NCBI RefSeq assembly: GCF_022808865.1
Contig: NZ_JAKZLB010000001.1
Location: 310,001-374,000, forward strand
Source: Geothrix oryzisoli
GTDB lineage: Bacteria; Acidobacteriota; Holophagae; Holophagales; Holophagaceae
Reading direction: 5' to 3'
Length of the DNA stretch: 64,000 nucleotides
In this document: piece by piece, positions 1-64,000 of the stretch
Layout of the letters: each line of letters opens with the position of its first letter
Position numbering within the stretch: the stretch's first letter is position 1
Notes under the pieces: generated by a model
Databases searched by the model: none
The model's input: only the letters and a program-made list of their open reading frames with translations
Told to the model about the DNA's origin: nothing
Made by a program: the position numbers and the translations under genes

Positions 1-711
1 CGCGTTCAGGCGGCCCACGAGCTCGATCAGGGCCGGGGGGACCGGCCGCTCGCACCACAGGGCCTCGGCCCAGTCGCACATGTGGAGGGAACCCCAATGC
101 ATGGCCCGGCCCAGGACGCCGCGCCGGAAGGCCGGGTGGGCGATGCGCGTGACGGGCTGGGCAGCATCCTGGTTGAACTGGCTGCCGAAGGCATCGAAGG
201 CGGCCATGCGCCGCTCCCACACGGCGCTCACATCCACCAGCAAGTCCGGCGGGCCGGGATTCTCGCCACCGACCCAGGCGGTGGCTTCGGGGCGCCAGGG
301 GGACCCTTCGCAGGGGTAGTTCTTCAGGCCGGCGTAGTAGGCGGCCTCCCGGGCCAGGCGATGGGCACGGCGGTGGTCGGGATGGCGGTCGTCCGGGGCT
401 GGCACGATCAGCACCCGGGGCCTGAGCCGACGGATCTCGGCCATCAGGCGCAGTCGGTAGGCCTCCTCCTCGGTGAAGCGCCCATCGGGAAAATCGAGGA
501 CGAGCCGGGGCACGCCCAGGATGCGCGCAGCCGCTTGCGCCTCGGTGCGGCGCGTCTCCGCGGTGCCGCGGGTGCCGAGGTCGCCGCTGGTGAGGTCCAG
601 GATGCCGGCCTTCATCCCGCGGTCCGAAGCCAGGGCGAGGAGGCCGCCGACATGGACTTCCACATCATCCGGATGCGCTCCGAGGGCGAGGAGGTCGAAG
701 TCGTGGCTCAT
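1..711 (-). CDS. bshB1: Bacillithiol biosynthesis deacetylase BshB1 (LmbE/PIG-L family), 3' end cut by window edge
   Basis: This zinc-dependent deacetylase should remove the acetyl group from N-acetylglucosaminyl-malate, the second step of bacillithiol synthesis. The protein opens MSHDFDLLALGAHPDD, and AHPDDVE is the metal-binding signature of the LmbE/PIG-L fold. A later PDDRHPDHRRAH stretch supplies the usual histidine cluster. All 237 codons to the window edge are open, close to the usual family length, so only the last few residues can be missing. The start ATG overlaps the bshC stop as ATGA, so the two genes are translationally coupled. Adjacency to bshC favours bacillithiol over other PIG-L substrates. 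Confidence 0.88.
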   Translation of the reverse strand, partial: MSHDFDLLALGAHPDDVEVHVGGLLALASDRGMKAGILDLTSGDLGTRGTAETRRTEAQAAARILGVPRLVLDFPDGRFTEEEAYRLRLMAEIRRLRPRVLIVPAPDDRHPDHRRAHRLAREAAYYAGLKNYPCEGSPWRPEATAWVGGENPGPPDLLVDVSAVWERRMAAFDAFGSQFNQDAAQPVTRIAHPAFRRGVLGRAMHWGSLHMCDWAEALWCERPVPPALIELVGRLNA

Positions 712-1883
712 GGTTCCTCCACCAGGATCACGGGGGTGGCACCGTCCATGCGGTCCAGGATGCGGTCGAGCAGGGCGCCGTTGCGGAGCCAGGGAAGGCC
801 TGGCACCACACGCTCCTGGGGCCGGCCGAAGGGGAAGAGCAGCTGGCGGAGCCGTTCGGGGTCGCTGCCCACCAGCCTGGCCGCCGCCTCCCGGTGCAGG
901 CGATGGTCCAGCTTGGCCAGCCGTTGCCTGGTGCGGGCCTGCTCCCGCTGGAACCGCAGCTGCAGCGGTTCCGGCCAGGCGGGATCCGGCACCACTGCCT
1001 GGAAGCGGGTGGTGGGCAGCGGGCCGGACCATGCGGCCAGGCGGTCCCAGGCCCCCAGGCGCAACGCATCGAGCTGTCCGGCGGAAACCTGGAATCCCTG
1101 AGGCACGACATAGACGCTGGGCCTCGGCAGGAGCTTCGGTGCGGCGAGCCCCACCTGGTCCCAGAGCGGTTCACAGAGGCGCCAGTAGGCCCGTTCGGAG
1201 GGCCCCAGCACCACGGCGGCGACGGGCAGCAGCAGGGACTGCATCAGGGGCCGGACGGCCGCGCCGGGGCTCAGCCAGCAGCCTGCGGGAAGCGGAGCCC
1301 CCCGGTCCAGACGCCGCCGGAGCCCGGTGCGGGGATCGAGTGAGAACCAGGCCGCCTGTACCCGTGGATCGAGGGGGAGCGGAGCGCCTTCGGCCTCCAG
1401 CCGGTCTGCCTGCCGCATCATGAGCGCTTCGAGATCCAGGCCCCGCCAACGTTCCAGCTCGCCCTGGATGGGCTCCCGGACCGCCGGATCGGTGGGCGAG
1501 AAAGGACGCAGGCCACGCTCCCAGAGCGGCTGGCCCAGGGCCAGGGCATGGCCGCGAAGGGTGGGCTCCTGGGGTTCGGGCAGGGTGCCCCACAGGGTGG
1601 TGGCCTCGGCCTGGTGGCCCGGCAGCCACGGCAGCCAGCCGGTGGCGGTCCCGGCCCGTGCGTCGAACCGGAAGCGATGCGCGGCCAGCCGGCCCGCCCG
1701 CCATCCCACCACGGAGGCCACTTCGGCGCGGTCGTGGTCCTCGTCCGCCAGCCAGTAGACCGCCTCGGCCCCCGTCCGGCGGGCCTCCGCCAGGGCGGCC
1801 AGGGCCTTGGCCACGGAAAGGGCTGGGCTCCAGCCGGCCCCGATCTGCTGTCCCGTGGCGACCACGGGCTTCCGGGCGTTCAT
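708..1883 (-). CDS. bshC: Putative cysteine ligase BshC, compact form
   Basis: BshC adds cysteine to glucosaminyl-malate in the last step of bacillithiol synthesis. The 391-residue product starts MNARKPVVATGQQ. TGQQ, followed by a W-x-A-x-EDHD-type motif (YWLADEDHD), matches the N-terminal core of the family, and LFPFGRPQERV near the C terminus matches the conserved end. Family members are commonly near 540 residues, so this copy looks shortened, probably in the coiled-coil part. The reading frame extends 18 codons upstream, but the ATG at 1883 places TGQQ where the family expects it. The gene is first in a two-gene minus-strand operon with bshB1. Confidence 0.8.
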   Translation of the reverse strand: MNARKPVVATGQQIGAGWSPALSVAKALAALAEARRTGAEAVYWLADEDHDRAEVASVVGWRAGRLAAHRFRFDARAGTATGWLPWLPGHQAEATTLWGTLPEPQEPTLRGHALALGQPLWERGLRPFSPTDPAVREPIQGELERWRGLDLEALMMRQADRLEAEGAPLPLDPRVQAAWFSLDPRTGLRRRLDRGAPLPAGCWLSPGAAVRPLMQSLLLPVAAVVLGPSERAYWRLCEPLWDQVGLAAPKLLPRPSVYVVPQGFQVSAGQLDALRLGAWDRLAAWSGPLPTTRFQAVVPDPAWPEPLQLRFQREQARTRQRLAKLDHRLHREAAARLVGSDPERLRQLLFPFGRPQERVVPGLPWLRNGALLDRILDRMDGATPVILVEEP

Positions 1884-1963
1884 GGCCGGCCCTCGGGGGG
1901 CCAGGCCGTTTGCAAGCCGCGCTGGGGCATCGTACACATGGGCCCAAGCCTACCCGATCTGCC

Positions 1964-2437
1964 ATGCTCGTCGGCATGTGGAGCGTGGAACCCTGGATTC
2001 CCCCCCGTGAGCCGGACCTGGCCCACCTCGCCATGGCGGCCGCGGATGCGGCTGGCATCGTCTCCTTGAGAGTCTGGCCGGAGCTCCGCAAGGGGGGCAT
2101 CTCCTTTGGGGCCTTGCCCCCCTTCCTGAGCTGGCGGGGATGGGGAGATGGAAGCTGGCACCTGGTCCTCCTGCAGGCCCGGGAGGTCGGGGCCCTGGTT
2201 CCGGGGGCCCGGACCAACCCGCTGCCCCAGGACTGGCTTGACCACCTGGATCTGGAGTCCCTCGCCCGTCCGCTGGCCCGCCATCCGGATTTCCCGGGGG
2301 GGGCCTCGGTCCACGTCATCCACTTGCCCGGTGGAGCGGCCTTCCGGTCGCGCACCTACGGCCACGCGGCGCCGGACCTTGTGGGCGAAGTCCTGAAACG
2401 CATCAGTCACATCCAGATCTGGCATCCGGCCGATTAG
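1964..2437 (+). CDS. Hypothetical protein, 157 aa
   Basis: I do not recognise this protein. It is soluble, has no signal peptide or membrane segment, and is rich in Trp and Pro (WSVEPWIPPREPDLAHLA near the start). It diverges from bshC, with the promoter of both presumably in 1884-1963. Neither ATG at 1964 nor ATG at 1976 has a clear ribosome-binding site, so the start is uncertain. The frame stays open further upstream, but that part is antisense to bshC and was not included. The stop is 29 bases before the MgtC-like gene. Confidence 0.55.
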   Translation: MLVGMWSVEPWIPPREPDLAHLAMAAADAAGIVSLRVWPELRKGGISFGALPPFLSWRGWGDGSWHLVLLQAREVGALVPGARTNPLPQDWLDHLDLESLARPLARHPDFPGGASVHVIHLPGGAAFRSRTYGHAAPDLVGEVLKRISHIQIWHPAD

Positions 2438-2466
2438 GGACAGATCGGGACCCTCGGGAGCGCGCC

Positions 2467-3780
2467 ATGTTGAGCCTCGACTTTGCCACCCTGAAGGAAG
2501 CGGCCATGGCCGTGGCCCTGGGCCTGATGATGGGTCTGGAGCGGGAGCGCAGCGGGTTTGAACGTACCCAGGAAAGCCACGACGAGCCCCAGCGCCGGGA
2601 ATCGGATCGGGGGGAGTCCCTCCACGGCAGCCTGGGGGCCCGCACGTTCGCGTTGTTGACGCTGCTCGGATGGATCTCCGTGAAGGTCGGCGGGGAGGGG
2701 CTGGCCATGCCCATCGCGGTGCAGGCCTTCGCGGCGCTCCTGATCGGGCTCTTCTATCACCAGACCAGCTCGCCGGACCGCGGCCTCACCACAGAGATCG
2801 CGGCCCTGGCCGCGCCCCTGCTGGGCATGCTCCTCACGCGAGATGCGCTGCTCGCGGTCGCCCTGGCCGTGATCGTGACCCTGCTGCTGCTGTCCAAGCC
2901 CTGGTTCCGGGCCTGGATCCCTCGGTTGCACCGGGAGGATCTGACCTCCGCCATGCAACTCCTCATCGTCTTCGCCATCATGCTTCCGCTGCTGCCCCCC
3001 CGGGCGCTGGACCCTTGGGGCGTCCTCTCCCCGCAAAAGGTCGGCTGGATGGTGGCGCTCATCGCGGCGGTGGATTTCCTGGGGTACGCCCTCAACCGCG
3101 TGCTGGGCTCCCGGCGCGGGGCGTTCATGACGGGGCTGGTGGGGGGCATGGTCAGTTCCACCGTGGTCACCGTGACCATGTCGCGGCAGGCCAGGGAGGA
3201 TCCGACCTTCTGTGAACATGGGCAGGCGGCCGTGATGCTGGCCTGCGCCGTCATGGGCGTGCGCGTGGTCATTCTGGCTGGCGTGGTCGGCGGTCCGGAC
3301 CTGGTGCGTCCCCTGCTGCTGCCCATGGCCGCCATGGTGGCCATGCTCCTGGCTGCGGTCTGGTGGACCTTCCGCTCAGGCTCGGCCCGAACCGCGGGCG
3401 CCGGTGAAATGCCCCTCCGCAATCCCTTCCACCTCAAACGGGCCCTGGGTTGGGGCCTCGCGCTGGCCACCGTGATGCTCGTCTCCGCGGCCGCCCGGGC
3501 CTGGTTCGGGGACCGGGGGCTGATCGTGACGGCGGGCCTCTCCGGTGTGGCGGACGTGGACCCCATCACCCTTGCGGTGAGCAGTCAGATCCACACCAGC
3601 AGCCTCTCGGCGGGCACGGCAGTCCTCGCGATCGTCACGGCGATCGCCGCCAACACCCTCGCCAAGGCCGGTTTTGCGTGGATCTCAGGCGGGCGCGCCT
3701 TCGGCCAGCGCCTGACGGCGATGCTGGCCGCCTCCCTGGTGGTGGCCCTGGCGGTGGCGGCCGTGAGCCTGAAGATGTAG
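2467..3780 (+). CDS. MgtC/SapB family membrane protein with DUF4010 domain
   Basis: A polytopic inner-membrane protein of 437 residues. The N-terminal third (LGLMMGLERERSG, then GARTFALLTLLGW) matches the MgtC/SapB module, including the conserved G-L-x-R-E-R segment. The rest is a DUF4010-type membrane domain with about eight further hydrophobic helices and a GGMVSSTVVT segment. The substrate is unknown; MgtC relatives modulate magnesium, phosphate or ATP homeostasis. GGAG sits about ten bases before the ATG. The gene converges on the small minus-strand gene at 3784 with only three bases between stops. Confidence 0.82.
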   Translation: MLSLDFATLKEAAMAVALGLMMGLERERSGFERTQESHDEPQRRESDRGESLHGSLGARTFALLTLLGWISVKVGGEGLAMPIAVQAFAALLIGLFYHQTSSPDRGLTTEIAALAAPLLGMLLTRDALLAVALAVIVTLLLLSKPWFRAWIPRLHREDLTSAMQLLIVFAIMLPLLPPRALDPWGVLSPQKVGWMVALIAAVDFLGYALNRVLGSRRGAFMTGLVGGMVSSTVVTVTMSRQAREDPTFCEHGQAAVMLACAVMGVRVVILAGVVGGPDLVRPLLLPMAAMVAMLLAAVWWTFRSGSARTAGAGEMPLRNPFHLKRALGWGLALATVMLVSAAARAWFGDRGLIVTAGLSGVADVDPITLAVSSQIHTSSLSAGTAVLAIVTAIAANTLAKAGFAWISGGRAFGQRLTAMLAASLVVALAVAAVSLKM

Positions 3781-3783
3781 GGG

Positions 3784-3969
3784 CTATTTGCCCCGGTTGC
3801 TCATGCGGGTGTGGGCCACGGAGCTCTTGCCCTGGGGCCGGGCGGAGGCCTTCACCATGGGCTTGGGATGGGAATCGGCCTTCGGTTTTCCGGCGCTGGC
3901 CACGGAAACCGGCTTGTCCGCGGCCTGGACTTGCTTCAGCAGATCGGCGGGGACGAGAGGCTTGGTCAT
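3784..3969 (-). CDS. Small basic hypothetical protein, 61 aa
   Basis: A short, lysine-rich, probably cytoplasmic protein ending HTRMSNRGK. GGAG lies at good spacing before the ATG, and composition is Ala/Lys/Pro rich with no hydrophobic helix. I cannot assign a function. It could be a nucleic-acid-binding peptide by charge, but that is a guess. It diverges from the aldehyde dehydrogenase; the 149-base gap should hold both promoters, though none stands out. A spurious ORF remains possible. Confidence 0.45.
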   Translation of the reverse strand: MTKPLVPADLLKQVQAADKPVSVASAGKPKADSHPKPMVKASARPQGKSSVAHTRMSNRGK

Positions 3970-4118
3970 GGTGGTGCTCCTATCCCCCAGATTCTAACGC
4001 AGCATGCCAGGGGCCCCGCCGGTCCGGATGTGACCGCCCTCAAGGCCCGGCACCGCAGGCCAGCGTTAAGCTGGATCCGCGCCGGGGCGCGACTCGAGCA
4101 TTCCGTGGAGGATGGACC

Positions 4119-5450
4119 ATGATGGCGGCGCGTGAGAATGGCTTGGTCGAGGCGGCCCTGGCATCTTTCGAGGCCTGGCGGGAGGCCACCCGGATGCAGC
4201 GGCGGCGGCTCATCGACGCCTGGCTGGAGCAGGTCGGAGCGGCCCGGGAGGACCTCGCCCGGCTCCTCACCGAAGAGACCGGCAAGCCCATCACCCTGGC
4301 CCGGGGCGAGGTGGGCCGGGGCGAGGCCACCCTGCGGGCCACGGCCGAGGCTGTGGGCTGTTTCGGCGAAGAGGCCGTGCCCTACGACCTGATGGCGGGG
4401 GCCGAAGGCTGCCGGGCGGTCCTCCGCCGGTTCCCGGTGGGCCCCGTCCTGGCGATCACGCCCTTCAACTTCCCCGTGAACCTGGCGATCCACAAGCTGG
4501 GACCCGCCCTGGCCGCGGGCTGCAGTGTGATCTGGAAACCCTGCCCCCAGGCGCCACGTACCTCGGCGCGGCTCTGGGAGACCTTCGACGCCGCGCGCCG
4601 GCAGGTGGAGGCGCCCGCGGGCCTGCTCCAGATGGCCGCCCCGGATCCCGTCGCCGCCGAGGAGCTGGCGAAGGATCCCCGCCTCGCGGCGGTGAGTTTC
4701 ACCGGTTCCGAGCGGGTGGGACGGCATCTCGAGAAGGTCCTCGCCGGTCGGCGGCTGCTGCTGGAGCTGGGCGGCAATGGCGCGGTGGTGGTGGATGCAG
4801 GCGTGGATGCCGGGGCCGTAGCCCGGCAGCTGGCCCCGGCCGCTGTCGCCGGGGCCGGGCAGAGCTGCTCCAAGGCCCAGCGGATCTATGTGCACCGGGA
4901 TCTGTGGCCCGCCTTCGCCGCGGCCTTCGTGGCGGCCGTGCAGACCCTGCCGGTGGGCGACCCCATGGATCCCGCCACGGTGGTCGGGCCGCTCATCGAC
5001 GAAGCCACGGCCCGGCGGATGGATGCGGGCCTGGATCGCGCCGTGGCGGCGGGCGCGGAGGTGCTCCTGCGGGGGACGCGCCAGGGGGCGCTGCTGCCGC
5101 CCGCCATTCTTGCGGGCCTGCCCGAAGACGACCCCTTCCAGTGCGAGGAGGTCTTCTCACCCATCACGGTGCTGACGCCGGTGGCCAGCTTCGCGGAGGG
5201 CCTCGAGCGCGCGGCCGCCACGCGCTTCGGCCTGCGGGCCAGCGCCTACAGCCGGGACCAGCGGCACCTCCGCCTGGCGGAGTCCAAGCTGCGGGCCGGC
5301 GGTGTGCTGCTGAACCTGCCGCCCACCTTCCGCCTGGATGCAGCGCCCTTCGGCGGAGTCGGCGCCAGTGGCAACGGCTTCGAGGGACCCCGGTGGGCGA
5401 TGGAGGGCTTCACCGAAGGCCGTCTCATCGTCGAAGGCCCGGCCCTGTAA
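4119..5450 (+). CDS. Aldehyde dehydrogenase family protein
   Basis: NAD(P)-dependent oxidation of an aldehyde to the acid; the substrate is not predictable. The 443-residue product carries the family landmarks in order: the ITPFNFPVN segment of the cofactor site, SFTGSERVG, the general base in LELGGN (Glu216) and the nucleophile in GQSCSKAQR (Cys250). The start ATG at 4119 has GGAGGA seven bases upstream, and a longer upstream frame was discarded. It is slightly shorter than the usual 450-500 residues. It heads a plus-strand run that includes pta, so acetyl or short-chain acyl metabolism is plausible. Confidence 0.88.
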
Positions 5451-5471
5451 GAATCGACCTGGAGCCGAACC

Positions 5472-5834
5472 ATGCCCCTGTCCATGCCCTTCCGTCCCGG
5501 CGACCTCGTGGTGGTGGTCCTCCATTCCCCGCGGGAACGCCTCTGGGGGCGGATCCTCGGGCTGGAAGCCTCAGGCATCGCGGTGCGGGGCGTCGATCTC
5601 TCTCCCTGGACCGAGGTCCTGAGCCTGGTCCGCACGGGCCAGGCCGATCAGGTGGCGCTGAGCACCCGCTTCCTGCCCATGCACCGGGTCGAGACCCTGT
5701 ACCTCGACGAACCCAGTTCCGGCGCCCCCAGCCTCGCGGACACGTTCCTCGACCGCACGGGCCAGGATCCCCATGCGTTCCTGGCCGATCCCCCTGCGCC
5801 CAAACCCTCATCCCGACACCGGAGGAACCCATGA
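5472..5834 (+). CDS. Hypothetical protein, 120 aa
   Basis: A small soluble protein with a predicted beta-rich N-terminal half ([20 protein letters not shown], then GIAVRGVDL) and a proline-rich tail. No known domain was recognised. GGAG precedes the ATG by eight bases. Its stop overlaps the pta start as ATGA, so it is co-translated with pta and may serve the same pathway. The conserved-looking first 70 residues suggest a real gene. Confidence 0.6.
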
Positions 5835-6835
5835 GTCACGCCAATCACGCCCGCTGGATGGCGCGCTTCCGCGACCGCGCCAAGGCCCTGAAGCGCCACA
5901 TCGTCCTGCCCGAGGGCCGGGATGACCGCACCCTCCAGGCCGCCCAGCTGCTGCTGGACCAGGGGCTCTGCCGCCTCACCCTGCTGGGCGATCCCGCCGA
6001 CATGGCGAAGCGCGGCTCGGCCCTGGGCCTGTCCCTGAAAGGCGCGACGCTGGTGGACCCCGCCACCAGCCCCCTGCTTCCCGAGCTGGCCGGTGCCTAC
6101 TATGAGCGACGCAAGGCCAAGGGCATCACCGAGGCGCAGGCCCTGGAGGCGGTGAACAATCCGCTCTGGTTCGGCGCCATGCTGGTGCAGGCCGGCTCCT
6201 GCAACGGCATGGTGGCGGGCGCCCTGAACACCACGGCGGAGACGGTGCGGGCCTGCCTCCAGGCCATCGGCGCCGCCCCGGGCATCAAGACCGTGTCGAG
6301 CTTCTTCCTCATGATCCACCCCGACACCGCCTTCGGTGAGCAGGGCGCCATGATCTTCGCGGACTGCGCCGTGGTGCCGGATCCGACGCCTGAGCAGCTG
6401 GCGGACATCGCGCTGGCCTCGGCGGAGAACGCCCGCCGGGTCATGGATGTGGAGCCCCGGGTGGCCCTGCTCAGCTTCTCCACCCGCGGTTCCGCCGAAC
6501 ACGCCCGGGTGGACAAGGTGCGGGCCGCCCTCGCCATCGTCAAGGAGCGGGCGCCGAATCTGGCCGTGGATGGGGAGCTGCAGGCCGATGCGGCCCTGCT
6601 GGCCTCCGTGGGCCAGCGGAAGGCGCCGGGCTCTCCGGTGGCGGGCCGGGCCAACGTGCTGGTCTTCCCCGACCTGGACGCCGGCAACATCTCCTACAAG
6701 CTCACCGAGCGCCTGGGCGGGGCCGTGGCCCTGGGTCCGCTGCTCCAGGGGCTGGCCCGCCCGGCCAACGATCTGAGCCGCGGCTGCAGCGCCCAGGACA
6801 TCGCGGATGTGGCGGTGCTGACGGCCCTCCAGTGA
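5831..6835 (+). CDS. pta: Phosphate acetyltransferase
   Basis: Interconverts acetyl-CoA and acetyl phosphate in the cytoplasm. The 334-residue protein is the short form with only the PTA_PTB catalytic domain. It opens with the [16 protein letters not shown] segment and contains [21 protein letters not shown] and [13 protein letters not shown], all typical of the family. Both ends are coupled: ATGA with the upstream hypothetical gene, and GTGA with purN downstream. No acetate kinase is visible here. A second Pta-type domain sits on the malic enzyme at 39077. Confidence 0.9.
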
Positions 6836-7413
6836 AGCGAATCGCGTTCTTCATCTCCGGCACCGGCGGCAATGCCCTGAACCTGCTCAGGGCCTGCCGC
6901 GAGGGCCGGGTGCCGGCCGTGCCCGTCCTGGGTCTCGCCTCCACGGCCAAGGCCGGGGGCATCCCGCGGCTCGAGGGGGAGGGGCTGCCCGTGGTGGCGG
7001 TCGTCCGGCAGGACTTCGCCTCGGACGAAGCCTTCTCCGAGGCCTGCTACCAGGCCGCCGAGGCTGCGGATGCGGAGGTGATCTGTCTGTGCGGCTGGCT
7101 GAAGAAGCTGGCCGTGCCCCGGCGCTGGGAAGGCCGCATCCTCAACATCCACCCGGGCCTGCTGCCCCGGTTCGGCGGACCCGGCATGTACGGCATGAAC
7201 GTCCACCGGGCCGTCCTGGCGGCCGGCGAGTCCGAATCAGGGGCCACGGTGCATCTGGTGGACACCGAATACGACCACGGGCGGATCCTGGACCAGCTGC
7301 GGGTTCCCGTCCTTCCGGGCGATACCCCGGAGGATCTGCAGAAGCGGGTCTATGCCGCCGAGATGGAGTTGTACCCGAAGGCCCTGGCCGCCTACCTGGC
7401 CAAACAGGCATAG
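6832..7413 (+). CDS. purN: Phosphoribosylglycinamide formyltransferase
   Basis: Transfers a formyl group from 10-formyltetrahydrofolate to GAR, the third step of purine synthesis. The 193-residue protein starts with GTG, overlapping the pta stop. It has the N-terminal phosphate-binding [25 protein letters not shown] with catalytic Asn105 and His107, and the catalytic Asp148 in TEYDHG. Length is normal for the family. The rest of the purine pathway is not in the window. Confidence 0.92.
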
Positions 7414-7422
7414 ACTGTCGCC

Positions 7423-8817
7423 ATGATCCCCCTCCTCACCGCCGACGAGATGCGGGCCGCGGAGCGCCAGGCCATCGAGGGCTGGGGCATCCCGTCCCTG
7501 GTGCTTCAGGAGCACGCGGCCCTGGGGGCCTTGGCCCTGGTCCCGCCGGGCGAACCGATCCATGTCCTGGCCGGCCCCGGCAACAACGGGGGCGATGCCC
7601 TGGCCCTGGCCCGTCTGGCCCGCCTGGATGGGCGCGAGGTGTCGGTCTGGTCGCCTTCCGCCCAGCCGGGGTGGGTGGGCGACGCCGCCCATCAGGCCCG
7701 GCTGTGGAAAGGGCTCGGCGGAGAGATCCGGACCTCCGTGGCTCCGGCGGAGGTCATGGCGGCTTGGCGGGGCTGGGTGGTGGACGGGCTCTTCGGACTG
7801 GGGACCACGCGGCCGCTGGAAGGCGCCGCCCTGGCCTGGGTGCGGGCCCTGAACGCCTCGGGGCTGCCCGTGCTGGCCCTGGACTTGCCGTCTGGCCTGG
7901 ACCCCAGCTCTGCGGAGATCCCCGGTGAGGCGGTCACCGCCACCCGGACTGCCTGTTTCGGGCACCGCAAGGTCTGCCACGGCCTGATGCCCGCCCGGGA
8001 AGCCTGCGGCGGGATCACGGTGGTTCCCATTCCGCTGGACCGGACGCCCCAGGCCATCATCCAGCTCCTGGAGCGCCCCGTCCTCCCCCCGAGAGCCTGG
8101 AACGCCCACAAAGGCAGCTTCGGGCACGTGGCCATCCGCGCAGGCAGCGTGGGCATGAGCGGTGCCGCCGTGCTGGCGGCCCTGGGCGCTCTGCGGGTGG
8201 GTGCGGGCCTGGTCACCGTGCTGACGGATCCCGAAGTCCGCTCCGAGGTGGCGGCCCAGGTGCCCGAGGCCATGGTGCGGCCCTGGCAGGGGGCAGTGAC
8301 CGTCGAAGCCGATGTCCTTCTGGTGGGGCCGGGCGGCGTGTCCCAGATACCCGATTGGGACGGCCCCCTGGTCCTGGATGCCTCCGCCCTGAAGGAGGGC
8401 GAAGGGAAGCGGTGGATGGAGCGGCCCGGCACCGCCATCACGCCCCATCCCGGGGAATTCGCCCGCCTGTTCCGATTGCCGCGACCGCTGCTGATGGATG
8501 AGCGCCTGGCCCAGGCCCGGCAGGTGTCCGCCGGGCAACCCGGCGTCCTGCTGCTCAAGGGGGCGCAGAGCGTCCTGGCGGGGGGCGCCCGGGACGACCT
8601 GTGGATCAATCCCACAGGGCATCCGGGGCTCGCCACCGGCGGTAGCGGGGATCTGCTGGCGGGCATGGTGGCCGGGCTCCGCGCCCAGGGCCTGCCCATG
8701 CGCGAAGCGGCGGCGGCCGCGGCCTGGCTGCACGGCGCCGCGGCGGACCGCCTTCCGGGCGCCGGCCTGCTGCCGCGGGATCTGGCGGATCAGCTTCCGG
8801 AGCTGCTGCGTGGCTGA
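7423..8817 (+). CDS. nnr: Bifunctional NAD(P)H-hydrate epimerase / ADP-dependent dehydratase
   Basis: Repairs hydrated NAD(P)H. The N-terminal half (about residues 1-205) is the YjeF_N epimerase with GPGNNGGDALALARL. The C-terminal half (about 215-464) is the ribokinase-like dehydratase with HKGSFGHV, TPHPGEFARLF and GSGDLLAGMVAG. Both active modules look intact. The next gene, tsaE, begins inside the last codons; nnr-tsaE is a common bacterial gene pair. Confidence 0.93.
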   Translation: MIPLLTADEMRAAERQAIEGWGIPSLVLQEHAALGALALVPPGEPIHVLAGPGNNGGDALALARLARLDGREVSVWSPSAQPGWVGDAAHQARLWKGLGGEIRTSVAPAEVMAAWRGWVVDGLFGLGTTRPLEGAALAWVRALNASGLPVLALDLPSGLDPSSAEIPGEAVTATRTACFGHRKVCHGLMPAREACGGITVVPIPLDRTPQAIIQLLERPVLPPRAWNAHKGSFGHVAIRAGSVGMSGAAVLAALGALRVGAGLVTVLTDPEVRSEVAAQVPEAMVRPWQGAVTVEADVLLVGPGGVSQIPDWDGPLVLDASALKEGEGKRWMERPGTAITPHPGEFARLFRLPRPLLMDERLAQARQVSAGQPGVLLLKGAQSVLAGGARDDLWINPTGHPGLATGGSGDLLAGMVAGLRAQGLPMREAAAAAAWLHGAAADRLPGAGLLPRDLADQLPELLRG

Positions 8818-9244
8818 GAGATACCTCGCCGACGACGCCGCCACCGAGGCTCTGGGCGAAGCCCTGGCCCGGGTCACGCCGCCCGGCGGCACCTGGCTGC
8901 TCCACGGGGAGTTGGGGGCCGGCAAGACCACCTGGACCCGGGGGTTTCTGCGCGGACTGGGGGGTGACCCGGACGAGGTGGCCTCGCCCACCTATGCCGT
9001 GCTGCATCGCTACGGGCTGCCGGCCGGGCGTCTCTTCCACCTCGACCTCTACCGCCCGGGCCCTGAAGGTGCCTGGGCCCTGGGCCTGGAGGAGAGCATC
9101 GGCCCCGCGGACCGCCTGGTGGTGGAATGGGCGGGCCCGGATGGCCCCTGGCCCTCGGACTGGGTGGCCGAGCTGTCACTGACTCCCGAAGGGGAGGGCC
9201 GACGGGCCGAATGGACACTGCCTGGCGAATCAACCGGAGGATGA
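8810..9244 (+). CDS. tsaE: tRNA threonylcarbamoyladenosine biosynthesis ATPase TsaE
   Basis: ATPase partner of TsaB/TsaD in making the t6A modification of tRNAs that read ANN codons. GTG at 8810 gives a 144-residue product with Walker A GELGAGKTTWTRG, then SPTYAVLHRY, the HLDLYR segment and VVEWAG. The frame runs far upstream inside nnr, but this GTG gives a family-length protein with Walker A near residue 33. It overlaps the nnr stop by eight bases. Confidence 0.9.
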   Translation: MAERYLADDAATEALGEALARVTPPGGTWLLHGELGAGKTTWTRGFLRGLGGDPDEVASPTYAVLHRYGLPAGRLFHLDLYRPGPEGAWALGLEESIGPADRLVVEWAGPDGPWPSDWVAELSLTPEGEGRRAEWTLPGESTGG

Positions 9245-9250
9245 TGGGGC

Positions 9251-10549
9251 ATGAGCCTCCCTCTGGTCCTCTCCCTGCTTGCCTGCCTTGCGGCCCTTCT
9301 CGCCAGCTGGGCCGCCCTGCGACGGGCCCCGGCGGACCCTGCGCTGTTCGAGGCGCTGCGGCGCCACGCCGAGGAACTGGCCTCGAGAAACCGCGCCGAA
9401 TCCCACCAGGCGCTCGCGGCGCAGATCCACCCCCTGGTGGCAGAGCTCGGTGAACTTCGGGCGGCCCAGGCCGAGAAGCTGGCGGAGGGTTTCCGCCAGT
9501 TCACCCTCGCAATCCAGGAGGCGCTCCGGGCCTCACGGTCGGAGCAGGCGGTCCAGCTGGGGCTGGTCCAGCAGCAGGTCCAGCAGCGGCTGGAGGCCCT
9601 CCAGGCATCCAACGAGGCAAAACTCGAGCAGATGCGCCGTACCGTGGATGAGCAGCTGCACGAGGCGCTGGAGAAGCGCCTGGGCGAGAGCTTCAACCTG
9701 GTGGCGCAGCGGCTGGAACAGGTCCAGCGGGGGCTGGGCGAAATGCAGGGGCTGGCCCAGGATGTGGGCGGCCTGAAGCGGGCACTGACCAACGTGAAGG
9801 CCCGGGGCGTCCTCGGCGAGGCCCAGCTGGGGGCGCTGCTGGAGCAGTTCCTCTCTCCGGGCCAGTACCAGGCCAATGTCCACATCCGGCCGCGATCGCC
9901 CGAAGTGGTCGAATTCGCGGTGAAGCTGCCGGGGCCTGACGAGAATGGCCCGGTGTGGCTGCCCATCGACGCCAAGTTCCCCCTGGAGGACTACCAGCGC
10001 CTGATGGAAGCCTACGAGGTGGGTGACCTCGTGGCTGTGGAGGCCGCGGGACGGGCCCTGGAGGTGAGGCTGCTCTCCCAGGCCCGCGACATTCGCGACA
10101 AATACATCGTCCCGCCCCAGAGCACGGACTTCGGCCTGCTCTTCCTCCCCTTCGAGGGGCTCTACGCGGAGGTGCTCCGCCGACCAGGCCTGTTCGAGCG
10201 GCTGCAGCGGGAATGCAAGGTCATCCTGGTCGGTCCCACCACGCTCACCGCCTTCCTCAACAGCCTCCAGGTGGGCTTCAAGACTCTGGCCATCAGCCGG
10301 CAGACCAGCGAGATCTGGAAGGTGCTCGGACAGGTGAAGGCCGAGTTCGGCCGGTTCGGGGTGGCCCTGGCGGCGGTCCAGAAGAAACTGGAGGAGGCCA
10401 GTGGCAAGCTGGGCGATGTCGCCGCCCGGCGGGACCAGATGGAAAAGAAGTTGGCCGGAGTGGAGGCAGCCCCGGAGGTCGGTTCTGTGGGCCTGCTGGA
10501 CGATTCTTCCAATGAAAGCGTGCCTGTTTTGTCCAATTTGAATGAATAA
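9251..10549 (+). CDS. rmuC: DNA recombination protein RmuC
   Basis: RmuC-family proteins limit DNA inversion or recombination and contain a nuclease-like fold. The 432-residue protein has an N-terminal membrane anchor (about residues 3-23), a long coiled coil rich in Gln, Glu and Ala (about 30-180), and the conserved domain with LPIDAKFPLEDYQRL, LPFEGLYAEVL and GPTTLTAFLNSLQVGFKTL. This order and length are typical. It closes the plus-strand run that began at 4119. Confidence 0.9.
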   Translation: MSLPLVLSLLACLAALLASWAALRRAPADPALFEALRRHAEELASRNRAESHQALAAQIHPLVAELGELRAAQAEKLAEGFRQFTLAIQEALRASRSEQAVQLGLVQQQVQQRLEALQASNEAKLEQMRRTVDEQLHEALEKRLGESFNLVAQRLEQVQRGLGEMQGLAQDVGGLKRALTNVKARGVLGEAQLGALLEQFLSPGQYQANVHIRPRSPEVVEFAVKLPGPDENGPVWLPIDAKFPLEDYQRLMEAYEVGDLVAVEAAGRALEVRLLSQARDIRDKYIVPPQSTDFGLLFLPFEGLYAEVLRRPGLFERLQRECKVILVGPTTLTAFLNSLQVGFKTLAISRQTSEIWKVLGQVKAEFGRFGVALAAVQKKLEEASGKLGDVAARRDQMEKKLAGVEAAPEVGSVGLLDDSSNESVPVLSNLNE

Positions 10550-10554
10550 TTCAC

Positions 10555-10582
10555 TTCACAAATCGACGGATTGCCTTAGGAT
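10555..10582 (+). promoter_or_regulatory. Possible sigma-70 type promoter for the HNH gene
   Basis: TTCACA at 10555-10560 and TAGGAT at 10577-10582 are separated by 16 bases, in an AT-rich stretch after the rmuC stop. They match the consensus at five and four of six positions. A transcript starting near 10590 would have a leader of only about 10-15 bases. This is sequence resemblance only. Confidence 0.35.
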
Positions 10583-10603
10583 ACGGGCCAATCCGGGGGT
10601 GTG

Positions 10604-11110
10604 ATGCTGAAGGGACGTGAACGTCACGGGGCAGGCGAGGTGATTGCCGTCGACCGGAACTATGTCCCCATGCAGGAAGTCAGCCGGAGGCGGGCCCTCT
10701 GTGCCGTGGTGGCGGGACGCGCCCATGTGCTCAATCCGGCGACCTTCGAACGGCACCGGAACCTCGATGGGAGCCTGGAGCTCATCATCTTTCCGCATGC
10801 CCAGGCCTGCAGCGATTCCAAGCTCCTGATCGGCCGCCTGGAGCGCCGGGTGCTGCGTCGGGACCACTACCTCTGCCAGTACGAGGGCTGCCAGCGGAAG
10901 GCCACGACTGTGGATCACGTGATCCCCCTCTGCCAGGGCGGTTCCACCACCTGGCAGAACCTGGTGGGCTGTTGCCTGGCCTGCAACCAGGTGAAGGGCG
11001 GCCGCACACCCGATCAGGCCGGTATGGTCCTCAAGCGCCAGCCCAAGGGCCCCCGAGCGCACCTCTTCGAGCGTTTCGAAGAGCTGCTCAAACGGGCCAG
11101 CGCGGCCTGA
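10604..11110 (+). CDS. HNH endonuclease domain protein
   Basis: A 168-residue protein with a C-terminal HNH nuclease module. A zinc-type pair CQYEGC is followed by TTVDHVIPLCQGGSTTWQN (the catalytic DH and the Asn) and a second pair, CCLACN. The N-terminal 80 residues (VDRNYVPMQEVSRRRA) match the solitary HNH proteins widespread in bacterial chromosomes, whose role is unknown. GTG at 10601 in the same frame is an alternative start. No methylase or phage gene is adjacent, so a restriction role is not supported. Confidence 0.85.
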   Translation: MLKGRERHGAGEVIAVDRNYVPMQEVSRRRALCAVVAGRAHVLNPATFERHRNLDGSLELIIFPHAQACSDSKLLIGRLERRVLRRDHYLCQYEGCQRKATTVDHVIPLCQGGSTTWQNLVGCCLACNQVKGGRTPDQAGMVLKRQPKGPRAHLFERFEELLKRASAA

Positions 11111-11121
11111 TCAGCCACTCA

Positions 11122-12420
11122 TCATCCCGTGATGGCGCGGGTCTTCAGGACCAGCTCTGCCCACTCCCGGGCCGGGTCGCTGCGCCGGGTGATGCCCCCT
11201 CCGGCCCAGTAGGTGAGGGCTCCCCCGGCGATCTGGGCTGTGCGGATGGGCAGGGCCAGATCCAGGTCGCCGCTGGGAGCGATCCAGCCCAGGGCTCCGC
11301 AGTAGAAGCCGCGGGGCGCGGCTTCGGTGCGGGCCAGGTGCCCGCAGACCGCATGCTTGGGCGCGCCCGTGACGCTGCCGCCGGGGAGGACCGAGCGCAA
11401 CAGGTCCGCCAGGCCCAGCGCTGGGCGGGCCTCAGCCTCCACGGTGCTGACGAGGTGCTGCACGGTGGGGTAGGGCTCCACGGCCATGGGATGGGAGACT
11501 CGCACACTGCCGGTCCGGGCCACGCGGCCCAGGTCGTTGCGCACCAGATCCAGGATCATGGTGTGCTCGGCCCGTTCTTTGGGGTCCGCGGTCAGGGCCT
11601 CCGCGGCCCGCCGGTCCCGGTCCGCGTCCCCGGTGAGAGGGACGGTGCCCTTGATGGGCTGGGACCAGAGGCGGTCCCCCCGGCGGGACAGGAGTCGTTC
11701 CATGCTCAGGCAGAGGAGGTGGAGGTCGCCGAGGTCCAGGAGGGCGCCGAAGGGAGGACGGGCCCGGCCGAAGGCTCCCAAGGCCAGCTCCACCGGATCT
11801 CCATGAAATGTCGAACCAAAAGGAACACAGAGGTTGGCCACGTAGAACCCGCCTTCGAGGATGCACTCCCGGAGCGTCTCGACCGCGGCCCGATGGTCGG
11901 ATTCGGCCCAGCGGGGAAGCAGGTCCAGGGGGGTGGAGGCGGGAACTGAGCAGGCTCCGGTTCGGAGGCCGGTCTCCCAGGTCCGCGGATCCGGGGGCTG
12001 CTCGCCCCAGGACCACAACTCGGCCTCATCCCCCTGCACGCGCAGGGCCTGCCCGATGGCCCGCCAGTGCTGCCCCAGGGTGCCGGGAGCCAGCTCCTGG
12101 CGGGGCAGAGCGGCCTCATCGCAGGCCAGCTCGAAGGAGGCGGCGCCGATCCAGGGTCCCGGATGCCCTGGAAGGGCGGAAGCCAGGGCTTCCCAGGGAG
12201 TTCCGGGACGGATCCGGCCGCCCAGGTGGGTGGTCCAGGCTGAACCGGACCAACGGGAGGTGAGGGTCACGCTGTCGGGAAGGCCCAGGATTCCGTCTCC
12301 AGTGCCGCCGGTGTGGAGCCAGGCGGCCCCCCGCCGGAGGAGATCTCGCGCGCAGGCGGGCCAGGGGCCCGGGAGGGGGAAGGGTCGGCGGTGCCGGGGG
12401 GCGAGATCCATGGAGACCAT
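11122..12420 (-). CDS. pabB: Aminodeoxychorismate synthase component I
   Basis: Chorismate-binding enzyme that makes aminodeoxychorismate for folate synthesis, with glutamine amidotransferase or ammonia as amine source. The 432-residue protein has the catalytic domain in its C-terminal two thirds. PIKGTVPL is the PabB-type version with the catalytic lysine, as opposed to the PIAGT of TrpE. HTMILDLVRNDLGRV and GGSVTGAPK follow. ATG at 12411 is an alternative start. No pabA or pabC is adjacent. It converges on the HNH gene with 11 bases between stops and no terminator hairpin. Confidence 0.88.
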   Translation of the reverse strand: MVSMDLAPRHRRPFPLPGPWPACARDLLRRGAAWLHTGGTGDGILGLPDSVTLTSRWSGSAWTTHLGGRIRPGTPWEALASALPGHPGPWIGAASFELACDEAALPRQELAPGTLGQHWRAIGQALRVQGDEAELWSWGEQPPDPRTWETGLRTGACSVPASTPLDLLPRWAESDHRAAVETLRECILEGGFYVANLCVPFGSTFHGDPVELALGAFGRARPPFGALLDLGDLHLLCLSMERLLSRRGDRLWSQPIKGTVPLTGDADRDRRAAEALTADPKERAEHTMILDLVRNDLGRVARTGSVRVSHPMAVEPYPTVQHLVSTVEAEARPALGLADLLRSVLPGGSVTGAPKHAVCGHLARTEAAPRGFYCGALGWIAPSGDLDLALPIRTAQIAGGALTYWAGGGITRRSDPAREWAELVLKTRAITG

Positions 12421-12458
12421 CTTCCCATTGGTTTCCGGAACTGACTCTATCCCCTAGT

Positions 12459-12535
12459 GTTGAAAAAGGTGTCACTAATAAATTGCTTGGCCGTGACAAA
12501 TAGCGATGCAAAACAGGCTTTTCTTTTTTTTCAAC
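12459..12535. repeat. Inverted pair GTTGAAAAA ... TTTTTCAAC in the pabB-pepA divergent region
   Basis: In the 148-base AT-rich gap between divergent pabB and pepA, GTTGAAAAA at 12459-12467 is perfectly inverted as TTTTTCAAC at 12527-12535. The 59 bases between them are likely promoter DNA for pepA. It could be an operator pair or chance in AT-rich DNA. The core resembles the terminal repeats of the element at 59564-59832. No convincing -35/-10 pair was found here. Confidence 0.4.
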
Positions 12536-12568
12536 AGGACTTAGGCTCTTGAACCAGGAGGAACTCCC

Positions 12569-14041
12569 ATGCCTTCAGTGGATATCAGTTCTCAGACCGG
12601 AAAAGATTTCGCCGGAGATGCGTTGATCGTTCCGGTGTTCTCCGGGCGCGAACGCCATCGTCTGCCGCTTGCCATCAGCAAGGTTGCGCGCCAGGTGATG
12701 GACGAGGAGGATTTCAAGGCTGACTATCTCGAAGTTGTGCCGCTGCATCACCCCAATGGTGTCAAGGAGAGCCGTTGGATGGTGCTGGTCGGCCTGGGCG
12801 ATGAAGAGAAGGTGACTCTCAACAAGATCCGCAAGGCCGTGGGAACGGCCGGCCGCTTCTGCCTGAAGAAGAAGTGGAAGAAGATCGGCGTGCTGTCCCC
12901 GTCCACCTCCACGATGGACCACGATGCGGTGCAGGCCGCCGTGGCAGAGGGCGCGCTGCTCGCGAACTACGATCTGGTGACCTTCAAGGGCGGCAAGCAG
13001 GAGGCCAAGCAGTTCTCGTCCATCGAGATCTTCACCAACGGGGATGACACGCGCAAGGCCCGCCGCAAGCTGCCCATCATCGAGGCTGGCGTCACCGCCT
13101 GCCACCGGGTCCGTGACCTGGCCAACACCCCTGCCGGCGATCTCTATCCCGAGGTGTTCGCCGACTTGGCCGTGAAGCTGGCCAAGCAGCACAAGCTCCA
13201 CTGCGAGGTGCTGGATGTGCCGGCCCTGGAGAAGGGCGGATTCCGCTCGGTACTGGCCGTCGGCCAGGGCAGCGTGCGCCCCCCCCGCGTGGTGAAGCTT
13301 GAGTACAAGCCCAAGGAGAAACCCAAGAAGCATGTGGTGCTGGTGGGGAAGGGCGTCTGCTTCGACTCGGGCGGCCTGTCCCTCAAGGATGCCTCCGGCA
13401 TGGAGACCATGAAGGACGACATGACCGGGGCCGCCATCGTCCTGGCCACCCTCGCCGCCTGCGCCCAGCTGGAGGTTCCGGTGCAGGTGACCGGCCTCCT
13501 CGGCCTGGTGGAGAACATGCCGTCGGGCTCCAGCTACAAGCCCGGTGATGTCCTTCGCAGCCGGAGCGGCAAGACCATCGAAGTGCTCAACACCGACGCC
13601 GAGGGCCGGCTGGTGCTGGCGGACCTGCTCCACTACGCCGGGGAGCTGGGCGCGGACCATGTGGTGGACCTGGCCACGCTCACGGGCGCCGCACTCATCG
13701 CCATGGGCGATGGCGTCTCCGCGGTCATGGGCACGGACCAGAAGCTGGTGGACCGGCTCCTGGATGCCGGGAGCGCCGCGGGCGAGCACCTCTGGCAGCT
13801 TCCCCTGGTGGAGGAGTACACCGAGCTGCTCAAGAGCCCGCTGGCTGACCTGAAGAACATCACCGGCATCCGCTGGGGCGGGACCATCACGGCGGGGCTC
13901 TTCCTCCGGGAGTTCGTGGGCAGCGCCTCCTGGGCCCACATCGACCTGGCCGGCAGCTGGTCGGGCAAGGAGCGGGACTATCGCACCCACGGCGCCAGCG
14001 GGGAGGGCCCTCGGTTCCTCCTGGAATGGCTCATGGATTGA
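12569..14041 (+). CDS. pepA: Leucyl aminopeptidase (M17 family)
   Basis: Cytosolic metallo-aminopeptidase that removes N-terminal residues from peptides. The 490-residue protein has the usual variable N-terminal macro-type domain (about 1-160) and the catalytic domain with GKGVCFDSGGLSLK, METMKDDMTGAA and the family signature NTDAEGRLVLADLL, which carry the metal ligands. AGGAGG sits seven bases before the ATG. It is a single-gene unit with its own AT-rich upstream region and a strong terminator downstream. Confidence 0.95.
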   Translation: MPSVDISSQTGKDFAGDALIVPVFSGRERHRLPLAISKVARQVMDEEDFKADYLEVVPLHHPNGVKESRWMVLVGLGDEEKVTLNKIRKAVGTAGRFCLKKKWKKIGVLSPSTSTMDHDAVQAAVAEGALLANYDLVTFKGGKQEAKQFSSIEIFTNGDDTRKARRKLPIIEAGVTACHRVRDLANTPAGDLYPEVFADLAVKLAKQHKLHCEVLDVPALEKGGFRSVLAVGQGSVRPPRVVKLEYKPKEKPKKHVVLVGKGVCFDSGGLSLKDASGMETMKDDMTGAAIVLATLAACAQLEVPVQVTGLLGLVENMPSGSSYKPGDVLRSRSGKTIEVLNTDAEGRLVLADLLHYAGELGADHVVDLATLTGAALIAMGDGVSAVMGTDQKLVDRLLDAGSAAGEHLWQLPLVEEYTELLKSPLADLKNITGIRWGGTITAGLFLREFVGSASWAHIDLAGSWSGKERDYRTHGASGEGPRFLLEWLMD

Positions 14042-14063
14042 TCCCGGGGCGCGAGACTGGGCC

Positions 14064-14089
14064 AAGGGGGGCATCGCCCCCCTTTTTTT
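14064..14089 (+). terminator. Rho-independent terminator of pepA
   Basis: AAGGGGGGC pairs with GCCCCCCTT across an ATC loop, and seven consecutive T follow at 14083-14089. It lies 22 bases after the pepA stop, so the pepA transcript should end here. Confidence 0.9.
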
Positions 14090-14189
14090 CAAATGGGTGA
14101 AGATATCCCTCTTGACCGGGAGGCACGGATGGGGATTTATTGAGGACTGCCTTCAACCTACCTGAGTGCCCAACCCCCTCGGAGTTCCC

Positions 14190-14486
14190 ATGGAAGCGAT
14201 GGAGACCCTTACCAAGGCTGACCTCTCCCGGCACCTGATGGAGCGGCTCGAACTCGGGAAGAAGGATGCGGATCTCCTGGTGAACACCTTCCTGGAGAGC
14301 ATCATCGAATCCCTCAAGACCGGCGAAGGCGTGGAACTGCGCGGCTTCGGGAGCTTCCGCCTGCGCGACCGGCGGGCCCGCCAGGGCCGGAACCCCCGCA
14401 GTGGGGAGAGCATCCAGGTTCCCCCCAAGCGCGTGGTCTATTTCAAGCTGGGCAAGGAACTGCGCAGCAAGTTGATCGACGAGTAG
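14190..14486 (+). CDS. HU/IHF family DNA-binding protein
   Basis: Small nucleoid protein that bends DNA. The 98-residue product has the helical dimerisation half (LTKADLSRHLMERLELGKKDADLLVN) and the beta-arm half with GFGSFRLRDRRARQGRNPRSGE and the closing YFKLGKELR. ATG at 14190 is chosen because GGAG lies five bases upstream; a GTG 24 bases earlier has no such site. The sequence is closer to the IHF style than to classical HU, but subunit identity cannot be fixed. Confidence 0.9.
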   Translation: MEAMETLTKADLSRHLMERLELGKKDADLLVNTFLESIIESLKTGEGVELRGFGSFRLRDRRARQGRNPRSGESIQVPPKRVVYFKLGKELRSKLIDE

Positions 14487-14516
14487 ACCGTCCAACCCAC
14501 CCTCCAGGGAGTCCCC

Positions 14517-15254
14517 ATGCGTTTCCGCAAGCTGCTCCTCGCCCTGCTGGCCGTCGTGGCTGTCGCGACACCCGCCCTGGCCCAGAAGAAGATGTCCAAG
14601 GAGGAGAAGGCGAAGCTGCCCCGCATCGCGATCCTCGAATTCAAGGCCGCTCCCGACGCGTGGCACGGCTGGCGCTTCGGCGGCTGGGGCAACCAGATGA
14701 GCACCATCTCCAACCAGCTCCGCGACCTCTTCACCACCGAGATCATGGAGAAGGGGCGGAACAAGATCCGCGTCATCGAGCGTGAGCGGCTGTCCGAGAT
14801 CCGCGAGGAACTGAACTTCCAGCAGAGCGGCGAGGTCGATACCGCCACGGTGCAGAAGATCGGCAAGCTGCTGGGCGTGAAATACGTGATGACCGGCAAG
14901 ATCACGCGCTTCGCCTACAAGGAGGGCGGCTTCGGCACCGGCTGGGGCGTGGGCGCCCTGGTGAGCAAGGTCACGGGCGACGGCATGGCCGGCGCGGTGG
15001 CCGGGAGCGTGAATGTGAAGAAGGCCTCGTTCACGGGCCGTCTGGACATCCGCCTCATCGAGGTGGAGACGGGCGAGATCCTGGGCGCCTGGAAGGATGA
15101 GGACAAGATCTCCGACACCAGCGTGAAGGTGGCCGGCACCGGCGCCGAAGTGCAGTACGACGAGGAGCTGGTGAACAAGGTCTTCGAGCCCATCGTCCAG
15201 CGCATCACCCCCAAGCTGCTGCGCGCCACGGTCGCGGCCCACGAAGAGGACTAA
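14517..15254 (+). CDS. CsgG/HfaB-type secreted protein
   Basis: A 245-residue exported protein with a signal peptide ending ATPALAQ. It is followed by a CsgG-like domain: RIAILEFKA at the start, then VIERERLSEIREE, and LGVKYVMTGKITRF. The glycine-rich GGFGTGWGVGALV segment could form the membrane-inserting hairpin of CsgG pores. There is no lipobox cysteine, unlike true curli CsgG, and no curli genes are adjacent, so a role in curli secretion is not supported. Confidence 0.75.
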   Translation: MRFRKLLLALLAVVAVATPALAQKKMSKEEKAKLPRIAILEFKAAPDAWHGWRFGGWGNQMSTISNQLRDLFTTEIMEKGRNKIRVIERERLSEIREELNFQQSGEVDTATVQKIGKLLGVKYVMTGKITRFAYKEGGFGTGWGVGALVSKVTGDGMAGAVAGSVNVKKASFTGRLDIRLIEVETGEILGAWKDEDKISDTSVKVAGTGAEVQYDEELVNKVFEPIVQRITPKLLRATVAAHEED

Positions 15255-15267
15255 GTCCTCAGCCGGT

Positions 15268-16257
15268 TCAGGGATTCATGGGGGGCCTTCCGGGTCCCCC
15301 AGTTGTGTCCGGGAACCAGCTGCCCACGGCTTCCCGGATGGTTCCGGCGTAGGCCGGCCCCAGGACCTCCGCGCAATGCAGGTGCCAGGTGGGCACCTCG
15401 ATCACCCGGATCGAGGCGAAGCGCGCGGCCACGGCCCGCTGGACCGCCGGAGGCGCGAGCCGGTCCTGGGTGGCGAGGAAGCACACGCTGGGCGTGGCGA
15501 AGCGAAGGTCTCCGGTGCGGTGCAGGAGATCCGTCGCCGCGGGATCGTAGGCGCCCATGCGCCCTGCGGCCCAGCTGGCCAAGGCCCCGATCGGTGGGGC
15601 GAGGCCATGCCACCAGCGGTCCTCGGGTCCGCGCACCAGCCGCTCGGCGAAGCTCCGGCTGCTGGCGGGGGCGCCTTCCCAGATGAGCCCCGCGAGGGGC
15701 CCACGGCCTTCCCGCTCCAGGTCGGCCAAGGCCATCAGGCCCACGGACGCACCCAGGCTCCGGCCCAGCAGGAGGATCCTCCTGCGGGGGATCCCCGAGG
15801 CCTCCAGGTGATGGACGATGCGGACCACATCCCGGGATTCGGCCACGCCGAAGGTCACGGCCGGGGCCGGCCCTCCGGCCCGGAGGGCATCGTCCCGCCG
15901 CCGGTAGGTGAAGATCGCGGCATCCAGGCCCGGAAACCATTTCAGGGCCGGGCTGGTGCCCCAGCGGTCGTCGCCGAAACCATGGAGCAGCAGCACCACG
16001 CCTGGAGACGGGGCCTTGCGCTGGAGGCGCCAGAGCTGCAGGCCCTCCACTTCCTCCGAGGTCCAGATCCCGCCGGGGTCCCCATCGCTGCCCGCGGCGA
16101 GGTCGCGGTAGGTGCCCTCCACGCGGATCAGGGGTTGGGGGCGGTAGAAGGGCGGGTCCACCAGTTCCCGGGCGACCATCCGGGCTTTCCAGGCCACGAA
16201 GGTCCCCACCGCCAGCAAGGGCAGGGCGGACAGGGTGATCCAGGTCCGCGGCTTCAC
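15268..16257 (-). CDS. Alpha/beta hydrolase with N-terminal membrane anchor
   Basis: A 329-residue serine hydrolase of unknown substrate. GTG at 16257 overlaps the ferredoxin stop (GTGA). The frame continues upstream, but that part lies inside the ferredoxin gene. Residues about 6-24 form a signal anchor. The fold shows LLLHGFGDDRWG (oxyanion region), the nucleophile elbow LGRSLGAS, and a late HLH that may hold the catalytic His. It resembles the YqkD/FrsA-like hydrolases. Confidence 0.8.
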   Translation of the reverse strand: MKPRTWITLSALPLLAVGTFVAWKARMVARELVDPPFYRPQPLIRVEGTYRDLAAGSDGDPGGIWTSEEVEGLQLWRLQRKAPSPGVVLLLHGFGDDRWGTSPALKWFPGLDAAIFTYRRRDDALRAGGPAPAVTFGVAESRDVVRIVHHLEASGIPRRRILLLGRSLGASVGLMALADLEREGRGPLAGLIWEGAPASSRSFAERLVRGPEDRWWHGLAPPIGALASWAAGRMGAYDPAATDLLHRTGDLRFATPSVCFLATQDRLAPPAVQRAVAARFASIRVIEVPTWHLHCAEVLGPAYAGTIREAVGSWFPDTTGGPGRPPMNP

Positions 16258-16547
16258 CAGTAGCCCGTGGTGATCAGGACGTCGGCGGAAGGATCGGTGA
16301 CCCGGCACTGGCAGCTGAGCCGCTGGTTTGAAGCGGCCTCGTTGCGATCCAGCGTCCGGGACTCGTGGGGGCGGGGCGGGCTCAGATGCGCCGCTCCGGC
16401 CAGAACCGTCACCAGGCACCTGGCGCAGGCGCCCTGGCCCGAGCAGGCCGAAGCCACCGGCAGGCCTCCGGCCACGCAGCGCCCCATCAGGGTTCCCCGC
16501 CCGCCGATGACGAGATCCGCCCGGCGGGTGCGGGCCACCAGTGCCAT
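16254..16547 (-). CDS. [2Fe-2S] ferredoxin-like protein
   Basis: Small electron carrier of 97 residues. Cys35, Cys41 and Cys44 (CSGQGACARC) form the plant-type C-x5-C-x2-C cluster motif. Cys79 or Cys81 in LSCQC supplies the fourth ligand. The domain is slightly short and starts MALVARTRRADLVIGG. It overlaps the downstream hydrolase gene by four bases and follows a lipoprotein gene by two, so the three form an operon. The redox partner is unknown. Confidence 0.82.
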   Translation of the reverse strand: MALVARTRRADLVIGGRGTLMGRCVAGGLPVASACSGQGACARCLVTVLAGAAHLSPPRPHESRTLDRNEAASNQRLSCQCRVTDPSADVLITTGYW

Positions 16548-16549
16548 CG

Positions 16550-16975
16550 CTACTTGGCGAGTGTCGCGGTCACGCCCGGCAGGCCCTCAGCGGTGGGCAG
16601 GGGGTCGGGCTTGCCGTAGAGCACGGCGTTCAGTTTCTGGACCAGGGTGATCTGGTAGACCCCCTTATCGGCGCCCATCTCCACCTCACCCAGATCGGGG
16701 CTGAAGGTTTCCCGCTGGCTGGTGAGGAAGAACCGGTGCTTGCCGGAGGCGAGGCCCTTCACCACGAGGCTGGTCGCGCCTTTCGGCAGCTGCTGGACCG
16801 GGATGCGCGAGCCATCGAGGCTCAGTTCCACGGGGCCCTGCACCTTGTGGGTGAACCGGAAGACGACCGTTCCCGCCGGGATCGGGGACCTGGGAGTCAG
16901 GGGAACCTTGCGGCACCCCAGGTAGGACATGGATCCCAGCAGCACCAGGGCGGGAACGAGGGGGTGAAGCTTCAT
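16550..16975 (-). CDS. Hypothetical lipoprotein, 141 aa
   Basis: The N terminus is a lipoprotein signal peptide (hydrophobic ALVLLGSM, then lipobox YLGC), so the mature protein should begin at Cys21 and be membrane-anchored. The rest is predicted beta-sandwich (VVFRFTHKVQGPVELSLDG, GKHRFFLTSQRE). No enzymatic motif was seen. It leads the minus-strand operon with the ferredoxin and hydrolase. Confidence 0.7.
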   Translation of the reverse strand: MKLHPLVPALVLLGSMSYLGCRKVPLTPRSPIPAGTVVFRFTHKVQGPVELSLDGSRIPVQQLPKGATSLVVKGLASGKHRFFLTSQRETFSPDLGEVEMGADKGVYQITLVQKLNAVLYGKPDPLPTAEGLPGVTATLAK

Positions 16976-17104
16976 GAAACCTCCGGATCCTTGATGATAT
17001 GCGATGAGGGGCCTCGAGGTCTCAGGAGCCGACGCGGAAGAAGTTCATGCTGACTCCGGGGGGAGGGGCTTCTATTCTGGGGGATTGAACCCGAGAGGTG
17101 AACC

Positions 17105-17572
17105 ATGACCCGTGTGCTCTTCCAGACCGACAAGGGCGATATCAACCTGGAGCTCTTCCCGAAGGAGGCCCCGGGTACCGTGGCGAACTTCGTGAAGCTC
17201 ATCGAAGCCGGTTTCTACGACGGCCTGGCCTTCCACCGCGTCATTCCCGATTTCGTCATCCAGGGTGGGTGCCCCAACACCAAGCCCGGCGCCTCGGGCA
17301 TGCCCGGGACCGGTGGCCCCGGCTGGAAGATCAAGTGCGAGACGGCGGGCAACCCCCACCAGCACAAGCTGGGCGCCCTCTCCATGGCCCACGCCGGAAA
17401 GGACACGGGCGGCAGCCAGTTCTTCGTGGTGAACGGCGACCGCCGCAACGTCCAGCACCTCGACGGCGTGCACACGGTCTTCGGCCAGTGCGTGTCCGAT
17501 GCGGACATCAAGGTGGTCCAGGCCATCAGGGCCAACGACCGCATCCTCAAGGCGACGGTGGTCGAGGCTTAG
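17105..17572 (+). CDS. Cyclophilin-type peptidyl-prolyl cis-trans isomerase
   Basis: Catalyses proline isomerisation during protein folding. The 155-residue protein lacks a signal peptide, so it is cytoplasmic. It has the conserved [32 protein letters not shown] and [11 protein letters not shown] segments with the catalytic Arg in FHRV. GAGAGG precedes the ATG by six bases. A perfect 18-bp inverted repeat follows the stop. Confidence 0.93.
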
Positions 17573-17583
17573 GTTTCATCTGG

Positions 17584-17624
17584 ATCATGGAAACAGGGCG
17601 GCCCGGCCGCCCTGTTTCCATGAT
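17584..17624. terminator. Perfect 18-bp-stem hairpin between the cyclophilin gene and tag
   Basis: Arm 17584-17601 pairs exactly with 17607-17624 around a five-base loop (CCCGG). There is no T-tract, so it may be a pause, processing or attenuation structure and not a classical terminator. It begins 11 bases after the cyclophilin stop and ends just before the tag ribosome-binding site (GGAGGG at 17625-17630). Confidence 0.7.
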
Positions 17625-17637
17625 GGAGGGGAAGGGC

Positions 17638-18213
17638 ATGGACAAGAAGGTCCGCTGCGGATGGTGTGGCGAGGATCCGCTCTACATCGCCTACCACGAC
17701 GAGGAATGGGGCGTCCCCCAGCACGACGACCGGCGCCTCTTCGAGAAGCTGGTGCTGGAAGGGGCCCAGGCCGGGCTCAGCTGGATCACGGTGCTGCGCA
17801 AGCGGGAGGCCTACCGGCGGGTCTTCCACGGATTCGACCCGGTCAAGGTCGCGGCGATGACCGATGCCGAGCTGGAGACCGCCCTCCAGGACCCGGGCAT
17901 TGTGCGGAACCGCCTGAAGGTCCTCTCTGCCCGGAAGAACGCTCATGCCTTCCTGGCGGTGCAGCGGGAATTCGGCAGCTTCGACACCTTCCTGTGGCCC
18001 TTCGTGGGCGGAGCCCCGAAAGTGAACCATCCCCGCACTCTGGCGGAGGTTCCGGCCGTGTCCCCGGAGGCCGAGGCCCTGAGCCGGGCGCTCAAGAAGC
18101 GGGGCTTCACCTTCGTGGGGCCCACGATCATGTACGCCTACCTGCAGTCCCTGGGCCTCGTGAATGACCACCTGGCCACCTGCTGGAAGCGCCAGGGGCC
18201 TGACTCGCTGTAG
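17638..18213 (+). CDS. tag: DNA-3-methyladenine glycosylase I
   Basis: Base-excision repair enzyme that removes 3-methyladenine from DNA. The 191-residue protein has the N-terminal zinc-type CGWCGEDPLYIAYHDEEWG, the conserved EGAQAGLSWITVLRKREAYR helix and the C-terminal FVGPTIMYAYLQSLGLVNDH with HLATC. ATG at 17638 is chosen for its well-spaced GGAGGG; two ATGs at 17620 and 17623 in the same frame lie inside the hairpin. xth, another repair gene, lies further down this run. Confidence 0.93.
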   Translation: MDKKVRCGWCGEDPLYIAYHDEEWGVPQHDDRRLFEKLVLEGAQAGLSWITVLRKREAYRRVFHGFDPVKVAAMTDAELETALQDPGIVRNRLKVLSARKNAHAFLAVQREFGSFDTFLWPFVGGAPKVNHPRTLAEVPAVSPEAEALSRALKKRGFTFVGPTIMYAYLQSLGLVNDHLATCWKRQGPDSL

Positions 18214-18234
18214 ACTGGAAGGCTCGGAGTTCCC

Positions 18235-20136
18235 GTGTCCAAGCCCTTCTACATCACCACGCCCATCTACTACGTCAACGACCGCCCGCACATCGGCCAC
18301 ACCTACACGACGGTGCTGGCGGATGTGATCGCCCGGTTCCACCGCATGCGCGGTGAGGAGGTCTACTTCCTGACGGGCACGGACGAACACGGCCAGAAGG
18401 TGGAGAAGGCCGCCGCGGCCCGGGGCATCACGCCCAAGCAGCTGGCCGACGAGGTGGTGGCCAACTACACGGACCTCTGGCAGCGCATGGGCATGACGCA
18501 CTTCCGCTTCATCCGCACCACGGACGAGGACCACAAGGCCCAGGTGCAGCGCCTCTTCAAGCGCCTGCTGGACAAGGGCGACATCTACAAGGCCACCTAC
18601 AAGGGCCTCTACTCGGTCAGCGACGAGGCCTATGTCACGGAGACCCAGGCCAAGGAGTTGCAGGCCCAGGGTCTTGCCCACCAGCTGGTGGAGCTGGAGG
18701 AGGAGACCTACTTCTTCCGCCTGAGCGCCTATCAGGATCGCCTGCTGAAGTACTACGAGGAGCACCCGGAGTTCGTCCAGCCGGACTTCCGCTTCAACGA
18801 GGTGAAGCGCTTCGTGGAGGGCGGCCTGCAGGACCTCTCCATCAGCCGCACCAGCATCAGCTGGGGCATTCCCGTGCCCGGCGACGAGAAGCATGTCATC
18901 TACGTGTGGTTCGATGCCCTCCTGAACTACCTCACGGGCTGCCCGGTCAACACCTGGCCCCCGGACCTCCAGCTTGTGGGCAAGGACATCCTGCGTTTCC
19001 ACGCCGTGTACTGGCCGGCCTTCCTCATGGCGGCGGGCATGTTCCAGCCCACGACCATCCTGGCCCACGGCTGGTGGCTCATGGGCGAGGACAAGATGTC
19101 CAAGAGCAAGGGCAACGTGGTGCGCCCCGACACCCTGCTGCGCTTCGGCAACGACGCGCTCCGCTTCTACTTCATGCGCGACATGCAGGTGGGCCATGAC
19201 CGCGGCTTCAGCTACGAGGGATTCATGGATCGGCTCAACGCCGATCTGGCCAACGGCCTGGGCAACCTGGCCTCCCGCACCCTGAGCATGATCCAGCGCT
19301 ATCGCGGCGGCGTCGTACCCACGCCCACGGTCATGGACGAGCTCGACCGTGAGATGGCCCAGCAGCTGCTGGCTGTGTTCCCCGAGTACCTGGAGCAGGC
19401 GCGGGCGAACAATTTCCACGGCGCCCTGGACACCCTGTGGACCTACCTGCGGACCCTGGACGGCTACATCGTGAAGGCCGAACCCTGGAAGCTGGCCAAG
19501 GACCCCGCCAACGATCCCAAGCTGGACGCCGTGCTGGCCATCCTCTACCGGGCCCTGCGCGCCACGGCCCTGCTGGTGGCCCCCGTGATGCCCGAGCTGG
19601 CCCAGACCCTGTGGGAAAGCCTGGGCCACGGCACCAAGGTCGCGGACCGCACCTTCCACGGCTTCGCCCTGGACGGCCCCGCCAGCGGCCCCATCGGCGA
19701 TCCGAAGCCCCTGTTCCAGCGCATCGACAAGGAGAAGGAAATGAGCGAATTGGAAGCTTCCGCCGCATCGGCCGAGGTGAAACCCACCCTGGACGTGCCG
19801 GAGATCCGCGAGACCGTGGATGCGGACACCTTCTTCAAGGTGGACCTGCGGGTGGGGAAGGTCCTCGAGGCTGAGCGTGTGCCCAAGAGCGACAAGCTCA
19901 TCAAGATGAGGGTCGACATCGGGCTCGAGCAGCGCACCATCGTGGGCGGCATCGGCAAGGCCTACGAGCCGGCGGATCTGCTGAACCGCCTTGTGGTCGT
20001 GGTGGCGAACCTCGCGCCCCGCAAGCTCATGGGCATCGAGAGCCACGGCATGCTGCTGGCCGCCAGTGACAGTGCCAGCAAGCCTTACCTGGTGGCACCG
20101 CCGGCCGACGCCCTGCCCGGGTTCCTGGTGAAGTGA
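18235..20136 (+). CDS. metG: Methionyl-tRNA synthetase with C-terminal tRNA-binding domain
   Basis: Charges tRNA-Met. The 633-residue protein starts at GTG. It has the HIGH-type motif (PHIGHTYTT), EEETYFFRLS, WFDALLNYLT and the KMSKS loop (DKMSKSKGN), followed by the anticodon-binding helices. Residues about 525-633 form a CsaA/EMAP-type tRNA-binding domain (FKVDLRVGKVLEAERVPKSDKL). The zinc-knuckle region reads KGLYSVSDEAYVTE with no cysteines, so the structural zinc appears lost. It is translationally coupled to the next gene. Confidence 0.95.
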   Translation: MSKPFYITTPIYYVNDRPHIGHTYTTVLADVIARFHRMRGEEVYFLTGTDEHGQKVEKAAAARGITPKQLADEVVANYTDLWQRMGMTHFRFIRTTDEDHKAQVQRLFKRLLDKGDIYKATYKGLYSVSDEAYVTETQAKELQAQGLAHQLVELEEETYFFRLSAYQDRLLKYYEEHPEFVQPDFRFNEVKRFVEGGLQDLSISRTSISWGIPVPGDEKHVIYVWFDALLNYLTGCPVNTWPPDLQLVGKDILRFHAVYWPAFLMAAGMFQPTTILAHGWWLMGEDKMSKSKGNVVRPDTLLRFGNDALRFYFMRDMQVGHDRGFSYEGFMDRLNADLANGLGNLASRTLSMIQRYRGGVVPTPTVMDELDREMAQQLLAVFPEYLEQARANNFHGALDTLWTYLRTLDGYIVKAEPWKLAKDPANDPKLDAVLAILYRALRATALLVAPVMPELAQTLWESLGHGTKVADRTFHGFALDGPASGPIGDPKPLFQRIDKEKEMSELEASAASAEVKPTLDVPEIRETVDADTFFKVDLRVGKVLEAERVPKSDKLIKMRVDIGLEQRTIVGGIGKAYEPADLLNRLVVVVANLAPRKLMGIESHGMLLAASDSASKPYLVAPPADALPGFLVK

Positions 20137-20474
20137 AACAGCCGGTCTTCAGCTTCGAGGCCGAGCTCCTCACCGATGCCCCCTACGATCACATCGTCGG
20201 GCGGCTGCGGGAGAGGGCTCCAGAGGCCTTCAAGAGCCTGGGCTCCCTGAAGCGCTGGGCGCCGGTCGAGGAGCGCGAGGGCCGCCTGGAGCTGACCTGG
20301 ACGCGCCGGGTGGCGGGCGCGGTGGAATCCGGACGACTGACCGTCGCCCCGGACCCCAAGGGCGCCCACCTCCAGCTCGAGGGCCGCATGAAGGGCTGGT
20401 CGGCCTTCCTGCTGTTCGGCCTGCTGCGCTGGCGGACGGATCGTCTGCTGGACCGGTTCGTGGAGGAACTGTGA
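20133..20474 (+). CDS. Hypothetical protein, 113 aa
   Basis: I do not recognise this protein. The GTG start overlaps the metG stop and its own stop overlaps the next GTG, so it is locked in a translational chain. Predicted alternating beta strands and a C-terminal amphipathic helix (LLRWRTDRLLDRFVEEL) recall small polyketide-cyclase or SRPBCC-like folds, but this is only an impression. Confidence 0.65.
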   Translation: MKQPVFSFEAELLTDAPYDHIVGRLRERAPEAFKSLGSLKRWAPVEEREGRLELTWTRRVAGAVESGRLTVAPDPKGAHLQLEGRMKGWSAFLLFGLLRWRTDRLLDRFVEEL

Positions 20475-20812
20475 AGCCCGTGCTCTGGATGAAGTCGAGC
20501 TGCACCACCTGCCGCAACGCCAAGGCGAAGCTGGCGGAGCTGGGCCTCGAGGTGGAGGTCCGCGACTACTTCAAGAAGCCGCTGGAGGCTGGAGAACTGG
20601 AGCATCTGCTCCCCGCGGACCCCGCGCCCATGCTGGGGACGAAAAGTCCCAAGTACAAGGAACTCGGCCTGAAGGACCGCCATCTGTCCAAGGCCGAGGC
20701 CATCTCCCTGATGGTGCAGGACAACAACCTGCTCAAGCGGCCCATCCTGGTGCACCCCAAGGGCACAGTCATTGGTTTCGATGCGGAAGCTTATGCGAGA
20801 CTGGTCCGCTGA
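20471..20812 (+). CDS. ArsC/Spx-family thioredoxin-fold protein
   Basis: A 113-residue protein of the ArsC/Spx/YffB superfamily. The N-terminal KSSCTTCRNAKAKL carries a C-x2-C redox pair. KRPILVHPKG matches the C-terminal conserved segment where arsenate reductases place their RP motif. No ars genes are adjacent, so arsenate reduction is not supported; a regulatory or reductase role is possible. It starts at GTG, overlapping the upstream gene by four bases. Confidence 0.8.
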   Translation: MKPVLWMKSSCTTCRNAKAKLAELGLEVEVRDYFKKPLEAGELEHLLPADPAPMLGTKSPKYKELGLKDRHLSKAEAISLMVQDNNLLKRPILVHPKGTVIGFDAEAYARLVR

Positions 20813-20822
20813 AGGAGGACGC

Positions 20823-21599
20823 ATGCGCTTCTACAGCTGGAACGTGAACGGCTTCCGGTCGGTCCTGAAGAAGGGCTTCATGGACTGGCTGGAAGAGACG
20901 GAACCCGAGGTGCTCTCCCTCCAGGAGATCCGGTGCGAGTGGGAGGAGGCGGACCTGGGCGTGCGGCGCCAGATCGAGAGCGCCTACGACGTGTGCTGGT
21001 TCCCCGCCACGAGCAAGAAGGGCTACGCGGGCTCGGCCACCCTCTCGAAAAAGGAGCTGGGCTTCACCCACGCCAAGGGTCTGGGCATCGACGGCTACGA
21101 CGCCGAAGGCCGCATGATCGTCTCGCGGAAGGACAAGCTCGTCTTCATCGGCGGCTACTTCCCGAACGCCTCCCAGGGGCTGGTGCGCCTCCCCTTCAAG
21201 CGCCAGTTCGCCCGGGATCTCGCCGCCATCGTGGCCAAACACCACCAGGCCGGGGATCAGGTGATCCTCACCGGCGACATGAATGTGGCCCCGGAGGAGA
21301 TCGACCTGGCGCGTCCCAAGGACAACACCAAGAATCCGGGCTTTACGCCTGAGGAGCGCGAGGACTTCAAGCTCTACCTGGGCGCCGGGCTCGCGGATGT
21401 GCTGCGGGAGCGTAACCCCGACGTGCCCGGCCTCTACACCTGGTGGACGGCCCGGGGGGGCGCCCGGGAGCGGAATGTGGGATGGAGGATCGACCTGTTC
21501 CTCGCCAGCCGGACGCTGCTGGACCGCGTGAAGGACACCCGCATCCATGCCGAGGTGCTGGGTTCGGACCACTGCCCCATCAGCCTTGAATTGCTTTGA
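20823..21599 (+). CDS. xth: Exodeoxyribonuclease III (AP endonuclease)
   Basis: Repairs abasic sites and degrades 3' ends. The 258-residue protein has YSWNVNGFRSV at the N terminus, LQEIRCE with the metal-binding Glu, the catalytic TGDMNVAPEEIDLA and the terminal SDHCPISLEL. AAGGAGG lies five bases before the ATG, which decides this start over an ATG 51 bases upstream. It ends the metG run and is followed by a very strong hairpin. Confidence 0.94.
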   Translation: MRFYSWNVNGFRSVLKKGFMDWLEETEPEVLSLQEIRCEWEEADLGVRRQIESAYDVCWFPATSKKGYAGSATLSKKELGFTHAKGLGIDGYDAEGRMIVSRKDKLVFIGGYFPNASQGLVRLPFKRQFARDLAAIVAKHHQAGDQVILTGDMNVAPEEIDLARPKDNTKNPGFTPEEREDFKLYLGAGLADVLRERNPDVPGLYTWWTARGGARERNVGWRIDLFLASRTLLDRVKDTRIHAEVLGSDHCPISLELL

Positions 21600-21610
21600 T
21601 CTGGTTCTGA

Positions 21611-21654
21611 CGGCAAAAGGAGAGGGCCCCGACCGGGGCCCTCTCCTTTTGCCG
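21611..21654. terminator. Bidirectional rho-independent terminator between xth and the TPR gene
   Basis: A perfect 20-bp stem (21611-21630 with 21635-21654) closes a GACC loop. The stem has AAAAGG and CCTTTT ends, so T-rich tracts are present in both directions. It sits between convergent genes and should stop transcription from both sides. Confidence 0.92.
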
Positions 21655-21664
21655 CGAACGACGG

Positions 21665-22687
21665 CTAGTGGATCTTCTTGAGGGAGGGATCCTTGAGCAT
21701 CTCCCTGGCAGTCGCGGCGTTCTTGCCGGCGGGCGCGAGCTCGATGTACTTCTCGAGGTGCTGCTTGGTGCCCCGCAAATTGTTTTCGCCGAATTCGACC
21801 ATGGCCAGCAGGTAGTGCGCCTCGGCGTACTTCGGATCGACCTCCAGGACCTTCAGCAGCTGGGTCTTCGCCTCCCTGGTCTTGCCGGCATTGAAGGCCT
21901 CGACCCCCTTGTTGTAGATCAGGTCCGGGTTGGGCCCCTGGATGGCCTCCAGCATGGCGGTGTACTTCTGCTCGGCCGCCTTGTCGGCCTTGGCCTTGCT
22001 GGTCTCGATGAGGCCGGCGATCACGCGCTCGTCCTTCGGGTTCCGCTCGAGGGCCTTCAGGAGGTACGGCTCAGCCTCCTCCTTCTTGGTGCCGGCCTGG
22101 GCGATGCAGATGCCCAGCACACGCTCGATCTTCAGGAGCTCGGGCGCAAGCTCCGTCTTGGTCGTCTCATCCTTCAGCTTCGTCATGGCCTCGGTCAGGG
22201 TCTTGTAGGCCTTGTCCACCTGAGGGAGGGCCTCCTCGTACTTGCCTTCGTTGTAGAGGGGGATGGCGGCGTTGAAGGCATCGCGGCCCTCGGCATCCAG
22301 GGCGGCGCCGGGGTCCTCGGGCGTGGCCTGGGTCCCGCCGGTCGCGGGGGCGGCCGTCCGGGCCTCGGCCGGAGTCAGGAGGGTGATGTTCTTCACCAGG
22401 ACATCGGCGAGGGGGATCTTGACGATTTCCTTGAAGTCCACGTAGCCAGGCGCGCTGACGGTCATCTCGAATTCCTTGGGCTCGAGACCCACCTGGAGGA
22501 AGTTGCCGCTCTTGTCGGGGAACAGGTCCTTGGTCCAGGCCCGGTCGGTCCGCTTGAGGTTGACCTTGGCACCGGGGACGGGCTTGCCCTCCTTGTTGAG
22601 GACCTTTCCGGAGATGCGGCCTGTCTGCTCTGCCTGGACAGAGAGGCAGAGGACCGGGAGCATGAGGGCGAGAACGAGGCGTCGCAT
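21665..22687 (-). CDS. Secreted protein with carboxypeptidase-regulatory-like domain and TPR repeats
   Basis: A 340-residue exported protein. A signal peptide (LVLALMLPVLCLSVQA) leads into a CarboxypepD_reg-like beta domain (about 25-100; ISGKVLNKEGKPVPGAKV). An Ala/Pro linker and at least four TPR-like helical pairs follow (for example YNKGVEAFNAGKTREAKTQL and AEAHYLLAMVEFGENN). GGAGGAAG lies five bases before the ATG. Probably a periplasmic protein-protein scaffold; the partner is unknown. Confidence 0.8.
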   Translation of the reverse strand: MRRLVLALMLPVLCLSVQAEQTGRISGKVLNKEGKPVPGAKVNLKRTDRAWTKDLFPDKSGNFLQVGLEPKEFEMTVSAPGYVDFKEIVKIPLADVLVKNITLLTPAEARTAAPATGGTQATPEDPGAALDAEGRDAFNAAIPLYNEGKYEEALPQVDKAYKTLTEAMTKLKDETTKTELAPELLKIERVLGICIAQAGTKKEEAEPYLLKALERNPKDERVIAGLIETSKAKADKAAEQKYTAMLEAIQGPNPDLIYNKGVEAFNAGKTREAKTQLLKVLEVDPKYAEAHYLLAMVEFGENNLRGTKQHLEKYIELAPAGKNAATAREMLKDPSLKKIH

Positions 22688-22873
22688 GGGGCTTCCTCCA
22701 AACCCATCCATCGTTCCACAGGGTCGCTTCTGCGCCGAGTGCTTTTCGTCAAAAAGGCGCTTTGCCGGTCTCCCGTTCCCCGGCGAGGTGAGGCAACTCG
22801 GGCCGGATGCAGGAAAATTCGGGCTGTGGTAGGCTTCCCGGCAGACAAGTCCTGAAAGTGTTCGAGGTAGTCC

Positions 22874-23161
22874 ATGAATCAAGCGGTGCCGGAAGCCTCC
22901 TTGACCGCCCTGATGCATCTCCTGACAGAACAGGCGCTTATGGCCCTTGGTGTGCCGCATCCCCTGATGAAGGAAGTCCCGCCTGCCAATCCGGCTGTGG
23001 CGAGGTTCTATGTGGACCTTCTCGGAGTGCTCAAGGAGAAGACCGAGGGCTCCCGGGATGACGCGGAGACGCGCCAGCTTGAGGACCTCCTCTATGGCCT
23101 CCGCATGCGGCTGATGGACCTCAAACCGGCCGCGAGCGCTCCCGCAGGCCCCAAGCCATGA
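22874..23161 (+). CDS. DUF1844 domain protein
   Basis: A 95-residue cytoplasmic protein matching DUF1844: a helical core with LTEQALMALG, ARFYVDLLGVLKEKTEG and the C-terminal LEDLLYGLRMRLMDL. Function is unknown for the family. Its stop overlaps the next start as ATGA, which ties it to the TPR membrane protein. GAGGTAG precedes the start by four bases. Confidence 0.82.
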   Translation: MNQAVPEASLTALMHLLTEQALMALGVPHPLMKEVPPANPAVARFYVDLLGVLKEKTEGSRDDAETRQLEDLLYGLRMRLMDLKPAASAPAGPKP

Positions 23162-25041
23162 GTCGCGGAAGGATGGCCCTGGGTCTCATCCACCTTGTGC
23201 GCACGGCCACCCTGACCGGCTTGGTGGGGCTTACAGCCCTGCAGGCCGCGCCCAAGCCCGAGGCACCCAAGCCCCCCCCGGCCCCTCCGGTCACCGCGAC
23301 GGAAGCAGCCATCGCCCTCAGTCATCGCGCCAACCATCTGTTCGAGGCTGTTTCGAAGGGCGATCCGGAGGCGGTGCGGGCCGCCCAGCTGGAAGTCGAG
23401 GCCCTCCGGCGCACCTACTCCACCATGGATGTCATGCCCCTGGTGGAGGCCACGGCCCTCTGGGCACGGCAGCAAGGCGAGGTCGGAAGGCCGGCCCTCG
23501 GGTTGGAGGCGCTCCAGGCCGTGGAGCGATGGGCTCCCGATCATCCCAGCCTGCTCGGCAGCCGCATCGTGTTGATGCGGCAGGAGGGGCCGCGGGGATG
23601 GTTCTGGAGCTTCCCGGACCTCCTGCGGCTCACGCGACTGCGCCTCGAACAGCCGGCCCATCGCTGGCTCTGGTTGCTGCAGCACCTGGGGATGCTGCGA
23701 CTGGCCGCGACGCTCCTGCTCTGGGGCTGGGCCCTCACCATGGGGCTGCGCTACCGCAACGTGCTGCGGCACCTCTGGGAGGAACCCCTCCAGCACAAGG
23801 GCATCGCCCCAGTGCTGGCGGCGCTGATCGGGGCGGCGATCCTGGCCGGGCCCGTGCTCCTGGGCCTGGATCCCCTGGTGGCCGCGCTGCTCTGGCTCAT
23901 CCTGCTGGCGCCGTTCCTCCTGGTTTCCGAGGTGAGGATCACGGTCTTCATCATGCTGTTCCAGCTGATCCATCCCATCCTGGCGGTCATGGAACCTCTG
24001 GCCGCACGGGAACCCGCGCCCAGCATCCAGACCCTTCAACTCCAACCCCGGGTCCAGCCGATTCCCGCGGATTCACTGCGCTTGCTGCCTCCCACCGACC
24101 GGACCTTCCTGGCGGGATGGGAACAACTTCAGAACCAGCAATGGAAAGGCGCGGAGGAGACCTTCCAGAGCCTGGTCGGCCGGCATCCGGATCAGCCGGA
24201 GGTGCTGAACAACCTCGGAGTGGCCCGCTACCAGCTGGGCGATGCCGCCGGAGCTGAGCGCACCTTCCAGGAGTCCCAGCAGGCAGGGGTGCGGATGGAG
24301 GCCCTCCTCAACCAGAGCATCCTGGCCTTCAACCGGCTCGACATGGCCCTGGGAGCGTCCAAGCAGGAGGAAGCCAAGGCGGTCGCTCCCGAGGCGTATG
24401 CCCGCCTCATCGCCTTGAACGATGCCCGGAAGGAGGCGCGGACCTATCCCATGCCGCTTCCGGACACGCTGCCTCGGGCCGAGGCCCTCGCGGAAGCCGC
24501 CGGGGGGCACAAGGATGATCGGCACCCCCTCTCAGAACCGGCTCTCCAGGTGGCCCTGCTCTTGCCCCTCCTGGGAATCGGGGGCTTCCTCCTGAGGGTG
24601 CGGAGGAGCATGCGAAGGGCCCATCCGGGCCAGTGCATCCGCTGCGGCGAGCCCTACCACACCACGGACAGCCCCGATCCCGAGGTCTGTTCGAAGTGCC
24701 ACCACCTCTTCGTCCTGCGGGATGGACTCCACACGGAAAGCCGCAAGAAGAAACTCGACGAGGTGGCGGTGCACCAGCGCAACACCCGCTGGATCCACAA
24801 GACCCTCATCCTCCTCCTGCCCGGATGCGATCTGGCCTTCCTGGGCGAAACCCGGGAGGGGCTGCTGGAGTTCCTCCCCTTCAGCCTGGCTGTGGGCATG
24901 GTTCTGGCCACGGGCCGATCGGTGCGGTACCCGGGCGAGATCCTTCCGGACCCAGCCTCCACCTGGCTGGCCCTCGGGGCCGTCTTCCTGGGCCTGCTCT
25001 ACCTCCGTTCGTGGCTGAAGCTGCTTTTGAGGAGGGCCTGA
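23158..25041 (+). CDS. TPR-containing membrane protein with zinc ribbon
   Basis: A 627-residue protein with an N-terminal signal or anchor (about 10-30) and a Pro-rich linker. Helical repeats, then three membrane helices follow around 180-280 (LLLWGWALTMG, VLAALIGAAILAG, LLWLILLAPFLL). TPR units lie near 315-420 (EVLNNLGVARYQLGDAAGAE), then another membrane helix (LLLPLLGIGGFLL), a four-cysteine zinc ribbon (CIRCGEPYH ... CSKCH, about 493-515) and two C-terminal membrane helices. I know no named family with this order. It is coupled to DUF1844 upstream and sits one base before the DUF4388 gene. Confidence 0.72.
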   Translation: MSRGRMALGLIHLVRTATLTGLVGLTALQAAPKPEAPKPPPAPPVTATEAAIALSHRANHLFEAVSKGDPEAVRAAQLEVEALRRTYSTMDVMPLVEATALWARQQGEVGRPALGLEALQAVERWAPDHPSLLGSRIVLMRQEGPRGWFWSFPDLLRLTRLRLEQPAHRWLWLLQHLGMLRLAATLLLWGWALTMGLRYRNVLRHLWEEPLQHKGIAPVLAALIGAAILAGPVLLGLDPLVAALLWLILLAPFLLVSEVRITVFIMLFQLIHPILAVMEPLAAREPAPSIQTLQLQPRVQPIPADSLRLLPPTDRTFLAGWEQLQNQQWKGAEETFQSLVGRHPDQPEVLNNLGVARYQLGDAAGAERTFQESQQAGVRMEALLNQSILAFNRLDMALGASKQEEAKAVAPEAYARLIALNDARKEARTYPMPLPDTLPRAEALAEAAGGHKDDRHPLSEPALQVALLLPLLGIGGFLLRVRRSMRRAHPGQCIRCGEPYHTTDSPDPEVCSKCHHLFVLRDGLHTESRKKKLDEVAVHQRNTRWIHKTLILLLPGCDLAFLGETREGLLEFLPFSLAVGMVLATGRSVRYPGEILPDPASTWLALGAVFLGLLYLRSWLKLLLRRA

Positions 25042-25042
25042 G

Positions 25043-26203
25043 ATGGCGCTGGAAGGATCCCTCCGGGACTTCGACCTCTTCTCCCTGTTCAACATGATCA
25101 AGATCCAGGGGAAGAACGGCACCCTGGTGCTGTCCCAGGGGCAGGAGTTCGTCAAAGTCTTCTTCGAGAACGGCGAGATCGTCGGTTGTGATTCCAACCA
25201 GGTCCGCATGGAGGACCGGCTGGGCACCATGCTCGTGCGCCTGGGCCGGCTCACGGGGGAGGAACTGCTCGCCATGGTGCAGGTCCAGCGGCAGACCCTC
25301 AAGCGCATGGGCACGCTCCTGCTGGACAGCGGCAAGGTGACGGCCGCCGATCTGCAGGACGCGCTCTTCAGCCAGGCCACCGCCATCCTGCACCGGACCT
25401 TCCGCTGGGTGGAGGGGGATTACCGCTTCGACTCCTTCCTGCCGGCCGACCTGGACCGGGAGCACTTCGTTCCCATCCCGGTCGACACGGTGCTCATGGA
25501 GGCCGCCCGCATCCAGGACGAATGGCCCGAGGTGGAGCGCCGGCTGCCGGGCCTTGACACCGCCCTTGGCAAGTCGCCCAGGGCCCAGTCCCTGCACCTG
25601 GACATCGACCGCGAGGTCTCCTCCGTGCTGGACGGGAAGGGGCATGTGCATGGCTCCTCGGGGCTCACCCATGAGCAGGAGATGGTCCTCTCCTACTTCG
25701 ATCACCCCCAGAGCGCCCGGGAGATCATCCAGATCAGCCGCTACGAGGAACTGGATACCTGCAAGGCCGTCGCCGACCTCCTGGAGGCCGGCCTGCTGGA
25801 GCCCAAGTCGAACGACGGGAGCGTCAAGGTGTCCCGGCCCTGGGTGGAAGGCCACCCCGACCTGGCCCCGGAGACCTGGGAGCCGAGCCCGCTGTTCTGG
25901 CCCCTGGTGGTAATGGGCTTCGCGATTCCGCTGGCCATGTATGTGCCCCACGCGCGCGGATCCATGAACCTGGGACTGGCGAGCCTGGAGCCGATGGATG
26001 TCCAGGTGATCCCGGAAGGACCGACCCGCCTCCGGCATGAGTGGGCCCTGCGGATGGCCGCTCCGAAAGATGGGGGCGTGGCGTTGGCGAAGCGGCTTGG
26101 GGGCTTCCTGGACGGGAAGAACCCGGTTCCCGATCTGGCTGCCCTCCCCGATCCCATGGTTCCAGCCAAGGCCCCCGAACCGCCTCTTCGGCCCAAGCGA
26201 TAA
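25043..26203 (+). CDS. DUF4388 domain protein with C-terminal membrane helix
   Basis: A 386-residue protein whose N terminus (ALEGSLRDFDLFSLFNMIKIQGKNG type) is a PatA/DUF4388 domain, often found with signalling proteins in delta-proteobacteria and acidobacteria. A second helical module follows (LGTMLVRLGRLTGEELLAMV, GTLLLDSGKVTAADLQDALF), resembling the GspE N-terminal repeat. A winged-helix-like segment lies near 215-265, and a single membrane helix near 290-310 (WPLVVMGFAIPLAMYV). Likely a regulatory adaptor; the target is unknown. Confidence 0.78.
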   Translation: MALEGSLRDFDLFSLFNMIKIQGKNGTLVLSQGQEFVKVFFENGEIVGCDSNQVRMEDRLGTMLVRLGRLTGEELLAMVQVQRQTLKRMGTLLLDSGKVTAADLQDALFSQATAILHRTFRWVEGDYRFDSFLPADLDREHFVPIPVDTVLMEAARIQDEWPEVERRLPGLDTALGKSPRAQSLHLDIDREVSSVLDGKGHVHGSSGLTHEQEMVLSYFDHPQSAREIIQISRYEELDTCKAVADLLEAGLLEPKSNDGSVKVSRPWVEGHPDLAPETWEPSPLFWPLVVMGFAIPLAMYVPHARGSMNLGLASLEPMDVQVIPEGPTRLRHEWALRMAAPKDGGVALAKRLGGFLDGKNPVPDLAALPDPMVPAKAPEPPLRPKR

Positions 26204-26212
26204 GGATTCCCG

Positions 26213-26812
26213 ATGTTCGTGCACCAGCGCCAGGGTTCCCTGGAGGTGATCTGCGGCCCCATGTTCTCCGGCAAGTCGGAGGAGCTCATCCGGCGCATCA
26301 AGCGGGCCATCATCGCCCGGCAGAAGGTCCAGGTCTTCAAGCCGGCCCTGGACGACCGCTATGATGTGTCCGCCATCGCCAGCCACAGTCAGCGCAAGCA
26401 TGACGCCATCCCGGTGAAGGACAGCGTGGAGCTCGCCCGGCACCTGGACCCGGAGGCCCAGGTGGTGGCCCTGGACGAGGTGCAGTTCATGGACGAGGGC
26501 CTCATCCCGATCATCGAGGACCTGGCGGATCGTGGCGTTCGCGTCATCGCGGGCGGGCTCGACCAGGACTCCAACGGCGAGCCCTTCGGCATCATGCCCA
26601 TCCTGCTGGCCAAGGCCGAATACGTCACCAAGCTCCAGGCCATCTGCATGGTGTGCGGCGCGCTGGCCGGGCGCACCCAGCGCATGGTGCAGACCGGCGG
26701 CCAGGTGCTGGTGGGGGCTGCGGAAGCCTACGAGGCCCGCTGCCGCCACTGCCACGAGACCCCCCACGCCACAGGGGGACGGCTGCTGGAGGACCCCGCC
26801 CAGGGCTCCTGA
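26213..26812 (+). CDS. tdk: Thymidine kinase
   Basis: Salvage kinase converting thymidine to dTMP. The 199-residue protein has Walker A GPMFSGKS (residues 15-22), the VVALDEVQFMDE Walker B region, the lasso-type GGLDQDSNGEPFG and the zinc-binding CMVCG and CRHC pairs. Length and order are those of type II thymidine kinases. It closes the DUF1844-DUF4388 run. Confidence 0.95.
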   Translation: MFVHQRQGSLEVICGPMFSGKSEELIRRIKRAIIARQKVQVFKPALDDRYDVSAIASHSQRKHDAIPVKDSVELARHLDPEAQVVALDEVQFMDEGLIPIIEDLADRGVRVIAGGLDQDSNGEPFGIMPILLAKAEYVTKLQAICMVCGALAGRTQRMVQTGGQVLVGAAEAYEARCRHCHETPHATGGRLLEDPAQGS

Positions 26813-26979
26813 TTTTCCACTTCGTCAAGCCGATTCCCGACATGACATCCATTGGCGGGTGTGGGGCGGAATGTGACTCCGGACCGGTTCCGGGGCGGCG
26901 GTAGACTGGCCCCGGCGCGCTGCTGCAGCGCCGTTCAGCCCCACCGCCCGAGGCTTCAGGGCACACCAGGAGATCCCCC

Positions 26980-28170
26980 ATGGCCGGCGCCTACGCCACC
27001 TTCACCCACATCACCGACTACATGGGCTTCGAGGGCCTGCTCACCGAGGAAGAGCGGATGATCCGCGAGACCGCGCGGAAGTTCGTCAATGCCGAGGTGC
27101 TGCCCATCATCGAGAAGCACGCCCAGGACCAGACCTTCCCCAAGCACCTCATCCCCAAGATGGGCGAGTTGGGCTTCTACGGCCCTTCGCTGCCCGAGGA
27201 ATATGGCTGCATGGGCGTGTCCAACGTCGCCTACGGCCTGCTGATGTACGAACTCGAGCGCGGCGACTCTGGCCTGCGTTCCTTCGCCTCCGTGCAGGGC
27301 AGCCTCGTGATGTGGCCCATCTACGCGTACGGTAGCGAAGAGCAGAAGAAATACTGGCTGCCCAAGCTGGCCGCAGGCGAGAAGATCGGCTGCTTCGGCC
27401 TCACCGAGCCTGATTTCGGTTCCAACCCCGGCGGCATGCTCACGAAGGCCGTGCGCGAACCCGGCGGCAAGTGGCGCATCAACGGCACCAAGATGTGGAT
27501 CACCAACGGCACCGTGGCCGACGTGGCCGTGGTGTGGGCCCAGACCGAAGACGGCATCCGCGGCTTCCTGGTGGAGAAGGGCACCCCCGGCTTCAGCGCC
27601 CCGGAGATGAAGGGCAAGTGGAGCCTGCGCGCCTCCACCACCTCCGAGCTGGTGCTCGAAGACGTGATTGTGGACGAGAAGGCCAGCCTGCTGCCCAACG
27701 TGAAGGGCCTGAAAGGCCCCCTCGGCTGCCTCACCCAGGCCCGCTACGGCATCGCCTGGGGTGCCCTCGGCGCCGCCGACGCCTGCTACCAGTGCGCGCT
27801 CGACTACGCGAAGAGCCGCATCCAGTTCGACAAGCCCATCGCCAGCTTCCAGCTCCAGCAGGAGAAGCTGGCCTGGATGGTCACCGAGCTCACCAAGGGT
27901 CAGCTGCTGGTGCACCAGCTGGGCCGCCTCAAGGACGCCAAGACCTACACGCCCGCCCAGGTCTCCATGGCCAAGATGAACAACGTGAACGTCTCCCTCG
28001 AGATCTGCCGCAAGGCCCGCACCATCCTGGGCGCCAACGGCATCCTCGACGAGTACCCGGTCATGCGCCACATGGCCAACCTCGAAAGTGTCTACACCTA
28101 CGAGGGCACGCACGACATGCACACCCTCGTCATCGGCCAGGAAGTGACGGGGATCCCCGCGTACCGCTGA
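26980..28170 (+). CDS. gcdH: Acyl-CoA dehydrogenase, glutaryl-CoA dehydrogenase type
   Basis: FAD-dependent oxidation, and in this subfamily also decarboxylation, of glutaryl-CoA to crotonyl-CoA. The 396-residue protein has CFGLTEPDFGSNPGGM, KMWITNGTVADVAVVWA and the C-terminal YEGTHDMHTLVIGQEVTGIPAY, in which the Glu is the catalytic base. The start region (HITDYMGFEGLLTEEE) also matches the subfamily. AGGAGA lies six bases before the ATG. Electron-transfer partners are not nearby. A hairpin terminator follows. Confidence 0.88.
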   Translation: MAGAYATFTHITDYMGFEGLLTEEERMIRETARKFVNAEVLPIIEKHAQDQTFPKHLIPKMGELGFYGPSLPEEYGCMGVSNVAYGLLMYELERGDSGLRSFASVQGSLVMWPIYAYGSEEQKKYWLPKLAAGEKIGCFGLTEPDFGSNPGGMLTKAVREPGGKWRINGTKMWITNGTVADVAVVWAQTEDGIRGFLVEKGTPGFSAPEMKGKWSLRASTTSELVLEDVIVDEKASLLPNVKGLKGPLGCLTQARYGIAWGALGAADACYQCALDYAKSRIQFDKPIASFQLQQEKLAWMVTELTKGQLLVHQLGRLKDAKTYTPAQVSMAKMNNVNVSLEICRKARTILGANGILDEYPVMRHMANLESVYTYEGTHDMHTLVIGQEVTGIPAYR

Positions 28171-28184
28171 GCGCCGTTCCCGCC

Positions 28185-28216
28185 GCAGAAAACGGGCCGC
28201 AGGGTCCGTTTTCTGC
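28185..28216 (+). terminator. Hairpin terminator after gcdH
   Basis: GCAGAAAACGG at 28185-28195 pairs exactly with CCGTTTTCTGC at 28206-28216 around a 10-base loop. It lies between the gcdH stop and the patatin gene. The T-run is inside the arm and not after it, so strength is uncertain. Confidence 0.65.
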
Positions 28217-28230
28217 GTATAGAATGCCGG

Positions 28231-29202
28231 ATGCCCCAACTCTTCCGGGTCCTGTCCATCGACGGCGGCGGCATCCGCGGCCTGATCCCGGCCCTGGTGC
28301 TGGCGGAGCTGGAACGGCAGACAGGCCGCGCCATCTCCGACTGCTTCGACTTGATCGCGGGCACCAGCACGGGAGGCATCCTGGCCCTGGGGCTCGCCAT
28401 GCCGGGGGAGGGTGGGCGGCCCCGCTACTCGGCCCAGGATCTGGCTGGACTCTACGTGCGGGAGGGCGCGCGGATCTTCGATGAAAGCCCATGGCGGCGG
28501 CTCACGAATCCCATGGGGCTGCGGGCGGCCAAGTACCCGAGCGACGGCGTCGAGGGGGTGCTGGCGCAGTATTTCGGAGAGGCCCGCCTCAAAGAGGCCC
28601 TCGTGGAAGTCCTGGTGACGGCCTATGACCTGGAGAAGCGGGACGCCTTCTTCTACCGCCGCCGCAGGGCCCGGGCGGACGCCCGCTACGATGTGCCCAT
28701 GCGGGTGGCCGCCCGCGCCACCAGCGCGGCGCCCACCTACTTCGAACCGACCCTGGTGACCTGGCCCGGCGAGCGCGATGTGCTCGTGGACGGCGGCGTC
28801 TTTGCCAACAATCCCGCCATGTGCGCCTATGCAGAGGCCCGGCAGGCCCCGTCAGGAGGAGCGGACATCCTCCTGGTCTCCCTCGGCACGGGCCTCTACA
28901 CGCGGCCCTACCGCTACGAAGATGCCAAGGGCTGGGGGGTGGCCGGCTGGGCCCGTCCCATCTTGGATGTCATCTTTGATGGCGTGGCCGACACTGTGGA
29001 CTACCAGCTGCGTCAGCTCCTGCCTGCCGGCATGGACGGCATCCCGCGCTACCGGCGCTTCCAGACCGACCTCGATGCGGGCCTCAGCGAGATGGACGAC
29101 ACCAGCCCTGAACACCTGGAGGGGCTCCATCGCGCCGCCGAGGCCATCCTCCAGCGCCAGTCCGCCGACATGGCAGCCCTGGTGAGGCAACTCGCAGGCT
29201 AG
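28231..29202 (+). CDS. Patatin-like phospholipase
   Basis: Serine-aspartate dyad lipid acyl hydrolase of 323 residues. It shows the oxyanion GGGIRG near residue 12, the nucleophile elbow GTSTGG (Ser46) and the dyad Asp187 in DGGVFANNP. There is no signal peptide, so it is cytoplasmic or delivered otherwise. It follows the gcdH terminator, with its ATG about 15 bases after the hairpin, and converges on the Usp gene with seven bases between stops. No CBASS-type cyclase is nearby, so a defence role is not supported. Confidence 0.88.
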   Translation: MPQLFRVLSIDGGGIRGLIPALVLAELERQTGRAISDCFDLIAGTSTGGILALGLAMPGEGGRPRYSAQDLAGLYVREGARIFDESPWRRLTNPMGLRAAKYPSDGVEGVLAQYFGEARLKEALVEVLVTAYDLEKRDAFFYRRRRARADARYDVPMRVAARATSAAPTYFEPTLVTWPGERDVLVDGGVFANNPAMCAYAEARQAPSGGADILLVSLGTGLYTRPYRYEDAKGWGVAGWARPILDVIFDGVADTVDYQLRQLLPAGMDGIPRYRRFQTDLDAGLSEMDDTSPEHLEGLHRAAEAILQRQSADMAALVRQLAG

Positions 29203-29209
29203 GCAGACC

Positions 29210-29638
29210 CTAGTGCGTCTTCTCGGTCCGCACCACGAGGACGTCGCAGGGCGCCAGCCGCACCACGCGGGCGGCGGTGCTGCCGAAGAGGAGCCGCTCC
29301 AGCGTGGAGTGGCCGACCTGGGCCACCACCAGCAGCGTCTTCGTGTCCGCCTCGGAGACCAGCTCCTCGGCGGGGCCACCCCACTTCACGACGACCTGGG
29401 AATCCCCGTACGGCTTCACCCAGGACTCCAGCTGCTCCCGCGCGTGGTCCTCCATGCTCTTGAGCCAGGCGGGGTCGGGCAGGGCGATCTGCGCCTCGGG
29501 CAGCATGGGCGCGGGGGGCTGTAGGACATGCATGGCGACCAGGGGCACGCCCATGCGGGCCGCCCAGGTCCCAGCCCGTTCCAGAGCCTGCTTCGAGGCT
29601 TCGGAGAAGTCCACACCCACCAACACCCGTGTGATCAC
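29210..29638 (-). CDS. Universal stress protein (UspA family)
   Basis: A 142-residue cytoplasmic protein with the Usp alpha/beta fold: VLVGVDFSEASKQAL at the N terminus and the ATP-binding type motif near the end (GHSTLERLLFGSTAARVVRLAPCDVLVV). GTG at 29638 is preferred because GGAGG lies five bases upstream. An ATG 42 bases earlier lacks a ribosome-binding site. It diverges from the pirin genes. Confidence 0.85.
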   Translation of the reverse strand: MITRVLVGVDFSEASKQALERAGTWAARMGVPLVAMHVLQPPAPMLPEAQIALPDPAWLKSMEDHAREQLESWVKPYGDSQVVVKWGGPAEELVSEADTKTLLVVAQVGHSTLERLLFGSTAARVVRLAPCDVLVVRTEKTH

Positions 29639-29710
29639 GGCGTCCTCCGCTTGGATGCCCCCAAGATACGTCCAGGTCATCGATCGGTGCCGGTTTTTTT
29701 CAGGGGGGGC

Positions 29711-29738
29711 TTGAAATAGAAGTTGCAACACATATAAT
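29711..29738 (+). promoter_or_regulatory. Near-consensus sigma-70 promoter of the pirin operon
   Basis: TTGAAA at 29711-29716 and a perfect TATAAT at 29733-29738 are separated by 16 bases. A start site about seven bases downstream would give a leader of about ten bases carrying AGGAGG right before the pirin ATG at 29755. This is the best promoter match in the window. Confidence 0.75.
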
Positions 29739-29754
29739 GGGTTCAGGAGGCGCC

Positions 29755-30453
29755 ATGATCACGCTGCGATCTGCCGGGGCCCGGGGCCACTTCGATTTCG
29801 GATGGCTGGACACCCACCACACCTTCTCCTTCGGAGAGTATTTCGATCCTGAACACACCCAGTTCCGTGCCCTGCGCGTGCTGAATGAGGACCGGGTCCA
29901 GCCCGGCAAGGGCTTCGGCACCCACGGCCACCGGGACATGGAGATCCTCACCTGGGTTCTCTCGGGCGCCCTGGAACACCGCGACAGCCTGGGCACCCAC
30001 GGGGTCATACGGCCCGGCGAGGCCCAGGTCATGAGCGCCGGCACGGGCATCCGGCACAGCGAGTTCAATGCCTCGGGCACGGACCCGGTGCATTTCCTCC
30101 AGATCTGGATCCTGCCGGAACGGCAGGGCCTGGCTCCCCGCTATGACCAGGTGGCCTTCGGCGCCGAGGATCTGGAGGACCGCCTGCGCTTGATCGCCAG
30201 CCCGGATGGTTCCGAGGGCTCGGTGAAGCTCTTCCAGGATGTGAAGGTCTACGCGGCCCGCCTGGGCACCGGCCGCGAGGTCCAGGCCGCGCTGCCCGTG
30301 GGGCGCTCCGGCTTCCTCCAGGTGGCCCAGGGCTCCGTGACGCTGAACGGCACCGCCATGAACGCCGGGGATGCCGCCCGCATCGAAGGAGAGCCGTCGC
30401 TCACGGTGGTGGCCGGCATGCCTTCCGAAATCCTGTTCTTCGACTTGGCCTGA
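29755..30453 (+). CDS. Pirin family protein (first of a tandem pair)
   Basis: A bicupin of 232 residues. The N-terminal cupin has FGTHGHRDMEILTWVLSGALEHRDS and GTGIRHSEFN, which supply the metal-binding histidines and Glu. Bacterial pirins of this type can act as quercetin dioxygenases or redox-linked regulators; the substrate here is unknown. ATG at 29755 has AGGAGG four bases upstream. It is nine bases before a second pirin gene on the same transcript. Confidence 0.9.
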   Translation: MITLRSAGARGHFDFGWLDTHHTFSFGEYFDPEHTQFRALRVLNEDRVQPGKGFGTHGHRDMEILTWVLSGALEHRDSLGTHGVIRPGEAQVMSAGTGIRHSEFNASGTDPVHFLQIWILPERQGLAPRYDQVAFGAEDLEDRLRLIASPDGSEGSVKLFQDVKVYAARLGTGREVQAALPVGRSGFLQVAQGSVTLNGTAMNAGDAARIEGEPSLTVVAGMPSEILFFDLA

Positions 30454-30462
30454 GGAGGTCCC

Positions 30463-31329
30463 ATGTCCTTCAAACCCGTTTCCATCATCGTTCCAGGCCT
30501 CCCCACCGAGGACGGCAACCGCGTGCCCCTCACCCGCCTGGTACCCGGACAGGGGCACCGGGGCGCGGATGCCTTCCGCGCCATGGACCCCTTCCTGCTC
30601 ATGGACCACTTCGGTCCGATGGTGCTGCCGCCGGGCACGGATGCGGGCTTCCCGCCCCACCCCCACCGCGGCTTCCAGACCCTCACCTACCTCATCCAGG
30701 GCGCCTTCCGGCATCGCGACAGCACGGGCGGCTCCGGCCTGCTCCAGCCCGGCGGCGCCCAGCTGATGAACGCGGGCGCGGGCATCGTCCACGAGGAGAT
30801 GCCGGTGCCGGAACACCTGGAGACCGGCGGCCCCATCGAGGGCGTGCAGCTCTGGATCAACCTGCCCAAGGCGGACAAGGGTTCCGCCCCCGGCTACACG
30901 GATCTCCAACCGGAAGCCATGCCCTGGCAGGCGCTCCCCGGCGGCCGCATCCGCGTGCTGGCGGGCACCTGGGCCGGTGTGACGGGCCCCGCCCAGACCC
31001 CGGCGCGGATCGCCTACGCCCACCTGGAGCTGGAGGCTGGAGCCCGCTTCCAGCAGGCGATTCCGGAGGGCTGGATCGCCGCCGTGGTGCCTTTGCACGG
31101 CACCGTCCGGGTGGAGGGCACTGAGGTTCCCGCGGATACCGTGGCCCTGCTGGGCGAAGGAGACACCCTGGCGCTGGAAACGGTGACACCCGCGAGCCTC
31201 ATGCTGCTCGCGGGGGAACCGATCCGCGAACCCATCGCCCACTACGGTCCCTTCGTGATGAACACCCGCGAGGAAATCGAGCAGGCCATCCGGGACTACC
31301 AGGAAGGCCGCATGGGGTACCTCGACTGA
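30463..31329 (+). CDS. Pirin family protein (second of a tandem pair)
   Basis: A 288-residue bicupin of the longer pirin type with MDPFLLMDHFGP, PPHPHRGFQTLTYLIQG and GAGIVHEEMP, so the metal site (HPHRG ... Glu) is complete, and a C-terminal pirin domain ending HYGPFVMNT. It shares only fold and motifs with the gene upstream, so this is not a recent duplication. Its stop TGA abuts the rarA stop on the other strand in TGATCA. Confidence 0.9.
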   Translation: MSFKPVSIIVPGLPTEDGNRVPLTRLVPGQGHRGADAFRAMDPFLLMDHFGPMVLPPGTDAGFPPHPHRGFQTLTYLIQGAFRHRDSTGGSGLLQPGGAQLMNAGAGIVHEEMPVPEHLETGGPIEGVQLWINLPKADKGSAPGYTDLQPEAMPWQALPGGRIRVLAGTWAGVTGPAQTPARIAYAHLELEAGARFQQAIPEGWIAAVVPLHGTVRVEGTEVPADTVALLGEGDTLALETVTPASLMLLAGEPIREPIAHYGPFVMNTREEIEQAIRDYQEGRMGYLD

Positions 31330-32718
31330 TCAGATCGGCTTCGCTTCCAGCTTCCGGCCCAGGGTGAACCTCCCCTGGGCCAGTTTCTGGATGGCTCGGG
31401 CCAGGCCTTCGCGGCTGCAGGCCAGCTCGGTGCTCCAGGCCTCCAGGGGCACTTCGCCGCCCTCGGGGTGATCCTCGATCCAGGCCTGCCACAGGTCTGC
31501 GAGGGCCGCCGCATCCGGCTCCTGGCGGTCCCGCCAGCTGCGCTCCTGGGGGCGCTTCGGTTCGTAAAACGATTGGCCACGCAGCTTATCGGGCAGGAAA
31601 GTCTGCTCCCGGTCGTAGTCGTCATGGGAGTAGTGGTAGCCTGCGCCGCGGCCCGCCTTGCGGGCGGTGCTGGTGTGGGCGTCGCGGATGGCCTCGGGGA
31701 TGGGCGCGTCGTCGGCCGCCAGGGCCGCGTCCACGGCCAGCACGGTGGCGTTGCTCTTGGGGGCGTTGGCGGTGTAGATGATGGCCTGGGCCAAGGGGAT
31801 GCGAGCCTCGGGCCAGCCGATCTGCTCTACGGCGCGGCTGGCGGCCTCGCAGAGGATGAAGGCCTGGGGATCGGCGTTGCCCACATCCTCGGCGGCGCAG
31901 ACCATCAGGCGCCGGGCGATGAAGCGCGGATCCTCGCCGCCGCGGATCATGCGGCTGAGGTAGTAGAGGGCTGCGTCCGCATCCGAGCCCCGCAGGCTCT
32001 TCTGGAAGGCGCTGGCCAGGTCGTAGTGGCCGTCGGCACGGTCGAACATCATGCGCCCGCCCAGGGCGCCCTGGAGGGATTCCAGGTCCGGATCCGGCAT
32101 CTCCATCCAGGTCTCCAGGCCCGAGAGCGCCGAGCGCAGGTCGCCGCCGGCCCAGTGGGAGAGCCATTCGAAGACTTCGGCAGGCTCCGGCTGCCCTGGC
32201 CGCTCCCTGGCCCAGGCCCGCTTGAGCACCTGCTGGATGTGGGTGGGCTCCAGGGCCTTGAGGGCGATGAGCTGGCAGCGACTGCGGAGCGCGGGATTCA
32301 GGTAGAAGGCCGGGTTTTCAGTGGTGGCGCCGATGAGGATGGCCTCGCCGCGCTCCAGGAAGGGCAGCAGGATGTCCTGCTGGGCCCGGTTGAAGCGGTG
32401 GATCTCGTCGAGGAACACCACGGGCGGCACCGTGCGGAACAGGGGCATCTCGCGGCTGTCCGCCAGGAACTTCTTCAGCTCCGCCGCGCTGCCGCTGACA
32501 CCCGAGAACTCCATGAAGCCGTGCCCCGTGGCCTCCGCCAGGATGCGGGCCAGAGTGGTCTTGCCCGTACCCGGCGGCCCCCACATGACCATGGAGGGCA
32601 GGCGACCCCCGGCGGTCAGCCGGGTCAGGGCACCCTTGGGGCCCAGCAGGTGGGCCTGGCCCACCACCTCATCAAGGGTGGCGGGGCGGAGGCGCTCGGG
32701 AAGGGGAATGTGGGACAT
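31330..32718 (-). CDS. rarA: Replication-associated recombination protein A (RarA/MgsA)
   Basis: AAA+ ATPase acting at stalled replication forks. The 462-residue protein has Walker A GPPGTGKTT (47-55), Walker B FLDEIHRFN (102-110), the sensor GATTENPAF and the C-terminal tetramerisation domain (GADLR-type GGDLRSALS, then MIRGGEDPRFIARRL). ATG at 32718 opens MSHIPLPERLRP, the family N terminus. It diverges from the alanyl-tRNA editing gene across 44 bases. Confidence 0.94.
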   Translation of the reverse strand: MSHIPLPERLRPATLDEVVGQAHLLGPKGALTRLTAGGRLPSMVMWGPPGTGKTTLARILAEATGHGFMEFSGVSGSAAELKKFLADSREMPLFRTVPPVVFLDEIHRFNRAQQDILLPFLERGEAILIGATTENPAFYLNPALRSRCQLIALKALEPTHIQQVLKRAWARERPGQPEPAEVFEWLSHWAGGDLRSALSGLETWMEMPDPDLESLQGALGGRMMFDRADGHYDLASAFQKSLRGSDADAALYYLSRMIRGGEDPRFIARRLMVCAAEDVGNADPQAFILCEAASRAVEQIGWPEARIPLAQAIIYTANAPKSNATVLAVDAALAADDAPIPEAIRDAHTSTARKAGRGAGYHYSHDDYDREQTFLPDKLRGQSFYEPKRPQERSWRDRQEPDAAALADLWQAWIEDHPEGGEVPLEAWSTELACSREGLARAIQKLAQGRFTLGRKLEAKPI

Positions 32719-32762
32719 GGTCGGCCGGACCTCCAGACTAGCCGCTGTGCTAGGCTCCCCGC

Positions 32763-33950
32763 ATGACCCAGCTTCCGGCCTACGAGCGCGACCCCTATCT
32801 GGACCACCTCGAGACCCGCATCCTGCGCAGTGGAGAGGGGAAGGGCCGTCCTTTCGTGATCCTGGAGGACACTGTCTTCTACCCTGAGGGCGGAGGGCAG
32901 CCCTGCGACCTGGGCACGGTGAACGGTGTGGCCGTGCTGGATGTCCAGAAACAGGCCGACGGAATCTGGCACGAGCTGGCTTCACCGCTGGCCGAAGGGC
33001 CAGCCTCGCTGGCCCTGGACTGGGCCCGCCGGTTCGACCACATGCAGCAGCACACGGGCCAGCACCTGCTCACGGCGGTGGCCCAGGACCGATTCCGGTG
33101 GGGGACCACCGCCTTCCACCTGGGGCCCCGGGTTTGCGACATCGAGCTGGACGCGCCCGCCATCTCCCCGGGGGATCTGGAGCGGCTCGAAGAGGCCGTC
33201 GCCGCGGAGATCCGCGCCCGGCGGGAGATCTCCGCCCGCTGGGTGAGCCCCGAGGCCTATGGCCAGGAGGCGGTCCGCTCGCGGGGGCTGCCCGAGGGCC
33301 ACACCGGCGACATCCGTCTCGTCGAGATCGCCGGGGTGGATCTGAACACCTGCGGCGGCACGCACCTGCGTCATACCGGCGAGATCGAGGCCCTGAAGCT
33401 GCTCGGGACCGAAAGCATCCGGGGCGGCACCCGGCTCTTCTACGCCGCCGGCGGCCGGATGCGGCACCGGCTCGGCAGCCACGAAGCCCGCAATGCCGCG
33501 CTGCGCACCCTGCTGGGCGCACCGGATGAGGACCTGGTGCCCGCCCTCCAGATCCGGCTGGACCAGCTGCTGGCTCTGGAACGGCGTCACCGCAAGCTCG
33601 AGGAGGAACTGGCGGAATACCAGGCCGCGGCCCTGGCCGCGCGGCCCGGGCCTCTGGTGGAAGCCCATCTGGAAGGGAAGGACATGGCCTTCCTCCAGAA
33701 GCTGGCCCGGGGCATCCTGGCGGCGGATCCCGCCAAGGCCGTGTTCCTGACCTCGGATCAGGGTGGGCAGGGCCTGTTCCTGCTGAGTGCGGGCGAGGAT
33801 TCCCGGCTGGAGGTGCCGGTGGCCGGCAAGGCCGTGGCGGCCCTCCTGGGCGCCAAGGGGGGCGGTTCCGGGAAGACCTTCCAGGGCAAGGCCCCAGGCT
33901 TGTCTGCGCGGGCCGAGGCGCTAGCCTGCCTGCGGGACCAGGAGGTCTGA
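32763..33950 (+). CDS. Alanyl-tRNA editing protein (AlaX-type) with DHHA1 domain
   Basis: Free-standing editor that hydrolyses Ser- or Gly-mischarged tRNA-Ala. The 395-residue protein lacks an aminoacylation domain. It has the N-terminal AlaRS beta barrel (FYPEGGGQPCDLG) and the zinc-site motifs HTGQHLL and CGGTHLRHTGE, then a coiled coil (about 265-300) and a C-terminal DHHA1 domain with glycine-rich GAKGGGSGKTFQGKA. This is the long AlaX form. alaS itself is not in the window. Confidence 0.88.
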   Translation: MTQLPAYERDPYLDHLETRILRSGEGKGRPFVILEDTVFYPEGGGQPCDLGTVNGVAVLDVQKQADGIWHELASPLAEGPASLALDWARRFDHMQQHTGQHLLTAVAQDRFRWGTTAFHLGPRVCDIELDAPAISPGDLERLEEAVAAEIRARREISARWVSPEAYGQEAVRSRGLPEGHTGDIRLVEIAGVDLNTCGGTHLRHTGEIEALKLLGTESIRGGTRLFYAAGGRMRHRLGSHEARNAALRTLLGAPDEDLVPALQIRLDQLLALERRHRKLEEELAEYQAAALAARPGPLVEAHLEGKDMAFLQKLARGILAADPAKAVFLTSDQGGQGLFLLSAGEDSRLEVPVAGKAVAALLGAKGGGSGKTFQGKAPGLSARAEALACLRDQEV

Positions 33951-33954
33951 TCCG

Positions 33955-34788
33955 ATGGGCTCCTGGCCGCCGCGCCTCCTGAAGCTGCTGGTCTGGGGTC
34001 TCGGCCTCTATGCGGGGTTCTGCTTCCTGGCCTTCCTGGTCCAGCGGCGGATGATGTATTTCCCCGATCGCGAAATCGAGCCGGAGGCCGTCCAGCGGGC
34101 CGTGGGCGCCCGGCTGGTGCCCTGGCGGGATGCGAAGGGGAGCGTGCTGGGCTGGCGGCGGGCGGCGAGATCGGCGGCTCCCCGGGTCCTGGTGCTGCAC
34201 GGGAACGCCGGCGATGCCCTGGGCCGGGTGGACTATCTTCCGGTGCTGGAGGCCGCGGGTTTCGAGGGCGTGCTGCTCGATTACCCGGGCTATGGTCCCC
34301 GGGAAGGTGATCCTGCGGAGGCGGCCCTGGTGGCCGATGCGCGGGCGGCCCTGCGCCAGCTGAAAGCGGAATCCGCCGCGCCGGTGCTCCTGCTGGGGGA
34401 GAGCCTCGGGTCCGGCGTGGCGGTGCAGGTGGCCGCCGCCGAACCGGGCCAGGTGGCCGGGCTGCTCCTGGCCGTGCCCTTCGCGCGGATGACCGAGGTG
34501 GCCGCGCACCACTACCCGTACCTCCCGATGGGCCTGATCATGAGGGACCGCTGGGACAGCCTGGCGGCGCTTCGCGGCTATCCAGGCCCGGTGGCGGTCC
34601 TGATCGCGGGTCGGGACGAGGTCGTGGGGGCCGAGCAGGGGCGGAAGCTGGCCCGGGAGGCCACGGGTCCGGCCCAGGTCTGGGAAGTCTCCGGGGCCGC
34701 CCACAACAGCCTGCCCATGGTCCCCGGCCGCCCCCCCTGGCCCGAGGCCCTGAGGTTTCTGCGGAACCGCATGGCGATGGGACAATGA
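33955..34788 (+). CDS. Alpha/beta hydrolase, BEM46/YfhR-like, membrane-anchored
   Basis: A 277-residue protein with an N-terminal membrane helix (about 10-30, LLVWGLGLYAGFCFLAFLV). The hydrolase fold follows: VLHGNAGDALG, DYPGYGPREGDP, nucleophile elbow GESLGSG, catalytic Asp in IAGRDEVV and His in GAAHNSL. This order matches the BEM46/YfhR group, whose substrate is unknown. It lies four bases after the editing gene and four before the cysteine desulfurase. Confidence 0.85.
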   Translation: MGSWPPRLLKLLVWGLGLYAGFCFLAFLVQRRMMYFPDREIEPEAVQRAVGARLVPWRDAKGSVLGWRRAARSAAPRVLVLHGNAGDALGRVDYLPVLEAAGFEGVLLDYPGYGPREGDPAEAALVADARAALRQLKAESAAPVLLLGESLGSGVAVQVAAAEPGQVAGLLLAVPFARMTEVAAHHYPYLPMGLIMRDRWDSLAALRGYPGPVAVLIAGRDEVVGAEQGRKLAREATGPAQVWEVSGAAHNSLPMVPGRPPWPEALRFLRNRMAMGQ

Positions 34789-34792
34789 GCCC

Positions 34793-35923
34793 ATGGACCT
34801 GATCTACCTCGACCACAACGCCACCACCGCCCTCGATCCCGAGGTCTTCGAAGCCATGCGTCCCTGGTTCACGGAGCGCTTCGGCAATGCCAGCGCGGCC
34901 TATGCCCTGGGCCACTTGTCGGATGGCGCGGTGGTCGCGGCCCGGGAGCAGGTGGCGGCCCTGGTGGGCTGCACCCCGGCGGAGGTCGTCTTCACCTCGG
35001 GCGGCACCGAGAGCCTCAACCATGCCTTCCGCGGGGTGTGGGAAGGCTTCCCGGCCAAGCGCCATCTGGTGACGACCGCGGTGGAGCACCCTGCGGTGCG
35101 GGCGCTGGTGCAGTGGTGGAAGGGGCAGGGCGGCGAGGCCACCGATGTGGGGGTGGATGAGTCGGGCCAGCTGGATCTGGGGGCCCTGGAGGCCGCTGTG
35201 CGGTCGGACACGGCCCTGGTGGCGGTCATGGCCGCCAACAACGAGTCCGGCGTGCTCTTCCCCGTGGCCGAGGCCGCCCGCATCGCGAAGGCCAAGGGCG
35301 CGCTCTTCCTGGTGGATGCCACCCAGGCCATGGGGAAGATCCCCGTGGATGCCGCGGCCTGGGGTGCGGACCTGCTCTGCCTCAGCGGCCACAAGTTCCA
35401 CGGTCCCAAAGGCACCGGCCTGCTCATGATCCGCCGGGGGGTGCGCCTGAAGCCGCTGATGCTGGGCGGCTCCCAGGAGCGCGGTCGGCGGGGCGGCACC
35501 GAGAACGTGCCGGGGATCGTGGGGCTGGGCAAGGCCGCGGAGCTGGCGCAGGCCCGGCTGCCGGAGATGGAGCGTGTGCGCGGCCTGCGGGATGCCTTCG
35601 AGGCGCGCCTGCTCCGGGAGATCCCCGAAGTCCTCATCCATGGCGCCTCCGCCGACCGCCTGCCGAACACGAGCCTCCTGGGTTTCGCGGGCCTCGAAGG
35701 CGAGGCTCTGCAACTGAGGCTGGCCGAGCAGGGCATCTGTGTGTCGACCGGCAGCGCCTGCAGCACGGGCATGCGGGAGCCCAGCCATGTGCTGCGCGCC
35801 ATGCGCGTGCCCGATGCTTACGCGCGGGGCACCGTGCGCTTCAGCCTCGGCCGGGGCACCACCAGCCTCCAGCTCCAGGAGGTGGCCGATCTGCTTCCCG
35901 GGGTGGTGGCGACCCTCAGGTAG
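34793..35923 (+). CDS. Cysteine desulfurase (NifS/IscS family)
   Basis: PLP enzyme that moves sulfur from cysteine to acceptors for iron-sulfur clusters or thiolated tRNA. The 376-residue protein has the PLP lysine in SGHKFHGPKG (Lys201), the substrate cysteine in SACSTG (Cys323) and VDATQAMGKIPVD. The HNATT start is typical of the NifS/IscS type. No iscU or mnmA follows, so which acceptor it serves cannot be decided. Confidence 0.9.
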   Translation: MDLIYLDHNATTALDPEVFEAMRPWFTERFGNASAAYALGHLSDGAVVAAREQVAALVGCTPAEVVFTSGGTESLNHAFRGVWEGFPAKRHLVTTAVEHPAVRALVQWWKGQGGEATDVGVDESGQLDLGALEAAVRSDTALVAVMAANNESGVLFPVAEAARIAKAKGALFLVDATQAMGKIPVDAAAWGADLLCLSGHKFHGPKGTGLLMIRRGVRLKPLMLGGSQERGRRGGTENVPGIVGLGKAAELAQARLPEMERVRGLRDAFEARLLREIPEVLIHGASADRLPNTSLLGFAGLEGEALQLRLAEQGICVSTGSACSTGMREPSHVLRAMRVPDAYARGTVRFSLGRGTTSLQLQEVADLLPGVVATLR

Positions 35924-36059
35924 GGCCGTGGAGTCGCGATATCTGGCCGGTAAATTACATGAATGATGCATGTTTTTCATAATTCTTTGGCGTGATGCCC
36001 AGTGGCATGATGGTCGGAACCGGAGGCGGCGGGTCCTTGCCTCCGGATGAGAGCGCCGC
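35924..36059. promoter_or_regulatory. AT-rich leader with direct repeat and hairpin
   Basis: This 136-base gap is clearly richer in A/T than its surroundings. It holds an inverted ACATG/CATGT (35957-35973) and a direct repeat TGGCGTGATG/TGGCATGATG at 35988-35997 and 36003-36012. An 8-bp hairpin, CCGGAGGC with GCCTCCGG at 36020-36046, ends 13 bases before the next ATG. Probably the promoter and leader of the repeat protein gene; the roles are inferred. Confidence 0.45.
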
Positions 36060-37331
36060 ATGACCCTGGAATTCCTCAAACGCCTCGCCCAGGCCCTCCG
36101 GCCTGTCCCGGGTGAGGCTGGCGGCCCGCGGTGGCGGGCGGCGGCCTACCTCGATCGGGGCCATCTCGGGGAAGCCCGACTGGCCCTGGATCACCGAGGG
36201 CGAGGGATGGCCTTGTGGGAGAACGGCGGAAACCTGTGGACCATGCCCATGGGTCCCGCTGCTTCGCCGGCCCTCCTGCGCCTCCCCTTCGGCGAGGGGG
36301 CGAACCCCAGACTTGCTTTGAGCCCGGAGGGGCGGGGTCTGGCGGTCTGGTTGGCCGAGCGGGGTGCGGAGCGACAGATTCTCGGCAAGGTCCTGGGGGC
36401 CAGGGGAGGCCCGGAGAATGTGGTGTTCCGGACGCACGGCTCCGTCCGCCGGCTCCAGGTCACGGTGGACCGCCGGGGGAACGCGCTCGTGGTGTGGCTC
36501 CACGAGAGGGTGGGGCGGATCGAGGTCATGGCCCAGTCCTTCGACACGCGGGGCGGGGCCTGGGATACGGGGCCCATCGTCCTCGGCCGCCCCTCGGACC
36601 CCGAGGCCTCGCCGCGGCTCGCATCGAACCACCGGGAGCACGCCATGGTGCTCTGGGAGGCCCAGGACAGCCTCTTCGAAGGGCTGATGGCCAGCCACTA
36701 CTGGCCTTCGGAGCGGATCTGGTCGGACCGCCCGGTTCCCGTGGTCACCCATCTGGCCCACCACCATCAAGTGGCCATGGATGACCACGGGAATGCCCTC
36801 GCCCTGTGGATCCACGCACCCTACGGCCAGCGGGGGGCCCTGGAGGCGAGTTTCTACGATGTCCAGGCCGGCGACTGGAGCGAGCCCGCCACGCTGGCCA
36901 GGGCTCAGGAGATCTCTTTCCCGCGCCTGCTCATGAACGGGGCCGGCGAAGCCCTGGCCACCTGGAGCCAGCGCGAGAGCGGGGGGGTCTCCTGCCTGTT
37001 CTCGAAGGCCTTCCGGGAACGGGCCTGGGAAGCCGATGCGGAGTGCCTCGGCCACGATCCCGGGCGGTACCACGACTACGCCATCGACCTGAGTGCCGAC
37101 GGGCGCGCCGGCCTCCTGGTGGTGCAGCGCGGCGCAGCCGGGGACCAGGTCTCGCTGCGGATCCGTCAAGGCGCCTGGTCGGCGCCCAGGGTGATGGGCT
37201 CTGCTCCGGGTTCTACCTGCGATTCCCCCAGGATCGCCCTCTGTCCCCGAGGGACCTCCCTCCTCTGGACTCAGGGAACCGGAGCCGAGAAGACCTTGAT
37301 CCTGGTGAACTCCCAGGGCTCCGAGCCTTGA
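36060..37331 (+). CDS. Repeat protein resembling an eight-bladed beta-propeller
   Basis: A 423-residue protein with no signal peptide or membrane helix. It has about eight units of roughly 48-50 residues. Each carries a hydrophobic strand, then G-x-A/G-x-x-x-W (for example RRGNALVVWLH, DHGNALALWIH, GAGEALATWSQ), and several carry a W-S-x-P turn. This spacing fits beta-propeller blades. There are no catalytic motifs. The ribosome-binding site is weak and a leader hairpin precedes it. I know no named family. Confidence 0.65.
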   Translation: MTLEFLKRLAQALRPVPGEAGGPRWRAAAYLDRGHLGEARLALDHRGRGMALWENGGNLWTMPMGPAASPALLRLPFGEGANPRLALSPEGRGLAVWLAERGAERQILGKVLGARGGPENVVFRTHGSVRRLQVTVDRRGNALVVWLHERVGRIEVMAQSFDTRGGAWDTGPIVLGRPSDPEASPRLASNHREHAMVLWEAQDSLFEGLMASHYWPSERIWSDRPVPVVTHLAHHHQVAMDDHGNALALWIHAPYGQRGALEASFYDVQAGDWSEPATLARAQEISFPRLLMNGAGEALATWSQRESGGVSCLFSKAFRERAWEADAECLGHDPGRYHDYAIDLSADGRAGLLVVQRGAAGDQVSLRIRQGAWSAPRVMGSAPGSTCDSPRIALCPRGTSLLWTQGTGAEKTLILVNSQGSEP

Positions 37332-37334
37332 GGC

Positions 37335-38309
37335 TCACCCGCGGAGCAGCTCGCGGATGTAATGATCGACCGCATACGGCAGCCAGCGGTGCCCCGGCAG
37401 GTCCCGGCTGAGGTAGCCCATGTGGCCGCCGCGGGGCTCGATGTGGAGGTGTACGGCGGGGGAGGTCTCCGCCTCGGCGGCGTGTCGCCAGGGGATGAAG
37501 GGATCGTCCTTGGCCATGAGGATGACGGTCGGTATCGCGATCTTCGCCAGATGGGGGCGGGCCGAGCACCGGGCGTAGTAGTCGTCGGCATCCCGGAAGC
37601 CCCCGGCCTTCGTGGTGTAGGCGTCGTCGAACTCCCGCAGGCTCATGAGGGGGCCTGTCCGGTAGATATCCTGGATGAGCCCGTCCTCCACGCGCTGGCG
37701 GATGGCCTTGCGGCAGCGCTTGATGAAGCGCAGCTCGTAGAGGCGGCTGAGGCCGGCGTGGATGGCGTTCGAGCAGGCGCCCAGGTCTACGGGCGGGTTC
37801 ACGGCGATGGCGCCATCGGGCTGGGCCGCGGGTTCCGGGAGGCCACCCCCCAGGTTCAGCAGCAGGGCGTTGGCGGAGAGGGAGTAGCCGATGGCCAGCT
37901 GGCGAAGGGTGGGATGCCGCTCCCGCGCGGCGCCGAATGCTGCACCGAGGTCGTCGCCGGAACCGCTGTGGTAGGGTTTCCTCGCCAGGCCGCGTCCCTC
38001 GCCGCAGCCCCGGTGGTTCACAGTCCAGACATGGTGGCCCAGCTTCCGCGCCAGGGAGATGGTGCGCCGCACGTAGTGGGCCTGGTCGTCTCCGCCGAGG
38101 CCGTGGAAGACCAGCACCAGGACGTCGCTCTCACCGGGGTAGTGTCGCCCGGTGAGCTGGTCCCCATCGGGCAGGGGGATGCGGAAGGGGGTGGAGGGGT
38201 GGTCCGGCAACGCCCCGGGCAGATAGTTGCCCAGGATGGTCTGGAGATGGCCGGAAGCGGCCCACCAGGGGGCGCGGCAGGGAAGGGGCGGAGGAGCCAG
38301 CGGGCGCAT
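37335..38309 (-). CDS. YheT-family alpha/beta hydrolase
   Basis: A 324-residue hydrolase with the YheT/ABHD1-like pattern. The N-terminal AASGHLQTILGNYLPG is characteristic. VFHGLGGD, NHRGCGEG, the nucleophile region IGYSLSANALL, Asp in AKDDPFIPW and the terminal His in RGGHMGYL follow. The substrate is unknown (ester or lipid). It follows the secreted protein gene by 24 bases and converges on the repeat protein with three bases between stops. Confidence 0.88.
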   Translation of the reverse strand: MRPLAPPPLPCRAPWWAASGHLQTILGNYLPGALPDHPSTPFRIPLPDGDQLTGRHYPGESDVLVLVFHGLGGDDQAHYVRRTISLARKLGHHVWTVNHRGCGEGRGLARKPYHSGSGDDLGAAFGAARERHPTLRQLAIGYSLSANALLLNLGGGLPEPAAQPDGAIAVNPPVDLGACSNAIHAGLSRLYELRFIKRCRKAIRQRVEDGLIQDIYRTGPLMSLREFDDAYTTKAGGFRDADDYYARCSARPHLAKIAIPTVILMAKDDPFIPWRHAAEAETSPAVHLHIEPRGGHMGYLSRDLPGHRWLPYAVDHYIRELLRG

Positions 38310-38333
38310 GATCCCAGTTTGCCCGGCTGCGGC

Positions 38334-38894
38334 TCAGTCGTTCCGTCTGAACACCAGCTTGTAGGTGAATGGGTTGTCCAGCTTGGGATGGGTGTAGGTC
38401 ACCTGTAGGGCCAGGGAGTTCCCATCCTTGCGCATGGAATAGACGTATTTGAGCGTGTAGCCGTCGCCGGTGAGGGTCTGGATCATGGTGGGGCCGTCCT
38501 TGGTGAGGGTGGCCTTGAACACCGTATCGTCGCTGCGCTTCCAGTCGTTCTCGGTGCCATCCGCAGGGGTGTCGATGGGCCGCTCACGGCCCATGGTCAC
38601 CGAGAAGCTCTCCCCCGCCAGGATGTCGAGCTTGTTGAACTCCTGGCAGGCCGACTGGAGCTTCTTCTTCCAGTAGAGCTTGAAGGCGAAGTTGAGGTCC
38701 TTGATGTGGGCTTCGATCTGCTCGCCGACCTTGTCACTTTGTGAAGCCGCAAGCGTCCATTCACCATCCCAGTCCACCTTGGCCTCCTTGGCTGGCTCGG
38801 CGGCCTTGGCTGGTGCCTTGCCAGGCGTCTTGGCCTTCTGGGCCAGGACGGGAAGGGCCAGCAGGCAGGGCAGCAGGAAGGGCAGCAGGCGCAT
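38334..38894 (-). CDS. Secreted hypothetical protein, 186 aa
   Basis: Signal peptide LLPFLLPCLLALPVLAQ, then a Lys/Ala-rich linker (KAKTPGKAPAKAAEPAKEA) and a predicted beta-barrel-like domain (WDGEWTLAASQSDKV, GYTLKYVYSMRKDG, YKLVFRRND at the end). This lipocalin-like layout is an impression, and no family was identified. The start at 38894 places the signal peptide correctly; the frame runs further upstream without support. Confidence 0.68.
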   Translation of the reverse strand: MRLLPFLLPCLLALPVLAQKAKTPGKAPAKAAEPAKEAKVDWDGEWTLAASQSDKVGEQIEAHIKDLNFAFKLYWKKKLQSACQEFNKLDILAGESFSVTMGRERPIDTPADGTENDWKRSDDTVFKATLTKDGPTMIQTLTGDGYTLKYVYSMRKDGNSLALQVTYTHPKLDNPFTYKLVFRRND

Positions 38895-39076
38895 GGAGGC
38901 TCCGTGATGGGGGTGGTTGGATCCTAATCCAGCCCGGTCCACCGGGAAAGCATCTCTTGTGACCCGTGCAACAACGGGGGGGATTGATGACCTTACAGGC
39001 ATGATCGCGTATGACGAGGTGTAAGCTTGGTGGCATTCAGCCCATAGACAGGGCACTCAATTCAAGGAGTGTGGCC

Positions 39077-41329
39077 ATGAAACGCAAGCAGGAAGCCCTC
39101 GACTACCATTCGCAGGGACGAAAGGGCAAGATCGAGGTCGTTGCCTCAAAGCCCTGTTCCACGGCGCGGGATCTGTCCAATGCCTACACGCCTGGAGTGG
39201 CGGAGCCCTGCCTGGAAATCGAAAAAAATCCTGAACTGGCCTATGAGTACACCGCCAAGGGCAACCTGGTGGCCGTGATCTCCAACGGCACGGCCGTGCT
39301 GGGGCTCGGCAACATCGGCGCCCTGGCCGGCAAGCCGGTCATGGAAGGCAAGGGCGTGCTCTTCAAGCGCTTCGCCGACATCGACGTGTTCGACATCGAA
39401 GTGAACGAGTTGAACATCGACAAGTTCTGCCAGGTCGTCAAGGCGCTGGAACCCACCTTCGGTGGCATCAACCTCGAAGACATCAAGGCCCCCGAGTGCT
39501 TCGAGATCGAGACCCGCCTGAAGAAGGAGATGAACATCCCCGTCTTCCATGATGACCAGCACGGCACGGCCATCATCAGCACCGCGGCCCTGATGAATGC
39601 CGCCGAGTTGATCGGAAAGCCGCTGGATGGCATGAAAGTGGTGTTCAGCGGCGCAGGCGCCGCGGCCATCGCCTGCGCGAACATGATGATCGCGGCGGGC
39701 GTGAAGCTGGAGAACATGTGGCTTTGCGACACCAAGGGCCTGGTGTACGAAGGCCGCACGGAAGGCATGAACATCTACAAGGAGAAATTCCTCAAGAAGA
39801 CGGACCATCGCACCCTGGGCGACATCATCGCCGGGGCCGATGTGTTCGTCGGGTGCTCCAGCAAGGGCGTGCTGACGCCTGAGATGATCCTGTCGATGGC
39901 GAAGAATCCCATCGTCTTTGCCATGGCCAACCCCGACCCGGAGATCGACTACCCCACGGCGAAGGCCACCCGTGACGACATCATCATGGCGACGGGTCGC
40001 AGCGACTACCCGAACCAGGTGAACAACGTCCTCGGCTTCCCCTTCATCTTCCGTGGCGCCCTTGACGTGCGCGCCTCCGAGATCAACGAGCCCATGAAGC
40101 TGGCCGCCGCCAAGGCCCTGGCCGCCCTGGCCAAGGAAGAAGTGCCGGATTCCGTCGTGAAGGCCTACGCGGGCCAGAAGTTCACCTTCGGCCCCGAATA
40201 CATCATTCCCAAGCCCTTCGACCCCCGCGTGCTGCTGTGGGTCGCCCCTGCCGTCGCCAAGGCCGCCATGGACACCGGCGTGGCCAAGAAGCCCATCGCC
40301 GACATGAAGGCCTACGTCGAACGCCTGGAGGGGCTCCAGGGGCGCAGCAAGGATGTCATCCGCAGCGTCATCCACCGGGCGAAGACCAACCCCAAGCGCG
40401 TGGTCTTCCCCGAGGGCGACCATCCGCTGATCCTCCAGGCCGTGTCCCAGATGGTGGAAGAGGGTATCTGCACCCCCATCCTCCTGGGCGACCCCGCCAA
40501 GGTGAAGGCTGTGGCGGCTGACCGTGGCCTTTCGCTGAGCGGTATCGAGATCCTGGATCCCAGCACGGTCACCTGGCGCAAGGAGGCCGAGGACACCTTC
40601 CTGGAGCTTCGGAAGCGCCGGGGCGTCACGCGTGACGAGGCTCGGCGCAAGGTCCGGGAGCGCATCTACTTCGGCGCCCTGATGTGCCGCATGGGCAAGG
40701 CCGATGGCCTGATCGCGGGCCTCACGATGTACTACCCCGACACCATCCGCCCCTGCCTGGAAGTCATCGGCACCCGCAAGGGCGTCAAGCGCGTCTGCGG
40801 CGTCTACACCATGGTGCTGAAGAACCGCGTGCTGTTCTTCTCCGACACCACCATGAACATCGAGCCCAACAGCGAGCAGCTGGCCGAGATCGCCCTGCTC
40901 ACTGCGGACCTGGCGAAGGACACCTTTGGCATGGAGCCCCAAGTCGCCATGCTCTCCTTCTCCGACTTCGGCAGTGTGGAACACCCCCTGGTCCGCAAGG
41001 TCCAGAAGGCCGTGGAAATCGTGAAGACCACCCGCCCCGGTCTCAAGTGCGACGGCGAGATGCAGGCCGACACCGCCCTGGGCGACGGCATCCTGTCCGA
41101 GAACTACCCTTGGGTGGACCTCCCGGGCGGGCCGAACGTGCTGATCTTCCCCGACCTCACCAGCGGCAACATCGGCTACAAGCTGGTGCAGCGGTTGGCG
41201 GGCGCCGAGGTCATCGGCCCCATCACCTGCGGCATGGCGGCTCCGGTCCATGTGCTCCAGCGGCACAGCGACATGAACGACATCATCCACCTCACGGCGC
41301 TCACCGTCGTGGAGGCGCAGCAGAAATAG
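39077..41329 (+). CDS. maeB: NADP-dependent malic enzyme fused to a phosphotransacetylase-like domain
   Basis: Oxidative decarboxylation of malate to pyruvate. The 750-residue protein has the malic domain (about 15-150: [30 protein letters not shown]) and an NAD(P)-binding domain ([13 protein letters not shown]). A C-terminal PTA_PTB domain follows from about residue 425 ([30 protein letters not shown]), which in this class regulates the enzyme and does not transfer acetyl. AAGGAG lies seven bases before ATG 39077. A UUCG-loop hairpin follows. Confidence 0.94.
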
Positions 41330-41330
41330 C

Positions 41331-41357
41331 CGTCAGCCATCGGCTGTCAGCTGTCAG
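41331..41357. repeat. Short CTGTCAG-type repeat cluster after maeB
   Basis: CTGTCAG occurs twice in tandem at 41344-41357, preceded by a partly inverted CGTCAGCCAT at 41331. Similar simple repeats are scattered after stop codons in many genomes. No function is apparent. Confidence 0.35.
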
Positions 41358-41359
41358 TG

Positions 41360-41381
41360 ACGGGGGCCTTCGGGCCCCCGT
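41360..41381 (+). terminator. Terminator hairpin of maeB
   Basis: ACGGGGGCC pairs with GGCCCCCGT across a TTCG loop, the especially stable C(UUCG)G tetraloop. Only two T follow. It stands between the convergent maeB and SirB1 genes. Confidence 0.75.
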
Positions 41382-41432
41382 TGCCATGGGGGTGGGCCCA
41401 ATGCGAAACCCCGGGAGGCCGGCCGGCTTCGC

Positions 41433-42230
41433 CTAGCTGGGTGACTCCAGCTGCTGCAGCCAGGCCTGGATCTCCGGGTCGTAGTCGGGGCTGAGCCGCA
41501 GGGCCTCACGAAGGTCCCGGAGCGCGGGCGCAGGTTCGTCGCGCTGGAGGTGGACGAAGGCGCGCTCCTTGTGGGCCCGGGCATCCAAGGGGTTCAGCAG
41601 GATCAGGTGGGTGGCCGTCCACAGGGCTTCCTCCCAGTCCTCGGCGTGCATGAAGCGCAGATGCAGGTTGCGCACCAGGCGGACGAGGATCTGGCGGTCC
41701 GAGACGGGGCGCAGCATGTCCGGGTGGAAGACGATCCGGCCGGCGCTGGCGGCCTTCACCAGGGCGGCTCCGCCTTCCTCGCCCACCGCCCGGCCGCGGT
41801 TGAACGGATCGAAGCAGGTCAGGGTGGGGCCGGTGCGCAAGGCGCTGATGAAGTGCCCCGGCAGGCCCACACCCACGGCGTCGAAGCCCAACCGCCGCGC
41901 GAGGTCGATCCAGAGGATGGAGAGGGCGATGGGAAGGCCCTTGCGCCGGGCCACCACCGCCGGAAGCAGGGCATTCAGCGGATCGTCGTAGGTCTCCCGG
42001 TCGCCTTCGAAGCCGAGTTCGACGAAGAGCAGGTCGTTCAGGGCCTCCAGGGCCTTGCGCGTGTCCCAGGGCAGGGGCATGCGCCCCGCCAGGGTGAAGG
42101 CCCACTCGTTCAGCTGCATGACCACGGGGGCGGGGTCGGGGTCTTCCAGGGCCGGCGCCACGGCATGGATGGCGCCTTCGGCCAGGTTCCGGCACTGCGG
42201 ATCCAGGCGGAGGTATTCGAGCAGGGACAT
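41433..42230 (-). CDS. SirB1-family transglutaminase-like protein with TPR tail
   Basis: A 265-residue cytoplasmic protein. The N-terminal two thirds match the SirB1/Transglut_core2 family (YDDPLNALLPAVVARRKGLPIALSILW, GVGLPGHFISAL). The C-terminal 80 residues are TPR-like (HLILLNPLDARAHKERAFVHLQ). The classical transglutaminase cysteine is not evident, as is usual for SirB1. ATG 42230 shares its first base with the upstream stop. Confidence 0.86.
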   Translation of the reverse strand: MSLLEYLRLDPQCRNLAEGAIHAVAPALEDPDPAPVVMQLNEWAFTLAGRMPLPWDTRKALEALNDLLFVELGFEGDRETYDDPLNALLPAVVARRKGLPIALSILWIDLARRLGFDAVGVGLPGHFISALRTGPTLTCFDPFNRGRAVGEEGGAALVKAASAGRIVFHPDMLRPVSDRQILVRLVRNLHLRFMHAEDWEEALWTATHLILLNPLDARAHKERAFVHLQRDEPAPALRDLREALRLSPDYDPEIQAWLQQLESPS

Positions 42231-42727
42231 CAACCCCGCCGGCGGATCACCGAGCGGGCCACCAGGGCCACTGCCACCAGTGCCGTGGCGCCCCAGGCCC
42301 AGTTCATCCAGGAACTGGTGGCGGCCTGGACCTTCCGGGTCTCCTCCGCCTTCCGGGCGTTCTCCTCGATCGAGATCTTGGACTGGGCTTCCCGCGCGTC
42401 CTTGACGGCCTTCTGGGCCGATTCGCGCGAGGCCTGCAGGTCCTTGGTGGCGGCCTCCTGCTCTTCCTGGATGCCGAGGACCGCGACGTGCGTATGGGCC
42501 TGGGGCTGGGCCTTGGGGGGCAGGCTGGCGGGCACCGCGTCGGCATCATCGCCGCCGGAGACCGGGCCCTGGCTGTTGTCCAGCGATTCCGCGAGGGCCT
42601 GGATGTCCTCGCGCAGGCCCTGCAGCACCTGATTCTGGCGGTGGAGCTGGGCGCCCTGCAGCCAGAGCATCAGCAGCTGGAGAACCAGGAAGGCGGGGAT
42701 GGTCCATCGGAGGGCGGGGCGGGTCAT
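42230..42727 (-). CDS. Hypothetical membrane protein with coiled coil, 165 aa
   Basis: A membrane helix near the N terminus (PAFLVLQLLMLWLQ), a long charged helical stretch (about 80-135, likely coiled coil: EEQEAATKDLQASRESAQKA) and a second helix near the C terminus (WAWGATALVAVALVA). No family was recognised. It sits between the SpoIIE phosphatase (ATGA overlap) and SirB1 (TGATG overlap), so all three are co-translated. Confidence 0.68.
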   Translation of the reverse strand: MTRPALRWTIPAFLVLQLLMLWLQGAQLHRQNQVLQGLREDIQALAESLDNSQGPVSGGDDADAVPASLPPKAQPQAHTHVAVLGIQEEQEAATKDLQASRESAQKAVKDAREAQSKISIEENARKAEETRKVQAATSSWMNWAWGATALVAVALVARSVIRRRG

Positions 42728-45282
42728 GGGTGCTCCCTTCCCAGGATAAACAGAGTCCGGTCATCCCGGTTCTGTGTATCAAAAGCCGCTACATCCCGGA
42801 AGACCGCTTCGCAGGCCGCCCGGGGGCTGCCCGTGCCCCAGAGGCGGCGGAGCTGGCTGCACAGACGGGCCACCCCGTAAAGCTCGCCTTCGTGGTTCAT
42901 GGCCTCGGACAGACCGTCGCTGTAGAGCACCATCCAGCCCTTGGGGGGAAGCTCCCCTTCGACCACCTCCCAGTCACCGGGGCCCGCCGGGCGCAGGCCC
43001 AGGCCGCGGCCATGGGGCGCCATCTCGGTGGAGCAGTCCTCCGCCAGCCCCTGCAGCATCAGGGCGCCGGGATGGCCGGCCCGGGCCAGCTTGTAGTGGC
43101 CCCGCTCGTCCCATTCCAGCAGGACGAGGGTGAGGAACCCCCGCTGCCCCAGCAGTTGGCGGAGGGTGTGATCCAGAGAGCCGAGCATCTCCTCCAGGCT
43201 CTGGTCCTCCCGCTGGACGGCCTGTTCCAGCAGGGCCGTGGCCTGGGCCATGTAGAGGGCGGCGGCGAGGCCCTTGCCGCAGACATCGCCCACGGCCGCG
43301 AGCCAGTTGCCGCTGGGGCGCCGCTTGACGAAGAGCAGGTCACCCCCGGTCTCCTGGGCCGGCTCCAGGCGCAGGGCCACCTGGAACCCCGGGATGGGCG
43401 GCAGGTGCGAGGTGACGAGACCCTCCTGGATCCGCCGGGCGGTTTCCAGTTCCTGGCTCAGGCGTTCCTGGGCGAGGAGGCGCTGGTGCATCACGGCCGT
43501 TTCCAGCACCTGTCCCGCAGCCAGGGCCACCTCGCGCAGCAGCTCGCGGTCCTCCCGGCCATAGTTCAACTCGGCGTACTTGCCGCCCAGGAGCACCGCG
43601 CTGTGGGGATGGTCCCCCGCCAGGATCAGCAGGAGCAGCTGGGCCTCCAGGGCATCCACATGGGCCCGGAGGCCCTCTCCCTGCTCCCGGATCCAATCGG
43701 CCTCCTCGCTGCCCAGGCCGAGCACCAGCTCCCGGTTCTCCCGGGCCAGGCGGAGCAGTCCGGGGGGAAGGCGCAGGGGCTGGGGCGGGAAATGCACCCG
43801 CCGGTCGTCGCGATCCATGGTCTCGACGGGGGGCAGCAGGATCTGGCGCGACTCGATGGGCACCACCTCCAGGAACTGGGGCTGGAAGGCCTCGTCAAGG
43901 GCGTGGCGCAGGGACTTCAGCAGGGCCTCCTCGCTGAAGCGCTTCCGGGGTTCCCGCACGGCACTGAGGGCGATCTCCCGGGTGCTGGAGAAGTCCCGCC
44001 GGAAGCGGCGGCGGATGCCCTTCAGCAGCCGCCGCAGGGTCCAGCCCAGGGGCAGGGCCAGCAGGCCGATGAGGGCTCCGGCCCAACCGGAGGGGATGGA
44101 CGCCAGATGGGAGAAGCCCCAGGCCAGGCCGCCCAGGTAGGCCGCCACCGTCAGCACCAGGATGGCCATGTAGCTCACCCACCTCAGCAGCACCTTCCGC
44201 ACATCGAAGAGCCCGTGGCGGAAGATGGCGAAGGCGAAGCTCAGCGGCAGCAGCGGCGCGGGCAGCATGAAGATGAAGATCTGCCGGCGGAAGAGGAGGC
44301 TGCCGCCGTACCGGGCCCGGAGCACGGTCCAGGCCAGCAGGTCCAGGCAGAGCACCGCCGCCACGACGAGGGAGGGCAGGAGGGCTCGGCGGAGCCGCTC
44401 GTGGGTCCGGAAGGTGCCGACCAGGAAGAACCCCAGCCCGGCCAGGGCCGCTCCGGCGTAGAGCGGGATGGGCAGGAACCCGAAGAGGTTCAGCGCCGTC
44501 TTGAGGAACCCTTCCGGGGGCAGGCCGGCGGGGGTGCGGAGCGCGCCGTCGCTGAGGGTGAACCAGAGCCGGACGAGGAACTGCACCAGCGCCATCAGCG
44601 CGAAGACCCCGTAGACGGCCTGGAGGAAGCGCCGGTTCTTCCGCAGCCGGAAGGGGTAGGGGAAGCGCAGGAAGAAGTGGATCCAGAGCGGGGGCAGGAG
44701 GGCGGCCGTGAGGGAGGCCATGAACCCCACGACGATCCGCAGGGCCGCCGGGGCGTTCAGCCCCACCGTGGCGCCGGACATCAGCAGCGCGGTGGCTGCC
44801 AGATAGAAGAAATGGCGGGAGGTCTTGCGTTCGGGTGCCGACAGGACCACCAGCAGGCCGAGGGCCCAGGCGAGGATGCCGTTCAGCAGGAGGGCCACCT
44901 GCTCCAGGTCCAGGGGCTTCACCAGCCGCAGGGGCAGCAGGATCTGGCGGCCCTGGCGCTTCACGGTGTAGATCAGGATGGTGCCCTGGGACTTGGCGTT
45001 GATGAACCGCTGGGCCTTGAGGGTGCCTTCCTCGGTGGGCTCGAAGGCCCGGCCCTGGATCTTCACCAGCTCGTCGCCCTCGAGCAGGCCGGCCACTTCC
45101 GCCTCGCCATCCGGCAGGATTTCGCGGATGACGATCTTCCCGTTCTCCACGATCCAGGAGCACTGGTCGTCCGAAGGAGCGTACACCCACTGATTGAGTC
45201 CGAAGGACCCGAGGGCCAGCACCAGGCAGGCCAGGCTGATCCAGAACAGGCGCCAGCGGATGCGTTTGAGATAGGGGTTCAT
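42724..45282 (-). CDS. Membrane PP2C-type (SpoIIE/RsbU) phosphatase with PDZ-like domain
   Basis: An 852-residue protein. An N-terminal membrane helix (about 14-32) is followed by a periplasmic PDZ-like domain (about 45-115: VIREILPDGEAEVAGLLEGDELVKI). Then come about eight membrane helices (125-400), a GAF-like stretch (about 440-600) and the SpoIIE catalytic domain (about 610-850: ETGGDLLFVK, GDVCGKGLAAALYMA, LYSDGLSEAMN), with the acidic metal ligands in place. It should dephosphorylate a serine/threonine protein, typically an anti-sigma antagonist. No such antagonist or sigma gene is adjacent. Confidence 0.85.
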   Translation of the reverse strand: MNPYLKRIRWRLFWISLACLVLALGSFGLNQWVYAPSDDQCSWIVENGKIVIREILPDGEAEVAGLLEGDELVKIQGRAFEPTEEGTLKAQRFINAKSQGTILIYTVKRQGRQILLPLRLVKPLDLEQVALLLNGILAWALGLLVVLSAPERKTSRHFFYLAATALLMSGATVGLNAPAALRIVVGFMASLTAALLPPLWIHFFLRFPYPFRLRKNRRFLQAVYGVFALMALVQFLVRLWFTLSDGALRTPAGLPPEGFLKTALNLFGFLPIPLYAGAALAGLGFFLVGTFRTHERLRRALLPSLVVAAVLCLDLLAWTVLRARYGGSLLFRRQIFIFMLPAPLLPLSFAFAIFRHGLFDVRKVLLRWVSYMAILVLTVAAYLGGLAWGFSHLASIPSGWAGALIGLLALPLGWTLRRLLKGIRRRFRRDFSSTREIALSAVREPRKRFSEEALLKSLRHALDEAFQPQFLEVVPIESRQILLPPVETMDRDDRRVHFPPQPLRLPPGLLRLARENRELVLGLGSEEADWIREQGEGLRAHVDALEAQLLLLILAGDHPHSAVLLGGKYAELNYGREDRELLREVALAAGQVLETAVMHQRLLAQERLSQELETARRIQEGLVTSHLPPIPGFQVALRLEPAQETGGDLLFVKRRPSGNWLAAVGDVCGKGLAAALYMAQATALLEQAVQREDQSLEEMLGSLDHTLRQLLGQRGFLTLVLLEWDERGHYKLARAGHPGALMLQGLAEDCSTEMAPHGRGLGLRPAGPGDWEVVEGELPPKGWMVLYSDGLSEAMNHEGELYGVARLCSQLRRLWGTGSPRAACEAVFRDVAAFDTQNRDDRTLFILGREHP

Positions 45283-45307
45283 GGGACCTTTGTGAAAGAA
45301 TGCCCCG

Positions 45308-46042
45308 ATGGAGCAGATCTCGCGGAAAGGCAGGCCCTGCTGGGTGCTGGTGGGTGGCCGCCGGCGCCTGGGTCGCGCCTTGGCGGAGGATCTGGCCCGG
45401 GATCACGATCTGGTGCTGACCAGTTCAAGCTCCTGGGACGGCGAAACCTGGTTGGACGGCTTGTCGAAGACGGCGGTGATCCGGACCTGTGTCTGGAATG
45501 CAGAGAGTCCGGAACTGAGTTCCAGAATGATGGCAGATCTGGAGGGTTTGAAGGCGGATGGCTGGGCGATTTCCGGCGCGGTGCTGCTGGCCGGGACATT
45601 CCCCGAAGAGTCCCTCGGCACCTGGACGCCGGCCTCGCTCGAGGCCACCTGGCGCATGAACCTCAGCTTCCCCTTCCTCTGCGCCCAGGCCCTGGCGCCA
45701 CACCTCGCGGAGAGCGCCTGCCTCCAGATCCTCCTGGACACCTCCATCCACCGCCCCTGGCTGAAGCGCCTGCCCTACAGCGCGGCCAAGGCCGGACTGG
45801 CGGCCCTGGTGCCCGGGCTCGCCCACCTTCTGGCGCCCAAGGTGCGCGTGGTGGGCCACGCCCTGGGCGCGATCCTGCCCGCCGAGGGCAGCGATGAAGC
45901 GTTCCTGGCGGACCGGACCTTGCTGAAGCGCCTGGGCGACCCTGCGGACCTGGCCCGCGCGGTGCGCTACGCCGCGGACAGCCCCTTCCTCACCGGAGAC
46001 ATCCTCACCCTGGATGGTGGGCGGCGCTGGGTGGACCGGTGA
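45308..46042 (+). CDS. Short-chain dehydrogenase/reductase
   Basis: A 244-residue SDR. The nucleotide-binding turn is the unusual GGRRRLGRALAEDLA in place of TGxxxGIG. The catalytic Tyr and Lys are in PYSAAKAG, and the terminal LTGDILTLDGGRRW is typical. The Arg-rich turn suggests NADPH, as in pteridine reductases (FolM-like). Its stop overlaps the queE start, which hints at a pterin or deazaguanine role, but this is inferred. It diverges from the SpoIIE gene across 25 bases. Confidence 0.82.
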   Translation: MEQISRKGRPCWVLVGGRRRLGRALAEDLARDHDLVLTSSSSWDGETWLDGLSKTAVIRTCVWNAESPELSSRMMADLEGLKADGWAISGAVLLAGTFPEESLGTWTPASLEATWRMNLSFPFLCAQALAPHLAESACLQILLDTSIHRPWLKRLPYSAAKAGLAALVPGLAHLLAPKVRVVGHALGAILPAEGSDEAFLADRTLLKRLGDPADLARAVRYAADSPFLTGDILTLDGGRRWVDR

Positions 46043-46707
46043 AGTTCAAGGTCAACGAAGTCTTCCACAGCATCCAGGGTGAGGGCGCCCGGATCGGCCG
46101 GCCCTGCCTGTTCATCCGCCTGACGGGCTGCCCGCTGCGCTGCACCTACTGCGATACCGAATATGCCTTCTACGATGGCACGATGCGGGAACTGGACGAC
46201 CTGCTGGATGAGGTGAAGCGGCGCCTCGGGCCACCGGTGAAGGGCCCCAGCGCCCCCTTCGTGGAGCTCACGGGCGGCGAGCCTCTGGCCCATCCCCAGG
46301 CCCCGGAGCTGCTGCGTTCCCTGCTGGACCTGGGCTACGAGGTGGCCCTGGAGACCGCAGGGGCCCACGATCTGGCCCTCGTGCCCTCGGAGGTCATCAA
46401 GATCGTGGACCGCAAGACCCCCGGGAGCGGCGAGGTCCACCGCTGGCTGGAGGCCAACCTCGACCACATGGTCTCCGGCCAGGACGAGCTGAAGTTCGTG
46501 CTGTGCGACCAGGCCGACTACGCCTGGGCCAAGGCCTGGTGCGCCGAACGCGACATCTGGAACCGGCTGGAGGTGCTCTTCAGCCCCGTGTGGGGCAGCC
46601 TCGACCCCGCCTGGCTCGCCGGGCAGGTCGTCGCTGACGGCCTGCCCGTGCGGGTCCAGGTGCAGCTGCACAAGGTGATCTGGGGAGCGGAGAAGAAGGG
46701 GGTCTGA
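46039..46707 (+). CDS. queE: 7-carboxy-7-deazaguanine synthase
   Basis: Radical SAM enzyme that contracts the pterin ring in queuosine/preQ1 synthesis. The 222-residue protein starts at GTG. It has FHSIQGEGARIGRPC and the cluster motif Cys31-Cys35-Cys38 in TGCPLRCTYCDTEYAF, then ELTGGEPLAHP. The C-x3-C-x2-C spacing is the queE form. queC, queD and queF are not in the window. It converges on the DUF2911 gene with three bases between stops. Confidence 0.93.
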   Translation: MKFKVNEVFHSIQGEGARIGRPCLFIRLTGCPLRCTYCDTEYAFYDGTMRELDDLLDEVKRRLGPPVKGPSAPFVELTGGEPLAHPQAPELLRSLLDLGYEVALETAGAHDLALVPSEVIKIVDRKTPGSGEVHRWLEANLDHMVSGQDELKFVLCDQADYAWAKAWCAERDIWNRLEVLFSPVWGSLDPAWLAGQVVADGLPVRVQVQLHKVIWGAEKKGV

Positions 46708-46710
46708 GCC

Positions 46711-47580
46711 CTACTTCCCGGCCTTCCAGGCCACCATCTCCTTCTCCAGGTTCTCCGTGTATTCCTTCGGCGTCTTGCCCTTGGAGAGGTCGATGGCCTT
46801 CTGGAGATGGGCGATGGCTGCCGGCAGGCGCTTGGCGTCCTTGTCGATGCGGGCGGCCACTTCGTGGTTCGAGTAGGTCTCGCTGATCTTCAGGCTCTTC
46901 TGGATCCAGGCCTGGGCCTTCTGGGGTTCGAGGCCCTGCTCCTGGCAGTAGCGGGCGGCCTGGTACCAGGGCACCCAGTCGGTCTCCGGCGCCTTCTTGA
47001 GGGTGTCCTCCAGGTGGGCCCAGTAGATGCCCTTGGTGTCGAACTCCACCGGGAAACCGATCCGCAGGTTCTCCCAGCCGAGCTCCACGGTGGCGTGCCC
47101 GGCGTCGACCGGGATCACGCGGTAGTCCAGGTACTCCAGGAAGGGGCCGGCCTGGGGCGTGGCCTCCCACCGCATCTGGTCCTCCTGGGCCTTGTATTCG
47201 TACGCTCCCCACTGCTTGGCCTTCTTGTTGAGGATGAGCGTCCAGGTCTTCTCGCCGGGGATGACGAAGAAGCCATAGCTGCCTGCCGGCACCTCCTTGC
47301 CCGCCACCTTGGCGGCGTGGCTGAAGGTGAGGGTGGTGGCGTTGTTGGCGCCGGCCCGCCACACCTGGCCGAAGGGCACGAGGCCGCCCCAGATCTTGCG
47401 TCCCCTCACGGCGGGCCGGGCGAACGCGAGGTCGATCTTGCTGATGCCGATCTCCTGGGACACGGTGCAGGTCGGGCTCAGGCGCAGGGGCGTCAGGCGC
47501 ACGGGGGCGGGCTTGTCCTGGGCCACGAGGGGAAGGATGGCGGATCCGGCCAGCAGGGCGGGGAGAAGCAGGCTACGCAT
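46711..47580 (-). CDS. DUF2911 secreted protein
   Basis: A 289-residue exported protein with signal peptide LLLPALLAGSAILPLVAQ. The conserved DUF2911 domain reads ARPAVRGRKIWGGLVPFGQVWRAGANNATTLTFS, then GSYGFFVIPGEKTWTLILN. The C-terminal third is helical and TPR-like. Function is unknown; the family is common in Bacteroidetes and acidobacteria. Its start overlaps the Gcr-like gene by eight bases. Confidence 0.86.
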   Translation of the reverse strand: MRSLLLPALLAGSAILPLVAQDKPAPVRLTPLRLSPTCTVSQEIGISKIDLAFARPAVRGRKIWGGLVPFGQVWRAGANNATTLTFSHAAKVAGKEVPAGSYGFFVIPGEKTWTLILNKKAKQWGAYEYKAQEDQMRWEATPQAGPFLEYLDYRVIPVDAGHATVELGWENLRIGFPVEFDTKGIYWAHLEDTLKKAPETDWVPWYQAARYCQEQGLEPQKAQAWIQKSLKISETYSNHEVAARIDKDAKRLPAAIAHLQKAIDLSKGKTPKEYTENLEKEMVAWKAGK

Positions 47581-49501
47581 GGGAATCTCCTGGGACATGG
47601 CTGTCGAGGGTAGCACCCCGGCGGGGTGGAAGGAGGAAACGGCGTGGATTCCGGTTGAAGGCCTTGAGGATCTCCAGCCAGAGATGGCGGCTGGCCCGGC
47701 CGCTGAGGTCCCGCGCGCGCAGGGCGGTCCAGAGGGCCAGGGCGAAGGACACGGTGAAGTTCAGCACGCCGATGAGGCCGATGCCGAACAGGCCCCAGAG
47801 AACCTCCCGCCAGGCCAGAGTCCCCTCGAACCAGAGGGTGGCGGAGCCCAGGGCCAGCGAGGCCGCCTGGAGGGTGACGTGGCGCACCTCCGCATGGATG
47901 CCCGCGAAGGCGAAGCCCATGGGCACGAAGACCAGCAGGGCGGCCAGGGCCGTGTACCCGGCGAACCCCGCCAGGTGGCGGTGGACGAAGCGGCCCAGGG
48001 CTTCGGCGCCCGCCACGCCGAGCCAGGAGCGGAGGCGGTGGTTCTGGGCCAGGGCCTCGGGCAGACAGCGGTACGCGCTCCAGTTGGCGGTCCAGCCCGC
48101 CGCCAGGCTGGAGAGCCAGAGCAGCACGCCCGTGAGGGCCGCAAAGGCCAGGGTCCAGCCGTGGAAGGGATGGACGCCTTGGAGACCGTGCAGGGCCGCC
48201 TCGTGGTCGATGGGGGCGTGGCCCGTCAGCCAGACCCAGGCTGCCACGAGGCCGGCTGCCACGGGCATGGTGGACAGCACGTTGCCGAAGGTGGCGATGA
48301 CCTGGGTGCGCGTGATGGCGGCCACCAGTTCGATCTCCTGGGCCTGGCCATCGTTCTCCTCCAGGGCCTGGGCCAGGGCCGCGGCGGTCATGGCCGGCTG
48401 CTTGGAGGCCAGGCTGAAGCCCAGCAGCTGCATGGCGCAGAAGCTCACCGCGTAGTTGGCCGTCAGGGCGAGGCCCGACACGAGGGGCGCCAGGGGCAGG
48501 AGGGAGAGACTGATCTTGAGCAGGGCGGTGCCCGCCGTGAGGAGGCCGCCGCCCGCGGCGGACCGGCCCATGGCCCACCACTCGGCCCGGTCCCGGGCGA
48601 TGTAGTGCTCACCGGTCTCCCCCGTGTGCTCCACCATCTTGCGGGCCAACCGCTTGACCGTGGAACGGAGCAGGGCGACCAGGCCGTGCTGGGCGATGCT
48701 GCCGCGCACCAGCTCGGCGGCGAAGGCGGTGCCGTCGCCCTGGCCCGCGGCGAAATCCAGGATCTGGCCGATGCGGTTCAGCTGCGCCTCCAGCAGCTCG
48801 AGCCGGAAGACCAGATCCGTGGATACGCCCCGGTCATCGAGGCGGGCGTGGGCCCGGGCCAGGGTGCCGGCGCAGGCAGACCAGCAGGCCTCCCAGGCGG
48901 CCCGGGCCGCGGCATCCCTGGGGCGCTCCCCGGCGTCATGGACGACACGGGTGAGGTGGAAGAAGGGGGACTCGGTGTCGCTGCCCTCGGGATCCAGGGC
49001 CAGCAGGTCGCGGGACAGACCCACGGCGGCGGCCCGGTGGGCCAGCAGGCGGGCGGCGTGGGCCCAGATCTCGAGAGGGGGCGCCAGCAAGAGACCCCAC
49101 ACGATCCGCAGGTCCGCCGGCAGGCTCTCGATCCAGCCCGCATCGGCCTCGCCCAGGTCCAGCCGGTCCAGCAGGGCGTAGAGATCGCCCTCGGGATCCA
49201 GGCGGGGGATGACCCGGTCCACGAGGCGCAGGAAGCCCTCGCCGACCAGGGTGGTGCGGTCCGGCAGGCCCGTTTCAGCCAGCAGGCGGATGGCGGAGGC
49301 GTGATTCCACGCTTCCGCGAGGGGACTCGTGAGCCCGCGGAAGGTCAGCGCGGCATGGAGGCGCCGGAGCCGGGTCGTGCGGCGGGGCTCCCCGTCGAGA
49401 GAGTCCAGCGGCGAGGCCTCCAGCAGCCAGCGCAGCAGGGGTTCCAGCCTCAGGGTGCCGCCACTCAGCAGTTCATCCAGCCTGGGGTCGGACAGGGGCA
49501 T
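47573..49501 (-). CDS. Gcr-family membrane protein (annotated as site-specific recombinase in relatives)
   Basis: A 642-residue protein matching the Gcr family. Its long helical N-terminal half includes STDLVFRLELLEAQLNRI, and the C-terminal half has about six membrane helices (SLSLLPLAPLVSGLALTANYAVSF, PVAAGLVAAWVWLTG, YTALAALLVFVPMGFAFAG). The name comes from a Neisseria gene linked to pilin variation. There is no serine or tyrosine recombinase active site, so a membrane role is more likely. It lies inside an ordinary six-gene run with no inverted repeats or integrase nearby. Confidence 0.75.
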   Translation of the reverse strand: MPLSDPRLDELLSGGTLRLEPLLRWLLEASPLDSLDGEPRRTTRLRRLHAALTFRGLTSPLAEAWNHASAIRLLAETGLPDRTTLVGEGFLRLVDRVIPRLDPEGDLYALLDRLDLGEADAGWIESLPADLRIVWGLLLAPPLEIWAHAARLLAHRAAAVGLSRDLLALDPEGSDTESPFFHLTRVVHDAGERPRDAAARAAWEACWSACAGTLARAHARLDDRGVSTDLVFRLELLEAQLNRIGQILDFAAGQGDGTAFAAELVRGSIAQHGLVALLRSTVKRLARKMVEHTGETGEHYIARDRAEWWAMGRSAAGGGLLTAGTALLKISLSLLPLAPLVSGLALTANYAVSFCAMQLLGFSLASKQPAMTAAALAQALEENDGQAQEIELVAAITRTQVIATFGNVLSTMPVAAGLVAAWVWLTGHAPIDHEAALHGLQGVHPFHGWTLAFAALTGVLLWLSSLAAGWTANWSAYRCLPEALAQNHRLRSWLGVAGAEALGRFVHRHLAGFAGYTALAALLVFVPMGFAFAGIHAEVRHVTLQAASLALGSATLWFEGTLAWREVLWGLFGIGLIGVLNFTVSFALALWTALRARDLSGRASRHLWLEILKAFNRNPRRFLLPPRRGATLDSHVPGDSHA

Positions 49502-49536
49502 CGGGACTCCGGAGGAGTTCCCAGGGTGGCACAAGC

Positions 49537-50031
49537 CTAGGAATTGGAACCCGATCGATCGGACGAGGTCCGTCTAATCCGTTCGAGGAACTGTTGCACT
49601 GCCTGGGGATCCACCGTGGCCGGCAGACCCGACCAGCGCTGGGACGGCCGCAGCATGCCCAGCATGTCCTCGGGGCAGCCCACCTGGTCGTAGAGGCGCT
49701 CGACCTTGGCCGCCAATCGGGGTGCGGTGGTTTCCACGGCCAGGGCCTCCCGCAGCACGGCCTCCCGCCAGCGATCCTGGGCCTGGGACCAGCGGGTGCT
49801 GCCGGGGCGAGGGGTCTTGCCCACAGCTTCCGCGCAGGCGGCCCAGAGGTGGGCCTCGAAGGTGCGGAGGGCCTCGCCCTGGAGGGCCTTCAGGCGGGCT
49901 GCGGCCGTCCCCTCGCCCGGGACCCAGGCCTGGATGTCCGGAATCTCGAGGAAGCCGAAGTCGTGGCCGGTGACGATGTCATCCCAGGTGATCTCGCCGT
50001 GGGTGCGGCGGAAGGCGTCGAGGGCACTCAT
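49537..50031 (-). CDS. Hypothetical protein, 164 aa
   Basis: A mostly helical soluble protein with no recognised domain. It opens MSALDAFRRTHGEITWDDI and has Trp-rich helices (RWSQAQDRWREAVL). It starts seven bases after the ureohydrolase stop and lies 35 bases before the Gcr-like gene, so it is in the middle of the operon. I cannot assign a role. Confidence 0.6.
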   Translation of the reverse strand: MSALDAFRRTHGEITWDDIVTGHDFGFLEIPDIQAWVPGEGTAAARLKALQGEALRTFEAHLWAACAEAVGKTPRPGSTRWSQAQDRWREAVLREALAVETTAPRLAAKVERLYDQVGCPEDMLGMLRPSQRWSGLPATVDPQAVQQFLERIRRTSSDRSGSNS

Positions 50032-50038
50032 GGAAGCC

Positions 50039-50977
50039 TCATGCGAGGAGGTGGAGGGCGAGGTGGACGGCGACCCGGGCGCTGGCTTCGGCACCTTCCA
50101 GCGTGGGGGCCAGCTCCATGAGGTCCGCGCCCACCCAGGGTTCCGGCCAGGCGCGTGCGGCACGGATCAGGCGCAGCGTTTCGGGGAGGCTGAGGCCGCC
50201 AGGCACCGGCTCCGCCACCGCAGGCACCAGCACGGGATCGAGGGCGTCCAGGTCCAGGCTCAGGTAGGCGGGTCCCCGCCCCACGGCGGCGAGATCCGCC
50301 GCCAGGCGGGCATCCAGGCGGGGGTCGCGCAGGTCCGCGGGTGTCCACAGGCGCACGCCAGCGGCCTGGAGGAAGGTCAGCTCGCCTTCGTCGAAGCGCG
50401 GCGCCCGGAGGCCCGCCTGCACCACCCGCTCCGGGTCCAGCAGGCCCTCCTCGAGCGCCTGGCGGACCCAGGTGCCGTGGTGGATGGCCGCGCCCCAGGC
50501 AGCGCCATCGGCGGCGTCCGGGTGGGCATCTAGGTGCAGCAGGCCCAGGGGGCCGTGCTGGCGGGCCAGGGCCCGCAATGCGCCGAGGGTGAGGGCATGG
50601 TCGCCGCCCAGCAGGAGCGTGCGGCAGCCGGTCATCGCCCAGGCGCCCACCATGGCCTGGACGGTCTCCAGGGCTTCGGCCAGGGAGAAGGGCAGGGTGG
50701 GGATGTTGCCGCCGTCCACCCACCCCTCGGCGGCCGCGGCTCCCAGGTCTGGGCCGCCTTCGCGCAGGCGCTCGGGCATGGGGCGCGTGCCGAGGCCCAT
50801 GGAAGCGGCCCGCATCGCCCAGGGGCCCAGACGCGCACCAGGGCGGTTGATCACGCCCGCATCGCAGGGCACGCCGAGGACGACGCCGGCGGAAGGCCGG
50901 GGATCGAGGACCAGGGGCAGGCCCAGGAAGGGCGTGAGGCCGGTGCGGAGACCCTGCATGAGGACATCAGCGGACAT
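50039..50977 (-). CDS. Ureohydrolase (agmatinase/arginase family)
   Basis: Binuclear manganese hydrolase of a guanidino compound (arginine, agmatine, formiminoglutamate or similar), giving urea and an amine. The 312-residue protein has the metal motifs GGDHALT, LDAHPDAADG, the downstream IHHGTW and SLDLDALDP, all complete. DAHPD is the less common variant of DAHxD. Substrate cannot be told apart from sequence alone. ATG at 50977 overlaps the upstream acyltransferase gene by 11 bases. Confidence 0.85.
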   Translation of the reverse strand: MSADVLMQGLRTGLTPFLGLPLVLDPRPSAGVVLGVPCDAGVINRPGARLGPWAMRAASMGLGTRPMPERLREGGPDLGAAAAEGWVDGGNIPTLPFSLAEALETVQAMVGAWAMTGCRTLLLGGDHALTLGALRALARQHGPLGLLHLDAHPDAADGAAWGAAIHHGTWVRQALEEGLLDPERVVQAGLRAPRFDEGELTFLQAAGVRLWTPADLRDPRLDARLAADLAAVGRGPAYLSLDLDALDPVLVPAVAEPVPGGLSLPETLRLIRAARAWPEPWVGADLMELAPTLEGAEASARVAVHLALHLLA

Positions 50978-51647
50978 CGGTGCTCCGGGGTTCGAGGGCG
51001 GCGCGGAAGGCGGCGAGCCACCGGTCGGGGCCGCTGAAATCGGCCGGGTGCAGGGGCGGTTCGGCCACCACGGTGAGGGGCGTGCGAGTGGCGAGGAGGG
51101 TGCGAAGGTGCGGGAGCAGCGTTTCTTGACCGGTCCAGGGGTAGTGGGGGGCCGGGCTGCTGAGGCGGAACGGCTGGGCGGGGAGGCCCAGCTCATAGGC
51201 CGCCCGCAGCCCGCCTTCATAGAAGGGCGCCAGGCGCTCACCCCGGGTGGTGGTGCCCTCGGGGAACAGCAGCATGTCCCGGCCTTCCCGGAGCGAGTGG
51301 ACGAAGCTGGCCAGCGCCGCGGCGCGGCTGGCGGCATCCTCCCGTTCCACGAAGTGGATGCCGGACTTCCGCGCCCAGCGGCCGAGGATGGGGTAGCCCG
51401 TGACCTCACCCTTGGCGATGGTGCCCATGGGGCGGAGGCTCATGAGCGCCACGGGATCCACCCAGCTGAGGTGGTTGGCCACCCAGAGGGGGATGTCGTT
51501 CCGGGGGTGCCCGGCGACGCCGAGGTCCACGCCCAGGGCCGGCAGCAGCCGCCGGGCCCAGCGGTTCATGCCGGGCTGCGGCGCCGCTCCGGCCGCCAGA
51601 CGGGGCAGCAGGGCGAAGGTGGGCCAGAGGACGCCGGCCCAGGACAC
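50967..51647 (-). CDS. 1-acyl-sn-glycerol-3-phosphate acyltransferase-like (PlsC family)
   Basis: Transfers a fatty acyl chain to a glycerophosphate or related lysolipid. The 226-residue protein has ANHLSWVDP (the H-x4-D catalytic motif), FVEREDAASR and FPEGTTTRGE. GTG at 51647 shares one base with the GNAT stop and opens VSWAGVLWP, a hydrophobic anchor; the longer frame upstream was rejected. It may be the general PlsC or an OlsA-type enzyme. Confidence 0.84.
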   Translation of the reverse strand: MSWAGVLWPTFALLPRLAAGAAPQPGMNRWARRLLPALGVDLGVAGHPRNDIPLWVANHLSWVDPVALMSLRPMGTIAKGEVTGYPILGRWARKSGIHFVEREDAASRAAALASFVHSLREGRDMLLFPEGTTTRGERLAPFYEGGLRAAYELGLPAQPFRLSSPAPHYPWTGQETLLPHLRTLLATRTPLTVVAEPPLHPADFSGPDRWLAAFRAALEPRSTDVR

Positions 51648-52183
51648 TAGCTCACCAGCTTCAGGCGGGTGTAACGGGCCCGGACGCGCTCGAGGTCGTC
51701 GCGCGTGATCGCGGACCAGAGCCGGGTATCGCCGGGGGCGTAGTAGTCCTGCACCTCGGCCACCACCCGGGCGCCCAGGGCGTTGTGGACGCTGCGGGCA
51801 TCGTTGTTGCCAGGCTCCACCAGGAAGCGGCACTCCTCCACGTTCTCCTGGAGCAGCTTGGCCACCATGGCGCGGATGAGCAGGTAGTTCACCCGGCCCT
51901 TCTGGTACTCCGGGTGCACGGCCAGCGTGGCGCAATAGACCGTCGAGCCTTTCACGAAGTTGAGGACGTAGCCTACGGGCCGGTCGCCGTCCATGGCCAG
52001 GAAGCACCAGTCGCCGTAGAGCTCGGTGCAGAGGCGCAGGTAGTGGGGGCACAGCTCGCCGGCCCCGTCGCCGGACCAGATCTCGGACTCGAGGCGCTGG
52101 AGGCGGGGGAAGTCGGCACTGCCGAGCGGCCGGACGGCGTAGCGGGCGCCTTCGGGATGCGGCGTGAGGGTCTCGATGGTCAT
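51647..52183 (-). CDS. GNAT-family N-acetyltransferase
   Basis: A 178-residue acetyl-CoA-dependent acyltransferase with the GNAT fold. Motif A reads TLAVHPEYQKGRVNYLLIRAMVA, which replaces the usual R/Q-x-x-G-x-G/A with QKGRVN, a variation worth noting. The GDRPVGYVLNFV strand and terminal GDTRLWSAI are present. GGAGG lies six bases before ATG 52183. It is the first gene of the six-gene minus-strand run. Confidence 0.8.
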   Translation of the reverse strand: MTIETLTPHPEGARYAVRPLGSADFPRLQRLESEIWSGDGAGELCPHYLRLCTELYGDWCFLAMDGDRPVGYVLNFVKGSTVYCATLAVHPEYQKGRVNYLLIRAMVAKLLQENVEECRFLVEPGNNDARSVHNALGARVVAEVQDYYAPGDTRLWSAITRDDLERVRARYTRLKLVS

Positions 52184-52375
52184 GGCAAGCCTCCCTGGTG
52201 TCGGAACCAGGATCGGAGGCGGCCATGACAGGCCTATGGCGCCATTGGTAAATCCATGAAAATAGACTAGTACCAATCGGTTACGCGATTCTTGCGAACC
52301 GGGCCCTCCAGACTGGCCGGAGGCTGTGACGAGGCTGCTCGTTCGCGGTCACATTCCCGCGACCTTCGCAGGGCG

Positions 52376-53383
52376 TCAGAAGAAGGGGGTCACCAGTTTG
52401 AGGAAGCCCGCTGCGAGCAGGGCACTGATGGGGATCGTGAGCACCCAGGCCACCACGATGTTCCCGGCCACGCCCCAGCGGACGGCGGAGACGTTCATGC
52501 TGGCTCCCACGCCCATGATGGCGCCGCTGATCACGTGAGTGGTGCTGACGGGGATCCCCATGTGGGCTGTGGCGAAGAGGACGATGGCGGAGGCCGTCTC
52601 CGCGGCGAACCCGTGGATGGGCCGCAGCTTGACGATTTTCGCGCCCATGGTGCGGATGATCTTCCATCCTCCGGACATGGTGCCGAGGCCCATGGCTGTC
52701 GCACAGGCGAGCTTGACCCAGACAGGAACATCCACCCTCGCGCCGTGGGTATGGAGCTTTCCGTAGGTGATGAGGGCCAGGGCGATGATGCCCATGGCCT
52801 TCTGGGCGTCATTGGTGCCGTGGGTGAAGGCCATGGCGCCGGCGGAGACTAGCTGGAGTTTCCGGAAGGCCAGGTTGACACGCGGTCCGGCCGTGTGGCG
52901 CACGATCCACAGGATGATGATGATCAGCACCATCGCGATGAGAAACCCGACCACGGGGCTCACGATGAGGAAGGTTCCGACCTCTTCGAGCTTCGAGGTA
53001 TGGAGGGCGCCTCGGCCCGCCTGGGCGACCACGGCTCCGGCCAGGCCACCGACGAGCGCATGGCTGGAACTCGATGGGATGCCGAAGTACCAGGTGATGA
53101 GGTTCCAGACGATGGCGGACAACAGGGCCGCGACGATGACCGCGGGAACCACGTACTGGCTGTCGGCGATGCCCTTGGCAATGGTCGTGGCGACCTGGGT
53201 GCCCAGCAGGGCGCCGCCGAAATTCAGGATGCCGGCCATGAGAATGGCGTTCCGGGCGCTGAGCACGCCGGTGGACACGACCGTGGCGATGGCGTTGGCG
53301 GTGTCATGGAAGCCGTTGATGTAATCGAATACAAGCGCAAGGGCGACAATCAGCACCAGGGCCGGGACGATGCCTTCGAGCAT
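52376..53383 (-). CDS. pit: Low-affinity inorganic phosphate transporter (PiT family)
   Basis: Proton- or cation-coupled phosphate importer of the inner membrane. The 335-residue protein has about ten membrane helices and the two PiT repeats: DYINGFHDTANAIATVVSTGVL near the N terminus and AFTHGTNDAQKAMG in the second half. SSSSHALVGG and PVSTTHVISG are further mirrored signature segments. It follows the DUF47 partner by 13 bases, the common PiT pair. Confidence 0.93.
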   Translation of the reverse strand: MLEGIVPALVLIVALALVFDYINGFHDTANAIATVVSTGVLSARNAILMAGILNFGGALLGTQVATTIAKGIADSQYVVPAVIVAALLSAIVWNLITWYFGIPSSSSHALVGGLAGAVVAQAGRGALHTSKLEEVGTFLIVSPVVGFLIAMVLIIIILWIVRHTAGPRVNLAFRKLQLVSAGAMAFTHGTNDAQKAMGIIALALITYGKLHTHGARVDVPVWVKLACATAMGLGTMSGGWKIIRTMGAKIVKLRPIHGFAAETASAIVLFATAHMGIPVSTTHVISGAIMGVGASMNVSAVRWGVAGNIVVAWVLTIPISALLAAGFLKLVTPFF

Positions 53384-53396
53384 GGGTGGCTCCGGC

Positions 53397-54044
53397 CTAC
53401 GCGTTCTTCATGACGGTGGACCCGATGACCTTGGCCACCAGCTCGATCTTGTCGGTGGCGTCCTCGATCTTCTCGAGCATTTCCTTCCACTTCACCAGCT
53501 CGATGGGATCCTTGGGGTTCTCGAAGATCTGAGCCAGGCCTGCGTGGTAGATGGAATCCGCCTTGTTCTCCAGGGCGTGGACCCGCCGGATGCGGTCCCC
53601 GATCTCCTTCTGGTTGGACATGTTGCGCAGGGACCGGGTGAGGTGGAGGATCTCGCCGGCGCCCTCGACGATGATGGAGCTGATCTCCGTGACGGCCGGC
53701 ATCACATGGCTGATCCGGTAGAGGATCAGGCGCTCGCACACCGAGTGGATGCGGTCGATCACATCGTCGATGGAGTGGGCGAGGGCCAGGATGTCCTCCC
53801 GGTCGATGGGGGTGACGAAGGTGTGGTTCAGGCGGTCGATGATCTCGTGGGTGATGTCGTCACCGGCGTGCTCCAGATCCTTCATCTGCCGGCGCAGCTC
53901 GGCGAACCGGGCCGGGTCGCCGCTGCGGATCTCCCGATCGAAGAGCTGGGCGGCCTGGTAGACATTTCCCGAGGCCGACTCCAGGAGATCGAAGAAGACC
54001 ATCTCTCTCGGTTTGAGCCAGCGCATCACGGCATTCAAGGACAT
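53397..54044 (-). CDS. DUF47/PhoU-like phosphate transport accessory protein
   Basis: A 215-residue helical-bundle protein of the PhoU-like DUF47 family, which accompanies PiT transporters. The start at 54044 (MSLNAVMRWLKPRE) has GGGAG six bases before it. Helices include FDREIRSGDPARFAELRRQ, EDILALAHSIDDVIDRIHSV and VKWKEMLEKIEDATDKIE, the last being a typical PhoU-type metal helix. It should regulate Pit. Confidence 0.9.
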   Translation of the reverse strand: MSLNAVMRWLKPREMVFFDLLESASGNVYQAAQLFDREIRSGDPARFAELRRQMKDLEHAGDDITHEIIDRLNHTFVTPIDREDILALAHSIDDVIDRIHSVCERLILYRISHVMPAVTEISSIIVEGAGEILHLTRSLRNMSNQKEIGDRIRRVHALENKADSIYHAGLAQIFENPKDPIELVKWKEMLEKIEDATDKIELVAKVIGSTVMKNA

Positions 54045-54069
54045 GATCACTCCCATGGATCCGTTCTCC

Positions 54070-54131
54070 ACTGTACCGGCTCCCCGAGGGTAAACAGAGC
54101 GTAAATTGGCGATGGGCCGGTGCGTTGTGAC
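54070..54131. promoter_or_regulatory. Candidate Pho box region between DUF47-pit and phoR
   Basis: In the 114-base divergent gap, GTAAACA (54090-54096) and GTAAATT (54101-54107) repeat with an 11-base period; on the minus strand this reads TTTAC-N6-TTTAC. TACAGT at 54075-54070 on the minus strand lies 14 bases from the box, suitable for activation of DUF47-pit. TTGTGACGTCG at 54125 resembles part of the pstS upstream region. The resemblance is to known Pho/PhoP boxes; binding is inferred. Confidence 0.5.
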
Positions 54132-54158
54132 GTCGTAGTCGGTGTATGGTCTGAAGGC

Positions 54159-55505
54159 ATGGCTGGAAGCAGGTCACATCGCGAGGCGGGGCCCGGCGTC
54201 AGGGCGTTCCTGGAGCGCGCCCTGGTCTGCCTGGGGGCGGTGCTCTTCCTCGGCCTGGGGCTGGGCATGACCGTGCAGAAGGGGGTGTCCCTGCCTTGGA
54301 TCCTGGGGCTCATCGCCACGGTGGTCCTCGTGGTCGTCCTCATGGCCCGGTGGCAGGTGCGGCTGGTGGCGGAGCCCCTGGGGCGCCTCCTGGGTGGATC
54401 CCGGCCCAGCGCCATCGAGGATCTCCCCCGCGCCTGGTCGGCCATGGAGCAGGAGAACCTGGACCTGCGGGAACGCGCGGCCCGGGAAGACCGGCTGCTT
54501 CCCGGCATCATGGCCCGCCTGGAGGAGGGCGTCCTGCTCTTCGGTCCCGGGGGAGGGCTGGAACAGTTCAACCCGGCCGCCCAGCGGCACCTGGGCCTGG
54601 GAGCACCGCTGGGCAAAGGGATGGCGGTGGAGGAGGTGTTCCGTGATCCCGACAGCCCTTCGGCCGTGCAGAAGGCCTATCGCGGCGTGCCCTCGGAGTG
54701 GCGGCTTGTCCGGGCGGGGCGCACGCTCCGGGTCCGCGCCATCCCCTTTGCGCCGCTGGGCAGCGTCTCCGGCGTGCTGTTGACCGTCGACGACGTCACC
54801 AGCCAGGAGGCGCTGGAGACCACCCGCCAGAAGTTCATTTCCAACGTCAGCCATGAGCTGAAGACTCCGGTGACGGCCATCCGCATCGCTGCGGAGAACC
54901 TCAAGGAGGAGGCGCTGCCGGAGCCGGCGCAGGCCGGTGCCCAATCCATCCTCCGGTCCGTGGACCGGCTGGCGATGCTGCTGGGGGACCTCTCCGAGCT
55001 GAGCCGCATCGAGAGCGGCGCGCTGCACCTCGATCCGGTCCGGCTGGATCTCACCGCCTTTCTCGCTTCCGTGGTGGAGGATCAACAGGACCGGCTGGCA
55101 GACGCAGGGGTCCAGCTCGATGTGGACCTGGATGCGCCGGAGGGGACGACGCTGCTGGCCGATCCTCTGCGGCTGAGCCAGGTGCTGGACAACCTTCTGA
55201 CCAATGCCATCAAGTTCAGCCCGACGGGGGGTCGTGTGCGGCTGGGTGTCCACATCTCGGCCCAGGGCCAGCTGTGGGAGGTGGCCGACCAGGGCCCGGG
55301 CGTTCCGGAGGCGGAGCAAGGGCGCATCTTCGAGCGCTTCTACCGCTCCCAGATCGCCAAGGCCAAGCCGGGAACGGGCCTGGGGTTGGCCATCGTGAAG
55401 CACCTCTGCCGCTTGATGGGCGGTGAAGTCACGGTGGAAAGCCGTCCCGGGGAGGGGGCCACGTTCAAGGTGATGCTGCCGCCCCAGCCGGCCGACCGAC
55501 TTTAG
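54159..55505 (+). CDS. phoR: PhoR-like sensor histidine kinase
   Basis: Membrane sensor kinase of 448 residues. It has two membrane helices (about 21-38 and 46-64), a HAMP/PAS-like region (about 110-215, LEEGVLLFGPGGGLEQFN) and the H-box FISNVSHELKTPVTAIR with His232. The ATPase follows (DNLLTNAIKFSP; GQGP-type DQGPGVPEAE; GTGLGLAIVKH). This layout, next to pit and with phoB-pst nearby, supports a phosphate sensor. ATG 54159 is used; GTG 54120 is an alternative. Confidence 0.85.
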   Translation: MAGSRSHREAGPGVRAFLERALVCLGAVLFLGLGLGMTVQKGVSLPWILGLIATVVLVVVLMARWQVRLVAEPLGRLLGGSRPSAIEDLPRAWSAMEQENLDLRERAAREDRLLPGIMARLEEGVLLFGPGGGLEQFNPAAQRHLGLGAPLGKGMAVEEVFRDPDSPSAVQKAYRGVPSEWRLVRAGRTLRVRAIPFAPLGSVSGVLLTVDDVTSQEALETTRQKFISNVSHELKTPVTAIRIAAENLKEEALPEPAQAGAQSILRSVDRLAMLLGDLSELSRIESGALHLDPVRLDLTAFLASVVEDQQDRLADAGVQLDVDLDAPEGTTLLADPLRLSQVLDNLLTNAIKFSPTGGRVRLGVHISAQGQLWEVADQGPGVPEAEQGRIFERFYRSQIAKAKPGTGLGLAIVKHLCRLMGGEVTVESRPGEGATFKVMLPPQPADRL

Positions 55506-55647
55506 GTGCCGTCGCCGACAAGGCGGCTCAACCTTGGGGCGGAACCGGCCCTCTAAGCCGTCGGGAGCATGCCGTCCCATTTCAAACATTGGCGCAAGGC
55601 CCAGAGGGGCGGTACCGTATTTATCAGACTGAACCAAGGGACATCGC

Positions 55648-56634
55648 ATGGAATTAACCAGTGGCGTATTCACGATCTCGCTGGATTTTGAATTGTACTG
55701 GGGCATCCGCGACCTTGTGACGATCGAGCAGTACCGGAAAAACCTTGAGGGTGTCCCCGGTGCAGTCCAAGGGATGCTCGACCTGTTCCGGGACCACGGC
55801 GTCCATGTCACCTGGGCGACCGTCGGGTTTCTTTTCTTCAACGACAAGGCCGACCTGGTCGCCAACTTGCCAGACTCTGAGCCGACCTACGCCCACGAGC
55901 ACCTCTCTCCCTATCCGTACATTCGGGACCATGACCTGGTCGAAACGGCGTTCCATTTTGGTCCGGACCTCATCGCCAGCATTGCAGGCGTCCATGGACA
56001 GGAGATCGGCAGCCACACGCACTCCCACTACTACTGCCTTGAAAAGGGGCAGACGCAGGACCAGTTCGAAGCAGATATCAGGGCCGCCATCCTGGTGGCG
56101 AAGCGGCGGGGGTTCGAGCTGAGGAGTCTTGTGTTTCCCCGGAACATGGAGAATCCAGACTATCTCCCCCTGCTGGCGGAACTGGGCATCCGATGCTATC
56201 GGGGGAACCCGAGCCATTGGATGTACCAACCCACCGATGGGATCCTGAAAAAAACATGGCAGAGGGTCCTGCGCCTCGCCGACGCCTACCTGGATGTGTC
56301 AGGTCCGAGCGCCTATGGCTTCGAGGTGTGCGGGGCTCACCGGCCATATGATTTTCCGGCCAGCCGCTTTCTCAGGCCGAGTTCCAGGCGATGGCCGTGG
56401 CTGGAAGCCCTCCGCCTGCGGCGGATCAAGAGGGCCATGACCTCTGCAGCCAAAAACAATCAGATTTATCACTTGTGGTGGCACCCGCACAATTTTGGTG
56501 CCGATCCCGAGGCCAACCTCGCGTTCCTGCATGAAATCTTGAAGCACTTTGAGGTATTGAAAACATCACATCGCATGCGGTCCTTCAACATGGGTGAGTT
56601 GTGTGACTTGCTTGAGGCCGGCCATGTCGGATGA
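55648..56634 (+). CDS. NodB-type polysaccharide deacetylase family protein
   Basis: A 328-residue cytoplasmic-looking protein with the NodB homology fold. Motif 1 reads SLDFELYWG (Asp13; the usual second Asp is replaced by FE). Motif 2 is GSHTHSH (His123 and His127). FPRNMEN fills motif 3, and WWHPHNFGADPE carries the last histidine. It likely removes acetyl groups from an N-acetyl sugar. Base composition looks poorer in G/C than neighbours, which suggests transfer. Its stop overlaps the formyltransferase start by 11 bases. Confidence 0.78.
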   Translation: MELTSGVFTISLDFELYWGIRDLVTIEQYRKNLEGVPGAVQGMLDLFRDHGVHVTWATVGFLFFNDKADLVANLPDSEPTYAHEHLSPYPYIRDHDLVETAFHFGPDLIASIAGVHGQEIGSHTHSHYYCLEKGQTQDQFEADIRAAILVAKRRGFELRSLVFPRNMENPDYLPLLAELGIRCYRGNPSHWMYQPTDGILKKTWQRVLRLADAYLDVSGPSAYGFEVCGAHRPYDFPASRFLRPSSRRWPWLEALRLRRIKRAMTSAAKNNQIYHLWWHPHNFGADPEANLAFLHEILKHFEVLKTSHRMRSFNMGELCDLLEAGHVG

Positions 56635-57397
56635 ACCACTCCGGGTCGTCATGCTTTGCGGGAATGACCGATCTTCCCGGCTCATGTTCCATGGCTTGAA
56701 AGCTCATGTATCGATCCAGTGCATCATCGTCGAAAGCAGAGTGTCCAACTTGGCCTTGGCCCGGCGGAGGGTGAAGAAACTCGGGTACCGGAGAGTCGCT
56801 GGACAGCTGCTCTTCATCGCCTGCAACAAGGCGATGGCCTATTGTTCCAAGGCGCGCATCCGGCAGATCATCCGGGAATCGGGCATGGAGGACGGGGATT
56901 TCCCGGAGACCCTGGTCATGCACGTGCCGACCATCAACGGCCAGGAGGTCGTGGAGCGGCTGAAGCAGCTGAGCCCCGAATCCGTGGTCGTCAACGGGAC
57001 CCGGATCCTCTCCCGGGAGGTCCTCGCCGCGGTCCCGGTTCCATTCATCAACACACACGTGGGCATGACGCCCAGGTACCGTGGCGTGCATGGTGGCTAC
57101 TGGGCGCTGGCCAATGGCGATCCCGACCACTGCGGAGTGACCGTCCATCTGGTTGACCCGGGCATCGACACCGGAGGCGTCCTCTACCAGGCCACCATCC
57201 ATCCGGACCGCCGGGACAACTTCAACACCCTCCCCGTGCGGCAGCTCTCGGCGGCGATTCCACTCATGAGAGCGGCCCTGGACGATGTGAAGCACCATCG
57301 GATCCAGACGCGGACGGGGGTCCTGCCGTCCGGGCTATGGTCCCACCCCACGCTCTTCCAGTATCTGAAGACCTGGATGGCGCGAGGCGTCCACTAG
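56624..57397 (+). CDS. Formyltransferase-family protein (methionyl-tRNA/GAR formyltransferase fold)
   Basis: A 257-residue protein with a conventional formyltransferase core. The catalytic triad is present: Asn143 and His145 in INTHVGMTPRYRGVHGGYWA and Asp182 in DPGIDTGGVLYQ. The N-terminal 90 residues replace the usual folate-binding fold start with MLCGNDRSSRLMFHGL. It is too short for Fmt, so an N-formyltransferase for an amino sugar is likely. It overlaps the deacetylase gene and ends tail-to-tail with phoB. Confidence 0.75.
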   Translation: MSDEPLRVVMLCGNDRSSRLMFHGLKAHVSIQCIIVESRVSNLALARRRVKKLGYRRVAGQLLFIACNKAMAYCSKARIRQIIRESGMEDGDFPETLVMHVPTINGQEVVERLKQLSPESVVVNGTRILSREVLAAVPVPFINTHVGMTPRYRGVHGGYWALANGDPDHCGVTVHLVDPGIDTGGVLYQATIHPDRRDNFNTLPVRQLSAAIPLMRAALDDVKHHRIQTRTGVLPSGLWSHPTLFQYLKTWMARGVH

Positions 57398-58098
57398 GCC
57401 TCGCTCGGCCCGCCCAGGCGGTAGCCGACGCCCACCACCGTCTCGATCTGTTCCGCGGCCACGGGTCCGATCTTGGCGCGGACCCTCCGCACGTGGGCAT
57501 CAATGGTGCGGCTCTCGCCCAGGTACTCAAGGCCCCAGACCTGCTGGAGGATTTTCTCCCGCGTCAGCACCCGGCGGGGATTGGCCAGGAAGTAGGCCAG
57601 CAATTCGAACTCGCGGCGGGTGAGGTCCACGACTTGCCCATCGACCCGGGCCGTGTGCATGTCGAGGTCGACGCTGATGGGACCGAAGGTCAGCTGGGGG
57701 GCGCGCTCCACGGCCTCCGCGGGCGTGGAGCGGCGCAGGATGGCACGCAGGCGGGCCGCCAGCTCCCGGGTGGAGAAGGGCTTCGAGATGTAGTCGTCGG
57801 CGCCGAGCTCGAGTCCCAGCACCCGGTCGATCTCCTCGCTCCGGGCCGTCACGAGGAGCACGGGGAGACCGCGGTGCGTGGGATGGGCCCGGATGGCCCT
57901 GAGCACGTCCAGGCCGTCCATGTCGGGGAGGCTCAGGTCGAGCAGGGCGGCGTCGAGCCGGAGCCCGGACGTCCCGAGGGCCTGGAGCGCGTCGCGGCCG
58001 GTGCCCACGCTGGTCAGGCTGAAGCCCTCCCGGCGCAGATGCTGTTCGAGACCCAGGCGGATCTCGGTGTCGTCTTCCAGGAGGAGGATGTGGGGCAT
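57394..58098 (-). CDS. phoB: PhoB-like response regulator
   Basis: OmpR/PhoB-class transcription factor of 234 residues. It has the receiver domain (acidic pair LEDD, phospho-acceptor Asp54 in LLDLSLPDMDG, and Lys in YISKPFS) followed by a winged helix (LTRREFELLAYFLANPRRVLTREKIL ... DAHVRRVRAKIG). It is the last gene of the pst operon. Its stop overlaps the formyltransferase stop by four bases on the opposite strand. Confidence 0.88.
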   Translation of the reverse strand: MPHILLLEDDTEIRLGLEQHLRREGFSLTSVGTGRDALQALGTSGLRLDAALLDLSLPDMDGLDVLRAIRAHPTHRGLPVLLVTARSEEIDRVLGLELGADDYISKPFSTRELAARLRAILRRSTPAEAVERAPQLTFGPISVDLDMHTARVDGQVVDLTRREFELLAYFLANPRRVLTREKILQQVWGLEYLGESRTIDAHVRRVRAKIGPVAAEQIETVVGVGYRLGGPSEA

Positions 58099-58112
58099 GG
58101 GTGTCTTCGCCC

Positions 58113-58778
58113 TTATTCTACGGAATCGCCGTGCAGGTAGGTGTGCTTGGCGCTGTGGCCTTCGAGGATGAAGAGGACTTCCTCGGCGATGTTGGTGGCT
58201 TCGTCCGCGATGCGTTCCCAGTTCTTGATGACGAGGATCAGGTGGCTGGCCCGCTCGATGCACAGGGGATCCGCCAGCATGATGCGCAGCAGGTCCCGGT
58301 AGATCTTCCCGTAGAGGGCGTCCACGCTGTCATCGCTCAGGATGACGGCGTGGGCCAGGGCCGCGTCATTGCCCACGAAGGCATCCACCGCACGTCGGAC
58401 CATGCCCCGGGTCTCCGTGCCCAACTGCTCGAGGTCATTCCCGGCCAGGATGGGCGGATGGACCATGGCCACTCGGCGGGCGATGTTGCAGCAGTGGTCG
58501 CCGATGCGCTCGAGTTCGGGGATGATCTTGAGGCTGGAGGCGATGCGGCGCAGGTCGGAGGCCGCCGGGGCGTGGAGGGCCAGGAGGTCGATGCACTGCT
58601 GGTCGAGTCTCAGCTCCCACTCGTCCATGCGGCGGTCGAGCAGGTTCACCTGCTCGGCCTTGGCCGGCGAGGGCTCCGCCAGCGCCTGGATGGTCAGTTC
58701 GATCATCTCCTCGGCCACCCCGGCCATGGCCATGATGCCTTCCCGGAGGGCCTTGAGTTCCGTGTCGAACAGCCGCAT
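58113..58778 (-). CDS. phoU: Phosphate signalling regulator PhoU
   Basis: Negative regulator that links the Pst transporter to PhoR. The 221-residue protein has two PhoU helical repeats with the metal-binding E-R-x-x-D-x-x-x-N pattern: ELERIGDHCCNIARR and NWERIADEATNIAEE. ATG 58778 shares its first base with the pstB stop (TGATG), so the genes are coupled. It lies 14 bases before phoB. Confidence 0.94.
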   Translation of the reverse strand: MRLFDTELKALREGIMAMAGVAEEMIELTIQALAEPSPAKAEQVNLLDRRMDEWELRLDQQCIDLLALHAPAASDLRRIASSLKIIPELERIGDHCCNIARRVAMVHPPILAGNDLEQLGTETRGMVRRAVDAFVGNDAALAHAVILSDDSVDALYGKIYRDLLRIMLADPLCIERASHLILVIKNWERIADEATNIAEEVLFILEGHSAKHTYLHGDSVE

Positions 58779-59560
58779 CAGCCGAACCTCCCCGTGATGT
58801 AGTCTTCCGTCATCTGCACCCTTGGTGTCGTGAAGATGCGTTCCGTCAGGTCCATCTCCACCAGTCTGCCCAGCCAGAAGAAGGCCGTGTAGTCGCTCAC
58901 GCGGGCCGCCTGCTGCATGTTGTGGGTGACGATCACGATGGTGAGGTTCTCCTTCAGGTCGGTGATGAGATCCTCGATCTTGGCGGTGGCGATGGGATCC
59001 AGAGCCGAGCAGGGCTCGTCCATCAGCAGCACCTCGGGGTTCACCGCCAGGGCGCGGGCGATGCAGAGCCGCTGCTGCTGGCCGCCGCTCATTCCGGTGG
59101 CGCTTTCCTTGAGGCGATCCTTCACTTCATCCCAGAGGGCCGCCTTGCGCAGGGCGTCCTCCACGATGCCATCCAGACTCGACCGGTCGGTGACGCCGAA
59201 CAGGCGGGGCCCGAAGGCCACGTTCTCGTAGATGGACTTGGGAAAGGGGTTCGGTTTCTGGAATACCATGCCCACGCGCCGGCGGAGGTCGACTTCGTCG
59301 ATGCCGCCACGGTAGATGTCCACACCGTCGATCAGCATGTCGCCGCTGACGTTCACGGTGCTGGAGACCTCGTGGATGCGGTTGAAGCACTTGAGGAAGG
59401 TGCTCTTGCCACAGCCGCTGGGGCCGATGATGGCCGTGACGCGCTCGGCATGGATGTCCATGGAGAGCCCGTCAAGGACCTTCTTGGTGCCATAGCTGAA
59501 GGCCATGTTGCGGACGGACAGCTTGATGGGCTTGGTTTCGGGGAGGGTCGGGGTGAGCAT
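58778..59560 (-). CDS. pstB: Phosphate ABC transporter ATP-binding protein PstB
   Basis: ATPase of the high-affinity phosphate importer. The 260-residue protein has Walker [10 protein letters not shown] (46-54), the signature [15 protein letters not shown] and Walker [13 protein letters not shown], then the H-loop IVVTHN-type [10 protein letters not shown]. Its ATG is three bases from the boundary of a 269-bp inverted-repeat element, so the only ribosome-binding candidate (ACAGG) lies inside the terminal repeat. Confidence 0.95.
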
Positions 59561-59563
59561 TTA

Positions 59564-59832
59564 GGGCCTGTTTTCAACATGGGACGCGGCCGCGACGGGT
59601 CCAGCCACGTGATCCAGGAAGGCGGTGGCCGCCGGGCGATGCGGGACATCGTTCAAGGCCACCAACGCACCTGGGCGCGTGGCTGGGCCCGTCCCGGAGG
59701 GCGAGGGGCGGCGCCCGGCGCGATACTGCGTCGAGCTCCTCGTCAATAGTACCGCTATTGTCATCGTCGCTTTCCTTGTCTCGCTTGGGCGGCGCCCCAC
59801 GCGCGGCTCCGTCTCATGTTGAAAAAAGGCCC
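59564..59832. mobile_element. Inverted-repeat element (MITE-like) inside the pst operon
   Basis: The ends 59564-59594 and 59832-59802 match as imperfect inverted repeats over 31 bases (27 identical). Both share GGGCCT-x-TTTTCAACATG. A long internal stem pairs 59594-59609 with 59678-59693 (one G-U pair), enclosing the shorter pair GGTGGCC (59624) and GGCCACC (59657). A second hairpin, CAATAG/CTATTG, lies at 59744-59760. No transposase and no clear target duplication were seen. The right end forms the last codons of pstA (SGLFST). Not coding as far as can be seen. Confidence 0.6.
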
Positions 59833-60710
59833 GAACGGGTCCGTCGTCGGATGGCGCGGTCCACGAGGCGGACCAGCAGATTCAAAGTGAGCAGTACCAG
59901 GATCACCACTGCGGCGGTGCCCGCGGCGATCTCCCGCGCATCGGGCAGGGTGCCGTCCGAGGTGACATACCAGAGGTGCACGGACAGCGTCTCACCAGGC
60001 ACGGTCAGGCGGAAGTCCGGGAAATGGGCGCTGGCATTGGTGCCGGCGGTGAAGACCAGGATGGCGCTTTCGCCGAAGGCCCGGCCCGCGGTGAGCACCA
60101 GGCCCGTCAGGATGCCCGTGGCCGCGTAGGGCAGGGTCACCTTCAGGATGGTCTGGAGCTTGGTGGCGCCCAGGCCGTAGCTGGCCTCCTTCAGCTCCCG
60201 GGGGACGGCCAGCAGGCTGACCTCGGTGACGCGGGTGATGACGGGGATGTTCAGCAGGGCCAGGGTGAGGGCACCGGAGCGGATGGAGAAGCTCCAGCCC
60301 ATGGCCTGCACGAAGACGATCATGCCGAAGAGGGCCAGCACGATGGAGGGGGTGGCCGCGAGGGTTTCGATGCAGAGCCGCAGGAAGTTCAGCATCCGGC
60401 CCTTGCCCGCATATTCGGCCATGTAGACGCCCGCCCCCAGCCCCACCGGCAGCGAAAGCCCTAGGGAGAGGACCACCAGGTAGAGCGAGTTGAAGATCTG
60501 GGGCTTGATGCCGCCGCCGGCATCCAGGGTCTCCGGCATTTTCGTGAGGAAGCCCAGATTCAGGACCGGCCACCCCTGCTTGAGGATGGCGCCCACGAAG
60601 ACGACCAGCACGAGGACGAACAGGATCGCGAGGCCCCAGAGGACACCGCGCATCAGGCGGTCGACGAACTTCGAGGTTCGCGATCGGCGGAAGGTCAGCA
60701 CCGGGGTCAT
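59814..60710 (-). CDS. pstA: Phosphate ABC transporter permease PstA
   Basis: Inner-membrane subunit of the phosphate importer, 298 residues with six membrane helices. It has the permease loop signature (ELKEASYGLGATKLQTI, then GRAFGESAILVF). ATG 60710 overlaps the pstC stop (TGATG). The last six residues, SGLFST, are encoded by the terminal repeat of the adjacent element, so the original C terminus may have been altered. Confidence 0.93.
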   Translation of the reverse strand: MTPVLTFRRSRTSKFVDRLMRGVLWGLAILFVLVLVVFVGAILKQGWPVLNLGFLTKMPETLDAGGGIKPQIFNSLYLVVLSLGLSLPVGLGAGVYMAEYAGKGRMLNFLRLCIETLAATPSIVLALFGMIVFVQAMGWSFSIRSGALTLALLNIPVITRVTEVSLLAVPRELKEASYGLGATKLQTILKVTLPYAATGILTGLVLTAGRAFGESAILVFTAGTNASAHFPDFRLTVPGETLSVHLWYVTSDGTLPDAREIAAGTAAVVILVLLTLNLLVRLVDRAIRRRTRSGLFST

Positions 60711-61756
60711 CACGCCTCCTTGCCGCGGCCCAGCCGCCGGGTGGCCAGGATCAGGACCATGGTCAGCAGGTAGAGCAGGAGACCCATGGCGAAGAGGACG
60801 TTGTTCCAGGGACTGCCCGCCGGGGTGTTGGGCAGCTCCTGCACCAGTTCCGTGGTGAGGGTCGCCGCCGGCGTGAACAGGGCCCGGAGGAAGGGAGCCC
60901 GGTCGGTGGACTCCCGCATGAGGGCCATCCACTGGGGGTTGTTCCCGATGACCATCTGCACGGCCATGGCCTCGCCGATGGCGCGCCCCAGGCCCAGCAC
61001 CGCGGCGGTCAGCAGGCGGGGCCGGGCGGCGGGGATGAGCACATGCCAGATGGCCTGCCAGCGGCTGGAACCCAGGGCCTGGGCGCCCTCATCCAGGCTG
61101 GTCGGCAGGGATTCGAAGGCGTCGGTCGACAGGCTCACGATGGTGGGCACGATCATGACGGCCAGGATCAGGGCGGCCACGGCGAAGCCGGAGGCCGGGG
61201 CCTCCGCGAGCCAGGTGCCGCTGACGAAGGGAAGCACCACCGTGAGCCCGAAGATCCCGTAGACCACGGAAGGGATGCCCACCAGCAGGTCCATCACCTG
61301 GCGCATCAGGTTCCGCATCCAGGTCGGGGCCAGCTTGGCGATGAACACACCGGTGAGGATGCCGGCCGGGGCGGCGATGAGCAGGGCCAGGCCCGTGACA
61401 CCCAGGGAGCCGGCGATGAAGGGCACGATGCCGAAGTGGTCCGAGGAGGGCGCCCAGTCCGTCGACAGAAAGACTTCGGAGAGGCTGAGGGTCCTTCCAG
61501 TGTTGCCCGCCACGGGCCAGAAGGCCGCCAGGCCCCGGGAGGCCAGGAAGAAGAGGATGCCGCCGATGAGGCCGACCACGAGCAGGCTGCAGGCCAGGAA
61601 GGCCAGATGCGCCCATCGGTCGGAGAGCCGGTGGAACCGGCTGTGCTGGAGAACGGGCGCTCCCGTCGCGGCGAAAGGGGGCTCCTGCCCGGCTTCCATG
61701 GGAACGCCGCCTCCGGTGGGGGCGGCGGTGAGGGCGGCTTCTGGCGCATCGGGCAT
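60710..61756 (-). CDS. pstC: Phosphate ABC transporter permease PstC
   Basis: Second permease subunit, 348 residues from ATG 61756. A cytoplasmic N-terminal tail of about 50 residues precedes six membrane helices (LAFLACSLLVVGLIGGILFF first). The transport loop reads SLDEGAQALGSSRWQAI, then GRAIGEAMAVQMV. An ATG at 61825 in frame overlaps the pstS stop, but a hairpin at 61776-61802 lies between the two, so the later start is preferred. Confidence 0.88.
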   Translation of the reverse strand: MPDAPEAALTAAPTGGGVPMEAGQEPPFAATGAPVLQHSRFHRLSDRWAHLAFLACSLLVVGLIGGILFFLASRGLAAFWPVAGNTGRTLSLSEVFLSTDWAPSSDHFGIVPFIAGSLGVTGLALLIAAPAGILTGVFIAKLAPTWMRNLMRQVMDLLVGIPSVVYGIFGLTVVLPFVSGTWLAEAPASGFAVAALILAVMIVPTIVSLSTDAFESLPTSLDEGAQALGSSRWQAIWHVLIPAARPRLLTAAVLGLGRAIGEAMAVQMVIGNNPQWMALMRESTDRAPFLRALFTPAATLTTELVQELPNTPAGSPWNNVLFAMGLLLYLLTMVLILATRRLGRGKEA

Positions 61757-61775
61757 GGGTCCGGCTTTCCGCAAA

Positions 61776-61802
61776 CCACCCAGCGGTAGGCCCGCTGGGT
61801 GG
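61776..61802. terminator. Hairpin between pstS and pstC
   Basis: CCACCCAGCGG at 61776-61786 pairs perfectly with CCGCTGGGTGG at 61792-61802 around a five-base loop. It could stabilise the upstream pstS message or attenuate downstream transcription, as intergenic stem-loops do in other pst operons. No T-tract follows. Confidence 0.65.
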
Positions 61803-61824
61803 GGAAGGGTGGATCCGATAGGCA

Positions 61825-62670
61825 TTAAAGCTTGGTCTTGAGGGACTTGACGTAGTCCACAGGCAGGTAGCCGGCCTTGAGGACGTTCTGCTGGAACTCA
61901 TGGCTGAGGATGAAGGCCAGGAAGCCGTCCACGGTCTGCTTCACCTTGGGATCGCTGAGCTTGGCCGGGTTGGTGTAGGCGTGGCCGAAGGAGAAGACCG
62001 GGTACTTGCCGGACTTCACGGCCTCGTTGGAACAGGCGACGCCGTTGTAGGCGATGCCGGCGACGCGGGCCTTGTTCTTCTCGAGGTGCTCCAGCTCCAC
62101 GAAGGAGATGGCGCCAGGGGTGGTGGCGACCGCGGTGACCACGGCCCCCGTGGAATCCTGGATCAGGACGTTCTTGCTGAAGTCCTGGTCGTGCAGGATC
62201 ACCTTCTTCTGGACAGCGCGGGTGCCCGACGACTCGGGGCGGATCACGCGGACGATCTTCTGATCCTTGCCGCCGACTTCCTTCCAGTTGTTGATCTTGC
62301 CCGTGAAGACCTGCTCGGCCTGCTGGGCGGTGAGGTTGCCCACGCCGACGCCCGGGTGGGCGATGAGGGTGAAGGGCTGGACCACGATGTTGTAGTTCTT
62401 CACGCCGGCCTTGTCCTGATCGGGGGTGGCATAGACATCGGAGATGCCGATGTGGCAGCCGCCGCTGGTCACCTGGTTCAGGCCGGTCATCGACCCGCCA
62501 CCGCTCACCGCGATCTGGACGCCGGGGTGGGCCTTCATGTAGTCATCGGCCGCCTTCTTGACGATGGGCCCCAGGGCGGTGGAACCCATGACGGTGACGG
62601 TCTGGGCCTGGGCTGCCCCGGTCACGAGCAAGCCCGCCAGGATGGTCTGGGCCAGGAATCGGATCTTCAT
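61825..62670 (-). CDS. pstS: Phosphate-binding protein PstS
   Basis: Periplasmic phosphate receptor of the Pst importer, 281 residues. The signal peptide (FLAQTILAGLLVTGAAQAQ) lacks a lipobox cysteine, so the protein should be soluble. The core has the phosphate-binding GSTALGPI, GGGSMTGLNQV, RPESSGTRAV and FVELEHLEKNKARVAG. GGAGA lies six bases before ATG 62670. It is first in the operon, with a candidate Pho box upstream. Confidence 0.93.
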   Translation of the reverse strand: MKIRFLAQTILAGLLVTGAAQAQTVTVMGSTALGPIVKKAADDYMKAHPGVQIAVSGGGSMTGLNQVTSGGCHIGISDVYATPDQDKAGVKNYNIVVQPFTLIAHPGVGVGNLTAQQAEQVFTGKINNWKEVGGKDQKIVRVIRPESSGTRAVQKKVILHDQDFSKNVLIQDSTGAVVTAVATTPGAISFVELEHLEKNKARVAGIAYNGVACSNEAVKSGKYPVFSFGHAYTNPAKLSDPKVKQTVDGFLAFILSHEFQQNVLKAGYLPVDYVKSLKTKL

Positions 62671-62697
62671 GGGTATCTCCCTCAGATGCTTCCCATC

Positions 62698-62748
62698 CTG
62701 GTGACCGGGGGTGAACGCCTCGGCGACTGGTTGTGACATCGGTGTAAC
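62698..62748 (-). promoter_or_regulatory. Candidate Pho box array upstream of pstS
   Basis: Read on the minus strand, GTTACAC (62748-62742) and GTCACAA (62737-62731) are 11 bases apart. The phase continues at 62726 (TCGCCGA, weak), 62715 (TTCACCC) and 62704 (TCACCAG). The 7-base unit plus 4-base spacer is the known Pho box layout. The -10 region is not clear. Binding by the phoB product is inferred. Confidence 0.55.
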
Positions 62749-62790
62749 TTCGGCCAACCCTGACGCCCAGGGCCCCAGGGCGCTCTTTGC

Positions 62791-62819
62791 TTGCCCCTCC
62801 GGAAATAAGTGGGTTTAAT
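62791..62819 (+). promoter_or_regulatory. Possible promoter of the RNase E/G gene
   Basis: TTGCCC (62791-62796) and TTTAAT (62814-62819) are 17 bases apart in AT-rich DNA. A start near 62826 would give an untranslated leader close to 195 bases, as in rne genes that control themselves through their leader. The match is only moderate. Confidence 0.4.
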
Positions 62820-63021
62820 GATTGAAGATCCTGTGGGCAGATCGAGGCATCGCCCTTTGCCCCCCAGGGATCGCGACCATCCCTTTTTTCCATCCCGGGT
62901 GGCCGAAGCCAGGGCAGGGCCCCCTTCGGTTTCCCGACCTCCCATCCCGATATCCATCCCCATGCAAGGCCGCCGCGCACGCCCTGCGCCAGCCGCAGCC
63001 TGGGAACCCACAGGAGAATCC

Positions 63022-64000
63022 TTGAACCCCAAGAAAATCATGATGATCAATGCCACGGACCCGGAAGAGATCCGCGTGGCCACCCTGATCGACGGTGTGC
63101 TGTTCGATTACGACGTGGAATTCCTCCACAACGAGAAGATCAAGGGCAACCTCTACAAGGCCAAGGTCATGCGGGTGGACACCAGCCTGCAGGCCGCCTT
63201 CGTGCATTTCGGCGGCCAGAAGAACGGCTTCCTGCCGCTCGGTGAGCTGCCCCGGGACATGAGCGAAGGCCGCCGGGGCCGCATCCAGGAGATCCTCCAG
63301 CGGGACCAGGAGATCCTCGTCCAGGCCGTGCGCGAGGAACTGGGCTCCAAGGGCGCCATGATGACCGGCCAGATCAGTCTGGCGGGCCGCTACCTGGTGA
63401 TCACTCCCGGCAACCCCGTGAACGGCATCAGCCGCAAGATCGAGGGCACGGATGAGCGCCGCCACTTCAAGCAGCTCGTCGACACCCTTGAGATCCCCGA
63501 GGACATTGGCGTGATCGTCCGCACCGCCAGCCTCGGCGTCACCAAGGAGGACTTCCAGCGCGACCTGGAGTACCTGCTGGATACCTACAAGGAAGTGTTG
63601 AACCGCTACAAGCACCGGCAGGGCCCGGGCCTCGTCTGGCAAGAGGATGACGTCGTCACCCGCACCCTGCGCGACACGTTCAGCGCCGATGTGGAGGAAG
63701 TGCAGATCGACGACCTGGACACCTTCCACGCCGCCCAGTCCTTCTTCAAGCGCACCATGCCCCAGCACCTGGACGTGCTGAAGCACTACACCGGCAAGAA
63801 GCCCCTTTTCTCCCGCTTCCAGCTGGAGGAGCAGATCGACCGCATCTACGGCCGCAAGGTGCCGCTGCCCAGCGGCGGCGCCCTGGCGCTGGATCAGACC
63901 GAGGCCCTGGTGGCCATTGACGTGAACAGCGGCAAGACCTCCGGCGACGGCGTGGAGGACATGGCCTTCAAGACGAACATGGAGGCGGCCGAGGAAGTGG
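63022..64000 (+). CDS. Ribonuclease E/G family endoribonuclease, 3' end cut by window edge
   Basis: Endoribonuclease for rRNA maturation and mRNA decay. TTG at 63022 is chosen because AGGAG lies five bases upstream; ATGs at 63040 and 63043 are alternatives. Visible residues 1-326 include the S1 domain (FLHNEKIKGNLYKAKVMRVD, AAFVHFGGQKNGFLP), the GAMMTGQISLAGRYLV region and the catalytic metal site VAIDVNSGK with Asp300. The zinc-link and remaining domain lie beyond the window. Whether it is RNase E or G cannot be told. Confidence 0.92.
   Translation, partial: MNPKKIMMINATDPEEIRVATLIDGVLFDYDVEFLHNEKIKGNLYKAKVMRVDTSLQAAFVHFGGQKNGFLPLGELPRDMSEGRRGRIQEILQRDQEILVQAVREELGSKGAMMTGQISLAGRYLVITPGNPVNGISRKIEGTDERRHFKQLVDTLEIPEDIGVIVRTASLGVTKEDFQRDLEYLLDTYKEVLNRYKHRQGPGLVWQEDDVVTRTLRDTFSADVEEVQIDDLDTFHAAQSFFKRTMPQHLDVLKHYTGKKPLFSRFQLEEQIDRIYGRKVPLPSGGALALDQTEALVAIDVNSGKTSGDGVEDMAFKTNMEAAEEV

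Follow-up and report, generated by a model that had tools for sequence, protein, structure and literature searches.

Several described families of small bacterial repeats resemble the element analyzed here. Correia/NEMIS, ERIC, and Nezha are likewise small and non-coding, bear terminal inverted repeats, and have strong secondary structure; to our knowledge they are lineage-restricted, whereas the present element has one arm module common to several phyla, with ends that differ. The Chunjie MITE of Geobacter uraniireducens (235 bp) also has many intergenic copies of variable size, and a full-length copy sits in a phosphate-uptake operon (PMC10969869); the title of the original paper, as cited there, describes the operon structure as undisturbed. 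The resemblance is one of description, and the host phyla differ as far as can be told; Chunjie could be a member of the arm superfamily described below. REP elements of the GTAG and CGTC families are intergenic palindromes present in several phyla, often as inverted pairs, and the CGTC REPs have no known transposase (PMC3733652). REPs measure 20–40 bp and carry an unpaired tetranucleotide tag. An assignment to the GTAG or CGTC families was rejected because the elements described here are 158–276 bp long, with terminal repeats and a TA duplication.

The element lies at the pstA–pstB junction of the window, the whole 64-kb stretch of Geothrix oryzisoli DNA that was analyzed, in an operon whose products NCBIfam identifies as PstA, PstB, PstC, and PhoU. 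It is shorter than 500 bp and non-coding, the ORFs that cross it being chance frames. Its interior was described with two covariance models: R1, built from arm 2 only and from genus sequences only, and R2, trained without the window's genus on sequences from Pseudomonadota, Omnitrophota, and one further MAG. The junction is laid out as follows:

58778..59560, − strand: pstB (TIGR00972), frame and ancestral start codon intact
59562..59563, no strand: TA, left copy of the target duplication, as in the TA flanks of other copies
59564..59832, + strand: whole MITE-like element, 269 bp, orientation set by arm 2 with CTCCTCG on the + strand
59564..59594, + strand: left terminal inverted repeat, beginning GGGCCTGTTTTCAACATGG and adjoining pstB, 27/31 against the right end
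59593..59692, − strand: arm 1, inverted homologue of arm 2 (R1, 42.6 bits, E 8e-9 in 601 bases; R2, 13.5 bits)
59693..59701, + strand: mini-hairpin CCC-GGA-GGG between the arms, from the predicted fold
59702..59803, + strand: arm 2, with the cross-phylum core CTCCTCG-hairpin-TCGTCG plus CCTTG (R1, 109 bits; R2, 28.9 bits)
59744..59760, + strand: arm 2 tip hairpin CAATAG-TACCG-CTATTG, covarying helix 12
59802..59832, − strand: right terminal inverted repeat, coding for the final PstA residues and the pstA stop
59833..59834, no strand: GA, presumed from the sequence to be the decayed right copy of the TA duplication
59814..60713 (start approximate), − strand: pstA (TIGR00974), with the SGLFST C-terminus from the insertion

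Insertion at the junction: The initial annotation had described 31-bp imperfect inverted repeats at the two ends, and these indeed match at 27 of 31 positions (59564–59594 and 59802–59832); lengthened to 34 nt, they are 85% identical. The pstA stop (59814–59816) and the pstB start (59560) are 253 nt apart, a gap that had been judged out of place. It is: ten same-genus genomes with an orthologous pst operon have an empty site, in which the pstA TGA overlaps the pstB ATG as TGATG. The insertion struck this TGATG junction, retaining the pstB start codon (ATGCTC, common to most relatives) and extending PstA by SGLFST, six residues encoded by the element, where the relatives end in IRRRTR and a stop. 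The element's end thus supplies the last pstA codons, as the initial annotation had read it; upstream of the pstB ATG, the other end offers only a weak AGG.

The pst copy is flanked by TA and GA, and the empty site differs in one or two further bases. Because the flanks read TA and GA, we call the target duplication decayed at this copy; the GA at 59833..59834, as a mutated TA copy, would change the TAG stop regenerated in pstA to TCG. In the sibling copy L006, the sequence reads GCCTA, a 335-bp element, and TAGCC, versus GCCTAGCCTTG at the empty site in genome G012, which gives a TA duplication, and the leading G of the element rebuilds a TAG stop. TA is present on both sides in 34 of the 55 GG-ended copies. 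Of 44 sides with a rebuilt stop, 30 have it in the frame of an open stretch of 100 codons or more, versus an average of 17.5 for the other two frames; in this GC-rich background, the in-frame stops at element sides are suggestive of stop-codon rebuilding.

The window genome holds about 15 dispersed copies (16 BLAST matches, some elements matching twice), and the arm model finds 22 arms there, with the same minus/plus arm pairs recurring. Of 25 genomes of the genus that were searched, the window genome among them, 22 have copies; at the same search sensitivity, 16 genomes from other genera of the class have none. The dispersed copies, the empty sites, the sibling TA duplication, and an IS, described below, whose ends agree with those of the element bear out the earlier suggestion of a non-autonomous transposable element. 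From these comparisons, the element is very probably a MITE, non-autonomous and transposase-dependent, inserted at the overlapping pstA stop and pstB start.

Variants of the element occur as well. In the window genome, a sister subfamily (L008–L011, L013, L014) has ends GAGTGCCTAACAAAA and TNA-like direct repeats (TTA/TTA). Longer variants of 335–337 bp are found at L006, L146, L148, and L152; where the arms of L006 meet, there are ~66 bp containing two further small hairpins. Bare end-to-end palindromes of 23–58 bp, TA-flanked and arm-less, are located at L119:1519, L120:1508, L124:1781, and L115:3004.

Candidate mobilizer: A PF01609 search found no intact transposase in the window genome, and no copy of the IS described here was detected in it. 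G019, a genome of the same genus, contains this 861-bp IS in several copies; the IS has ends GGGCCTGTTTTCAAAGTC...GACTTTGAAAACACACCC, TA flanks, and two overlapping ORFs spanning 1–117 and 106–251. The ORFs are 84–91% identical to a related transposase at L109 that matches NF033580 (IS5 family, 276 bits) as well as PF13340 and PF01609. ISs of the IS427 group are 832–865 bp long with mostly 2-bp DRs, and the G019 IS shares the features of that group, namely a length of ~850 bp, overlapping ORFs, and a 2-bp duplication (PMC3281130). The first 14 bases of the element, GGGCCTGTTTTCAA, are those of the 861-bp IS, and the ~17-bp ends are equal. Between the MITE and the IS only these ends, with the TA flanks, are shared; the MITE lacks a transposase, and no arms were seen in the IS. 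Terminal repeats were not recognized at three other transposase loci. Because the ends and the TA flanks agree, the 861-bp IS5-family (IS427-like) IS is the likely mobilizer, and an IS427-type transposase, that of G019 or a similar one, would have moved the element in trans. The operon would still work after insertion into the overlapping stop and start, since TA targets favor stop codons, the first G of the element rebuilds TAG, and the frames survive. A 4.8-kb composite transposon at L109:2230-7014 (G011:C25), with TA-flanked ends GGGTCTGTTTTCA, has an intact IS5-family transposase at one end, a decayed copy at the other, and a 1036-residue repeat-rich protein between them.

Architecture of the arms: To judge from the model matches, the interior of the element consists of one ~100-bp arm present twice, in opposite orientations. 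The interior stem described earlier, 59594–59609 with 59678–59693, forms part of a longer imperfect arm (59590–59630 with 59657–59697), and the small hairpin at 59744–59760 is the tip of arm 2. The strong folding that had been proposed is borne out against dinucleotide shuffles, with z = -10.7 on the + strand and -7.6 on the − strand, and no shuffle was as stable. The stems also covary: among 31 diverse copies, 58 of 86 pairs, terminal repeats included, have changed at both positions, and pairing holds in 94.8% of cells. The covariation score is 0.418; shuffling lowers it to 0.156, and slid structures do not exceed 0.105, in statistics computed on related copies and uncorrected for kinship. 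In helix 12, at the tip of arm 2, five of six pairs change on both sides. Whether a copy starts with GGGCCTG, GAGTGCCTAAC, GGAGCCTGCCGC, or GAGGGTGTAGCC, its opposite end carries the matching sequence, at a mostly near-constant spacing of 266–272 bp.

The arm is also found far from the window's genus. On the 64-kb window, R2 recovers arm 2 as its only hit (E 7.2e-5); it also matches the genome from which the window comes (E 3.7e-5). Within that genome's phylum, R2 finds the arm in 55 of 247 genomes, from 36 of 140 genera. R1, run on 185 genomes from the class to which a Pseudomonas genome belongs, hits 5 of them, the best E being 2e-7. An arm-tip pattern yielded at least 120 stretches in public genomes; the 80 matches listed fall mainly in Pseudomonas and other Pseudomonadota, and also in Omnitrophota and a Saprospiraceae MAG (Bacteroidota). 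The loci that this pattern selects are a biased sample, on which R1 gives mostly modest scores (best 5e-6). The elements mostly measure 158–162 bp with one arm or 260–276 bp with two, mostly with TA flanks, and the distance from the core to the right end is nearly fixed, mostly 62–66 nt. Gammaproteobacterial two-arm elements keep the between-arm mini-hairpin, as CCCGAAGGG or CCCTTCGGG at the same position. By these sequence comparisons, the arm is a superfamily present across several phyla, with ends that are lineage-specific and self-matching.

Neither Rfam nor the open-access literature searched holds a name for this superfamily. The element has no match in Rfam 15 at the gathering score; nine loci that contain relatives returned only one glycine riboswitch and one tRNA, both elsewhere; and the core sequence strings retrieved nothing on bacterial repeats from open-access text. 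The Pseudomonas repeat families R6/R200 (Silby 2009) may include the Pseudomonas form. In G290 (Pseudomonas sp. ok272), ~16 TIR pairs are nearly the same in spacing and sequence, a pattern that points to a recent expansion of the one-arm element. A scan of viral contigs with a looser core pattern gave 34 matches, all resembling coincidences in coding sequence, and was discounted; a plasmid collection queried with two family members at distant sensitivity gave no match.

Folded strand or neutral palindrome: In 41 one-arm elements, mismatched pairs able to wobble number 31 on the + strand and 116 on the − strand. In the window's genus, arm 1 shows 31 versus 12, the direction expected of an inverted arm, and no bias is seen in arm 2 (13/15) or at the ends (19/25); p-values for these strand counts are indicative only, because the copies are related. 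The accumulation of wobble pairs on one strand in the one-arm elements suggests that the folded single strand matters. The arm most likely acts as a folded single strand, either as ssDNA during transposition or replication or as RNA, and a protein would recognize it at the conserved internal loops; we consider the chances of such recognition about even. Neutral covariation, in which template-switch correction of quasi-palindromes maintains complementary arms and the structure is unselected, is unlikely. It would account for the covariation of both the terminal repeats and the arms, for loop variants such as CCCTTCGGG and CCCGAAGGG that resemble flipped hairpin loops, and for a genus with no overall strand bias. 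Blind correction, however, would erase internal loops, and CTCCTCG/CTCGTCG and GCGTTG/CCTTG are unpaired and conserved across lineages. The nearly fixed arm-to-end spacing and the strand-biased wobble of the one-arm elements likewise speak against the neutral reading.

The conservation of the arm across phyla, and not of the ends, might also reflect a dedicated structure-specific recombinase that reads the arm and moves the whole superfamily instead of an IS5-type transposase. This is improbable: the ends and TA flanks agree with those of the same-genus IS, and the bare TA-flanked palindromes exist, so that ends alone may suffice. We give equally little credence to the view that the pst operon has co-opted the element as a cis-regulatory RNA controlling how much PstB is made, for although the fold is very stable, lies between genes that overlap in relatives, and has a terminal stem that would bring the pstA stop beside the pstB start, the element is dispersed elsewhere, scans of it for sigma-70 promoter-like and terminator-like sites found nothing, Rfam has no match, gene orientation around 61 loci of other lineages shows no preference (14 versus 15), which argues against selection within neighboring mRNAs, and the lack of any such insert in the pst operons of ten relatives refutes the locus-bound RNA regulator offered in the initial annotation.

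MITE interiors are usually seen as debris between the ends. In the family of the pst element, the interior is recognizable across phyla and the ends differ, which implies that the arm serves the element or that a host factor reads it. We tentatively envisage, as a possibility short of an even chance, a phylum-spanning non-autonomous superfamily built on a ~100-nt hairpin, whose folded strand, with its conserved internal loops and set distance from the ends, would be recognized by a host or transposition protein and whose ends would co-evolve with the local IS that provides the transposase. Hundreds of covarying copies make the question of arm function testable, and TA targeting, together with a leading G that rebuilds TAG, provides a simple reason for the tolerance of such insertions by operons.
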